From: Yamagishiella unicocca
Lineage: Eukaryota > Chlorophyta > Chlorophyceae > Chlamydomonadales > Volvocaceae
NCBI GenBank assembly: GCA_003116995.1
Contig: BDSL01000036.1
Location: 620,001 to 684,000 of the forward strand
DNA: 64,000 nt
Reading direction: 5' to 3'
Shown here: one piece after another, positions 1 through 64,000 of the stretch
Position numbering within the stretch: position 1 is the stretch's first letter
Layout: each line of letters opens with the position of its first letter
Program-made: the position numbers and the translations under genes
Notes under the pieces: model-generated
The model's database searches: none
What the model was told of the DNA's origin: nothing
Seen by the model: only the letters and a program-made list of their open reading frames with translations

Positions 1-115
1 GGGGGGTTGAAGGGTTGAAGGGTTGGTGGGATGGAGAGTTGGAGGGTTGGTGGGTTGGTGGGTTGGAGGGTTGAAGGGTTGGTGGGTTGGAGGGTTGGAG
101 GGTAGAGGGGAGCTG
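1..115. repeat. GGGTTGGTGGGTTGGAGGGTTGAA minisatellite
   Basis: Tandem G-rich units of about 8 bases (GGGTTGGT, GGGTTGGA, GGGTTGAA) fill the first 115 bases. This lies in an intron of the SRCR gene. The G-run spacing could allow G-quadruplex formation, which is an inference. Confidence 0.8.
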
Positions 116-3100
116 GAGGGGAAAATGCAGCGGGGGCTAATCCCTGGTCCCTCGGGTCTACAGCGTAACACAACGTAAGCGATGGGTAAGCGATGGTTCC
201 TTTCTTACCTTGCGCCCTGACCCCTCGCCTCCCTCGCCCTGCTGCGCCGCAGACCTGCCACATGGCCACATGCGTCTGATCAACGGCCCAGTACAGGGCC
301 AGACGGGTGTCGTACAGCTCAGCTTCTGCGGCTTCCTGGGCACCGTGTCAATGCGGACGCTGCGGGTGGGTGCGGATCGCGTGACAGGGTGGAGCACGGG
401 GTGTGAGTGTGTATGTGTATGTGTACGTGTACGTGTATTTGTATGTGGGGAGATGTGGAGGGGGGAGCTGCGAGAAAACCCACCCGTGCATGCAACATAG
501 GAGGAAGAGAGGGGGGGTCTTGACGACATGCGCACGACAGGCGGTGGCTCGGACCCACTGGGTGGTTCCACGCCGTACCCCCAAAACCCTGGTGCGGTAT
601 TCCCCTCCCAGCACTCCCTCCCCGCCCCCCCTCCCCCTGTCCCCCCTCCCTCTCAGGTGTTTCAGGAGCTGCCCGGGGCCTCAGGCAACGTCACGGAGCA
701 GCGCAACCTGTCGAGCATCCCAGCCGCCAACACCCTGCGCGCGTCGGCGGTATGCACCTCCCTGGGCTACAGCAACAGCAAGTATGTATCCAAGGCAGAA
801 GCACGGCGCAGGCAGCGGAGGGCGCAGCACGGTTCCCGCTCCAACCGCCACACCGGGTCCCGCGCTTGGTTCCGGAGCGGGTTCCCTTCCGCTCCTTCCC
901 AACGGCCCCCGCCCTCTCGCCCCCCGCGCCTTCCCCCGTCAGGTACAAGAAGGGCAGCCAGCGATACGTGGGTGGCTCGGGGGTGGTGTGGGCCCTAGCG
1001 CCCGTGTGCAGGAGCGGGGCGGTCGAGCAGGTGGAGGCGCTGTTGCGGACACCACCCATGCCGTACGGAGCCGCGGTGAGGGGCCTGGGGCTGGGAGCTG
1101 GGGTTGGGGTGGCGGGGAAACACGTGGTGCGGGGGCGGGGGATGAGGTGAGCCACGTGGGGGCGTGGAGCTGGGGAAAGCGGGGAGCGGGGTGAAGAGGA
1201 CAGACGGAGGGGGGAGGGGACTGTCCTGTTACCGGTAATCGGGGGTGGTGTTAAGGAAATGAGAGTTTTGAGGATGTGTTGTAGGGTAACAAGGCAAAGG
1301 AGCGACATCCCTGTCTGCGGAGCAGCGAGTGAGGACCTGCCCTCTAAACCCTGTTTTCCCCCCCCCCCGGCCCCCACCCCCCGCCGTACAACCGCACACC
1401 CCAGGCAGTGGAAGCGCCCTCTGGCAGCTGCCACGCGTACAACATCGACGTTGTGTTTGACAGCCACGACTACGATTTGAGCGTCGACTGCCGCAACAAT
1501 GCTTCGGAGCTGGTTCGGCCGCCGTACATGCAGCGGCCGGGTGCGGAGGGATGGTGCGGAGGGTGGTGTACGTGGTGACTCGCCCTTAGGGTCTAAGGGT
1601 TTTAGGGGTTTATTCCTTGCAATACCCTCCGCCACAACTTGCGGCATCCGCTTCCTTCCTTTACCTTCTCCCCCTTGGACCTGCTCGGCTCCTCCTCTCT
1701 CCCCCCCTGGACCTGGGCTGCAGGCGACCCTTACCGTGGTGCGCTGCGGCTCATGAACCATACCCAAACGGCCTGGCTCACCACGGAGGGCAACACTGGC
1801 TACGTGCAGGTGTTCCGTGAGGGCAAGTGGTGAGGAGGGGTGGTGGTGAGGAGGGGGGCGGGGAGGAGGAGGGGGAGGAGGAGGAGGGGGAGGAGGAGGA
1901 GGGGGAGGAGGAGGAGGGGGAGGAGGGGGGGAGGAGGAGGAGGGGGAGGAGGGGGAGGGGCGGCGGCGGCGGCTGAGTCTGCGGGACTGGGGCCAGTGGG
2001 GCCGGGTCGGGTTGCTCCAGGAATGGTGATGAGGCGGGGGCACGAGGTTTGCATCGGTTGGGGCCGGGACATCACCCTATTGGGGGGGGACCGCCCCTGT
2101 GTGCAGCGGCTCTCGGTGCCTAGGCTCAACTGCGCGATTCCGCACACATGGCTCCAGGGGCGCTATCTGCTCGTCCGGTTGGGACGACGCTGACGCTGAC
2201 GTGGCCTGCCGCCAGCTGGGCTTCGCTGCAGGCGCCGCCGTGTACCTTAAGGTGAGAGTCTGTTGGAAAGAAAGTGGTGATGTTGGTTCCTAAGCAGGCC
2301 TACGCCTTGGGCTGGAGCATTGATTGCAAATGTAAGCCACTCATCCATGCCTCTAGTTTGCATGCGCGGTAAGCGCGTGCGCAAGCAACACGCCACAAGC
2401 ACGCCAGGTGGCGTTATGATCTGTCATTGCATAGTTTGTCCCTTTAGTTTGTCCCTTCGCATTTGCCGCTGAGACGGTCCTCCCTCGCGCCGCTCGCTCC
2501 CACCTCCCCACCGTGGTACGTCGTACATCCTCGCATCCTCCAGTACGACGTGCAGCTGGCCAACGACAATGCTGGCACCCGCTGGAGGACCATGTGGATG
2601 ACGGACGTGGACTGCCCCGCGCTGACGCCCACGCCCGTGCCGGCCCCGGGCCCCGCCCCCCTGCTGCTGGACTGCCCTCACCGCGGCGCCCCCATCACTG
2701 ACTGCCCCTTCACCGAGCTGGCGGCCGTCCGCTGTTTCGCATCCGTGGCCCTCGTGCCGCCGCCGCCGCCGCCCGCGCCGCCGCCCCCCCCCTTGGACTC
2801 CGCCTCTTGCTCCCTCTGCCTCTTCCTCGACATGTCCATGGACCCCCCTCTGGGCAAGGACGACCCCACCATGGGGCAGGCGATGTGCAATCGCTTCGCC
2901 GCTATCACCAGCGCCATCATCCGCACGCTGGACTACGCCTCCCCCCCACCGCCTGCCAGCTCCGGAACCATTCCATACGGTCGCAGAAGGGCCGAGCGCA
3001 GGCTAAGCAGTGACGGGGGCCCGGAGCTGTTTGGTTTTAGCAGCCCTGGATTTGCTGCCGATTTGGAGTCAGGGGCTGGCAGGTCATCGCCCTCCCTGGA

Positions 3101-4328
3101 GGTGCCCTTCCAGTGCGCCAGCTACACGGGCACCAGCATGTGGGTGTGCGGCAGCCTGGCGGGCTCCGCCGTGCAGCATGCCGTACTGGACGAGCTCGAA
3201 GACCAGGACGACACGGAAATCACGGACTGGCTGCGAGCGCTGCGCAGTGCGCTGGGGCTGCTACAGCCCTGCCAGGCTTGGGACACGGACTATGATTACA
3301 GGTGCGCTTCGGGGGCCCGGGTTCAAGGCTGGCTGTTCGTTAAATAAGCTTGCCAACCCGTGGGTCTCACGACATCTTGCTCCACACCCCTCCACGCAAC
3401 CAGGATGTCGGGGTTGCGGATGACCCCCGACGTGACCTTCTTCTTCGCCGACGGCACCTCCCTCAAATACGATGGGATGAACGGGGTCAACACCCTGGTT
3501 CGATCCGTGTGGCAGTCGCCGCCGCCAGATGCACCTTGGGCTGGAGGCGGCGGTGAGGTTGCATAGAGGCGCGGTGGAGGAGGGATTTATGGAGGGATTT
3601 ACGGTGGAGCCGGCATAGGCATGGTTTCGGAGGAGGAGAAGTGGAGGGGTAGGAGTGGAGCGGGGTTTGAACCTGAGGGTGTGGTCTGCGCTCTGGCTCT
3701 GGGCATAACCCCACCAGCTGGGGAAGGACCGACCCACGGGTCTGCGGGACCACGTGCCTTTGTCAACGCTGCGCGCCAAGACGTCTAGGCCCCGGCACCT
3801 CTCCCCACACCCCTCCTCACACCCCTCCCCACGTCCGCAGCTATCCGGCGGCCTCCGCCGTCACCACCCCCCAAGCCCCAGCCGCGGCCGCCACCGCCGC
3901 GGCCGCCGTTCCCCAACCCGCCGCCGGCGGCCACCACTGCGGCTACCTTCCGCGCCTGCTACACCGTGACCGCCACCACCGCGACACCCCTCACAGCCCT
4001 GGGCGCCGCGTCGGGCGTCAGTGTGCTGCTCAACATGACCAGTCAGGGTCTCACTATGACGCTGGAGGCCTGCGCCGCACGGGCCAAGCTGGCAAGCCAA
4101 AGCCAGATGGCGCTGGAAGGTTACAGTGTGATCGTGAGCGGCGCCGTCCGGCTCACCGCCGTCTGCTACGGCCTGAACTGGCCTGTCGGCAGTAGCACCA
4201 TCGGCGCAGGGCTGACGGAGGTCCTTGCGAGCCGCTGCGCGGCGGTGCCGTGCGCGGCCACGGGGGCGAGGCCATCGTGCGGTACTGGCCAGAGGGGCGG
4301 ACTGGCGCTGTATAACTTGAACCTGTGA
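1..4328 (+). CDS. SRCR / pherophorin-like extracellular protein (5' end outside window)
   Basis: Nine exons can be joined in phase: 253-365, 657-781, 943-1075, 1405-1540, 1724-1829, 2158-2251, 2544-3301, 3404-3552 and 3841-4328 (TGA), giving about 700 residues; earlier exons lie before the window. Exons 1-4 read as a divergent scavenger-receptor cysteine-rich (SRCR) domain. Exons 5-7 give a clearer one, with VQVFREGKW, then GAICSSGWDD and ADVACRQLGF, ending near LLDCPH. A polyproline run at about 2755-2795 leads into a Cys-containing domain (CSLCLFLDMS ... VCGSLAGSA) of the type found in pherophorins. The last exon starts with a second Pro-rich spacer (RPPPPRPPFPNPPP) and ends in another pherophorin-like unit (FRACYTVTATT). 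Such proteins are expected to be secreted or in the extracellular matrix of volvocine algae. The ligand is unknown. Family assignment is firm; the domain count is partial. Confidence 0.82.
1836..1964. repeat. Purine-rich GGAGGAGGAGGGGG tract in SRCR intron
   Basis: About 130 bases of almost pure GGA/GGGGA repeats follow directly after the donor site at 1830. It is a low-complexity intron sequence; long reading frames through it are artefacts. Confidence 0.9.
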
Positions 4329-5173
4329 TGATTGATGGCGTGGTTGGAGGTACCGATCGTTGCGGAGGAAGGTGTCGTGAGGACGTGGGACAGCGCGATG
4401 GGGGGGGGGCCTGATGCCGGAGATGTGCGTCATACCGCGGTTGCTTTCGTTCCGAGGTGATGACGTCGCGCCGTGGGAGGGCGCGGCAAGCGGGAAGGAG
4501 AGGCCGTGCCGCTGCTGGCATATGTCGGTAGGATTTGCATGCGAAAATGCAACATGTCTGAATTTCGTTGGCTTTCAAAGGTTTGGATGCGGAGCCACGT
4601 TACCGAAAGAAAGGCCCTGTCCATTCGCCGCTGCGAGGGCCTGAGCGTATTATTTTTGTGACCCAGAGAAAGAATGGGACGCGCGCTGCCAGAACACCAA
4701 ACGAAGAGTATGCTTGTCTGCCGCCGATTGCTACGGTATGTCAGGCTATCATGAAAGAGATGCGCGCGGCGAAGCTCCAAAACGCAGGGTTATTCTTGTT
4801 ACCTAGTATGTTTTCCAACGCAGGGTTGTGCAAGCCCTCTCCTTATCGCGCTGAGGTTCAGGCGCATCTCGTGGTCGATAGCTTGGTTGGGGAGGGTACG
4901 GCTTTGGACCGGGTGGCATAAAAACCCGATTACGCGACCGCTTACGCCTTTGGGGGGGCCGCTTAATAATACAACTAAACCTTACCACAGGGTTTCACTA
5001 CATCTTGCTGTGGTGTTTTCGTTTCACTGAACGGCACTGAACCTGGTCGCTTGGCAGCTGTGAAGCTGGTTACGCGCTTTGGCGCGAAAAGGCGTCGCCT
5101 GGCGTAAACGCAGGCGGACCCTGTGGGTTATTCGGCGCGATCCGGTGATATTACCACGCGTGGTCACCACGGG
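4329..5173. other. Intergenic, SRCR gene to coiled-coil gene
   Basis: I see no conserved protein, RNA gene or transposon end here. It should hold the 3' UTR of the SRCR gene. The first TGTAA (the volvocine polyadenylation signal) on this strand that I noticed is at about 5272, rather far downstream, so the true 3' end is unclear. Confidence 0.5.
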
Positions 5174-8100
5174 ATGGATTCCTCGCTGCTGATGTGGTCT
5201 TTACGCATCAGGGAGACTGAGGTACGCAGGCAGGCGCACCTCACTTTCTTCGGGTGCCAAACTGGTCGCTTGTAAAGCCTACTCTCCGGACGCCGTTCAC
5301 CGCCTTTTCTTCCTGGGTCGCATCACTTCCCGCGCACCAGGCCCTCCTGAAAAGCCGGCAGCTGGAGCGCGCGACGCAGGCTGCTCGCCGCCAGGCGCTG
5401 CACGATGCCCTGCAGGAGCGCAAAGCCGACCAGGCGCGTTTCCGCATCTTCACGTCACAAGGACGCTGCTTTTGCACGGGGGTAGTAAATTCGCGTCACA
5501 GTAAATTCAGAGCCTCGTAGTCGCGTTTGCGGATGCAGACGAGCCGGACTTAACGACGGGGCCAGGTCGCTGTGCTGGCCCCACAACTTACAGGACCCTA
5601 ACATAACGCCGCGCTCCTATTTCCTAATGCTGCTGCCTCTCCTGCCGCGGTGCTTGCAGGCCCGGCTGCTGCAGCGGAAGTTCCTCGCGCAGGAGCGACT
5701 GGCGCGCGCGCATCAGGGAGTGCTGCAGCACCGCGCCGAGCTGCTTGAGCTGCAAGCCAAGGCAGATGACAGTTCGCGGCTGTCCAGGCGAGCTGGGGCT
5801 AACCAATGCCCCTCATTCATTCCGCCACGGGTCGCTTTACCGCCACGGGTCGCTTTACCGCCACGGGTCTCTTTACCGCCACGGGTCGCTTTACCGCCAC
5901 GGGTCGCTTTACCGCCACGGGTCGCTTTACCGCCACGGGTCGCTTTACCGCCACGGGTCGCTTTACCGATCCTCGCACGTCCCCCTCCCCATTCTGGCCG
6001 GCAGCCTCCGCGCGGCACAGCGCTCCCTGGAGTCCCGGCGCGGCCGGCTGGCGGCCGCCGTCGAGGCGGAGGCGAAGCGCTGCGGGGCCTTCGAGTCGCG
6101 AGTTTCGGAGCACGAGCGCGAGCTGGTGGAGCCGGTTCAGCAGCTTGAGGCGGCACTGGCGAAGGTGAAGACCCCGGGGGGGGCCCTGGTATGCGCCCGT
6201 AGGGTTGTACCAGGTGAACGCCTGACATGAAGGTGGCGTGAGGGGGAAGAGAGCCCCCGGGCTGAGTGCACCCGCCAGTATCGGAGGCGCGTGTCCACTC
6301 AGGCTGTTGTAACGGTTACAGTGGGTTCCAGGCCAAGAGGTAGAACCAGGTGCTACAGCAGCAGCGGCACCACGACCAGCAACAGCAGCAGTAGCCCGGC
6401 GGGAGTTCCACCAACCACCGCCGTGGGAGGCAGCTAGAGCGCTAACCGCCGATCGGCATGGTCCCTCACAAGCAGGTGGAGCAGCGGCTGGAGTACGCAC
6501 GCAAAACGTACGACATGGCATCGCTGACGGCCCAGCGGGACGAGCAGCGGGCTCGCCGGGAGGCCCTCAAGGTTAGTTGGTTAGTTATAATCCTCCAAAG
6601 GGCGGGTGTCCTCACTAGCCATGATGAGTTCCAGGACTCGTTATTACCTAGCTGCATAAACGTCGAAAAGGAGGGCCGCCAAAGTGCGTCTGTGTGGGTA
6701 TTTGTTTGGCTACAAAGGCTTTCATCTCTTCACCAAATGGTCGTCGTCTATGCTCATTGCGGACATGACTCAATACGCACTGCAATAGAAGTCATGCGAT
6801 ATCCCCAATCAATCGAGCCAGCTTGGCATATACGGCGTACACGTTCGCACCTGTCTTGTCGTGCGCCGAGGATCACTGTGTGGGCCGGTTGGGGCTCGTG
6901 CGTTTGGGGTTTGGGATGTTGTTATGGTTGGGAGTGGGGACATGCGCAGCAGGGGCCGCGGCCGCCACACAGCGACACCCGCTGCCCCTTGGTGCCCCCA
7001 CCGCCGCAACCCCCACTACCGCCGCCCCTGACATCTCCTCAAAACCAACTCCCACGATCCCGCAGGAGGAGGTGCGCCGCAAGCGGGACGGCAGCGACGC
7101 AGCCGCTAGACAGGTCGGTCGGCCTGGCGTATCTTGGCTTGTTGGATGCGTTGCTTGCGTTATGGGAACCGCCTAGTGCTGAAGTCCAGGGATGGTGCAC
7201 CCGGCTGGAGGAGGGTGCTTCTGCTGTCAGGTAGTAGTACTTGGTACAGTGGGCTCCAGGCCAAAAGGCAGAACCACCGGGCACATCGCCGGACGCTAAA
7301 GGCAGTAGTAACTGTTACAGTGGGTTCCAGACCAGAAGGTAGGTGGTGTTAGGTGTGGAATGTTGGTGGGAGGCAGGGCTGGGGGCATTCGGGCATAGGG
7401 CATCTTCAAGTGTGTTCAGAATCTCTTCGATTTGGGTCATTTGGGTTCTGAGGTGGGTCGCGCAACTGAGAAGGTTGGGGTTGTGGTGTGACGACCACCC
7501 TGTCGTGTCCTTGAAGCCCAGGCGGAGGAGCTGCGGGCGCAGCTGGCGGAGAGGGAGCAGGCCAACGTTGAGGCGGTGGAGCGGAGCCAGGTGGGCGGGT
7601 TGCGGAATGATGGCAGGGGAGGGGGAGGTTTTCGGAGGAACGTACAGGAGGGACTGGAGCAGAGTAGGTTGGGCAATGTTAAAGAGTACCTGGCTGCAGT
7701 CAAGGCGTGCGGGCGGGAATGGGCCCGGTCGTTGCGGAGCCACCTTAAGGGTTGGTTGGTTGCGCTTCGCATGGGCGGAGGCGGCGCGGTTGGCGGCTTG
7801 TACGATATCGGGGTGGTAGGGTTCGTGTTCCCCTCCAGGTTACTGATAGCCTCCAACCACCTATAGCTCGTTGCGGCCCACCGGACACGCATCCCGTCTG
7901 CAGGCGGCGCTGCGGGAGGCTCGCTCGGCGCTTGCAGTCGAGACGCAGCGGCAGGCAGAGGTGCAGCAGCGGTCAGTGGGTTGCTTCAGCCTCGGCGCGC
8001 GGGTCCTGACCCGTGGGTCGGCTTGGCATGGGCGACGGCAGGTTAGGGTTCAGATTCGGCGGCGGGACAGCCGCCGACCCTGGCCCCATGCGTGTGCCAC

Positions 8101-8466
8101 GGCAGGGTCCAGAGCAGCTGTCGATGACTCCCTGCTCCCTAGCGTTCTTGCGCGGCCGTGGTCCTGTGAAAGCGTGTCTCGGCTGTGTCTCTGCGTGCAC
8201 CAGGGCTGCCTGCTTGTCTTCTAGGTCCTAGCGCCACCTGCGCGAATTTGCGCCTCGTGCCCTTACATCGGCCATGCGCTCGCCCTTGCTTCCTCCCTGC
8301 CACCCTCCCTGGAGCCGTGGCCTGCAGGCTGCTGGTCGCCCGACCGCAGCGCATGTCTGCCGCCAGCCGCCTGGCGGACCTGCAGCGGGCCACCGACGCG
8401 GCCCGGCAGACGCTGGCTTGCCTGGACGCACCGCCTCAGGGGCCCCAGCACCCGCACCAGCAGTAG
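5174..8466 (+). CDS. Small coiled-coil protein, function unknown
   Basis: Nine short exons with consistent phase give about 280-296 residues: 5174-5221, 5341-5433 (or 5481), 5660-5781, 6005-6164, 6476-6571, 7066-7113, 7522-7590, 7904-7971 and 8328-8466 (TAG). The ATG at 5174 is the best candidate because it reads MDSSLLMWSLRIRETE into a donor in the right phase. Almost every exon is charged heptad-type sequence (for example QERLARAHQGVLQHRAELLE and AEELRAQLAEREQANVEAVE), so the product should be a rod-like coiled coil. No catalytic motif is seen. The tail after residue ~265 is Pro/Gln/His-rich. Exon 2 has either a GC donor at 5433 or a GT donor at 5481. The last exon is the left edge of the tandem duplication that follows, and two more copies of it exist downstream. 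I do not recognise the family. Confidence 0.6.
5816..5969. repeat. 18-bp tandem repeat (CGCCACGGGTCGCTTTAC), about 8.5 copies
   Basis: Near-perfect 18-base units, with one T/G variant in the third unit, lie in the intron between the third and fourth coiled-coil exons. The period is a multiple of three, so several frames stay open through it, but none is expected to be translated. Confidence 0.95.
6307..7345 (+). repeat. Three copies of a dispersed short repeat (GTTACAGTGGGTTCCAGRCC)
   Basis: Similar units occur at about 6307-6350, 7231-7282 and 7303-7345, all in introns of the coiled-coil gene. They share GTAGTAGTA (or TGTTGTAAC), then GTTACAGTGGGYTCCAGRCCAAAAGG, then TAGAACC. Further copies are at about 9496, 14630, 15663-15715 (minus), 19350, 44856 and 52204. 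A SINE is possible; GGTTCCAGACC only loosely resembles a Pol III B box. Confidence 0.7.
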
Positions 8467-8567
8467 CAGCAGCAGGATAGCAGCACAGGAGCAGGTACTA
8501 TTGCGTAGTGGTGTATCACTTGCGTTCGGTGACCATGTTTTACCGGGGCCCCAGTGTTCGCGATTTT

Positions 8568-9396
8568 CACAGGACACATTGACACAGGAGTCATTTATAC
8601 TCCAGTGTAATTACCGGAGACTCCAATGTCCACGCTAGCGTGCCCCCAGCTTCCTAAGGCACCCCCAGGAGTCCCACTCCGGCGTCTCCGGCAACTCCGG
8701 TGACTCCGGCGTGATAAATAGCTAATAAATTATTAAAAAGAACTATGATAGTATTTTGTTATAATATCTCTGTTCTTGTCATCATTGCTCGAGACGTCAA
8801 GAGAAGTTGTGACCTTCTTGCCTATTTTTGCAACATGAGTTACTAGGGTGATGATCAACGAATGGATAGTCCTTCGAGCCGGCAGGCTCTACCGTCTCTC
8901 AATCAGCATGATTGGAGCATAGAAGCGGTCGACAATCTTACATTTGCCGAACTGAAATATGACAACATTGCTGTTTTGAACCATCAATACAACCCAGTGG
9001 AACTGGTGGACGAGCCGTCCCAGGTCGTCTCCAAAAGATGGCCCAGCGGACCTTTTTGGAGACGACCTGGGACGGCTCGTCCACCAGTTCCACTGGGTTG
9101 TATTGATGGTTCAAACGAGCAATGTAGTCATACTTCAGTTCGTCAAACGTAAGATTGTCGACCGCTTCTATGCTCCAATCATGCTGATTGAGAGACGGTA
9201 GAGCCTGCCGGGTCGAAGGACTATCCAGTGGAGACTCCGAGAACGGCTTTGGAGTCTCGAGAAGCCTGTCTCCGCTCCCAAAACCCTATGACTCCGCTCC
9301 AACAACCCTGTGTCTCCGTTGGAGTGACTCCAGACCTGACTCCAGTGTGGCTCCAGCGTCCTCCCGGACACAGACAGACTCCGGCGTCTATATGTG
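8568..9396. mobile_element. Non-autonomous DNA-transposon-like insertion, 829 bp, CAC...GTG ends
   Basis: Copies B and C read GATTTTCCTGAGCC where copy A reads GATTTT-CACAGGACA...TATGTG-TTTTCCTGAGCC. That defines a precise insertion flanked by a TTTT target duplication (8564-8567 and 9397-9400; 3 bp plus one T is also possible). The ends are inverted (CACA.../...TGTG), and the subterminal regions are dense in GACTCC/GGAGTC-type motifs on both sides. This architecture resembles CACTA/EnSpm elements (CAC ends, 3-bp duplications), but the family is an inference. There is no transposase. The interior is mostly the hairpin listed next. Confidence 0.72.
8863..9227. repeat. Long hairpin: ~175-bp arms, ~14-base spacer
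   Basis: Left arm 8863-9037 is the reverse complement of right arm 9052-9227, apart from scattered substitutions (for example around 8945-8990). A transcript would fold into a very long double-stranded stem. The left arm read forward, and the right arm read in reverse, both give an open frame with the same peptide (LNQHDWSIEAVDNLTF..., NPVELVDEPSQVVSK). The stem therefore looks like an inverted duplication of part of a protein-coding sequence I do not recognise. Confidence 0.92.
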
Positions 9397-11373
9397 TTTT
9401 CCTGAGCCTCATGTACCATTACGTTCAGTACGGCTGACTCGAATACTAAGTTTGCTTGCACGGATTCCAACACCACAGCCATTGCGAGGATGACATATGT
9501 AGTAGTAGGAACTGTTACACGGGGGCCAGACAGGACACTACGGCGCAGGTGAAACACATCCGAGGGCACGGAAAACCTTGAACCCGCCGTTAAAGCCGTT
9601 AAAGCGACGACGGTGATGATTATACGTGATGCACTGGACGCCTGCATAGGTCATACACAAAAGCGGAACAGCTATATCCTATTTGGGCATGTAGCCGGAC
9701 AAAAGCGTGCTACCCTCAATGGCAGCACTGACATAGGCTGGGTGCCGCAGATGGCGCCGTACAAATCAGACTGGCTCTGAAAGCAAATGAGAAAAGCCCG
9801 GGGACCGGCGGCCCGGCCATGGCTGACGCCAGCCGCATCCGTCGACACTGCAGAACAGATCGCAAGCGGTCGCGTACAAAATAATGACGCTTCTTTCCTA
9901 TAGATAGCCAACCTTGCGGCATTCAGGCAACAACCGCGAGGATAGTCCCCTCCGGCGAGGATCCGCTGGGACACTCCCCTTGGTGTAGCAAGGTTCATCA
10001 CATAGCCCTTTTGGAAGACCGCGCAATAGAGCAACGGCTCTTTGGCAAATGCCAAAACCTGGCTGGTGACAGCCTCATCAAAGAAGCTAACTGACGGGAC
10101 ACGTCGCCGTGGCGTCACTCGGCGTCACGAACCTTGACGATTGCGGAAACAAACACACGGATATGTAGACTAGTTGGCAAAAACTAACACAATTTGTTGC
10201 CGATTCATTCAGCAAGCAAGATACGTTGCATTTCTATATATGGTGCACGCATGATGCGGTGCCCCAAGACCTCCGCTCTATGTTCTAACGGCAGCGCCCC
10301 ATGCAGTACGGCGCGCAACGCACCTGACCGAAGGCCGCTGGGCGGACGAGCGGCTAGGGTTTACGGCACTAGCTTTAACCAAAAAATGTACGAAGGTGTG
10401 ACAGCGGATCGTGTGCGCTGATGCGGCATGTATGCATATCACAGTGATGCAATGCGGAAGCCTGCTATGCGCTATGCAGCAAGTTGCATCGACCATCACT
10501 GCAGCGACGAAGGACAACTAATCCACAATATTCAAGGACCTGCTGCGAGCCGGACGGGCTGCGCTAGCACGGCAGCACATGCTCGCTGCGCTGTCGGCCC
10601 CCTTGCTCGGCTGCATTTGGTTAACGGCTAACAGCCATTTCGGTTCTTCTAAAGGCCAGCAGGCAACCCCCATACTGCCAACATCTTATGTCCATTACCA
10701 ACGAGTACGATTCCCTTCACGTTAAACGCACACCTCCGTGGGTGGTCCCATGCGATAGCGCAACCGCAGGAGGCTGTGGCGGCGCTGTTGGGCCCCCAGC
10801 GGCACCACGATGCCTCGATCACCGCAGCTTGATGCGCGGTGGGAGGAAGGGCCCTCTCGCCACCCAAAGCCGCTACGACAGCCGAATACTTAGTCTTGCT
10901 TGCCCGGCTGCGGGACTGCCAATGGGCAGCAGAGGAGGGAAGCAAGACCGCAGTTTGCCCAGGTGCAGGAGGCGAAGAAGGTTGAATGTTGGTGTGTGGG
11001 CATTTCCGGTATCGCCATGCTTCAGTAGGGATAACGCAACGACGCCGTGCTGCCGTGCTTGCAGGGACGCACGTGTGAATGCTGGAGGTATGGACTCATG
11101 GGGCAACAATCAACAGAGCCGCGCCGAACCGGACCCGCTGCGTGTGTGAGGCCAGGATTCCGGGCGCTTCCTTCCGCTAACGCGCTATGTAAGCCGTGTG
11201 GGACGGCCCCCGTAAGCCGTACGCTACAGTCTTCGTAAGCAGGATGGGACGGCCCTCATACGGGACGGCAAGCCGCGCTCGCGATGTAGGACGCAATATA
11301 GTACACCGCCGGGATTCGCACAGCATCCCACACATACCGCCGCTGCAGCCGGGTTCCTTCCCGACAGCGACAT

Positions 11374-13348
11374 CTACCCACCAGGTATCCCAGCAGCGGG
11401 GGCGGAGGCTGGCAGGGTCACCGGGATGCCGTACGCCGCGCCTTGCGCGACTGGCGGCGAGTGGAACACTTCGTTGGGGGGGGAGTAGACAAGCACCTGG
11501 GGGTTGGGCAGGAGGGTTTCGTGGTTCACCATGGCGGCAGGTGGGCTTTAGGTGACAGGAGGCTGATCTGGGGGTTTCCCGCCCGCTCGCCAAAAAACCC
11601 TGACACCATAAGCCACCATACGCCCACACCCCCACTACCAAAAACACACAACTAACCTGCTGGGGCGGCGGAGACAAGCTGGCGCGCGTAACTTCTGCGA
11701 CAAGATGAGCAGTACGGAGATTCGGGCGTTGTACGGCAGCAAGCAAAGGATGCGGTGAAGGGCGCGAGTGAGAGTTGGAGTTAGACAGCACCGCGTTGTT
11801 GCGGGCGGTCACCCGCATGTTCCCAGAGTCCACCCCGAGCTTGAGGTCCATCCCGCGTACACGCGTCCACGACCTCCCATGCCCGACCACTCGCTCACCC
11901 ATCTGCTCCACCGCCTGGCGAATCATCTGCTCCCTGGTCAGCTGGCAGAGGGAGCATGACTGGCAGAAGAAGACGGTGAGGCAGTCGAGCAGCATGTCGG
12001 TGGAGAGGTCTCCCTGGAGCGACAGGAAGGTCCAGGAAGGGAGGGGCCGAGGTAATTTGCCGCTCGGTTTAGTAGTGGGTGAAGCCTATGAGTGTACGTG
12101 TTTGCTCCGGCAGTCAGATCCATCCAGAGGGCACACGTGCTGATGACAATGGCGGCCAGGACATCGCAGCACGGGTAAGGAAAGGCCTGGTTTGGGCTGG
12201 ACTGGGCCGAACGGCAGGGCGCTACTCGGAGTGGCAGGTCCAGGCTAAGGGTTCGACAGATGCGGCGGTTATGGAGAAGCGTCGCAACTTGGAGTGGCCT
12301 CCAGCCACATACTGAATCGATGTGTGGTTACAAAAAAAACGAGACCGCATGCATCTGAGAAGCATCTGAGAACGCACCCAGCAGGAACCGTGTCACCCGG
12401 GTTCCCCCTCTGTACAACAGCTGCCGTACCTGCAAGCCGTACTTCTTGCGCATGGCGACCCGCAGCTGCAGGTGGATCGGGAAGTTGCAGGGGACCACGA
12501 AGTTGACGTTGGAGGGGATGGTCGCAACCAAGGTTACCGAGGAAAGCAGGAAGAACGCCAGGCAGCCTCCGCACTCGCTGCCCCCGCAAATTACACCGTC
12601 CTGCGCAGGTGGCAAGCAAAGGACAGGTTGGTTAGCGCCCCGAGAGCTGGGACGGGAGCCAGTCAAGGACATGCAGCCAGTCTGGTGATGGCGTGCTTAC
12701 CGGGTCCTTCGACAAGGCGGACGCGATCGTCGAAACTCGGGGGAGCTTTGAGACGATACGACCATACTGGACGCAGGGACACCATAGGGAGCAGCCTGCG
12801 TTTGGAGGTACCGAGGGTTAGGCTGCGTCAGCCATCAAGGTCGGGGATAGTCTAAAACAGGAAACCGTCAACAGCGCGCCCAAGGCTACCGTTGATGGCG
12901 AGCAATGTGCATACGTTCATTTTCTTGTTATCGCCACAAACAAGGCGATATTGCTTTCCAGTCGACCCGAACAAAGACGCCAACACGAATGGAAAAACGT
13001 GCAGAGCCGTGTTCTTCACCCTTCGACGTTTCCACTAATGAGCCTCCTAAGCCAAATCCTGTCTGTTTTCACGGCGCTAGAGGATTGCACACAGCGTAAT
13101 GTCGAGGGGAGCATGAGCAGCGTATGAGACTCACAGCAAAGGGCGGTGCCCCCAGGCTGGCCGCAGAAATCAAAGAGATCGGTAGACCACTGTCCTTCCT
13201 TTGCAAGTGCTGCGTAAGGCTGATCGAGTTGCCGCGGCGCAGGCGTCAAGCCAAGGCCCTGCTGCTGACGGCCTATCAGCGATGCCTTTTCCGCGTCTGC
13301 TTGATGTTCATGTTGTGGTAGAGGCAGATACGAGGACGAAGCAGCCAT
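11374..13348 (-). CDS. PLAC8 family cysteine-rich protein, copy A
   Basis: Minus-strand exons: 13348-13135 (ATG, MAASSSYLPLPQ), 12795-12701, 12600-12430, 12013-about 11899, and a last exon ending at the TAG 11376-11374. The joined product shows the PLAC8 pattern in order: GQWSTDLFDFCGQPGGTALC, then CSLWCPCVQYGRIV, a hydrophobic stretch (CLAFFLLSSVTLVATIP), RVAMRKKYGLQ, and the C-terminal hallmark DCLTVFFCQSCSLCQLTREQM. PLAC8 proteins (FW2.2/plant cadmium resistance type) are small membrane-associated Cys-rich proteins linked to ion transport and organ or cell size. The algal role is unknown. The last exon reads VLVYSPPNEVFHSPP and a Pro/Ala tail. Its acceptor is uncertain, with CAACCCCCAG at about 11508 strongest. 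This is the only one of the three copies with the long C-terminal tail. Confidence 0.87.
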
Positions 13349-14218
13349 GTTTGATAGGATGACTGAGCGAAACGGGATGCACGAAAGTTTTGAGGACCTC
13401 GCGGCAACCCGGGGCTTCGATTTGTAGGGTAAGTGCGGGCGATTGTAGCATAACCAAAGTGGTGTGTTTGCAACTCATGCTTCTCATTCCGGCGTACGGA
13501 TTGTAGGAATTTCATTAGCATGAGGACGTGATCGGCTTCGACGACAGTTGGGGCTTGGGGGACACCTTCTTACGGAATTCACGTATCCCTTCCACAAGCC
13601 TTTCTAAGGAAGGATTGCGTGCGAGATGGTGGGACAGGCCCGACGTCATGCCCATTCCCTACAAGCTGGGCGAAAGTCCGAAAGAGAAACTGGGGTGGGG
13701 CCCCCTCTTGTACTGGGCTTCCCGGGCTTGCGGACAATTCAACATCTTATTTAGTTTACACGACCATTAGACCATACCTTTCATTGAGACGCCCTTCATT
13801 AATTTTCCTGCGTCGTCACGAACCAACGCGGCAACGCCGTCGAACAACTGGTCGAGCGATTTAAAAAATACCCTTAGACCTTGGAATTTTTTTATTGCTA
13901 ATCTTCCTTCCTCGGTCCTATCATTATAAGAGGTTACGGTGTCCGCAAGCACGGGCACGGCCAGGACGAGGGGGCAGGAGGTGGGGCCCATACATGCCCA
14001 TACGAGATCTCACGGTGATCTCACCCTCGAGAAGCCAGCGCTAGCAGCCAGCTGACGCCCCGAAAGGCACAGGCGACAAGGGGTGTCGGCTTCCTTGACG
14101 CCAATGCGGCCCCCCCTAGCGGCGCCACCTGCGCGTATTTGCGCCCCGTGCCCCTACATCGGCCATGCGCTCGCCCCTGCTTCCTCCCTGCCGCCCTCCC
14201 TGGAGCCGTGGCCTGCAG
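13349..14218. other. Copy A tail and start of copy B, repeats only
   Basis: Promoter side of PLAC8 copy A and the tail of the duplicated unit. It contains CCGGGCTTGCGGACA at about 13729 and, about 210 bases on, TGTCCGCAAGCACGGGC at about 13940. These are inverted copies of one short motif that recurs elsewhere in the window. No coding exon is evident. Confidence 0.6.
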
Positions 14219-14357
14219 GCTGCTGGTCGCCCGACCGCAGCGCATGTCTGCCGCCAGCCGCCTGGCGGACCTGCAGCGGGCCACCGACGCGGCCCGGCAG
14301 ACGCTGGCTTGCCTGGACGCACCGCCTCACTGGCCCCAGCACCCGCACCAGCAGTAG
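14219..14357 (+). pseudogene. Duplicated last exon of the coiled-coil gene (copy B)
   Basis: Same 139-base length and frame as 8328-8466, beginning after GCCTGCAG and ending at the same TAG. The only differences seen are near the Pro-rich end (GGGGCC to TGGCC). No upstream coiled-coil exons exist here, so it is an orphan exon. It could still act as an alternative 3' exon for read-through transcripts. Confidence 0.8.
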
Positions 14358-16615
14358 CAGCAGCAGCAGGATAGCAGCATATTGCGTAGTGGTGTATCGT
14401 TTGCGTTCGGTGACCATGTTTTACCGGGGTCCCAGTGTTTGCGATTTTCCTGAGCCTCCAGAACCAAGTCGGGTGTGGCTGGACAGCCAATATACGGTCC
14501 AAGCCAGTACGGCACGTCAGGCTGCTGCTCCTGCGTGTCGACAAATACTATTACGTTCATTACGATTGACTCGACGTTCGCTTGCACGGATTCCATCGCA
14601 ACTGCCATTGCGAGGTTATCAAAAATAGTAGCAGTAGTAGTAGTAGTAGGTACTGTTACATGGGGGCCAGACGGGACACTACGGCGCAGGTGAAACACAT
14701 CGAGGGCACGGAAAAGCTTGAACCCACCGTTAAAGCCGTCTCACACTGCGTGACGACTGTGGTGATTAGATGTGATGCACTGGACGCCTGCATAGGTCGT
14801 ACACAAAAGCGGAACAGCTATATCCTATTTGGGCATGTAGCCGGACAAAAGCGTGCTACCCTCAATGGCAGCACTGACGTAGGCTGGGTGCCGCAGATGT
14901 GATCGCATCGAATCCGACTGGCTCTGTAAGCAAATGAGGAACGCCCGGGGATCGGCGGCCCGACCATGGCTGACGCCGGCCGCATCCGTCGGCACTGCAG
15001 AACAGAAATGATAAATCGCAAGCGGCGGGGGGGCGGACAAACTAATGACAGCTTCCTTCCTATGAATGGCCAGCTCTGCGACATTTGGGCAACAACCGCG
15101 ATCCAATCCCCTCGGATTCGCTGGGACACTCCCCTCGGCGTAGCAAGGTTCATCACATGACCCTTTCGGACGACCGTGCAATACAGCAACGGCTCTTGGG
15201 CAAATGCCAAGACCTGGCTGGTGGCAGCCTAATCAAAAAAGCTACCTGACGGGACACGTCGCCATGGCGTCACGAACCGTGACGATTGCGGAAACAAACA
15301 CGCTGATAGGTAGACTAGTTGGCAGAAACCAACACAATTCGTTGCCGATTCGTTCAGCAAGCAAGACACTACTCATTCCAATGTATTTTGCACGCATGAT
15401 GCGGTGCCCCAAGACCTCCGCTCTATGTTGTAACGGCAGCGCCCCATGCAGTACGGCGCGCAACGCACCTGACCGAAGGCCGCTGGGCGGACGAACGGCT
15501 AGAGTTTACGGCACTAGCTTTAACCAAAAAATGTACGAAGGTGTGACAGCGGATCGTGTGCGCTGATGCGGCATGTATCCATATCACAGTGATGCAATGC
15601 GGAAGCCTGCTATGCGCTGTGCAGCAAGTTGCATCAACTGCATCACTGCATCGATGTGCCCGATGGTTCTATCTTTTGGTCTGGAACCCACTGTTACTGT
15701 TGCTACTACTGTAGCGACAAAGGACATCTAATCCACAATATCCAAGGACCTGCTGCGAGCCGGATGGGCTGCGCTAGCACGGCAGCACATGCTCGCTGCG
15801 CTGCCGGCCTCCTCGCCCGGCTGCATTTGGCTAACGGCTAACAGCCATCACGATTCTTCTAAAGACCAGCTGGCAACCCCCATACTGCCAACATCTTATC
15901 TTCATACCAACGAGTACGACTCCCTTCACGTTAAACACACACCCCCGTGGGTGGTCCCGTGCGGTAGCGCAACCGCAGGAGGCTATGTCAGCGCTGTTGG
16001 GCCCCCAGCTGCACCACGATGCCTCGGTCACCGCAGCTTGATGCGCGGGCCCTCTCGCCACCCAAAGCCGCTACGACAGCCGAATGCTCAGTCATGCTTA
16101 CTGTAGGACTGCCAATGGGCAGCAGAGGAGGGAAGCAAGACCGCAGTTTGCCCAGGTGCAGGAGGCGAAGAAGGTTGAATGTTCGTGTGTGGGCATTTCC
16201 GGTATCGCCATGTTTCAGTAGGGATAACGTTGCAGCCAACGACGCCATGCTGCCGTGCTTGGTGCTTGCAGACGACGCACGTGTGAATGCTGGAGGTATT
16301 GGACGCATGGGGCCACAATCAACAGAGCCGCGCCGGACCGGACCCGCCGCGTGTGTGGGGCCAGGATGCCGGGCGCTCCCTTCCGCTAACGCGCTATGTA
16401 AGCCGTGTGGGACGGCCCTCGTGAGCCGTACGCTACAGTCTTCGTAAGCAGGATGGGACGGCCAGCCAGGCTCGCAATGTAAACACAATGCAGTTCACCG
16501 CCGGGATTCGCACAGCAACGTCGATGCATGCCACACATACCGCCGCTGCAGCCGGGAGCCGAGTTCCTTCCCGACAGCGACATCTGCCCACCAGCGGGGG
16601 CGGAGGCTGGCAGGG
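14358..16615. other. Copy B intergenic region
   Basis: Homologous to 8467-11373 of copy A without the transposon insertion. It includes a GTA-rich short tandem tract at about 14625-14650 and a minus-strand copy of the dispersed short repeat at about 15663-15715 that A lacks. No supported gene. Confidence 0.6.
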
Positions 16616-18102
16616 TCAGCGGGATGCCGTACTCCGCGCCTTGCGAATCATCTGCTCCCTGGTCAGCTGGCAGAGGGAGCACGGCTGACAGAAGAAGACG
16701 GTGAGGCAGTCGAGCAGCATGTCGGTGGAGAGGTCTCCCTGGAGGGACAGGAAGGTCCAGGAAGGGAGGGTCCGAGTTAATTTGCCGCTCGGTTAAGTAT
16801 TGGGTGAAGCCTATGAGTGTACGTGTTTGCTCCGGCAGTCAGATCCATCCGGAGAAATACACGTGCTGATGACAATGGCGGCCAGGACATCGCAGCACGG
16901 GTAAGGAAAGGCCTGGCTCAGAGGGGCGCTAGTGAGCTGGGCTGGACTGGGCCGAACGGCAGGGCGCTACTCGGAGTGGCAGGTCCAGGCTAACGGTTCG
17001 ACAGATGCGGCGGTTACGGAGGAGCGTCGCAACTAGGAGTGGACCCAGCCACATCCTGAGTCGATGTGTGGTTGCGAGAGCCCATGCATCTGAGAAGCAC
17101 CTGAGAACACTGCACCCAGCAGGACCCGCGTCACCCAGGGTCCCCCGCCGTACAACAGCTGCCGTACCTGCAAGCCGTACTTCTTACGCATGGCGACCCG
17201 CAGCTGCAGGTGGAGCGGAATATCGCAGGGGACCATGATGATGACGTTGGAGGGTATGGCCGCCGCAACCAGGGGTAAAGCGGCGAAGGAAAGCAGGAAG
17301 AACGCCAGGCAGCCTCCGCACTTGCTGCCCCCGCAAATTACACCGTCCTGCGCAGGTGGCAAGCAAAGGACAGGTTGGTTAGCGCCCCGAGAGCTGGGAC
17401 GGGAGCCAGTCAAGGACATGCAGCCAGCCTGGTGATGGCGCGCTTACCGGGTCCTTTGACAAGGCGGAGGCGATCGTCGAAACCTGGGGCAGCTTTTCGA
17501 CGATACGACCGTACTGGACGCAAGGACACCATAGGGAGCAGCCTGCGTTTGGAGGTACCGAGTTAGGCAGCGTCAGTCATCAACCTCCGGTCAGGAGCGG
17601 TCTAAAACAGGAAACCGTCGACAGCGCGCCCATGGCCACCGTTTAATGGCGAGCAACATTCATTCGCTCCATGATTTCTTGTTGATTGATTTATTGCATC
17701 CATCGACGCGATATTGCATTCCAGTCGAACCGACCAAATGGCGCCAACACGAATGGATAACGTGCAAAGCCGTGTTCTTCATTCTTCGACGTTCCCACTA
17801 ATGAGCTTCTTCAACCAATGACGCGCTGTAATAACGGCGCTAGAGGATTGCACATGGCGCATTGTCAAAGGGAGCATGAGCATCGTGTGAGACTCACAGC
17901 AAAGGGCGGTGCCCCCGGGCTTGCCGCAGATATCGAAGAGATGGGTGGACCACTGTCCTTCCTTTGCAAGTGCTGCGTAAGGCTGATCGAGTGGCCGCGG
18001 CGCAGGCGTCAAGGCAAGGCCCTGCTGCTGACGGGCTGTCAGCGATGCATTTTCCGCTTCTGCTTGATGTGGTACAGGCAGATACGAGGACGAAGCAGCC
18101 AT
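16616..18102 (-). CDS. PLAC8 family cysteine-rich protein, copy B (short C-terminus)
   Basis: Complete four-exon model on the minus strand, all phases consistent: 18102-17898, 17542-17448, 17347-17168 and 16738-16616, giving 200 residues. It carries every PLAC8 landmark: GQWSTHLFDICGKPGGTALC, CSLWCPCVQYGRIVEKLP, RVAMRKKYGLQ and DCLTVFFCQPCSLCQLTREQ. Relative to copy A, a deletion joins the end of the REQMIR coding stretch to the middle of A's last exon in a shifted frame. The product therefore ends IRKARSTASR instead of in the long Pro/Ala tail. The PLAC8 domain itself is intact, so the protein is probably functional if expressed. Confidence 0.88.
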
Positions 18103-19011
18103 GTTGCAGGGCTGACAAAGCGTAACGGAGCGCACGAACGCTTGGGGAACCTCGTGACAACCCGGGGCTTCGATTTGTGAGGTAACCGTTGGCGTTTATA
18201 ACATAACCGCAGGGGTGCGTTTGCCACTCGTAATATATATCCTGCACACGGGCTGTATAGTACCTATAGTAGCATAGGACGCATTGCTTCCATAGGCCCC
18301 ATGGGTGCGCAAACTTACGGAGAGTCCGACGCAAAATTGAAAGTCCGACATTTGCGCACCCATAGGGAACCTCCTTTATAAGGTTGGATTGCGCACGAGG
18401 TGGTGGGACAGGCCCGAAGTCATGCCCATTCTTTACGAACTGGGCGAAAGTCCGAAAGAGAAACTGGGATCCTCTTATCCTGGGGTTCCCGGGCTTGCGG
18501 ACAACTTGACATCTTATTTAGATTACATGACTATAAGACCATACCTTTCGTTGAGACGCCCTTCATTTAACTTTCCTAATAACATTGCGTCGTCACGGCC
18601 CAACGCCGTCCTACAGTAACAACTGGTCCAGCGATATTAAATATATCTCTCGTCTTTGGCTGCATTGAATGCTCTTATTGTTAGTCTTCCTTTCACGATC
18701 TTATCATCGTAAGAGGTTACAGTATCCGCAAGCACGGGCAAGGGGGCAGGAGGTGGGGTCCATACATGCCCATACGAGATCTCACAGTGAGAGTAATCTC
18801 ACCCTCGAGAAGCCAGCTCTAGCAGCCAGCAGACGCCTCGAAAGGCACAGGGGACAAGGGGTGTCGGCTTCCTTGAAGCCGGAAAAAACGGCGGGGCCCC
18901 CCCTAGCGCCGCCACCTGCGAGGATTACGGCCCATACACCGTGCCCTTACATCGGCCATGCGCTCGCCCTTGCTTCCTCCCTGCCACCCTCCCTGGAGCC
19001 ATGGCCTGCAG
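18103..19011. other. Copy B tail and start of copy C, repeats only
   Basis: Upstream side of PLAC8 copy B. It holds the inverted repeat 18301-18313/18351-18363 (ATGGGTGCGCAAA and its complement) with a duplicated AGTCCGAC in the loop. It also holds the GGGCTTGCGGACA (about 18491) and TATCCGCAAGCACGGGC (about 18724) motifs. No coding exon is evident. Confidence 0.6.
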
Positions 19012-19150
19012 GCTGCTGGTCGCCCGACCGCAGCGCATGTCTGCCGCCAGCCGCCTGGCGGACCTGCAGCGGGCCACCGACGCGGCCCTGCAGACGCTGG
19101 CTTGCCTGGACGCGCCGCCTCAGGGGCCTCAGCACCCGCACCAGCAGTAG
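19012..19150 (+). pseudogene. Duplicated last exon of the coiled-coil gene (copy C)
   Basis: 139 bases, same boundaries, frame and stop as the parental exon at 8328-8466, with a few substitutions (for example CGG to CTG in the DAARQT stretch). It is an orphan exon with no upstream partners in this copy. Confidence 0.8.
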
Positions 19151-20978
19151 CAGCAGGATAGCAGCACAGGAGTAGGTAGCGCTTGCGTAGCGGTATATCA
19201 CTTGCGTTCGGTTACCATAATTTGCCGGGGTCCCAGTGTTTGCGATTTTCCTGAGCCTCATGCACCATCACGTTCAGTCCGGGCGACCCGATGAATACCA
19301 TGTTCGCTTACACGGATCCCGCCGCCACAGCCATGGCGAGGATTACATACGTAGTAGTAGGAACTGTTACACGGGGGCCAGACAGGACGCTACGGCGCAG
19401 GTGATACACATCGAGGGCACGGAAAGCCTTGAACCCCTTAAAGCCGTCTTACACTGCGTGATGGAAATGGCGTTTGGACATGACGCACTGGGCGCCTGCA
19501 TAGGTCGGAACACAAAAAGCGGAACAGCATTTTCCTATTTGCGCATGCAGCTCGACAAAAGCGTGCTACCCTCAATGGCTGCACTGACATAGGCTGAGCC
19601 GCAGATGGCATCGTACAAATCGGACATGCTCTGCGAGCAAACGAGAAACGCCCGGGGATCGGCGGCCCGAACACGGCTGATGCCGGCCTCATCCGTCGGC
19701 ACTGCAGAACAGATTCAAGCGGTCGCGTACAAAATAATTACGCTTCCTCCCTGTAAATAGCCAACCTTGCGACATTTGGGCAACAACCGCGATCCAATCC
19801 CCTCGGATCTGCTGGGACACTCAACTCGGCGTAGCAAGGTTCATCACATAACCCTTCCGGACGACCGCGCAATAGCGCAAACGCTCTTTGGCAAATGCCA
19901 ATGGTGGTAGCCTCATCAAAGAAGCTAACTGATGGGACACGCTTTCACGGGAAAATGCACAAAGGCGTGACAGCGGATGGTGTGCGCTGATGCACATGTA
20001 TGCATGTATGTCACAGTAACGCAATGCGGAAGCCTGCTATGCGCTATGCAGCATGTTGCATCGACTGCATCACTGCAGCGACGAAGGACAACTAATCCAC
20101 AATATTCAAGGACCTGCTGCGAGCCGGATGGGCTGCGCTAGCACGGCAGCACATGCTCGCTGCGCTGTCGGCCTCCTCGCCCGGCTGCATTTGGCTATCT
20201 AACGGCCATCACGACGCTTATAAAGACCAGCTGGCAAACTCCATACTGCCAGCATCTTATTTGTCTTCATACCAACGAGTACGACTCCCTTCACGTTAAA
20301 CGCACACCCCCGTGGGTGGTCCCATGCGATAGCGCAACCGCAGGAGGCTGTGGCGGCGTTGTTGGGCCCCCATCAGCGTCGCGATGCCTCGGTCATCGCA
20401 GCTTGATGCGCGATGGAAGGAAGGGCCCTCTCGCCACCCAAAGCCGCTACGACAGCCGAATGCTTAGTCTTGCTTGCCGTGCTGCAGGACTGCCAAGGTA
20501 GCAGAGGAGGGAAGCAAGACCGCAGTTTGCCCAGGTGCAGGAGGCGAAGAAGGTTGAATGTTACCCATGCTGCAGTAGGGGTAACGTTGCAGCCAACGAC
20601 GCCGTGCTGCCGTGCTTGCAGGGACGCACGTGTGAATGCTGGAGGTATTGGACGCATGGGGCGACAATTAACAGAGCCGCGCCCGACCGGACCCGCCCCG
20701 CGTGTGTGGGGCCAGGATTCCGGGCGCTCCCTTCCGCTAACACGCTATGTAAGCCGTGTGGGACGGTCCTCGTAAGTTGTACGCTACAGTCTTCGTAAGC
20801 AGTATGGGTTGGCCAGCCGGGCTCGCAATGTAAACACAATGCAGTTCATCGCCGGGATTCGCACAGCAACGAGGATGCATGCCACGCATGCCGCCGCTGC
20901 AGCCAGGAGCCGGGTTCCTTCCCGACAGCGACATCTACCCACCAGGTACCCCAGCAGCGGGGGCGGAGGCTGGCAGGG
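19151..20978. other. Copy C intergenic region
   Basis: Homologous to the intergenic parts of A and B but about 400-500 bases shorter than B, because stretches around 19950 are missing. No supported gene. A dispersed short-repeat copy lies at about 19350-19385. Confidence 0.6.
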
Positions 20979-22456
20979 TCAGCGGGATGCCGTACTCCGC
21001 GCCTTGCGAATCATCTGCTCCCTGGCCAGCTGGCAGAGGGAGCATGACTGGCAGAAGACGACGGTGAGGCAGTCGAGCAGCATGTCGGTGGAGAGGTCTC
21101 CCTGGAGCGACAGGAAGGTCCAGGAAGGGAGGGTCCGAGGTAATTTGCCGCTCGGTTTAGTATTGGGTGAAGCCTATGAGTGTACGTGTTTGCTCCGGCA
21201 GTGAGATCCATCCAGAGGGCACACGTGCTGGTGACAATGGCGGCCAGGACATCGCAGCACGGGTAAGGAAAGGCCTGGCTTGGGCTGGACTGGGCCGAAC
21301 GGCAGGGCGCTACTCGGAGTGGCAGGTCCAGGCTAACGGTTCGACAGATGCGGTGGTTACGGAGGAGCGTCGCAACTAGGAGTGGCCGCCAGCCACATCC
21401 TGAATCGATGTTTGGTTGCGAGCGCGCACGCATCTGAGAAGCACCAGACAACACCGCACCCAGCAGGACCCGCGTCATCCGGGGTCCCCCGCCGTACAAC
21501 AGCTGCCGTACCTGCAAGCCGTACTTCTTACGCATGGCGACCCGCAGCTGCAGGTGGAGCGGGAAGTTGCAGGGGAACATGAAGGTGGCGTTGGAGGGGA
21601 TGGCCGCAACCAGGGGCAACGCGGCGAGGGAAAGCAGGAAGAACGCCAGGCAGCCTCCGCACTTGCTGCCCCCGCAAATTACACCGTCCTGCGCAGGTGG
21701 CAAGCAAAGGACAGGTTGGTTAGTGCCCCGAGAGCTGGGACGGGAGCCAGTCAAGGACATGCAGCCAGCCTGGTGATGGCGCGCTTACCGGGTCCTTCGA
21801 CAAGGCGGAGGCGATCGTCGAAACCTGGGGCAGCTTTTCGACGACACGACCGTACAGGACGCAGTGACACCATAGGGAGCAGCCTGCGTTTGGAGGTATC
21901 GAGTTAGGCTGCGCCAGTCATCAACCCAAGCTGCGGTCAGGAGTGGTCTAAAACAGGAAACTGTCAACAGCGCGCCCAAGGCTAACGTTAATGGCGAGCA
22001 GCATTTATTTGTTCCATGATTTTTGGTTGATTGCTTTATTGCCCCCAGCGAAGCGATATTGCTTTCCAGGCGACCCGACCAAATGGCGCCAACGCGATTG
22101 TAAAACGTGCAAAGCCCTGAAAGCCGTATTCTTCATTCTTCGATGTTTCCATTAATGAGCTTCTCTAGCAAATTTTTGAATGTTATAACGGCGCTAGAGA
22201 ATTGCACATGGCGTACTGTCAAGGGGAGCATGAGCATCGTGTGAGACTCACAGCAAAGCGCGGTGCCCCCGGGCTTGCCGCAGATATCCAAGAGTTGGGT
22301 GGACCACCGTCCTTCCTTTGCGAATGCTGCGTAAGACTGATCGAGTGGCCGCGGCGCAGGCGTCAAGCCAAGGCCCTGCTGCTGACGGCCTATCAGCGAT
22401 GCATTTTCCGCTTCTGCTTGACTTGGTAGAGGCAGATACGAGGACGAAGTGGCCAT
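20979..22456 (-). CDS. PLAC8 family cysteine-rich protein, copy C (short C-terminus)
   Basis: Complete four-exon minus-strand model: 22456-22252 (MATSSSYLPLPSQ), 21883-21789, 21688-21512 and 21101-20979, giving 199 residues with consistent phases. Landmarks: GRWSTQLLDICGKPGGTALC, CSLWCHCVLYGRVVEKLP, RVAMRKKYGLQ and DCLTVFFCQSCSLCQLAREQ, then the same short IRKARSTASR end as copy B. One difference is notable. The CPC of the second Cys cluster is CHC here (proline to histidine), a position well conserved in PLAC8 proteins as I know them. Open throughout, so probably a gene. Confidence 0.86.
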
Positions 22457-22554
22457 GTTGTCAGGACTGACTGAGCGAAACGGAGCGCACGAACGTTTGG
22501 GTATCCTCGCGACAACCCGCCCTATGGCAGCCAAATCGTCGTAAAGGGCTCCTA

Positions 22555-22590
22555 GGAGTCGTAACGACGTTACGAGGGTGTTACGACTCC
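22555..22590. repeat. Perfect 11-bp inverted repeat (GGAGTCGTAAC...GTTACGACTCC)
   Basis: Arms 22555-22565 and 22580-22590 with a 14-base spacer. Related TTACGAG/CTCGTAA words recur to about 22680, making this a palindrome-rich patch at the left edge of the foreign block. Confidence 0.9.
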
Positions 22591-23224
22591 AACGACTGTT
22601 TAAGTAGTTAACGTACCTAACGTCTTATAAAGAACTAAAAGCCTCGTAAACAGTTACGAGTTACGACTCGTAAGACCATTGCGAGCACTATTATGAATGG
22701 TGTTATGACGCATTGAGGCGGATGCCATTATCAGAGATTTCATTCGTTACACGGTGGCCTGTCGTCATCTAACACTGCGGTAGACCGTGTCGAGATGCTG
22801 TCCTAAGTTGAGAATGGGTCACACAAGCACTAGCATCACCAGGTTTACAGGTCGCAGAACTAGGACCAAACCACTTAGTGCTTAGCTGCTTATCATGTGA
22901 CTTCTTTACTACTTATTTGCTTAATTGATAGAAACCTCTGTTCTGGACTCTTAAGCTAGCAGGGGTTCGGCCGTACAGACACGCATGGGGAGGGGGCAGA
23001 CCGAACTATTCCCCTCACCCCTGAATCGCGACACTCCCCCGCGGGCTGCACACTCCCCAGCTACCTACAGCACAAAGTTGCAAACCACAAATTGCCGTCA
23101 AGTCGCAACGCCATTGGCAACTCAACTCTCGGAACAAGCCATCCGGAGCTACCAACCAGAAAAACAAATCGCAAACAGCTCACAGCGAACAAAACCCGCT
23201 CGCACCCAGCTGTACAAGCATCCT

Positions 23225-23425
23225 GCCACGTGCATCTCGCTGATCGTGCATCTCGCTAATCAAGCATCTCGCTGATCGTGCATCTCGCTGGTCACGCATC
23301 TCGCTGGTCACGCATCTCGCTGATCAGGCATCTCGCTGACCAAGCATCTCGCTGACCAAGCATCTCGCCGATCACACATCTCGCCGATTAAGCATCTCGC
23401 AGATCAAGCATCTCGCACATCACAG
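23225..23425. repeat. ~16-bp tandem repeat (CATCTCGCTGATCAAG) inside the copia element
   Basis: About a dozen variants of CATCTCGCTGATCGTG/CATCTCGCTGACCAAG lie between the RNase H remnant and the left LTR. Read with the element they are in its 3' non-coding region. Confidence 0.92.
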
Positions 23426-23873
23426 AACCGGCGTCGCACGCATAACCCCGTGCGCCTCTGTTTGGGCACCGCCGACCTAGGCAGTCAACAAAAACGCGCA
23501 AAGCAAAGCTCAGCTTAAACCAGCCAAACACATTGCAACTGCCAACCGAAAACCTTCGGCCAAGTAAGGCGCGCAAAACCAGCGCCCAAGAATTAGCGCT
23601 CTCACACACACCTGTGCGCAACGCTCTCAACTTCAACACCTGCCTGTCCCGACGCGTCGCACGTACTCCAGCACACACGCGAAGGACCAACGGTCAAAAA
23701 CAGAACATGCTGTGTACGCGTCCGCACACACATGCACAGATCCTCAAGTCCGTCAAATGAATGATAGTCAGCCACACATCAACACCAGTTGTACCGCAGT
23801 CTTCTCCGCAGTACGTCCCGCTTTTCCTCCCAAGTGGCTTCCGTCTGCCCCCAAGCTCCCCCGCTTCCTCCGT

Positions 23874-24381
23874 CTACCGCACTCCCAGCTCCTTGCGGAA
23901 CGACTCAAACTTGGGCGCCGCAAGCGGCTTGGTCAGCACGTCCGCGATCATCTTGTCCGTTGGCACGTACGACACCGCCAGGTCTCCCAGAGCTACGCGC
24001 TCCCGCACGAAGTGGTACAGCACGTCGATGTGCTTGGACTGCGCCGAGTGCACTGGGTTGCGCATTAGCGATAGCGCGCCTTGGTTGTCGCCCAGCAGCA
24101 CCGTCGGCGCAGCGCCCAACACTCCAAAGTCCACCATCCCTTTGCGAAGCCACAGCCCCTAGCGAGCGGCTGACGTGTGATCTTGCGCGATTGTCGATGG
24201 CCAACTCCATCGCGTCCTCAACGCCGCCATCTTGTATGGTGACGCCAGACTCAGTCCCAGACTAGACCACATGCTTCCAGCCATTGGAGTCTAGGGGAAG
24301 GAACAGTGCAGATTTCCACTCTGCAAAGCTCACTGCGCCTAGTAGCTCGGGGACATCGCTCGCCTTGAGGACTCCAGCCAT
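23874..24381 (-). pseudogene. Copia gag N-terminus fused to RNase H C-terminus (remnant)
   Basis: On the minus strand an ATG at 24381 opens a gag-like start (MAGVLKASDVPELLGAVSF) that meets a TAG after about 38 codons. It continues in frame to about 24170. A large deletion then joins it to the copia RNase H end, recognisable by LLGDNQGALSLMRNPVHSAQ, SKHIDVLYHFVRERV and DVLTKPLA. One stop lies just upstream of GLWLRKGMVDFG. Protease, integrase and reverse transcriptase are absent, so this cannot support its own transposition. Confidence 0.85.
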
Positions 24382-24710
24382 TGCGGCTCCTAGTCGTCAA
24401 AGCATCCTATCCTCAGCTACTAATGTTCGATCTAACACTATCCCGTTATGCGGGGCTCATAACCTGTCGAGATGCTGTCCTAAGTTGAGAATGGGTCACA
24501 CAAGCACTAGCATCACCAGGTTTACAGGTCGCAGAACTAGGACCAAACCACTTAGTGCTTAGCTGCTTATCATGTGACTTCTTTACTACTTATTTGCTTA
24601 ATTGATAGAAACCTCTGTTCTGGACTCTTAAGCTAGCAGGGGTTCGGCCGTACAGACACGCATGGGGAGGGGGCAGACCGAACTATTCCCCTCACCCCTG
24701 AATCGCGACA

Positions 24711-25384
24711 GACCGGACCGGTCTACCGCCGCCCTTAGCGGGTACACCGGTCTATCTCGACCGGCCCGGTCTACCTCTCGCTGCACTTCACCGGCTCGGT
24801 CTAACTCTGCCCATAACCGGCCCGGTCTCGCGGCCCTCGACCGGCCCGGTCTACCTCTCGCTGCACTTCACCGGCCCGGCCTAACTCTGCCCATAACCGG
24901 CCCGGTCTCGCGGCCCTCGACCGGCCCGGTCTACCTCTCGCTGCACTTCACCGGCCCGGCCTAACTCTGCCCATAACCGGCCCGGTCTCGCGGCCCTCGA
25001 CCGGCCCGGTCTACCTCTCGCTGCACTTCACCGGCCCGGTCTAACTCTGCCCATAACCGGCCCGGTCTCGCGGCCCTCGACCGGCCCGGTCTACCTCTCG
25101 CTGCACTTCACCGGCCCGGCCTAACTCTGCCCATAACCGGCCCGGTCTCGCGGCCCTCGACCGGCCCGGTCTACCTCTCGCTGCACTTCACCGGCCCGGC
25201 CTAACTCTGCCCATAACCGGCCCGGTCTCGCGGCCCTCGACCGGCCCGGTCTACCTCTCGCTGCACTTCACCGGCCCGGTCTAACTCTGCCCATAACCGG
25301 CCCGGTCTCGCGGCCCTCGACCGGCCCGGTCTACCTCTCGCTGCACTTCACCGGCCCGGTCTAACTCTGCCCATAACCGGCCCG
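24711..25384. repeat. 80-bp satellite array, about 8 units
   Basis: The word CTGCACTTCA recurs exactly every 80 bases (24781, 24861, 24941, 25021, 25101, 25181, 25261, 25341). Each unit contains ACCGGCCCGGT three times, spaced 24, 30 and 26 bases, so the array has a higher-order structure. Units differ mainly by GGTCTAAC versus GGCCTAAC. The copia element sits exactly at its left border, and the GACCG duplication is part of this GACCGG-rich sequence. Confidence 0.97.
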
Positions 25385-26006
25385 ACGCCTAGCAGCAACA
25401 AGGCTAGCAGTCAGACGACCTGCATTGGCACCCTGAGCTGCTCCAGCACCACGTCCACCATGGCTGCCACTGCGGCCTCCACCAGCAAGTAGTACGCCAT
25501 TTGACGGAGCAGAACCTGAGTACACACAGTAGTGTTATTTGTGTCCTTTTTTATGTAAGGGTGTCCGTTTTATACCACAATTTGATTCTTACCGGGAACT
25601 GGTTGGCTCCCTCCTGCCTTTGGCACCGCTGCCTTTTTGCCGCCTAGTGGAACGCCTGCCGTAACAATGAAAATTTTGTTGTATAGTTCGCAAGGAATAG
25701 TACGCCGTGGATGCATAATACATTCGCACCTTTAGCGGGGCCTTTCAGGCCTGCAAGGACCCCGTAGTCCACTTGACATACCTGCCTGCGCTGGCGGCGC
25801 CCCCCTGAATGTCGTGTACATAAGGGACATGGTGATATCAAATACTGTTCATGATGCATCCTATCATGCAGGGTTTCTTACCATCGGATAACGGTGCGTA
25901 CAGAGGTCCGCATCATCATCGTCTGCGGGATAGTCGTCTGGATTTCCATAAGCGCCGAATTGTCCAGCCGTGGCATCGACATTGTAGCCCGGCGGCACGA
26001 GCCCAC
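25361..26006 (-). pseudogene. Orphan 3' exons of an unidentified Gly/Pro/Ala-rich protein
   Basis: Minus-strand exons in compatible phase: 26006-25902 (GLVPPGYNVDATAGQFGAYG, then an acidic DDYPADDDDADL), 25805-25783, 25751-25731, 25655-25593 (GVPLGGKKAAVPKAGGSQPV) and 25515-25361. The last runs as SAPSNGVLLAGGGRSGSHGG and meets a stop inside the satellite. The segment between 25783 and 25751 would be a 31-base intron (GTATGT...TTGCAG), which is suspiciously short. Upstream exons are missing because copy C's tail resumes at about 26089. I read it as the 3' end of a gene carried into this place. No family recognised. Confidence 0.5.
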
Positions 26007-26088
26007 CTGCGAAAAATTAAAAGCCCACCGGTTAATAGTAGGGAATGGAGGTCTCCGTAATCCCGCCACCTAGGACGTCCTCATGTTT

Positions 26089-28425
26089 GGGGCTTTGGGT
26101 AAGCGTGGGCGATTATAGCATAACATAGTGCTGTGTTTGCCACTTATTATCTAATTCCAGCACATGGGTTGTACTACTTCCAATAGCATATGACGCATTA
26201 TTGCTTCCATAGGCCCCATGGCGCCATGGGCGCGCAAATGTCGGAGTTTTAACGGAAAGTCCGACGCAAAAGTAAAAATCCGACGTTTGCGCAGCCATAG
26301 GGAACCTCCTTAATACTGCTTAATAAGGAAGGATTGATTACGGGGTTGTGGGACAGGCCCGAAGTCATACCCGCTTACCCGTTTCGTACAAACTGGGCGG
26401 AAGTCACTGGAAGTCCGAAACGGAGCCCCGGGCTTCCCGGGCTTGCGGACAATTTAACATATCATTTGGATTACACGACCAGATTAGCTGCATACTACGT
26501 CACGGACCACACGCCATCCGGCCAACATTTATTCGATACATTTCTCGACTTTGGAACACTCTTATTGTTAATCTTCCTTTATAATTGGGTACAGTACGGG
26601 CAAGGCCAGGACGGGCAAGGCCAGGACGAGGGGGAAGGAGGGGGGCCCCATACATGCCCATACGAGATCTCACAGTGATCTCGCCCTAAAGAGCCAGCGC
26701 TGGCAGCCAGCAGACGCCCCAAAAGGTAGAGGGGAAAAGAAAATCCCGCCACGCCGAAGGGAGGGACCCCGACGCGACCCGACGAATAACCAGGCGCCCC
26801 AAGGCGCACCGCCGGAAAAATAGCAGGACAGCCTGGATCGACGGGTTGGGGACAGAAACCCCTGGCGGCCCCGGGTACCATCAACTCACGAAAAACGGCC
26901 CCCCTGAAAACCCGGCCAGCAAATGGAACTCCAGCACGACGGACAGTCTCAACAAACCAAGGCCAAGAGGACGGGGAAAACGCAAAACCGGGCAGACGGC
27001 GCCCCGGGCTTTCCAGTGTCACCTTTTCCCGTCGTGTAGTCGGTTCGCTGTTTCGTCGTGGCTGCTGTACGAGCAGGGTGACGTTTCTGTGCCTTTCGGG
27101 GCTTTCCTGTGCCTGTCGTCAGCTGGATTCAGCAGGGTTCAGCACCGGCTCTCATTTGGATAACCACGGACACGGGCCCATCTTCTTGCCCTGAGTTCTT
27201 GGGCTTTAGTGTAACATCGCCTCTTATTGTGCCTCTTGGTGGCGTAATCTCGTCATGTCGCGTTCCGTCCCACGCTCCTGGACCCCGTATTATGCAACGC
27301 ACTGTTGCAAGGTACAGCATGGGGTCCCCTGGCTAATAATTACTATTTTCGTTTACTTTTGGTGCCATGTGCACCGTTGCCAAGTTTTGCGTTTCGCTAC
27401 GAGTTCTCAAAGTTAATCATGTCGGTGACAACGTAAAGTTTATTGCTTATCATTCGCTCGTCACTATGAAGTGCACGAAGGGCGGACACCACGACGCGAC
27501 TTACGCGCCAAGTGGAGGGCAGGGAATGCATTAGCCCAATTCGTGCTGGCAATTGATGTTTCACTATTAAGACAGTAAAGGATAGGCACCGAGGGCATAA
27601 TATTATCCTTTCCCGCCCAAGCTATATTACTGAAACCCTTATTGGCCATCTAAAACGCACGACCTCGAGGCGTTCTTCCGGGGTGTTTCCGGTCTCTCTG
27701 CGACACGTAGCTATCAAAGGACTGGCATGCGAATTACGAAAAGGACTGGCATTTGCAACGTTTCATATTTGTCGAATCTCAGAACGCATGCGCCAACGGA
27801 ACTGGAAGTGCTCATCCGCTCGCTAAACCTCGCCCATGCAACTGGATATGAATGAATGATAATATATTTGCGTGGTCTTCTACTCTTCAGGGCATTTCGA
27901 TGGGTCCAGCAGTGCCCAGCGCTTTGCTTCAGTCATCGCACCTTCAGCCAATGCCGTCACGTTATATCAGATGCTACACTGCTTGAAGCCAGCCTTGCCC
28001 CTTGAAGGTGTGCAGATACCGGCGCGCCAGCCACATTTGCGGCTGTAATTCACGACCCGTCCCGGTCGCTCCAAAGATGCGCAAGGTTTGGTTCATCCCC
28101 TTCCGGCCCGAAACCGTGGCCAGCCAGCAGCTGATCGCACTTGACGCGCAACACCTGCCTGCTGCCTGTGTATGCGCTGGTATGCGTGCCGCGCCCACCG
28201 CGGCACCCATGCCGCCCGGAAGTCCGCCGGGAAAGTAGCGAGAAGACCCGATTACACGACATGGGAAACGGAGAGCAGGAACTATTTGGTAAACAGTTTT
28301 CGGCCTGCGCACATGCCGGAAAACTTGGCTTGTCTACCGGGAAACCTGGCGGGACGGGGTGGCGTCCGCAGCAGGGAGCTCTGCGGTGCCATCACACCAC
28401 CAAGAATTGACGGTTCTTGGGTGTC
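26089..28425. other. Copy C tail and gene-free spacer
   Basis: From 26089 to about 26725 this is the tail of duplication copy C. From about 26585 to 27010 it is a diverged copy of a repeat also present at about 53128-53490. They share GGGCAAGGCCAGGAC, an AGGCGCCCCAAGGC-like word, and GGTTGGGGACAGAAACCCC. From 27010 to 28250 I see nothing recognisable. A TGTAA on the minus strand at 28256-28252, about 170 bases past the next gene's stop, is its likely polyadenylation signal. Confidence 0.6.
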
Positions 28426-30710
28426 TCACGACTGCTCAGCCTTGGGCCGAAGCAGCAGGTACACGCAGGGCCCGATAACCGGCAGCAGCGACAGGATAGG
28501 CACCAGCTGCTCCCTGCAGGCGGAGGTGAAGGCAAGGCAATGGCGTGCGGACGATGGGACGTCGCAAGCGCGGACACGCGATGGTGCCAAACAAGGCAGG
28601 AGGGCGCCTCATCGGTAGGGGCGCAAGGCTCGCCGGCCGAGGACACGCATCTCAGGCGTCAGAAGCCTCCCTGGATCGCCTTTATACATCATCACTCCAG
28701 TCAGAATGTCGGACAGGTATATCGTTTCGGGCCCAGCGCGCGAAGGAGGTACAAGGTTTCGGAGCCGCGCGGCATCTCACCTCTTGTCCCAGTTGCGCCC
28801 GGTAGCATCGTTGTCCATCCAGAAGGGCGCCAGCGCTGTCAGCGTTGCGAAGTCTATGCTGGTGACATGCACCAGGCGGCTCTCGTCGAAGAGCTTCAGG
28901 TAGTCCAGCCAGATGGCGCCATCCGAGGACAGGGCCTGAGGGTGGGGGACATCGAGGGCGTCGGTGCGTCGCTGTGGGCCGAGGTATACACTGCGGCGGC
29001 GGCGGACACCATGGCCACATGCGTAGGGTGCGGGAATGCTCGCAATCCTCCATCAACGAATGTGCACACGACCCAACAGAACCAAAACACGGCATCCATG
29101 GCGGGCATCCAGGCGTTAACACACACTCGCTCGCCCACATCGCTCCTTAAAAAGAATCCTCCGCCTGGACCGCACCTGGTAGACGTAGAACGCGGCCCCC
29201 GCCAGCAGCAGTGCTGGCATCACCGGCGTCTCCGCTCCTTTCAAGAACAGGCGGTTCCAGCCCTCCAGCTCCGAAGCCGGCGGCGGCAGCGGGTTGTCCT
29301 CTGCGCGCTGGTACGGCCGCCACAGCGCCATGTACGGCAAGAGCGCGAAGGCGCCGAACGCGAAGGACAGCGTGACGAACGGCCAGGCGGGGACCTGAGT
29401 TGAGGAGGAGGAGAGGACGGCGGGAGGCAAGCCGGTGGGTGGGCAGCATGCATTTTGTTTTTCAACTGCATATAGCCGGCTGGTTCCTGGGTGGAGGGTA
29501 GGCGCGCAGCAGGTACCGACCCAAGTACCCAGGAGCCGGACACCTTCCTCTCCCGTCCAAAGCCATGCCCACTGACCTTCATCCCGGCCCTGCTTGCATC
29601 CAGCAGCTCACCTTATTCTCGCTGCGCCCCCCAGGCACCATCAGCGCCGCGTAAATGGCGGGGTAGATGCCCATCACGCTAAAGAGGGACACGAACACAG
29701 GGTTAACAACGAACCCGTCCTTCTCGCCGATGCCGATTATCCGCTCAATGAAAATCTGATCGCGGTACGGCGTCTGGTTGGGAGCCAGATTGAACGCGTA
29801 CACTGCGCGCAGGGGTCCACCAGGGGTCCGCAAAGATTGGTTTGGCTGGAAGACTCGTTGGGATGGCGCAGCAATTGTTGGCTCAAGTAGGGCAAACAAA
29901 GCTCGGCGCTAACACGGGTACGGACCAGCGCGGGCGCTCCGGCTTGCAGGGGCCCAGGAGCAGAGGCGAAGAGCGCGCCAAGCCCGACGGGATAAGGACC
30001 GGAACAGGACCGCCTCGTCGCCATCAAATGGCGCAACAGACAGCGCACCCCCTCCGCGCCTTCCATTTCTGCTCCTGTCCCCCATCGTCAACGCCCCTTC
30101 CCTCCTGTAGCGCCGAGCCCTATTTTTCCGTCCATCACGGCCCATCACTGATGGGGCCACATTGTAACCCAACCCCCAATAACTGCTGGCCACACGGCTC
30201 GACTACTGGGGCAGTTCTGCCTCCAAGCCGTCAGACGCGGTCACATAGGCACTCCTAGCAGCGAGTCGAGCTTCCAGCCCCCATGCGTGCCGTGTTTTTG
30301 GTCAGGCACGCAACCACGTCTCGTCCGGCGTTTCTCACCCAGCAGCCCAATCCAGACTGCAGCGATGCCGATGGAAAATAACAGCTGGCTGTTGTCCTGA
30401 GCTGACGTTGACGCGGGTGGTATCGGCGAAGAGGCCGGGGGATCCTTCGGCGCGGCATGCGCCACTTGCCGACTCGCCGTCCGCGATGGGCAGGCCATCC
30501 GACGCTGTTCTACTATGGCAGGGCATGTGCGCCAAGGTAGAGGCCTTCCAGCGCAAGCAGGGACCTGCGCACGGGTGCGCAGCTGACGATGCGCCGACCA
30601 TCGGCCTCCGCTTTGCGTCCGACAGACCCAACAGCACTCACCTGGTAAAGAGCTGTCGGTCGCGGACCTTTCAGATAGCTCTGCGCTGGCTGCATGAGTT
30701 GTTGCGCCAT
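28426..30710 (-). CDS. Plastid-type multi-pass membrane protein, 315 aa
   Basis: Six minus-strand exons join without frame conflict: 30710-30642, 30564-30339, 29802-29612, 29394-29176, 28935-28781 and 28513-28426 (TGA). The first ~80 residues are basic and Ser/Ala/Pro-rich with few acidic residues, like a chloroplast transit peptide. Then follow about five hydrophobic segments: around LLFSIGIAAVWIGLLVYAF, FVSLFSVMGIYPAIYAALM, FVTLSFAFGAFALLPYMALW, PALLLAGAAFYVY and VPILSLLPVIGPCVYLLL. Conserved-looking loops are NLAPNQTPYRD and LFDESRLVHVTSIDF. From memory this matches a plant/cyanobacterial family of uncharacterised membrane proteins, so a thylakoid or envelope location is likely. I cannot name the family with confidence, and the activity is unknown. 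Confidence 0.85.
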
Positions 30711-32556
30711 TTGGCTGGTTGGTGGTCGCAGGCGCACGCAGTAATGCTGTAATGCAATCCTCCGCAACAACAAACTACATAAAGAATTACAATTTAATTG
30801 TGTCTGAAATTGACCAATTGAAAGCGACGGTTCGTCTGTTGAGAAAACAGAGGCTCGGATCGACGCCGATCAGCCTGTCAAGGTATTTAGCGGCATCGAT
30901 GCGCACCAACGGGTTAGCTTATGGGACAATGTGCCGTCAACGTTAAAGTCACTTGAATTATTGCCGATGTCGAAATTTAAGACATAATGAACCACGTGGG
31001 GCTCGTTTCCACGAATAGGTCTGCCCGACGCCCTCGCCTCCGCAAGTCCCCATGGGAGTCAACACGGCGGGGCTGCACCCAAAAATACCGGGGTCACGGT
31101 ATCGGGTCCAACAGTGCACACTGTACACGAGCGCATTAAGTGTTTTGGTGCCATGCAATCCAGCAAGTGTGGGGAACTGGGCCCGGCATTCTTACCCCAG
31201 CTGCCATGTGGTCCCAATCCCCCCGCAGATGCCACTCACACCTCAACGGTCCCAAGGCTTCCCCAGCCGGCCAGGGTCCCCCAGCACGGCCAGCGGTGAT
31301 GCTGTCCCAAGGCTCCCATGCTTCCTACAACTTCCACCAACCTACAAATGCGGTTGCACATGCCAGCGCCTCCAGCCCCATGCTCCCAATGCCATGCGAC
31401 CATGTGCATAAGGCCCTTGTCTGCCGCTTCTTTTCCCCTGCCCTGCCCCCGGCCCCGCATGAGCCCAACACATCCACCGAATCCAACCTCCGCCCCACCG
31501 CCCAGCCGACGATCCGCATCAGCCTCGCCCACTGCTCGCTGCTCGCACCCCTCACCCCTCACCGCTCCTGCCCGACCGTACACCGCACGCACCCCAGCCG
31601 AATCATCCGTTGGCGCCTTCCCGTGGCGGTCGCGCATCTTCTGCGCGCCGCCACCCGGCCACCCACACCAGCCATCAGCCGCCCCTCCATCCCTCCGGGC
31701 GCGGTGTGCTGCTCCCGGGCGCTGCTGCCGCGGTGCTGCCTCCTGACGGGCACATCCGAACACGCCCATTCCCGCTCCAAAACGTCAAGTCCTGGTCCTG
31801 GTGTGTGTATGTACGGTCGCACCACCTTGGCCCCCAGGGCGCTGCCATCATCGTCGTCGTCAGCGGGCCCCTGTGCCGTACCCGCACCCCCCGTGTCGTA
31901 CCCGCAACTCCATGTCGTACCCGCACCCCCGTGCCGTACCCACGCCCCTCGTGTCGTACCCGCACCCCCCGTGTCGTATCTGCTCCCGCTCCAATCCCCG
32001 GGTGGGTGGCACGCACGCGGCGATGACTCAGTGAGGCCTCGTCAGCCTGCTAGCGCCCCCGCCTACACGCCAGTGGGCGATGACGTGTCAAGAGTCGTTG
32101 TGTTGGAGCTGCTGTCGGAGGTGCTGGGCGTGGTGCGCCTGGGAGGAGGGGGGCGGGAGGGGGAGCGAAGAAGCGCGTGGGCGTTATGTGAGGCGACGTA
32201 TGGCGGGAGGGAGGAAGGGGCGGTCGGATGCTGCCGGCTGGTGGTTGCTATGCTCCCAGGGTGTCCCGCTGAGGGGAGGGACCTAGGCGGTGTGGCGATG
32301 TGGCGATGCGGTGACGTAATGCCGGTCCAAGCATCGCACTCCACCCCTCCACCCCGCCATCACGTACGGCGCATGGGAGCTATGGTGCGGGCCAAGCGGT
32401 GGCTGCAGCCGCCAAGGAACCCTGGCACCCGCCGAGTCCGCCCAAGACCGCCACCGCCGCCATCACCGCGCCCGTCGCGGGGAGCTGCCTCCTCCCGGAC
32501 CCCCTTACCTCGCCACCGTGGCGCCACCGCCACCGCCAGCCGCCGCCCCCCCGCCG
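30711..32556. other. Spacer upstream of the membrane-protein gene and downstream of the kinesin gene
   Basis: It should contain the membrane-protein promoter and the kinesin 3' UTR. Long open frames at 31140-32702 are C-rich shadows without protein character. A minisatellite lies at 31865-31985. Confidence 0.55.
31865..31985. repeat. ~20-bp minisatellite (GTCGTACCCGCACCCCCCGT)
   Basis: About six imperfect units of CGTGTCGTACCCGCACCCCC with length and base variants, downstream of the kinesin stop codon. Non-coding. Confidence 0.85.
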
Positions 32557-35500
32557 TTACCGCCGGGCGCCGCCGCCCACCTTGGCCGCGTTCGTGTATG
32601 TGGGCTCGGGCTTCTTGGCGGGCACGGGCCGCACTGGCACCGCCGGCTCCACAGGCCCGTCCCCCAGCAGCAGCGCCAGCTTGTTCCGGTCCGCCACAAT
32701 GATCGAGTCGTCGCTGCCACCCGTGTTCGGAGGCCCGCTGCCGCCGGCGCCGCTACTGCCGTACTTCGTACGTGTTCGCATAGCGTTCGTGTTGCCGGGG
32801 GCACTCCCCACAGTCATCACGTTGGCCACACCGCCGCCGCCGCCGCTGCCGCCGCCAGCGACGCCGCCGGGGGGGTGCGGCTGGTGCGGCGGCGGTGACG
32901 CTGCCGAGCCGGGCATACCGGCGTACCCTGCGGACCCCGGCGGGCCCAGCGGCGTGTGCGCTTGCTGCTGCATCTGCATGGGGTGCATCTGCATGTGCAT
33001 GGGAAGCGGCTGCATGGCGGATCCAGGGGGGCCGTACGGATCCATGGGTCCACCCGGGTGGTACGGCGGTTGCCCGGGGTAGCCGCCTCTAGAGTTCGGC
33101 ACGCTCCCTGGAGCCATCCCCATCCCCATCGGGTGCGGCTGCATACCCATAGGGCCCATGTTGGGTCCCCATAGCTGCTGGCTGCCGGGGGTGGCTGGAC
33201 CGGCACCCGCTTGCGAGTATCCGTGGGATGGTCCGCTGGGCGCACCGCCGCCGGACTGCATCGGCGGTGAGCCGTAGCCGGGGGTGCCCTGGCCCAGCAG
33301 CTGGGGTGTGTGGGATCCGGGGCTGTCGGATCGAGGCAGGGCGGCCGTGCCGGTCATGGCCGAGTGCAGCGCCGCCTTGGCGGCGTTGGGCGTCTGGCTG
33401 CCGGACAGTACGGCGCTCTCCAACTGGATCAGTTTGGATCGCAGCCCCTCGATCTCGTCCAGCACCTTGGGGTGGGGTGTCGTGTGTGGGGCCGGGGGGG
33501 AAGGGTTCGTGTCGGCACGGCAGTGGAGCGCGGCGGAGAGGAGGTCAGAGGCAACGGCTCAGCCACAACCGGACGGACCCATGGGTCCAGATGGCATGAA
33601 CGCCCACACCTTCGGCGCCCTCACCGCCTTCCCCAACTAACGGTAGTGACACCTCTCCTCCTATGTCGGCCGATTCACACCGGTGTTTTTTCTCTACCCA
33701 CCCACCCACCCCTTACCATAGCCACCCCTTACCGCAGCCACCACCAGCTACGGCCCCCTCGCCACCCGCACCACCCACCACCCCCACCTTTCCCCGCAAC
33801 CCCACCACCCACCTCCCCGTGCTCCTGCGACAGCATCTGCCTGCCCGCTCTAAGCCGGTCGTTTTCCTTGGCTAGCCGGCCGTTCTCCTCGCTGAAACGA
33901 GCGAGCAACGACTGCAGCGCGGCGAGGCGGCGGCACCGGGGGGTTACATCGGGGGGTTACATCGGGTATTACAATAAACGAACCGGTAACGCGACTCGAG
34001 GGTTACATCGGGGGGGGGGTCGTGAGTGTGGGGCAGGGCAGGGCAGGGCTTTGCCGGGCCTTACGGCGGCCGCCGCCGGATGATGCTTTGCGCTTGTTGG
34101 TGTTGTCCATCGGTGAACGCGATGACGCCGCCGGATGGACCGCTGCATCATCCTCATCGCCATCACCATCATCATCGCTACCACACACACCCACCAGTGC
34201 GAGAGATGATGCGAGGTACCTTGCAAGCCGACCCGTGCTGACCCCCTGCCGCCCCCTCACCCCTTGTGTATCGATAGCATTGCTCGCTACATCACTCGTC
34301 ACTAAGCCGCGAGCACTGCGATCCCCGAGAAACCAACGTCCCGTTAACAAGCCGCCCCCAGACGGCCACTCCGCACCCACCCACCCTCCCGCATCTCGAA
34401 ACGTCTGTTGCTCTAAACGGTTTTCTTCCTTTCATACAAGGGCTTTCCTGCCAACCCACCTGCGTGTCCATCAGCCGCCGCATCATGTCGTCGTCTAAGG
34501 GCCCCGCGTGGCTGAGCCGCCGCGCCAGGCCGCCACCGCCCGACACCGACGCGGCCGCATCCACCGACATCCGCAGCGGCTCCAGATGCGCCGCCGAGGA
34601 GGCGGAGGACAACGAGTTTCGGAGCCCCTCGGCGGAGGCGGCGCCCACGCGCGGCGGCGCCAGCCGCGGCGGCGGCGGCAGGTGCGACGGCGGCGGCGGG
34701 TGCACTGCAGCGTTCACGCCGGGGGGATGCGACGCCTGACCCGCGGCGGCGGCGGCGGCGGCGCCGTCGCGGGTGCTGTCTCGGGTGCTGTCGCGGCTGC
34801 CGTCGCGGCTGCCGCCGCCGGATGTATCCTGGCTGAGGATGGAGGGCCAGGGCGCGTGGCTGCCGGTGAAGCTGGCGCCTGGGGAGATGCCTTCGATGCC
34901 GCCGGCGGAGCCGGGGGGCCAGGCGGGTCGCGTGGAGTGCAGCGGGGTGATGACCTCCCCGCCGTGGCCGCCTCCCGTCCGGAGCTGCTCCCGCAGGTAG
35001 GAGTTCTCTTGTCGCAGCAGCTCGATCTCCCGGCGGAGGTTTGCGATTTGCGCCTCCTGCGGGGGGGGCGGGAGGCGAGCGAGGAGGGGCGATTAGGGTT
35101 TCGGTCACGGGACGAAAAACGTCGACGGCAGCAGCACCACATCAATGGGGAGTCGCGACACGCGTGATGTCGGGGTTTCAGGGCTTGCGCGCACGATGAT
35201 AACACGGTTAACGGTTGACCATTAACGGCACTGGCAGGCGCGTGTGCTTGGTTGGGTCGGGGGCTGGCCAAACATGCCCGAGGCGGCGGCGGAAGCAGCA
35301 GCACCGGCCGGGAAGGGACACCAACACTACCTTGGCCGGTACAACCACAACAACCATTAGCTTCCCTTGCTTGGGGTTGGGTTGCTTCGGCACAGATGTG
35401 CTCTTCCCGGGTGCGGCAGGCCGCGCAACCCGGCGCCCCCTCCGCACCCCTCCCCGGCGCTCCCCGCACCCGCACCTTTGGGTCGTACTGCACGGTGGGT

Positions 35501-38500
35501 CGGTTCTGGATGTTTTTGGCGCGCGTGGCGTACGACAGCGTGGACAGCGTTTCCTCCACCGCCGTAGACGCGGGGCTGCAGCAGGCGATCATCAGCGCCA
35601 GTGCGTTGCCGCCGAGTGAGTCCATCAGCAGCTTGGTGAGCTTGGAATCCCTGGGGGGTAGCGAGGATTTGGCGACAAGACCGGCGGGGGATTACAATAA
35701 AAGAACGGGTAACGCGACTGGGGAAATGTAGCGTGTGCATAGCCTTCGGACACCGGGACGCGCGCGCATGCTACTGGACTAGGCTGGCCGGCCACACACA
35801 CGGACGCGACGACCGGCGGGGAGGAAGGGGGCCGGTGGGGGATGAGGGACCCCGCGGGCAGGGACACGGTGTGCACGTGCGTTGGAAAAATCCACAAACG
35901 AAATCCACAAACCAAAAAACGGAAGTAATTCCCTCCAGGCCCCCGAGGACAGGGTGTCTTTGTGGGGAGGAACCGGGGAGGGGGCAAGGAGGGGTCGTCT
36001 GGAGGGCAGCCGAGCCGCAGCATGCAAGGGCCTGGCTAGGGAGGACGAGCCCGTGGGCCGTGTGATTCGGGGCTACGTATGTCCCCCGGGGCGGGCCCCC
36101 TTCCCCTCTCCCCCTCTCCCCCGCCGCACCTGTACGGAATGTGTGCGCTGGTGCCGCTGCTGTCGCGCTCCGCCAGCGCGCTGATTACCTTGCCCAGGAC
36201 GAAGAGGCTCTTGTTGATGTTGGCGGTCTCCTTGAGCATGGCGCCCTCGGACTTGGTGTCCTGCGCACGTGGCGGGGAGCGGACGGTTGGGGGGCGGTTC
36301 GGGGGTAGGGGTAAGCAGGTAACGGTTGGGCGGCGGGCAGGCCCCTGCCCCTGCCCCTGGGCCCCCTGCCCCCGCTTCTGTCACTGCTGCCACCACCACC
36401 GCTACTGCCACCGCGGCTGCCACTGCCATTGCCACTGCTACTGCCACCGTTGCTGCTGCGACTACGACCCGTGTGGTCCAGGTCGCTTTGGACACACCAG
36501 CCTTTGTGGGGCTGGCTTGGTCAGCGGCAGCTATAAGGGATGCCAGGCACCCGCCAACCACTCAACTACTGCCACAGCCGCCCCCCGCCCGCCACAGCCG
36601 CCCCCTACCTTGAGACGCTCGCTGCCCGCCAGGTCCACGAACGAGATCTTGCCGATGCGGGGGGTGCCGAAGTCGGCAGCAGATGGGTCGGTCGGGGTCG
36701 CGTGTACGAAGATGGTCATGATGGAATGTGACCGGCTGGACTCGATGTTGAGCTCGTGGCTGCCCACGTGCCGGTGCTTCATGCCCGTACGGATCACCTG
36801 GGAGGATAAGGGGGAGGGGGGTAAGAGGGGAAGAAGTGGGAGGAGGAGGGGCGCGAGGGTGGGCGTATGGCGGAGCAACAGGAGGGCAGAGAGCTGCTTC
36901 GCCTTGAGAGGGCGCGGATAACCAGGACTTCCGCACGTGATAGCACGAAGCGTGGGGTCGAACAGAGGACCTGATCGATCCCCCCGGCCGAAGCCGCAGC
37001 GCGCTTGTCATGCTCACCTCCATCATGGTGTCGACCTTGGTACACGCAACTTGCTTGAGCCCCGGCACGAAGAAGCCCAGAGTGGCGTCCCACTTGACTG
37101 GCAGGTTCTTGGCCTGCAGGGGCAGCGGCATTGGGCCCGGCATCACAGGCTCCACTTTCGCGTTGCGAGGGGCAGCGAAGGCGGTGGGGGGCGCGTTTCG
37201 TTGTCGCCACGCCCAGCTCACCCTCACACCGCCGTACAAAATGACGTGGCAGCCAGTCCGAACCAGCCGCCCACGCCAAGCTCACTAGCACCCTTCCCCT
37301 CCTCCTCCCCACGCCATACACATCAACCGTCGCGTCAACGGTTTTTATGCCATCCTCCCCAGACACACACATCACGCCCGTGGTCTCCTCGCGCCCCCCC
37401 ACATGACCACACATACACACACATAACCGCACACACACGGCCACCCCGCTCCAGCCCTCCCCGTGCCCCGGGCTCACCTTGAGGTTCAGCAGGTCGTAGA
37501 TGCCCTCGTTGTAGATTTCCAAGTACGACGCGGCGATGGCGTACTTGGCGTCACCCTTCTTGGCCTCGATGGCGGTGAAGAGGTGCTGGATGCTGCGTGT
37601 GATGATGCCGTCGTGCGAGTCGCCCGAGTACGAGTCGCTGCGGATCACCTCCTCACGACCCGACATGGTGTACGTCTTGCCCGAACCTGGGCAACAGGAC
37701 GGAACAGGGCAGAGAGGAAACCCGTGGACGAACCACAACCGGACCCGGACCCGGGGGAAAACCAGGTTAGTGGCAGCAGCATCGTTTACCCCATCGTCAC
37801 CCAGGCTGGCCCAACTCCGAGTACAGCATATCGCAAGGTGGGACGCAGGGGGCAGGCGGCACCCGGGTCTACGGCCTATGCCTTCCCTACCACCGCGCCC
37901 CCAACAACCCAATGGCTTCATCCCTGCCCCGTCCGCCGCTGTCCCTCCGCCCCACCCCCCCTCGGGCCCTTGGGTTGTCGGCCGTGGATTCGCGGGTATA
38001 TAGTTTTACCCCCTCGGGCGCCCTGCTTCGCGAGTGGGAGCCCCCTGCCCACCTGTTTGGCCGTACGCAAAGATAGTGACGTTGTATCCCGCCAGTGCTG
38101 CGTCCAGCAGCTGCGGCACTCCGCAGAGGTGCAGCACATCGGCCTGGCTCACGTCGGGGCCCAGGCAGGCGTGGAACGCAAAGTCTCGCTGCATCGAGGT
38201 GCTCGCAGGGCCGGGGACCACCACCTGCCCGCCAGCGTGCGTGCATGTGCGGACGGACGGAGGGACGGGGAGCGGGCGGGGGGGCGGGGCATTGCCACGG
38301 CCGAGGCTTCAGTCCGAGTGAGTGGATGGGTGGGTGGAGGTGCAGGTGCTGTGCTATGCCTGCGCTGCCGTGCTGTCCTATGCTATGCTGTGCAGCGCTG
38401 GCGCGGCAGCATGGGCAGGACCCCCTCCCCGTGCCGTCCCAAGCTCCCAATCCTGCGCGGCATGGGGCTGACGCAGGGAGGTGTGCGCGGGGACAGCTGA

Positions 38501-40152
38501 CGTGGGCGCTCGGGGCCGGGCCCAGGCAGGGGGACTGACTGGCGCATTGCGTATTGGGGGTACGCCCACCACCACCCACAGCCCCGTCCCCCGACCACGC
38601 GCTCCGCTGCCGGCAGCCCCCACAAATGATGGCAACTCCCATCGGTAAAGGGCTGGAGGGCCAGCCGCCATGTTGCTACCGCACGATTCAACCTGACCTT
38701 TCGAAGCCCGTAACCCACCTTTATCGTGGTGTTGCTGTTGACCTGCACGACGTTCGTGCCGCCCTTTTCCGTTTCGTGCGAAAACAGGGGCCTTACGCGT
38801 ACGGCCACCTTTATGTTATCCGCCTCAGACAACTGCGGGTGTGTGCCGGGGTTAGAGGGAGGGGCGACGCAGCGTCAAGAGCCGCAGCCGCACCGGGCCC
38901 TCCCGGCAGAGGCGCGCTGGAACCGGCAGCGGCACCAGGCCCCCATGGCGGTAGCAGGATTGGAGATCCTGCATCCGCGCCCGCCACCCGCCGCCATCTG
39001 CCTGGCTAGTCGCCCGTGCTCCCGTCCATCACATCTTTCGGCCCCAGTCGCCCGTGCTCCCGTCCATCACATCTTCCATCGCCCACAGCCGCTCGCGTGC
39101 CTGTCAGGAGCCCCTGACAGACCTCCCCGTGGCGAGCCCCCCCTTCAGCACCCTCCCCGCCCACCAGCTGGCTGCTAGCGTTCCGCCCACCGCCACCCCA
39201 CCTGCCCCAGCCCACATTCTGCTGGCGCATACCCCCGCAGGCGAAAACAGCGGCCCTGCCCTGCCAGAGCCTCCCCCTAGCATTGCTACTGGCGTATCTT
39301 CTTGGGTTTATGCGCTATGGGATTGGGAGTGGTTCTTTCCCCGTTTTTTCATTGCGCAAGTATCGGCGCCTCTATTCACGTAAGCAAGAGGCCGCCCCGT
39401 AACACAAGGAATCCAGGGAGGGTCGTTGGCGGGCAACTGGGGTTCCGGACAACGCTGCTGTGGCGGAACTCTACTTTCTGGACCGACACTGCCTACGTAC
39501 ACCGTGTGGCCAGAGCTTGCTAGAGGTCCGCGTTGAACTGAGGAGACAGAGGCCCCTTGCGTCCCTCTCCCCACAGCAGGTTGGGCTAGAGTGCTGTCGG
39601 CGGTCTCTCCGTTTCGGACAGGGCAGCTGCCCGCGGCAAGCGTCGGGCCCACCCACCCACCCACACCCACCCGCCCACGCCTTCCCTTCTTAGCGACTTT
39701 TCATGACGTCACCACACCACAGACGCTCGCCCTTCCCACGCGCATCAGACATACACTGTTGCTCCCAGTCGCTGACCTGTCCTCCAGCCAGCCCCGCCTC
39801 AAATATCCCTCCCCTCCAATACCTTCCCCTAGCATTTCATTTCCTTCCCATGGCGTCCGCCCCAGTCGTGGCGCCGACCCGGAGGGCGCCTCACGTTTGT
39901 GGCCTGCACGGCGGGGCCTAGCGTGCCCGACATCGCCGTCCCCGTCCGGCCAGAGGACGCCAGCGGCGAGGGCCGGCTGTTCGCTGACGCTGCGCGCCCG
40001 CGGTTGCCCGGCGGCTGCATCATGGCCCCGCCGGAAAAGGAGGCGTCTGTCGGCATAGGTCGCATGCCGTCCAGCGGGGTGAGCGAGCTGCCGCGGGAGA
40101 CCGGCGTCGGCACGACCCCCGCGGCCAAGCCACTCACAGGTGGCGCGAACAT
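32557..40152 (-). CDS. Kinesin motor protein, KIF12-like (kinesin-12 group), 982 aa
   Basis: Eleven in-phase minus-strand exons: 40152-39895, 38832-38719, 38224-38053, 37686-37478, 37113-37018, 36797-36609, 36260-36130, 35650-35476, 35056-34460, 33911-33813 and 33465-32557 (TAA). Residues 1-86 are a Ser/Pro/Gly-rich head. The motor spans about 93-448: [13 protein letters not shown]-loop GQTGSGKT (179-186), switch [10 protein letters not shown] (300-308), switch II DLAGSE (338-343), [13 protein letters not shown], and the neck-side NPxxVQYDPK-like end. The insert [16 protein letters not shown] resembles the KIF12 sequence at this place and drives the subfamily call. Short coiled coils follow (449-475 and 648-700). 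The tail is long, Gly/Pro/Met-rich and disordered-looking. It is an N-terminal-motor ATPase expected to be plus-end directed. Spindle, cell-plate or ciliary roles are all possible. Confidence 0.92.
33934..34016. repeat. GGGGGGTTACATCG repeats in a kinesin intron
   Basis: Three GGGTTACATCGGG-like units surround a 32-base element (33967-33998) that also occurs in another intron of the same gene (35690-35721). Confidence 0.75.
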
Positions 40153-42744
40153 GGCCTGCGGGCGTAGAGAGGGATGCGTCAGCCCCCCGTGCGTGCCTAG
40201 GAGGTGATGCAGGCTGAAGCACATGCCAAGCCACGGTGAACAACCAGCGACAAGAGCAACATAGGGAAGACAATAGACTGTCGTAACCATAAAAACGCAA
40301 GCAATTTAGATTTGTCTCCACGCTTAGGAGGCTATGAGCGGTCACGACGGCTTATAACGTGAATAACTTAACATGCGGCCCGAGCCTACCGCGCTCTCGA
40401 TATGGCTATTTACCTATGCCAGTACAGAAGGAGCGGAGCGGCAGCTCTCTCCGCCCGCCTGAGTCACCGTTCGCAGAAAGGAGCAAGGACGCACTCCATA
40501 TCAAAGCAGCGGCTACACCGACTTATGGTGTTGTAATTTATCTTTGTAATACAAGGAACGACCGCGAATTGAATTCAGGACAGGCTGGACAGCAACAAGG
40601 AGGTATGGTGTTGTGCATAACCTTTCAAAGGATTAGTAACACACTGCGTCATATAAAGGGACTTTATCGGAAGACAACAGTGAATGGGAAAAACTAGCTC
40701 CCGATATTGGAAAAAACTACCGCGAGTGTACGGGACAGCACCTCGCTCGGTTCTCTTACATGGGCGGCAATACGCCAACGGATTGTGTCATGCGCACGAT
40801 TCTAAGTTACAAGGCAGGCATCTAACCAGCTTGATTAGCGGGCTACCTTTGCATTCAACCAGGGTGCATATGGGTCACCCGGGGCGAAGGGACTCTCTTT
40901 GATCCTGATCCTACTTTGTAATGTGTCGAACAGTGACATTTTTTCTGTTGGAAATAGGGGCTCCGGATTCACCATGCATGTCCGAGTCGCCCCAGCCTGA
41001 TTCACATGGCCGAATTGGCACTGGCAATCCTTGGCCGATACTTTACATAACATGAACCCATTGTGATCAAAAGTTGTGCACGACTTTGGGGTTGAAACAC
41101 TGTTATGTCTATTCGCACTGATTGTACGGATGACAGCCGTTCGTCCCAAGGGACTGGCGGACTGCTTAACAACGAGCGTCAGCAGTTTATTAGCATGACG
41201 ATACACTTTCTTCTGTAAATTATAATCAATTTTTGGTGCACACCGTGGCTGTCACCTGGGAGTATTAGTCCGGCACAGCCTATCCATTTCTTCTCCGGCG
41301 AAAGTCACCGGTATCAAGCCATCATAAATATCAGCACGTTGAGAAATTTTTTCCCAGCCGTTCAACACGTCTGGCAAGCAGGTAATTTTCGCGTTTCGGG
41401 AGGGGCGGTTTGACCAAGCCAAGCCAACAGCGTGGCCATCTCATGCCATGGTCCATACCAGCTCGCCAGCTGGGCAAAGAAATTCATTCATCGTGTCAAC
41501 CACCCTCTCCTTGATGGCAGTATGGACGAGACGCTTAACCTCAAAAACGTCCGATTATTTTATACACCTCGTTCCTTAATCTCTCACGTTCAGGTGTTCG
41601 CCTAGCTAGTGGCCAAAGGTGGGTACCTTGAATTTGACGTCAAGTTAATTGTTGGTGGGAAAGACGCCAGCTTTGAATGTATCATGCAACTTGAGGCTTA
41701 GGTGGCGCACCCGCCAGTTCAACGCTATTTGCTCATTCGATATTTGATCTTGCATGCCATGATTATCATCAAATTATATTTTTGATGGGTTCACATTTGT
41801 TCTATTTGGGCCCTGGATGCTGGCTACATTGTAGCAAATTGTGTCCCCATGCGCAAACAGCCCACGTTGTTATTATTTTCAATGTGCAGGGGTGCGCAAG
41901 ATGGGTACTGTGAAATCTGGAGCCGGTCGCTCCAAGGTCGCGCGGAAAGTGGTACGCCATTTTGGGGGGCTGTTGGGGCAACTAGGGTGAAGGTAATGCA
42001 TTCATGGGGATGGCAAATTATACGCAAGTACAACCTTCCTGGTTTGAGGTGATCCTTAGTTGAGGATGAGGAGGTATCATAGAATCATACTACAAACTGA
42101 TGACACCCATCGGCTCAAGCAGGGGCTAAGCACGGATAGTGAAATAAAAACTCCGAAGCTTCCGAGGGATGTGTGGATTTGTGGCGTCAAAACCCCCATC
42201 ATTACTCCTGTGTCACACATACACTGGGTATGTGAGTAATCGTTTTTAAAATCAAGTAACGCAAACGAAAAAACCTCCAACGGGAGTATTCAAGTACGAT
42301 GCTCTGCATATTTGGTTGCAGAACACCCAACGTATGGCCCAAAGAGTATAACACCCCTCCGAACACATAGCACCTTGCTGTTTGTGCCGCGCACCCCTCC
42401 TTGTAATTTTTTGGGCGCCGTTGTGACCATGGTCTATCGCACATGTGTCACGCCATTGAGTCAAATGTTCAGCAACCCATGTAGAAGCACGGACGAGGAC
42501 ATGACTTCTCTCTCCGTGTGCGTGCAACACAGGCGGTGACCGCGTCACGAAGTGTAGGACGGTCCTCACTGCGCAAAGGTACGTTCTGTGCACATATCAA
42601 TGCACCATTGCGGAGAGGGCACCGTAATTCCGTGCTTCATGCACGCATCCACGTCAGTGTAAGGGCGATTATGATGGAAATCGGTCGCCGGAATCACTTC
42701 CCTGGAGTTGCCATAAACCAAGAGCACACGTGACGACTGGATAT
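40153..42744. other. Divergent intergenic region, kinesin (-) and AT-hook gene (+)
   Basis: About 2.6 kb between two outward-facing genes, so it should hold both promoters. Base composition is more AT-rich than the genes. I see no conserved protein, tRNA-like fold or transposon end. Confidence 0.5.
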
Positions 42745-44251
42745 ATGGTATCAAGCTTACCCAGCACTAAGGATACTATTTATGACTTGGCATCAGTCAA
42801 TATACTTGCCTCTGACTCTGCCATCCCAGGTGGCGCCGCTGCGTCCCTGCCCCAGAAAAGTCCAGCCAAGCAGGGGAGGCCATCCTCGCGTTTGACGGCG
42901 GAGAAGAGCAGACCGGATAAAGTTAATGGCTTGACGCCTGCTAAGCGCGGTCGTGGCAGGCCTCGCAAGGACGCTGCTGCACGAAGCGCAGGTGAGGGCC
43001 TGAGTGCTCGGGCATGGGCATAAGCTGATGCGCCGTGCTGTGTTTGGTGCAACAAACATTCATGGGCTTGCGAAATACCTTTCCCAGCGCCTTAGTTTTC
43101 ATTTTGCTGGAGTCTTACGCCTTCGCGACTAAGCACCTGCACACATGCCGCTATCCATAGGCGCATTGGCTCCGAAAGACAAGAGCGCCGTGCCGCTGCT
43201 CGGCAAGCGCAAGGCTGCAAATGCGGCGAAGATTGGCGGTTCGCCGGTCGCTGATGTACAGAAAGCAAGCCAGGGCATGAGCACACGGGGCCAGCGTGCC
43301 CAGCCCAAGGCTGCTGTTGCCATCACGAAAAAAGCGGCTGTCAAGGATCTGTCTTCCAAACGCCAGGGCGGTCGGCTGCCGAGGAAGCTGCAGCCCGTTG
43401 AGTCGCGGAAGCCTGTGCGCGTGAGTTTGTCGGCCGCCCCTATGGCCAAGCGCAAGCCCGGTCGGCCCCCAAAGGTCAGGCCTGAAGCCTTGGCAGCTGC
43501 TCCCGAAGCAAAGCGCGCGCCAGGGCGACCCGCGAAGATCACGTCGGCGGCAGGAGCTGTGGTGCGGCAATCTTCCGCCGCTGCAGCTGCCCGCGCGCCA
43601 GCATCTAAGCGCACATCCCGTCGGATTTTGCCCCGCCAAGGGGTGGTGGCGGCAACAACGACGTCGGGCGCGGCGGCGGCGAACGCGCCAGCGACCAAGC
43701 GCAAAATGGGGCGCCCTACGAAACGCATGGCGGCAGCGAAGGCAGCGGACATGAGCGCTGTGGACGCCAAGCGCGCGCCCCGCCCCGCCTCGAACGGTCA
43801 GCCGCCGAAACCGGAGCAGGAGCGGGCGGGTACGCAGCAGGGCGATGCTACGGCGGTTAAGCGCAAGCCCGGCCGGCCCCCAAAGCGGAAGATGACGGAG
43901 GAGGACGGCCAGGAGGTGCACCCTCAAGATGCAGAGAACGCCGTCGTTGCTGTTGCTGCACAAGCTCCCAAGCGCCGGGGCAGGCCTGCCAAGAAGCCTC
44001 GCGTTGGGGACGCTCTGCCTGCCGCTGTGGCGGCTGCTCCTGCGGCCCAACCGGAACCATCTGCTGTTGGGGAGGCCCGTAGCGCCGTGGAGGAGCTTGT
44101 TGTGGGATTGCCGTCGTCCAGGCGCATGGCTGGAAGGTCGCGCAAGCAACCGACGCCTAATGCGTCCGCGCTACGGCAGCTGGCTCCAACGGGTGCGCAG
44201 AGCGCCGGGAAGGATGCGATCAGTCCCTGGCGCCTGTGGAGGTTCTGGTAG
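42745..44251 (+). CDS. AT-hook DNA-binding protein, 445 aa
   Basis: Two exons, 42745-42991 and 43161-44251 (TAG), in matching phase. The ATG at 42745 (MVSSLPSTKD) is the first in frame after the upstream stops. The protein is Lys/Arg/Ala/Pro-rich and carries six AT-hook cores: KRGRGRPRKD (67-76), KRKPGRPP (179-186), KRAPGRPA (200-207), KRKMGRPT (262-269), KRKPGRPPK (316-324) and KRRGRPAK (353-360). A degenerate KQGRP lies near 42-46. No other domain is visible. AT hooks bind the minor groove of AT-rich DNA, so a nuclear, HMGA-like architectural or chromatin role is likely. In a GC-rich genome such a protein would favour the AT-rich intergenic stretches, which is an inference. The last residues (SPWRLWRFW) are odd and a further 3' exon cannot be excluded. 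Confidence 0.85.
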
Positions 44252-47104
44252 ATGGTGGTGGAGCACGTTCTGTTTACGGCTTTGGGACCCGCTTGGCCAA
44301 GCGCCGTTTGTGATGTTGACCCTCCAGTGCCCTGCCAACAACGCAACCCTCGCACCTGCCCTGGCCGGCGCACCCGCCATTGCAGGGTTGGAGCGAAACG
44401 GCCGAGCGTCCAGCGCGCGTACTCGCAGCGCCTATGCGAAGTGAGGAAGAAACTGGTCTGGATGCTGCCCTGCGACACCGCAGGGTGTGTAGCGGTTGGC
44501 AGGGCGCATAAGGCCGTAGGTACCTGATAAGGAAATATGCCTCTCCATGACCGCTGTCGTGTTCCTCATTGATTTGACGTCTGGCCCTGACGGAGTTGGC
44601 TAGGAGGGGTGCAGCTTCTTAGGTTGGGTGAAGGACATGAGGACGCAGCCGACGCCCATGTTTTGAACCACGGTATGGGCTTCAAATGTACGTGGTATGG
44701 TTAACGATGCATGTCATACCGGCCGTCCTTGAGATGGGAACGATGCATGCCATACCGGCCGTCCTTGAGATGGGAACGATGCATGTCATACCGGCCGTCC
44801 TTGAGATGGGAACGATGCATGCCATACCGGCCGTCCTTGAGATGGGACGTGCCTGACGCAGTAGTAATCGTTACAGTGGGCTCCAGACCTGTCGTGCTGC
44901 GATAAGGAAATAGATACTAGTTTTAGGAGGTCCATGGAGTCAGCGGGATCTGGACTTCGATGTGAGTTTGGGCCACGGTTTTGTGTATGTAGGTGTTTAC
45001 TGGTAGCCGCAGCAGGGTAGCTTGCGAGGTCCCATGGGCACTGCTTGCGCTGTTTCATTGTAGGTTGATGTGCTGGGCGCATAATGCACACGAATTTCGG
45101 CGTGGGCATTTTTACGCATCTAGTCTCAGCAGTACATTTGCCTCTTCTTCCTATCACCGCAACAATCCCTTTGTTCGGTCACATTTCTTTGTCCTGGCCT
45201 GCCTTACACCAATGCAGCCCACAGCGAAGCTTTTATACCTGGTCGAGCCATGCGTCCCATGTCGTCGGCCATAGCTTGCGCTGCTGACTTTCAGGGTTTA
45301 ATTGGGACGAGGGCGGGCCAAACAGACATGAGGATGATACAACCGCCTTGAGAATAGAGGGATACCCACACATGATCAACAAGCACAACCTCCAGACACA
45401 TCCGTTTGGTAGGCAGGCAAATTGACTATGCACGCAATGGGCCGTCGCAAGCAGGAGCCCCCAGACATCGCTGCAAAATAAAAGCGTCTCGTACAGCTTA
45501 TTTCCAAAGTTCAACAGAATTTCATCAGCGAGGCAAACAAAAAAGGCATCAAGCAATAAAAACGCAATCTGCAGGGGCAAAGCCTGATTGGGCCTACCGT
45601 ATCGCTGGGCGCCTTCTTGCCCAAATTAACAGCCACGCTGAAGTGACAGTGGCAGAAACCACAACATCAGAAGCCCCCACCAAAATTCTCGTGACTAGGG
45701 TTCGCAGACCCCGGTGCGCGAGCAAGGGCTCAACGACTGAAGGGGGACCAACAGAAGGGACATCGCTGCCGGACGACCGCGTCGGCATCAAGCGCAAAGC
45801 GTGTGCCACAACTATTTAGCAATCTCGTAACAACAAAGTTTTCAGCCACAGTACAACGCACGCGCACGAGTACAAGGTAGCATGCATCCTGTACGCAGAC
45901 GACGTACAGGACAGGAGCACGCCAGCGCTATGTACAGCTTCCTGTTGACATGACTAAAACCCTCACACCACTACCTGCCAGGCCTGCTTATGCTTTCGGT
46001 CTCCGACAGAGCCTGCTACGGAAACAGAGTTCATGACGGCGCGTACTTGCCCTTCGGCACGCCAAAATGGCGTGATCATTGCGCAGTACACACAGCCCTG
46101 TGTGAAACCCCCATTGCCAAAGCCAAGCTTGGCTGCGCCCCATTTGGAAGGCAAACATCCGCTCCCGCGCATGACCGCACCCACACCTTGCGCCCCCCGG
46201 ACCCGCACAAGAAGTCCCGCATCGCCACTCCACCTGCCTTCAGAAACTTAAGAAACAACAGCGTTACGTGGTTCCGGAGGCCAGCGGCGAAGGAAATCCT
46301 CCTAATGCCCAACCATGGGATCCCTGCGTTAGGCCTATGCGGCCTATGCGGCCCTCTCAAGTACCCCAGAGAACAAGTCGCCATGGCCACCTGCATCGGC
46401 CCTGTCGCTCGCCTCCGAACCATTCCTCCATAACATAGCATTAGCATCCTCCACTCGTACACCAGCCCCTGGGCGGCAACCCGCCGGCCCGATTGTTTTC
46501 TTACTCGCACAGGAGCGGCTTCTATGGCATACACGCTCAACGCTTCCTCGGAGCCAAGCGCCGCAGTTCTTGATAAGGGTTTCGAGCCCAGACCGGCCGA
46601 CCTCTGCCAAGACCGCACGTCTCCGGCGATACATCCGGCCTACGTTACTCCCTCGACGAGTGCATAACCCGTGTGGCACACGCATATGCCGCATGCGTTG
46701 CAGAACGCAAACGCACGGCTTGCTTGATGGCCATCCTAAATCCGATTCCAGCGCATGCTTTCGTGCGGACGCTACGCGCTCCAACAACGTTAGGAGCAAC
46801 CAGATCCACCACAATCCAACAACGTTACCAACTCCAAATTGACCGAAGTGCGTCTGATACGCATGAGACCATACGCCTAGCTTGATTCCCGTGCAAGCTA
46901 CCGACGTTCCCAGAGAGGACGACCATCCGAGCAGGCAGCATCCTGAGGCAACGTAGTCGGTACGTCCCGCCACTGCATAAATGACCAGCCAACCCCCCTG
47001 CCCGTGCCCCGTATAACCCACACGCTATGCCCCACGAGCCGCTTAATTCAGCGGTACGCTGCCTTCTCGCGGACGAGCCGGCAGAAGGAGCCAACAATGC
47101 AGCT
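44252..47104. other. Convergent intergenic region, AT-hook (+) and PP2C (-)
   Basis: Holds both 3' UTRs, a 36-bp tandem array (44703-44849), one dispersed short-repeat copy (about 44856-44893), and otherwise nothing recognisable. A 225-codon minus-strand frame (47021-46344) follows the PP2C stop but has no family signature or codon bias like the neighbours, so I take it as 3' UTR. Confidence 0.55.
44703..44849. repeat. 36-bp tandem repeat, about 4 copies
   Basis: GATGCATGTCATACCGGCCG followed by TCCTTGAGATGGGAAC, repeated with a period of exactly 36 bases. The first and third units have GTCATACC, the second and fourth GCCATACC, so the array probably grew by duplication of a 72-base dimer. 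The period keeps a frame open (MSYRPSLRWERC repeats), but no translation is implied. Confidence 0.95.
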
Positions 47105-49544
47105 TCATCGGGACTCAACCGCATTGGCGTGTGCGCCCGCTACTACCGCAACCACGGAGCTCGTACGGTAGAGGTCCAAGGCGATTCCCCCAGCCAGCGG
47201 CGGTAGCATCATGCCCGCTGTGCACATGCTGGCCACAGAGCCAGACGCAGACCCCGTGCGCTGATCGGGGCCCGCGGATGTTTCTGACAAGCTGCGAGTG
47301 CTGTGACCCGTAGCCATCATCGAAGCCGCCCATTCGGTCAGACTCCCGCGCACCGCCGCCGGCGCGGAGACCGTGTTGTTCTGCTTCACTGGCGAAACGA
47401 CCTTGCTTGAGCCGAGCGTGTCGCGAGCCGCCTCGCACGAACTGGCACGTATCTGTGTGGTGGGCGCCGCCGGTGCAGCAGCACTGACGTGCGGCTCCCA
47501 GCCCACCAGCGATTGGGTACCATAGGGCCCGGACGCAGTCGTGGGAGCACGCCTCCCTGGACCCAATAATTCCTCCATCGATACATCGGCTGGCGAGAGC
47601 GATAACATGGCTGGCCCTTGTAGTGCAGGAGAAAGTGGGCTGTCAGGAATCGCCTGCGGCGGCGCCGGCGCCAGCGTCTGGACGGGCCACAGTACTCCGT
47701 GGCTTGATCCAGACGGCGGCAACTGCCTCGCGCAAAACGGCGTAGGCGATGGCGAAGAGGCTAACCCAGTGTAGGCTTCTGCGCTGGTGCACGCCGGTGC
47801 TGCCGGTATGGCCGAGTCGTGCACTTGCTGGCAACAGCTCGTGGTGTCCCTCGGCGTCATGGTCGCCGCCAAGTGCGGCTTCGACGGCGGCGCGCACGTG
47901 CCCGGGGCCTGGGGCGACGAGGAGCAGTCCATGTTCACTTCTTGCGAGGTGAAGGGCGACTGTCCGTCGCAGCAATTCGGCCCCCGCTGCACCGCCACAG
48001 CTTTGTAGGGCGTCAGGACCTCGCCCGCAGCTTGCACTTCCCGCGACCCCGCATTCGAGCTGGGGCCTGCCATGGGTACCAAGTCCACGACCACCACCGT
48101 GATGTCATCCTTGCTGTTACGGTCGCGGCTGAACCTCCCGATGGCGGAGGCGGCCATGCGGATGGCGGTGGAGCGCGGCGATCCGCGCTGCGCTGCGCGG
48201 GTCACCACGCGGCGCGCCACGTCCGCGACCTCGTCGTTGCTGAGGACGTGGAAGACGCCGTCGGTTGCCAGGATGAGGAACTCATCTTCTGGGTGTCGCG
48301 GCGTGACTATGACCTGCGTGGCGAGGACACCATGAGTGCAGGTCGTTGTCACAAACATCTGGGTGCCCGTAAGCGTTCGGCTTGCTGCTGAGAAAGGGGG
48401 GGAAGCCTCTGGGGCCGAGAGGCAAGCGCGAGACGCCCCAACCTTTCATCGCGGCAAGAAGTGCGAGTTGAAACGCCCATACCCCCACACGTCTTTTCCC
48501 CGCTCACGTGCCTTCCCCAGTCCCCTCCTTACCCGCCAAACAACGGAGGTAGGTTCTCACCTCAGGCTCGGCAGTCACCCCGAACTGCTTGAGGTCGCGG
48601 TCCCCGAACGCCCGCGTCGTTGCCAGGACGCCCATGACTCGCTCGCCTTCATTCCATAGGATCTGCCCCCCTGAGCCCAAGACACGCTCCTGGGGGAGGA
48701 CAAACAGATGACTCGTGTAAAAAGTTGTTCGCAAGAAAGGCAACGGTGCTCGAGGACGAGCTTTGGTGCGCGTGGGGGCGGCGCTCTAGACTGACAGCAG
48801 CGACCCGGAAGCCCATCCTGATTTAAACCGGCCGCTTCACCCACCCGCTCATCCGGACGTTCAGGCCGGTGGTCTTCCGTAAGAGCAGACACGCGGCCGC
48901 CGCGGCAGAGCAGCGCACGCGAGTCGCCTGCGAACCCAAATGCCAAACGGCACCACGAACGGGACACTGGTGGTTCAGGACAAGTGTCGATCAGTTCATA
49001 TGTATACACGTTAAGTTCAGGATGATATATCAGCGCACTATCCGGCGCTGGCTTGTTGCCATCCCAAGGCCTACTCACTGGCAGCGGTTGGTCAGTGAAA
49101 TCAAGCCGCTTAGGAGGAAGCTATATTCAGGTCAAACACAAACCTACCGCAATGTGCAACTGTTATTTCCGTAGCGCTGAGCAGCGCCACAGTCGCCGTC
49201 GAACCGGCATTCGGGCAGTTGAGTGTTGCCTCTTCTAACGCGGAGTCTGCCGCTTGAAATGCACGGCTCAGAGCCGCCGCTGTGTTGGGTGCGACCACGC
49301 CACATGCCTCCACGTAGTGGTGCAAAGAGGCGGCCAGAAAGCGGCTAACCTCGGAGCCGCTATGTCCGTCATACACGCCGAAGAAGGATACCATGCCCAG
49401 GGCGCCCAGCCAAAGCGGGCAAACGCAGAATGTGTCTTCATTTGGTCTGGTTGGATGGGGCACAACATAGGCGCTCGCCAGTGGCTGCTCTGGGCTCGCG
49501 CACGAAAAGGCCTGCGCCGAGTCGGCCAGTTGCGGCTGGCCCAT
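47105..49544 (-). CDS. PP2C-type protein serine/threonine phosphatase with long C-terminal tail, 605 aa
   Basis: Four minus-strand exons in consistent phase: 49544-49148 (ATG), 48927-48845, 48689-48561 and 48313-47105. PPM/PP2C motifs in order: NED (35-37), GVYDGHSG (56-63), TVAHCGDSRALL (around 127-138), [42 protein letters not shown] (around 219-231) and [10 protein letters not shown] (272-281). The metal-binding Asp residues (D37, D59, D221, D273) are all present, so the enzyme should be an active Mg/Mn-dependent phosphatase. The catalytic domain ends near residue 285. The remaining ~320 residues are Ser/Pro/Ala-rich, without a known domain, and may be regulatory. No signal peptide or membrane segment is seen. 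The substrate is unknown. Confidence 0.93.
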
Positions 49545-50532
49545 ATTTAGATTGTGCCACTTCAGCCCAAGGCCAGTACTGGAAAATCAAAATCGCCTGC
49601 ACCGGTAAGTCCAGTCCGAGAGCGCGTTCAACGGCCTCCAGAGTAGACACTGCAGATGTATAGGAACGGCTTGGTCGAAGACTGACAAGGGATGATCGAT
49701 ATAATATGCTTGTGCAGTTAGCAGCTTTGCCGTCATGAATTCCTACCGGGCCAACCCTCGACTTGTGTACGGCCGCTCGTCAAAATGAGGTCTTCAGAAC
49801 AACACCAGCTAAGCGTATTATCAGCATCTTTTGTAAAATATATCTTTAATTTAGAAGCTGCAGGCTGGCGTTCTACCACGGTCGTTCAGTAGTCGAAGCT
49901 GTGACTGGCAACTTTGGTTGGGATATTGCTTACGCAGCTTGGCTTAAGTTCCGCAATGTTTTACAGGCTGTAAGCGTTGGAACTTCCCGCTTTCAAGAAA
50001 GGTACCAGGACAAATGTACTGCATTCGACCTGCACCATCCCGTACGCGCCCCAAGCCTTAACAGCCCTGAAGGATGCATCTAATGCAATCAAGGCTCTCG
50101 CAAATGAGGAAGAGAGATCTGGTCAAACTGGTTATTAAGTGCATCACGAGGGGTGTACTGCCATGCTCATGCTGTAGTAACCATTCCTGGGTCAGCATCT
50201 TGATCCCTTAATCAAAAAGCCATGCTGAGGAGTCATTGATTCATTTCTGTTGAGGTCCACTGAACCCCCTTGATTTACCACTCTTGCTAGGGACCCAATG
50301 GGAGCATGCTGTATGACACTATGGAAGTAGAACATGCATGCAACCGTCTTATTACCCGCGGCAAATGCCTCCTAAGGGCGCGTGCAAGGCCACGACAGCA
50401 CCAACTGCCAGGACCTTGACTGCTCTATTACAACAGTAAATTGTTGCGATGTGGTTCTCCACGAACGTCAACAAAAATGTAAGCAAGACTTCAAATCTTT
50501 CGATCAATAAAATATGGCCAAAAGATGTGGGA

Positions 50533-50580
50533 AAGCGCCTGCTGGATGGAAGCAAGCATCGAAACTGACAGCAGGCGCTT
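50533..50580. repeat. 12-bp perfect inverted repeat, 24-base loop
   Basis: AAGCGCCTGCTG (50533-50544) pairs with CAGCAGGCGCTT (50569-50580). It is GC-rich in an AT-leaning stretch, so a transcript would form a stable stem. No U-tract or RNA family is evident. Confidence 0.85.
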
Positions 50581-53127
50581 GCCCCGTCAAACACATCATA
50601 GATCGCATCAACTTAGTTTGGATATCTGTAACGCGTCGAATAAAGCATGGAAATGTGCTTTCCCAAAATGGCAACGTTCGGTATTTTTTCGTCACGGCTC
50701 GTCCATAGTAACGACGATCAAATCATGCAGTATTGCAGTTGCCGTGAACTCAATGACCATATTTATTACTGTTTGGCGTGGTGATGTATATGTGTTTCAG
50801 TTCAGGCAAGCACACCGGATGCGTAACCTTGTATTCCACAATATTCGCTGCGTTCCGGAGATCCGTTTGTTATGCCTGCCAAAGAACATCCCGAGGTTTG
50901 GTTATTATATGTTGCAGTCAACATCTTGAAGCCAGATAAAAATCCCTACTCTACTTACTAAGCAAGCCTTCATTGTGGTCAACGTACGGAACTGCTCCGT
51001 TACCGCTTACCCGCGCGCGTGTTCCTCAAAAGAATCCTCGTCCATCTGGCCCGAGCCACGTGTCACACCTTACCTCCCGATTTTATAATATTTCTGCGAA
51101 GCGAATCAGATGCTCGTTGTCTCTGCAGCCCATCTGCATCTGTTTGTCCTGGGCTTGCCTGGGCTTGCCCGGGCTTGCGAACACTGCGAGCATCGAGCAT
51201 GTATTCCCTGTGATTTCTGGGGATTCTGCTGGCTGCCATCGTTGGTTTCTCGTACGATGAGGCCAGTGGGGCCTCGGCACGGGCGGGCGCGCGGGCCCCT
51301 CTTGTCCTGGGCTCGCCCAGGCTTGCGGATACTGTAATATCATGCTGTTTGTACATGTTACAATGACGACCTTCGCTGGTACCTCCCCTGACGCATGAGG
51401 ACGGCGGTCACACAGCCCTAGGCACCCTACGCCTTCTTGAAGCACCATTCGGCACTGTTCGGCACCATCCACTGGCACCGATTCGCAACCTGTTTATGTT
51501 CTCAGTCGGCAGGGGTCCCTTCACCTCTTGGTGACCCCCACAACTCCTGTCTGACTGCAACGCAAACGAGTTCTAGCTGGAGGCTTCATACAGCCGTGCG
51601 ATCGTAAAGGGACTGACTAGTTCTGTCGTGCCCGGTAATGCTTGAGCTAGGCACCATCCTGTACCCCACACTGGGGCGCTTCCTGGCGCTTCATGAACAA
51701 CCTCGCGCCCAAACCCAGCCGCACACCGGCTTCAGTGAAAACGCGCCCATCCGGTCGGGCCCCGAATTGGAACAGCGGTGTCGGGTGCGAGCAATGAAAT
51801 CATGGAACAAAGGTCTCCACATGCGACCGGATGCTGCGAAGCGTGCAGCGCGCAGGCCTTAATACGGCAGCTGCGTTGACACCGCTGCCACCTCAAAGCT
51901 CTGCGCCAGAAACCGTTTAGGCCGTGTTCCTCCCTCCATGCCCCTGCCTCACCTGCCCCTCCACGTGTGCCCGTACGATATCTGCATCACCAGCCGCCTG
52001 CCCTTCGCCTACTAGTTCAGAACGCTTGGTTCGGGGAGGGGGCGTCGCTGCGGACAAATAAGGACTGGTCTTGCTACCTGGTGGCGTTGGCTGCCGACGC
52101 GCTAACTGTCAACCGTCGTTCATTCGCTAGGGCCAGGTCTTGATGGGCGCCCAGCGGCATCGCACCGCTCGTAGTCCCGGGGGCAGCATCTGGCATGCTG
52201 TTCGAGGAACAACGTTGTTGTAACGGGTTACAGTGGGTTCCAGACCAAAAGGTAGAACCATCGAACAACGTGTGGGGGGAGCCCTGTGGTTCTTCCCGGT
52301 GCCAATGCCGTGTTTGTACACCGTTGGATGGTGTCTAGTGGGCAGCCCGGCGGGCGTGGTCTTGCGTCCTGGTGGCCACGACGGGTTGGCAGCGCTGGTG
52401 GGCAGGGTCTTACGGGTAGCAGGTGATGCCGGAATAGGATCCAGGTGACCAGAGCAGGGCTGGTCATGCATTCGACGTATCACATTCCCGGTCGCTCATG
52501 GCGTGGGGTTGTGGTCGGCCGGCGGGCGTGTATCTCTCCTTACTGCCTTATTGCGTTACAGCAGATAACAGACACGAGGCCAATCTGTGGCCGCCAAAGT
52601 TCGTCTGAGAAGCCCCAAAGCCCCCGTGGGAGGCCAAGCTACGACCGGCACTCAGATCCCAGCCGCCTGCTCACAACAAATCCCAAACCACCGACAACCC
52701 GGCCGTTATAAAATTGCACTAGTGGTCGACTGTGCTGCCAGTTACTGGCGGCGGGCGTGTATCTGTGTGGGATCGGTCCGGTGACGGCAGGCTGGCGATG
52801 CGGCGCGCATGTGACCACCATCCGGTACCGTATGCAAGCGCATTTAGGAGCCGCTGCTGCTGCAATGACGCCGCCACGGCGCCATGACGGCGGAAGCCCA
52901 CGAAATCCTACGTGCTTGAAGCCGATGGCACCCGGGAGACGGCGACCAGAGCGCGCCAGTCAGCGCGGAGCGGAACACAGGCTGACTCGGACTGGGGCGA
53001 CCCGGAAGGGGAGCCGGGCGCCCACCACCCAGCAAAAGCAGAGCAAGGGCAGCCTCTGCTCTGCTGTTACAACCTCTTATCCGAGAAGCCCCCAAGGAAC
53101 ATTAAGCCAACAATAAGAAGGAGCATA

Positions 53128-53490
53128 TTACAGTGTCTGCAAGCACGGGCAGGGCCAGGACAAGGAGGGAGGCGCGTAATGAGACCTCACCGTACGAGAA
53201 GCCTGCGCTAACTGCGCAAGCCGCCAGCAGACGCCAGCAGACGGCAGCAGACGCCCAAACGCCAAAGGGAAAACAGGACATCCCGCCGGGGCCAGGAGGG
53301 CGGGTCCTGCCAAAATAGAACAGGCACCCCAAGGCCCACTGCAGATAAAACAGTGGTACCAAACAGCCCGGACCGACGGTCTGGGGACAAAAAAACCCGG
53401 CGGCCTAGGGCCCCACACCGACGGGAAATGCCCCATCCGAAAGGCGGGCCAGCAAAGGCCCATGAAGGCCCCTGACGCCTTTCCCGATTA
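53128..53490 (+). repeat. Dispersed repeat copy (GTCTGCAAGCACGGGCAGGGCCAGGAC...)
   Basis: Diverged copy of the repeat at about 26585-27010. The same order of words is kept: CAAGCACGGGCARGGCCAGGAC, TACGAGAAGCC, CAGCAGACGCC, CATCCCGCC, AGGCRCCCCAAGGC and GGTYTGGGGACA. Its left end also matches the tails of duplication copies A and B. A minus-strand partial copy is at about 51130-51340, and a short minus-strand piece at 62105-62165. Confidence 0.8.
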
Positions 53491-54137
53491 CAATTGAGCG
53501 CAAGTAAACGTGAGTACCCGTTTATGGTTTTAGGCTTTGCGTCATCCTATAGCTGCCAGGTGCAGTCCTTTCCTCGGGGAGACCAAAACAAACATACTTG
53601 GTTGGTGGGCATGGGCGGTGTTCAGGCAAGGTGCTGGCGGTTGGTACGCCCGTAAGCCGGATCCCCATGCTGTACGAGATTACCTAAAAAATTCCGGCTT
53701 CTTACCACAGTGTGACCAGCTGTGAATTCGCAGCATTCATGCATTGCAGTACCCAACGGTTCCACGTTTACCAGCAACAACAACATTTGCCATCGCATCG
53801 CAGTACACGGCGAACATCTCCTGCGTTGTCCGGCTATATATGTTCTTGAAAATTCCAGGGAAAGGTTCTGCAGTTGCGCGATCGTCGCAGCGAGCGCGAC
53901 CCACGCTGCGAGGTCAGCCTCCGCTGTGCTGCGCGCCAGCGCTCGCTGAGCATGGCAACACCAGAAAGGCTCAGGGCAGTGAGGGCGGGGAAAGGCAACG
54001 GAGGTACCTCGAAACCAAGGAGCATGCTTGGCAGTTTGTCCACGGCGACCCATTGCAACTGGTACAGACGCAGTACTGACTGGATGTCTTGCATTACATG
54101 CCCAGTGAGCGCGCGCACCAACTCGAATGACGCCAAC

Positions 54138-56767
54138 ATGCAGGCCACGATTCAGGGAGAAGGAAGTAAACTGTTCGAGAAAGGCTTCGACCAGTTGGTC
54201 ACACTCGCCAGCCCCAACCCCGCAGAGAAGCTCTCTGCTCGCTCAGTAGTGGATACACTGAGCAGGGAGCTGCAACGCATGCCACAGCTGAAGGTTCGAT
54301 TTGATCTTGTGCACCCTTGTGGGGCTGAGGGAGTCGACTAACCCATACGAATCTGACTGGCTGGATGTCCAGGTCACGCGCACCCAAATTGGCGGAAGTT
54401 TGGGTAGAAGCACCAACGTCTGCGGCAGTTTTGACGTAGGTGAGAGGGTGATGACCTTGGAGCCCAAGTTTTGACCTCCACGTTTCCGTCTGTTTCCGTA
54501 TAGGCTTGCGCGCAGATGCGCGGGCAGATGTTCTCCGTTTCGCTCACTGTGGCCGGAATGGAATGCCTGCAGACCTCCTCGTCTTTGTCAGCGAGTTCAA
54601 CGGCCAACCGTTGTCCTATCCTGACGATTGGGATGGCGTGGGCCGATTGCTCGACGAGATGCGCCGACAGGTTGGTGGGGCGCGGGCGTGTTCCAAGAGC
54701 CACCACGCACAATCTCCTTGGTGTCAGATGAGAAGTGCACGTCTGTGTATTTGCTGAGGACTTGTGACGATGTCCCGCTACCACAGGTCATGCAATGGTT
54801 GCTTGATCAGGATCATGGGCGCGTCAAGCTTGTAACAAGCTGCGACGCGTATTGTCCCCTTGTACTGCAGGTATGTGGTCGTTGGTACAGGTTAATGGGT
54901 GGGAGCAGAACTCGGGGACTCGGAGGTTTGCAAATTGGCCGTGCAAAAAATGAACTTTGCACGGGGGTTTGCCAACGTGTTTCGCTTTCGCACGCTTCCT
55001 TGCCGCGCATTTCCATACGCCCCGCCGTCTAAACCGGCCAGGCACCCGCCAGTGCATCAGCATCGCCAAACCAAAGCCCCACTCGCCCATATCTGAGCAT
55101 GGCTGCACGCCATCCCCCAGTCGGTGGATTACCGCCTCCTTCAGCAGCATTTTCGTCATACTCGTGCCGGCTGCTGTCCGCAAAGTGCCAGCCGCACCCG
55201 GCTGCAAGCGCCAGCAACTCTGCTGCCGAGCGCAATTGCCGCATAGCGTTCCCCACTCTTGATGTCCGGCTACACCACGAGGAGCGCAAACTGACCGCCT
55301 TTGGCTCACCATCTCCCGCCCTCTCTCGCCTAGTTGGAGGTCCAGGGCTGGCAGGTAGACCTGCTCCTCCTGCCGGATTGCGTGGCAGGTGAGGTCAGCG
55401 CGGGGCGGGCGGAAGGCAGCCCACTGAGCTCTGGGCCCTCCCCTCCCTGGATCGCCGGCTGACAGACCCCCTTGCGGTGTTTTTTCCGCTGCACGCACAG
55501 GCCAAGTAAAAGACCCTGCCCAGGAGCAGCACCGGGTGCTGATGCAGCCGCTGTACGAACAAGTAAGCCAAAGCCACGAATCTAACGAAGCCGCCGGGCG
55601 TACGATCATTCGTACACAACTTGCTCAACCAAGGGTGGCACCCCGATTCTGCAGCTGCGAAAGAAGCCCCACTCGGCCAGCCCGGTGCTCTGGCGCGAGC
55701 GCGCCGCCTCCGAGTCGTTAATCAAATTCGTCTCGGCCCCACACGCAACACATGGGGACCAAGGCAAGGGCGTCGTTCGGCTGGTCAAGGTGGGTCGCCG
55801 CGCGACCTGATTCAGGTCGACCGCGGGGCGATGATTGGGTTATGGAACGGACGCGCTTCGACCATTTTGCGGTATAGCATGCAATGGGAAGTGTTGTTCA
55901 CCGCGAGCGCAGCCTTGATCGACATGCTGTTTTCTTCGTCACAGGCTTGGTACAAGTACGGCCTGAAGCCTCGCGGCCGGGTGCGCCACGTCAGCAGCGT
56001 GATGCTGGAGGTGCTGGTGCTCGCCGCGTACCAGCGGCTGCGCTTGCGGCTGCCAGTCCAGGAAGAGCTATTCAGCCTGGGGTACGAAGCTCTGCCTGCT
56101 GACTCCTCTCTTACTACGCACGCTTGTTTGCAGCAAGCACGCGGCTCGTCCAACCAAGCTCATTAACTCACTACTCGACGCTGGAATCTCGGTCTCTCAA
56201 TTCTTCACCCCTGGTTTCCTGCCTGCGGTGTTTGCACCATGTGGCACCGCAGGGGCAAGGTCACGACGGTGGAGCTGTTTTTGGAGACATTGCGGCTGCT
56301 GGTTGCTGCCGTCAGGGGTGCCGTGGTCATGGTCGATGCGGGGAGCTGGGGCTACTCGCCCCACATCGGAATGTGCTGCAGCCACATCTGGATGCCCGAC
56401 CCCGTCAAGATCATCCACCCCATCGACCCCACTTGCAACCTCGCCAGGGTAGGTGCCGTGCGTGAGCTGCGCGATCCCCCTGCCACAGCCAGAGAGCTGG
56501 CCTTCCTGTCATCATCGGCACGCCGAGGCTTCACATGCCTGAATGCGCTGGCTGCTAATGATGTCCCGGCTGCGCCGGCTGCCTCCTCTTGGTGCACTTG
56601 GGGAGCTCGTTGCTCCCCAGCCGCTGCCAGGCAGGGTGCCGGAGTGGAAGTGCCTGGCGTACGAGGCGGAGCAGCTGCAAGGCGTCCTGGAGACCTGCAC
56701 CTTCCGGCAGCTGCTCGAGAATTCAACACTAGGAGACGCCCTGGAGCGCATGAGGGCTGCAAACTGA
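54138..56767 (+). CDS. OAS-like nucleotidyltransferase (2'-5'-oligoadenylate synthetase family), 378 aa
   Basis: Ten in-phase exons: 54138-54293, 54373-54439, 54573-54670, 54787-54870, 55334-55388, 55501-55562, 55655-55789, 55945-56081, 56253-56448 and 56621-56767 (TGA). Residues 59-79 read IGGSLGRSTNVCGSFDVDLLVF across the exon 2/3 junction (positions 58-79). This is the GGS...DxD core of a Pol-beta-type nucleotidyltransferase, with D73 and D75 as metal ligands and D144 (QVDLLLLPD) as the third. The C-terminal half has OAS1-C features: a GVVRLVKAWYK helix (214-224), a buried LEVLVLAAYQ helix, DPTCNLA (323-329) and W339-x-x-L-A-x-E-A (EWKCLAYEA). Length equals that of a single-unit OAS. OAS enzymes make 2'-5' oligoadenylates from ATP, in animals on sensing double-stranded RNA. 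No transit peptide or membrane segment is seen. The exon 1 donor (GTTCGA) is the weakest junction. Confidence 0.87.
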
Positions 56768-57573
56768 TAGCGGCGCGCCGTACGATACAGCCGTGCTACA
56801 AAATTTGCAAATTACGGCCCGCATCTCACGCGGGGTGCTGAAGCCGCGCCCTTTAAGCTGTGGCGGCAAGTGCTTCGCGAGCGTGCGGTGCGATGTTGAC
56901 TATGGAGGACGGTGGAATCCTTCGTGTTGGCCACGCTGGGGAGGCTGCCGCTGCAGGCGGGCCAGACGAACGTTGTTCAAGCGGGTCTTGTTCAAACCAG
57001 AGGCGCTCGGAGCTCCAAAGATTGCGTGGCGCCGGATGTGCGTGCAATGACAGGCGCTCTGTTGCGATGTAGTGCGGATCTTCGCGATAGGTAGATAGAA
57101 ATAGCCCTGGTTGCGGCGCCCATGTCGCGTCGTAGCTCGTAGGGCATACATGCGGTGTCATGTTCACCGTGTTGCTTTCAAGTAATGATAGCTGCGTGGT
57201 CTCGGCCTGGCCCACATGCTGCTCGTGTCGGTCACTGTTCCGTCCTGCATCAGCTCGATACCGTTTTGCTGTGCCTGCGGACTTGGGCATTGTCCTGACG
57301 GCGGACCATTTAAGTAACGCGATGGGAAGTGGGTGCACGGGTTTATGTTGGAAATGGCCATAGCCAGCACAAAATCAGTCAAGCCCGCCCACAGCTTGTG
57401 GCCTTCGGAGCGCCGGTAGCTCCGGAGCCGGCCAGGAACAAAATACATTTTGGATATAGTAATTCAATCAGTGCGATATAATCCTGCCAATTGCTTTAGG
57501 TAAAGGCCCCCAACGCCCCGAGCTGAGGGGCTAGCTACTTGGAATTCCAGCCGTTATTAAGTAATGTGGTAAC
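56768..57573. other. Intergenic, OAS-like gene to THADA-like gene
   Basis: About 800 bases between two genes on the same strand, so 3' UTR of the first and promoter of the second. No TGTAA polyadenylation signal and no other feature that I can support. Confidence 0.5.
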
Positions 57574-60500
57574 ATGTCCGGTAAATTTAAGCGATCTCAG
57601 CGGCACCAGCGATGGAATGAGGCGGGCACTTGCTGGAGCGAGAAGTACTTGGCAGAAGTAAGTTTTGACAGTTATTGCGCACTCAAAGCTTGTATGATTA
57701 TGGTGCGATTGCTGCGAATATGGATGGCTTGGACGGTCTCAGCCGTCGGCATGGGCGTTGGCGGCGACTGAACCGCCATCCCACCCGTCAGCCGCCGCCT
57801 TTGGGTTTGACGTCCAATTCAGTATAACACTGAAGCACAATTTTTGATTTGTTCCGCCAGCGTCGGCTCACTGACATTTGACCGGCGGTGCCCCGTGGTG
57901 CGAACCATCCGGGCTTTGCAGCAGCGAAAACCCGACCGATCCCCTCTGCCCTTCACCTCTCGAAACCATAGCCGGCCGCCGCATCAGTAACGTAGTAGCG
58001 CTGCGGAGCTCCACGCGACTCCCCTCGCCCCGAAACCCCGATAGGCTGCCTCGGTGGATGCAGACGCCAACGCGCCAGCGCCGCTGCGCGCGCTGGCTTC
58101 GGAGCTGCTAGCGCTGTCCCGAGTGCAGCACACCTTTGGTGAAGTGGAGGAGCTGCGCGGCGTGCTTGCTGCCTTCCAGAAAGTCGTCGTCGCGGCCGCC
58201 ACCGCTTCCGGCTCCTCCGCGGCAAAACCACCTGCAACGGATGCGGCACTCGTGGCAGCAGGCGTGGTAGAGCCCGCCACCGCAGCAGCAGCAGCAGCAA
58301 CAGCAGCAGGTTTCGGAGCAGCGGCATGCGGCCCGCTGGAAACAGCCTGCTGGCTGCTGGCGGGAGTTTTATTCCAAGCCGGGAGCAGGCCCCTGCATCG
58401 GTCTGTGCTGGGGGCAGTGAAGCGCCTGCCGCAGGACCAGCTAGGTGGGCGGAGAGGAACCCGGGTCCGCTGGGAGGCGGGGGAGGTGCCTCCAGGGGGG
58501 GAAGCGGGGAACTTTGGGACGGGAAGGACGCAGGGGGAGAGGTGATGGGGGGCTAGGGGGCCAGAGGGTTCCTGGAAGCAACAACGACAGTAGAAAGGAC
58601 AATGGGGGCAAAGATGTGTTTCGACCACCGCCCCTCCGCCTCTCCGTCCCACGCCGCCTTCGTTCGCCCCTCCGAAACCAGACGTCTTTGGCGGCGCCGT
58701 CACCAAGCGCCTGCGGGCCACCCTTCGCGATTTGGACCTCGTGGCTCCGCTGCCCAGCCTGGACTCCGCCAGCACCGCCGCGGGCACGGCTGTTGGCGCT
58801 GCTGCGGACCTCTCGCAGCCGCCGTCGAGCGTCCCTCTGGGCGACCTGATGTCGTCGCTGTTGTGGCTGCCTGCCGCCCAAGGCTGGTTGCGGCCAGTGG
58901 CGGCGGCGGTGGTGTCGCGGCTAGCGGCGGGCGTGGACCGGGTGCTGGCGGCCGCGGACCGAGGGGCGCTGCACATCGCCCCCGGGCTGATGGAAGAGGT
59001 CCTGGTGAGTGGGGTGGCATGAAGAGAGGGTCCAGGAGTGCACGGGTGCAGGAGAGGAGGAGGGGGAAGAGAGCGGCCAGGGGGAGGGGGAGGAGGAGGA
59101 CGAGGAGGAGGAGGAGGAGGAGGGGGGGAGGAGGAGGAGGGGGAGGAGGGGGAGGAGGAGGAAAAAGAAGGGGAGGGGAAGGGGGACTCGACAGCGGCCT
59201 GCCGCCAGCAGCGCAGGTGTAGATGTCCGGTGGAAGGGTCCACAGTGGCGGCAGTCGCCGTCGTCGCCTCATAGTGGTGCCCAATCCTCCCCTCCCCTCC
59301 CCTCCTGGCTTCCTCATGGCACCGCCACGCCGCAGGATGCCGTGGGTGCGCTGTACTACCTGCTCCAGAACCACGGCCGCCACCTGGCGGGACAGGAGCA
59401 CGCGGAGGGGCAGGAGGCGGGACAGCAGCAGCAGCAGATGCCTCGGGGCCAGCACGCGGTGGTGCTGGCGGGGACGGCCATGCTGCGCGCGCTGCAGGTG
59501 GGTCATCGATCGCTGCTTGGGCACGTGCCTTGTCGTACCTTGTTGTGGCGTTGTCGTACCTTGGTGCCTTGTCGTACCTTGTTGTGCCTTGTCATACCTT
59601 GTCGTGCCTTGTTTGTATTCCCCGTGGTGCGGGCCCGGGGGCTGAACTGGGACTGGACTTGAGCTGAGGAGGGGAGGGGAGGGGAACTGCGGGTGCTGGC
59701 GCGGGAAAGGGCGGAGTGAGTGGCTTGTTGCTTGTCGGAGGTGGTGGGGGCGCACGGGGGGGTGCCGGCACATGGCACACGCGCTCTGCTGCGGAGTACT
59801 GCAGTGGCGCCGCATCCGGGGTGGGACAGACGGTGGGATTGGTGCGGGGCCCCGCCCACACCTGGGGCCCACGGGCTCACCCAACGCGTTCCAAAAGGCG
59901 CCGTGTGTCACCGCCACTCTTTCAACATGTGTCCTTCTGTCCCGCCCGCCCCACTAAACGCAACCCACCCGAAGGGCCGGGCGCTGGTGCGGGAGGCGCT
60001 CGCCTCCGCCGCCGTCGTACTGTGGGCAGCGGCGCTACTGCCTGACGTCGCACCCGGGTCCGCAGCCGCTGTCTTCGGCCAGGGGCTGTTCTTCCCGCCG
60101 CCGGACGCCGCCGCCGCCGGCGCCGCGGACCTCGTGCTGGTGTACGACGGTCGTTTGCCGGCGGCTGGCTCCCCGGCAGAGGAGGGGGGCAGCGGCAAGG
60201 GCCCGATCGGGGCGGAGGGCCCGCTTGGCGGCTGGCTGGACGGCTGGCTCCGGAGCCGGGACAGCAGCCTGGTTTCGGAGCTGCGTCGTTTTTCACCGAT
60301 CGGCCGCATCTGTTCGCTCAAGGGCCTTGTCACCGCCATGCCCCGGGTAGGGTGGGGTGGGGTAGGGTGGGGTAAGGAGATAGGGTTCGAGGAAGACCCG
60401 TGGATGCCTTAAAAAAACCGTTTAAAACAGGGAGATAGGGTAGGGTAGGGTTCTAGGGTAGGTTGGGGTGGAGGGTACGACTCGCTGTGCACCACTGCTA

Positions 60501-60954
60501 CGTTGGTTGCTGCCCCCTCCTGCCCGAGTGACTGCTGCTTCTGCCGCATCGTGGCTTGGCTCAAGGCATGTGTAGTATGTATATTTTGTTAGTAGGCTTC
60601 AGGCCAGGTTTTATCCTCGACGCGTGAGCAAAGAGATTCCTCCGACCAATCGAGTCCCGCTGCTGCGTCCTTTCCCCACCATCACAGGAAGCCACGTGCG
60701 CCGCCCTGTGGGTGGTACCCCGCCACCCGGCAAGACAGGACGCGGCATCACCACCACCAGCGCCCGCAGCTGCAGCCGCCTCCTCAGCCCCGTCCCCCGC
60801 AGTCGACCGGGCCCCGCCGCAGGTCGCCTGGCACTTCCTGATCGACGGCGCCCTGTCGTACGGCTGCTCGTCCATCCGTGACGCGCCGGACGCGCACTTC
60901 AAGTTCCACGCGGCGTGCGTGCTGTGCTTCTGCGTGTCTAAGGTGGCGGACTCG

Positions 60955-60988
<34 letters not shown>

Positions 60989-63900
60989 TATGCCATCAGG
61001 CCGGTGGGGGCCAGGAAGACGGGATTTACGAGACGGCCGCCGCTGCAGGCGAAGGAGCTAGAGGTGCGGCCGCCGGAGGTGGCAGCGGCGGCGGTGGCGG
61101 CGGCGGCGGCGGCGGCGGCGAGTCCCCCGCGGCTCCGCCTCTGCAACCGGCGCTGCTGCGGCCATCGACGCTGGAGGTGCTCATGGGGCTTATGTGGGCC
61201 AACCTGGACGAGCCGCTGGCGCAGACGGCTAGGCAGGTGCGCAGCGCGCATGGCTGTACTGTACGACAGGGTGTGCGTTGTACGTTCGGCAGGGCGTGCT
61301 GCCGCGGGCGCAAGTACCACGGAGGGATGGGTCGTAAGCTAGGGGCGGCACCCACTTCGCCCCCTTTGCTTCGGTACCCACCGAGTTCCGTCATGCGGTG
61401 TACGGCGCCCTACAACTGGCTCTGCTCCGCGATGCCCCAGACCCTATTGCCCACCAGATTGCGCCTTTTTTAAGCCAACCAGAGGGGTTGAAACGTCCCG
61501 AATGTGTGTGTATATGCGCGCGCAGCTTCAAGACGCCTTCCAGATGCTTCTGGAGGTGTACTCATGCCAGGACCGTTACGCAAGGGGAGTGCTGGCCCCC
61601 CTGGAGCAATTCAAGAGCCAGGCGAGTCGGGCGGGTGGCCTCACCGCAGCTCCGCACACGAACACACAAGCACCGGCATCCTTAGCACTTTTGGGGTAAC
61701 CTCACTGCACCGACAGGTAACCTTCAGCTGCTTGCGCCCACCCGAGCGGGAAATGCGTGCCTCCCAGCTCAGGCGTGATGTTGATCACTCTTGGGCCCCT
61801 CCACCTCAACCCTTCTTGCCGTACGGACCCCTTCAGCGTCCCTTTTCTTCTTAACCCGAATAACACCTTTTTTCCCGCGCCCGGTGTCGCAGGTGGTGGC
61901 GCAACTGCTGGCGGTGCCGTACACACGCAAAGGCCGATACACGTCACTGGGCTGCATGGCGGAGCGCGGCTGTGCGCTGGTGATGCTCCGAGACCATCCG
62001 CAGTTGATCTCGGAGGCGCTGCTGGCCATGCAGGTCCGTAAGGCCAGCGAGCGCGCTGCCGGAGGCCGCGAAGTGGTCGGGATGTCGGATACCGCGCATT
62101 GGTTACGACACCACAGTTACGACCGCCCTCTTGTGCTGGGTTCGCCCCGGCTTGCGGACGCCAAAACATATTTTTATTAGTTGTCTTATTATCAAATAGC
62201 AGTTATTACTTGCAAGAAAGCACAGTTACGACGCTGTGGTGATCGATACGTATTTAGGACACATCGTTCCGAGCCGTAGTTACCAAAAAGGACAGTCCTA
62301 ATCGATACATGCGAAACCGCGGTTATCATAACTAACCATACTTACCTAATCGTACTGAACCATCCGGACAAAACGTATGCGTATCAAAACGTGCTTTTCG
62401 CGCGCCTTTCGCGAACACCAACCGCCATCACACTTCACCCTCAACCCTGCCCTCGCCCCTGCAGGTTGACACTACAGCCAGCGCTGCTTCCTCCTTTCTC
62501 AAGACGCTCCTCGGCGCTGCTCGCACGGAGGCTAGCGCCAACCCGGAGCTGGCGGCTGCGGCCGCCGCCGCCGCCGCCGCCAGCGGCACCGCCGCCGGCT
62601 GCGGCACCGCCGCCTCGTCTCCCTGGGTGGAGCTGTGGCGTGGCGCGCTGCTAGGGGCCTTATACAGCGGCAACGAGAAGATGCGCTCGTACGTTTCGGT
62701 ACATGCGCTGCCCGTCGTACTAGGCTTGGAGCCGTCGTCCGCCCTGGAGCTGATTCACGCGGCGCTGGCGGACACGGCTCCGGAACCCGTCCCTGGGACC
62801 TCCCGGGTAGCGGCGCTGGTGGCCGTCCTTAAGGTACGGCATGACGTCATGGCCAGTCCGCTGGGCGCCTCTGCCCTCCCCACATTCACACCTCATTGCA
62901 GCCGACGCCCGACACGAGGCCGCGCTAGTGTAGACGCCGCCCCGCCGTACCCATACCCCCGAACGCTATCCCCAAGCCTCCCAAAGCCCGCCGTGTCTCT
63001 TACCCGCCGGCCTTCTGGGTGGTATGGCTTCAGCCGCCCGTAAAAGCTGCACCCACGGCTCTCCAGGGCCGGAACCACGCGCCTCCACCCACCGGCGCTT
63101 CCCACCTGCACTCCCAACCTCACCAAATCTTCTCGACCTCCCCAACCGAATCTTCCCACCCTCCCCAACCGAATCTCCCCAACCTCCCCAACCGAATCTC
63201 CCCAACCCCCCCACCTCCGCAGGCTGCCCGCGGCATGGGGCTGGTGGCTGACCTTGACGCGCTAGTGGCGGGGCGGCAGCGGCTGGCTCTGGAGCCGGAG
63301 GCGCTGCTGACGGCCGCGGTGGCTCACGCTAGCGAGGCAGTGCGGCTGGATGCCCTGGAGCTGGCGTGCGTGAGCACACGGATGAGCGACCCGCCGGGTC
63401 AGTCCGCCGGCCCCCGGCCCCACCAGTGTGTGCGAGGGAGGGCTCCTCCTGCTTCATCAATGGCGAGCAGCACCAAACGCGACCGTGATCGAAACCCCGC
63501 GCCGAACTTCCCCGAGCAGCTGTTGCTCGTCCTCACCCGTCCTAGCATGGGGGTCATAGGGTCCTCATACCTCCAGGCAATTGCAGCAACACCGGTAGCC
63601 AGGTTGCGTATCCGGCCCCCTGACCCCCGCCTCCCCGCCTCCCCGCCTCCCCGCCTCCCCTCCCAGGCCGGCTTGAGCTCGTCATCGCTGGCCGCTGGCT
63701 GAGCCTGTGCATGCGCAGTACGCCTCAGGGCTCCCGCAACAAGTGCCTGGTGCTGGTGACCAAGCTCATCGCGCGGATCCGAATGGCGGTGGCGCACATC
63801 TACCACAAGTAGGGCCCATGTAGGGCGCGGTTGGTGCAGTGGGGGACCCGGAGGCGGGCCGCCGGAGGTCGGGTGGCTGCCTTCCTGCTTTGGTTTCGGC

Positions 63901-64000
63901 GCGCGGCTGCCAGCTCCTAAACGGCTCCACAGCTCGGCACGTCGTACCGCAGCGGCGTCCTGCTCCCCATGCGCCATACAGGGACGACGGGTGCGTGAAC
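57574..64000 (+). CDS. THADA: THADA/TRM732-like protein (tRNA 2'-O-methylation cofactor), 3' end outside window
   Basis: Eleven plus-strand exons in phase: 57574-57657 (ATG, MSGKFKRSQRHQRW), 58045-58444, 58682-59004, 59336-59497, 59975-60346, 60688-61236, 61526-61621, 61893-62033, 62465-62833, 63223-63397 and 63667-63808, giving at least 938 residues. At least one more exon near 63930 and the true end are beyond the window. Hallmarks of the THADA/Trm732 (DUF2428) family occur in order: FSPIGRICSLKGLVTAMP, APDAHFKFHAACVL, TRKGRYTSLGCMAERGCAL, YVSVHALPVVLG, EAVRLDALELAC and GSRNKCLVLVTKLIARIR. It is an ARM-like helical repeat protein. Yeast Trm732 partners Trm7 to methylate the ribose of tRNA position 32. 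Exon 6 has a run of ten Gln (60958-60987) and a poly-Gly run. The intron after 61621 has a GC donor. Cytosolic. Confidence 0.92.
59035..59185. repeat. GGAGGAGGAGG purine tract in THADA-like intron
   Basis: Almost pure GGA/GGGGA repeats just after the exon 3 donor, similar in kind to the tract at 1836-1964. Low complexity, non-coding. Confidence 0.85.
59520..59615. repeat. CCTTGTCGTACCTTGTTGTG repeats in THADA-like intron
   Basis: About eight 10-base units of CCTTGTCGTA/CCTTGTTGTG directly after the exon 4 donor. Non-coding minisatellite. Confidence 0.85.
63117..63218. repeat. ~21-bp minisatellite (CCCCAACCGAATCTCCCCAAC) in THADA-like intron
   Basis: About four imperfect C-rich units immediately upstream of the acceptor at 63222. 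They double as the polypyrimidine-type tract of that splice site. Confidence 0.8.

What the first reader, a model, noticed from the sequence alone, without database searches (positions are those of the whole stretch)
54138..56767. A complete OAS-type nucleotidyltransferase gene in a green alga
Seen: ten in-phase exons give 378 residues with GGS...DVD (D73, D75), a third Asp (D144), and the C-terminal OAS marks DPTCNLA and W-x-x-LA-x-EA at the right spacing. Known: 2'-5'-oligoadenylate synthetases are innate-immune RNA sensors described mainly from animals, choanoflagellates and some other lineages, and are generally reported absent from land plants. Inference: the alga may make oligoadenylate (or another cyclic/linear nucleotide) signals, possibly against viruses or transposons. 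The many introns with normal splice sites argue against bacterial contamination. No RNase L-like partner is in this window.
Basis: partly seen in the sequence, partly recalled or inferred. Interest (0 to 1): 0.88.

Follow-up and report, generated by a model that had tools for sequence, protein, structure and literature searches.

The report
OAS-like nucleotidyltransferase gene in volvocine alga
The alga carries a real, intron-containing gene for an enzyme of the family that in animals makes the antiviral signal 2-5A, but sister genes in other green algae are already in the databases under that name, so it is one more member of a known family whose role in algae is still open.

Summary

The kind is not new: UniProt names several Chlamydomonas relatives 2'-5'-oligoadenylate synthetase, a 2017 paper mentions one, and a 2023 study finds OAS-like proteins in 8 of 12 eukaryotic supergroups.

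The catalytic Asp triad is kept; OAS1's Gln229-Tyr230 and the basic residues recalled as dsRNA contacts are not. The only KEN domain found in the genome looks like IRE1, not RNase L. Oligoadenylate synthesis is likely; dsRNA sensing, 2'-5' product and antiviral role are unshown. Verdict: new member of a known kind.

The parts
54138..54293 (+). exon 1, start codon and N-terminal helices
   Evidence: ATG 54138, donor GT; tblastn hit from C. reinhardtii P0002, 3e-8
54373..54439 (+). exon 2, GGS P-loop and first Asp (D73)
   Evidence: GT-AG; tblastn hits from 9 of 15 relatives
54573..54670 (+). exon 3, second Asp (D75, codon split by intron 2) and DLLVF strand
   Evidence: GT-AG; hits from 7 of 15 relatives; DVDLLVF continuous with relatives
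54787..54870 (+). exon 4
   Evidence: GT-AG and frame; no tblastn hit from relatives, aligned only in the full-length protein
55334..55388 (+). exon 5, third catalytic Asp (D144)
   Evidence: hits from 4 of 15 relatives; D144 aligned with Asp in 25 of 25 family rows
55501..55562 (+). exon 6
   Evidence: GT-AG; hits from 4 of 15 relatives
55655..55789 (+). exon 7, RLVK motif; 4 extra residues at its start relative to most relatives shown
   Evidence: hit from P0003
55945..56081 (+). exon 8, S-x-x-LE helix
   Evidence: hits from 8 of 15 relatives
56253..56448 (+). exon 9, OAS1_C core with DPTCNLA
   Evidence: Pfam OAS1_C residues 313-350 (under cut-off); hits from 15 of 15 relatives
56621..56767 (+). 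exon 10, W-x-x-LA-x-EA helix and stop
   Evidence: frame and splice site; one weak hit, 0.084; 'ARP' at the junction
53952..54137 (+). in-frame open stretch upstream (62 codons); probably 5' UTR, possible N-terminal extension
   Evidence: GC by codon position 0.39/0.66/0.66 against 0.66/0.41/0.77 in the exons

Best explanation
This is a nuclear gene of a volvocine green alga for a catalytically competent OAS-superfamily (CD-NTase) enzyme, one of an algal family with two recognisable groups. Shown: gene structure, family, conserved catalytic triad, OAS-type fold in two modelled relatives. Inferred: two metal ions on D73/D75/D144 transfer AMP from ATP to a second ATP, giving short linear oligoadenylates (possibly mixed 2'-5'/3'-5', as reported for sponge OAS), without the mammalian dsRNA switch and without RNase L, feeding an effector not yet known.
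Confidence: 0.58

Rival explanations
1. A CD-NTase that makes a cyclic oligonucleotide, as bacterial clade C CBASS enzymes do, with a non-RNase L receptor.
For: Weak profile matches to CBASS cyclases; two of 14 members match the SMODS domain weakly (best 0.0018); CdnC is the next structural neighbour after OAS; Ser in place of OAS1 Gln229 in 24 of 25 rows. The literature nests the OAS superfamily in bacterial clade C (PMC10732462).
Against: OAS1 scores clearly better than CdnC in sequence (6e-17 v 9e-8) and in most structure comparisons; no SAVED match in the genome (but the controls stayed silent, so this is weak).
Confidence: 0.2
2. A diverged enzyme that tails RNA 3' ends (poly(A) polymerase/TUTase-like), perhaps in an organelle.
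Against: OAS structures head both VIA lists; among 14 members the only PAP-like Pfam matches are NTP_transf_2 (4, a general nucleotidyltransferase domain) and tRNA_NucTransf2 (1, at 0.081); the DPTxN...W end of OAS1_C is conserved.
Confidence: 0.12
3. A decaying or silent gene copy.
For: Only one locus found in this genome while Chlamydomonas has several; no expression data; no downstream TGTAA.
Against: All nine introns have intact splice sites, the spliced frame is open over 378 codons, coding GC pattern and the catalytic residues are kept.
Confidence: 0.08

Closest known systems
Animal 2'-5'-oligoadenylate synthetase 1 (OAS1; PDB 4RWN, 4IG8)
   Different: 17-20% identity to OAS1 in the structure alignments of the two relatives; Gln229-Tyr230 are Ser-Val; K60, K199 and K204 are Ile, Ser and Gln in the window; no RNase L found
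Sponge OAS (as described in PMC6307210 and PMC2852836, passages)
   Same: Expected to work without mammalian dsRNA control and without RNase L (by analogy; not tested here)
Chlamydomonas proteins such as CHLRE_05g234666v5 (P0006) and CHLRE_13g605600v5 (P0020), named 2'-5'-oligoadenylate synthetase in UniProt (name shown cut off)
   Same: Same algal family; 38% identity to P0006
   Different: They lie on the other side of the main split of the tree (clade II); both exceed the OAS1_C cut-off
Bacterial CBASS cyclase CdnC (PDB 6P80)
   Same: Same CD-NTase fold
   Different: Weaker in sequence and structure than OAS1

Membership tests
OAS superfamily (OAS-like CD-NTases) | Nucleotidyltransferase core with GG[S/T], D-x-D and a third Asp | tested here: met
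   D73, D75, D144; aligned with pig OAS1 D74, D76, D147 (residue numbers in PMC6307210)
OAS superfamily (OAS-like CD-NTases) | OAS1_C domain, Pfam PF10421 | tested here: inconclusive
   Window protein 18.3 bits, E 0.0018, cut-off 19.9; 9 of 14 members of A1 match at E <= 0.1; of 10 relatives scanned apart, 5 exceed the cut-off, 3 match under it, 2 do not match (P0006 is in both sets)
OAS superfamily (OAS-like CD-NTases) | Structure closer to OAS than to other nucleotidyltransferases | tested here: met
   Two relatives modelled; OAS chains hold ranks 1-7 and 1-8, but apo OAS1 1px5_B ranks 13th; the window protein itself was not modelled
OAS superfamily (OAS-like CD-NTases) | Groups with OAS rather than bacterial clade C in a tree | not tested
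   Only algal sequences were put in the tree; profile scores favour OAS1
2-5A synthetase (vertebrate OAS1 type) | Activation by dsRNA | not testable with these tools
   K60 is I, K199 is S, K204 is Q in the window; R195 falls in an alignment gap (contact residues recalled)
2-5A synthetase (vertebrate OAS1 type) | 2'-5' linked oligoadenylate product | not testable with these tools
   Needs enzymology; Gln229-Tyr230 not conserved
OAS-RNase L pathway | RNase L (ankyrin, kinase-like, KEN) in the genome | tested here: inconclusive
   One KEN locus, C54:484842-486579, with IRE1-like kinase text; the 10 kb was read by eye, ankyrins were not scanned for
CBASS cyclase (NCBIfam NF041116, NF041117) | Score over the curated cut-off | tested here: not met
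   At most 29 bits against 200 in four relatives; the window protein was not in that call
Poly(A) polymerase / TUTase | PAP-type Pfam domains | tested here: not met
   Among 14 members: NTP_transf_2 4, SMODS 2, tRNA_NucTransf2 1 (0.081), YcaO 1, DUF3614 1; no PAP or TUTase domain

The most novel reading that the evidence does not exclude
The window's group (clade I) of the algal family may work inside an organelle: six relatives with long N-termini begin with acid-poor, mostly Arg/Ala/Ser/Pro-rich stretches like transit peptides, and the group lacks the basic residue at OAS1 K204 that the other group mostly keeps. If so, green algae would have an organellar OAS-like oligonucleotide signal with its own, non-RNase L receptor. 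For the window gene itself no such leader could be established.
Probability: 0.15. Interest if true: 0.75.

Novelty: new member of a known kind. Interest (0 to 1): 0.4.

Why it matters
Green algae are genetically tractable and far from animals, so this family lets one ask directly what OAS-like enzymes do without RNase L and interferon. Chlamydomonas has several copies, some with neighbouring gene numbers, whereas only one locus was found here. Product, trigger and receptor appear untested: no study of an algal OAS enzyme showed in the listings, which cover open-licence PubMed Central papers only.

Tried and rejected
Bacterial contamination: rejected; nine introns, and no relative confirmed in the GTDB contig scan (5 pattern matches, one pattern). 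Viral origin: none confirmed in viral contigs (62 pattern matches). The two viral structure matches under 0.001 are a squirrelpox OAS and a Hyperionvirus protein, taken as shared fold only.

Further copies in this genome: the window protein, P0006 and P0002 matched only this locus (10, 2 and 1 matches). These are exon-by-exon six-frame searches, so diverged copies may be missed.

Other partners: no viperin match (11 of 14 controls rang, none over the cut-off, so it is no positive control); SAVED and STING gave none (controls silent, uninformative). The genome search with Pfam OAS1_C found nothing, not even this gene, so its silence means nothing.

Upstream exons for a transit peptide: tblastn of relatives' N-termini on 51501-54400 and a motif scan of 47000-54137 found nothing convincing.

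The profile search returned only 9 proteins, all already known. Mapping of OAS1's acceptor residues T187/T190 was dropped: they lie beside an indel. In the tree P0013 and P0026 were left out (older model of P0002; fragment). Papers seen only as passages and not used further: PMC13030794, PMC10846735. A terminator scan downstream is a bacterial test and says nothing here.

Full report
What is there. Ten exons between 54138 and 56767 on the + strand, all introns GT-AG, give 378 residues with D73, D75, D144, DPTCNLA and WKCLAYEA. The window lies in contig C36 of a 133.4 Mb, 1415-contig genome. The named proteins found are from volvocine algae: Tetrabaena, Chlamydomonas reinhardtii/schloesseri/incerta, Pleodorina, Gonium and Edaphochlamys (15; 17, of which P0026 is an unnamed fragment). 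I infer that the host is a volvocine green alga; I did not identify the species. In each protein search only about 8000 candidates sharing most words were scored, so relatives elsewhere are not excluded. tblastn of 15 relatives hits 9 of 10 exon places at E <= 1, exon 10 weakly and exon 4 not at all; conserved blocks run across most junctions.

Residues. On an alignment of 25 algal rows with pig OAS1 (human numbering), D75 and D77 are Asp in 23 of 25 (2 gaps), D148 in 25 of 25, R210 is Arg in 20 of 25, K213 Lys in 22 of 25, E233 Glu in 23 of 25, and K66 is Arg or Lys in all 24 rows with a residue. Gln229 is Ser in 24 of 25 and Tyr230 is never Tyr. Of the positions I recall as dsRNA contacts, K60 is Lys in 8 of 24 rows with a residue (Ile in the window), K199 is K/R in 18 of 25 (Ser in the window), and K204 is basic in 0 of 10 clade I rows (Gln in the window) but in 10 of 14 clade II rows; R195 falls in a gap. 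This predicts an active enzyme but gives no support to mammalian-type dsRNA control of the window protein, or to strict 2'-5' linkage. [quoted passage not shown] the algal enzymes may be of that kind.

Family history. The tree has one main split, supported at 100/99. It is rooted at the midpoint for drawing only, so which side is older is open. Clade I holds the window gene, Tetrabaena, two neighbouring Gonium genes, one C. reinhardtii gene, two from C. schloesseri and three from Edaphochlamys (10 rows). Clade II holds 15 rows, with near-consecutive gene numbers in C. reinhardtii (13g605550/605600), C. schloesseri (013022, 013036, 013037) and C. incerta (012508, 012512); P0020 and P0023 look like two models of one gene. 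In the window's genome three protein queries found only this one locus.

Localisation hint. Of nine other clade I proteins, six have N-termini reaching well upstream of the core; their first 50 residues hold 0-3 acidic residues. The other three models start in or near the core (4-11 acidic), as does the window model (6). Of the 12 of 15 clade II proteins listed, 11 hold 4-16; P0004 holds none. This looks like organelle targeting in clade I, but I had no targeting predictor, and nothing equivalent could be placed upstream of the window gene.

Partners. The only KEN-domain (PF06479) match in the genome is at C54:484842-486579. The kinase text before it reads like IRE1 (recalled motif, read by eye). 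No viperin match was found; SAVED and STING searches were uninformative because their controls were silent. Ten neighbouring ORFs were scanned (9 of the 36 ORFs of 220 aa or more, and one of 106 aa): a PP2C-like exon at 47108-48445 (-) and a weak Trm732-like one at 62336-63040 (+). Nothing in these suggests a defence cluster.

Known or new. PMC10732462 (passages and part 1 of section 7 read) reports OAS-like proteins in 8 of 12 eukaryotic supergroups, possibly older than the last common eukaryotic ancestor. PMC5508029 (one passage) names a C. reinhardtii 2'-5' oligoadenylate synthetase, Cre15.g641050. UniProt labels several relatives likewise, while NCBI calls them hypothetical. I found no paper on the enzymology of an algal OAS (listings with titles and abstract starts, open-licence papers). 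The gene is therefore a new member of a known kind, and the open question is function.

Noticed in passing
P0001, P0002, P0008, P0010, P0011, P0015 (clade I relatives), N-termini: Acid-poor, mostly Arg/Ala/Ser/Pro-rich leaders, followed in P0001, P0010 and P0011 by a shared FAExEGRYxK segment; looks like an organelle leader plus a conserved mature start.
   Followed up: partly
25 algal rows, position of OAS1 K204: Clade II is mostly basic here (10 of 14 rows with a residue), clade I never (0 of 10): the two groups may differ in RNA binding.
   Followed up: no
L017 (G000:C54:480001-490000), minus strand: IRE1-like kinase and KEN ribonuclease exons, with CCCH zinc-finger-like text (EFYLKTGHCKFGETCVFDH) further downstream, in or next to the gene.
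   Followed up: no
P0001 (Tetrabaena TSOC_001543): The gene model contains the C-terminal half of the OAS-like protein twice; either a real internal duplication or a fused gene model.
   Followed up: no
window 56768-64000, + strand: No TGTAA (recalled algal poly(A) signal) after the stop codon on the coding strand, although the whole window has more TGTAA than shuffles (79 v mean 58.4).
   Followed up: no
window 47108-48445 (-) and 62336-63040 (+): Neighbouring ORFs with PP2C phosphatase (7.5e-8) and weak Trm732 (9e-4, under cut-off) Pfam matches.
   Followed up: no
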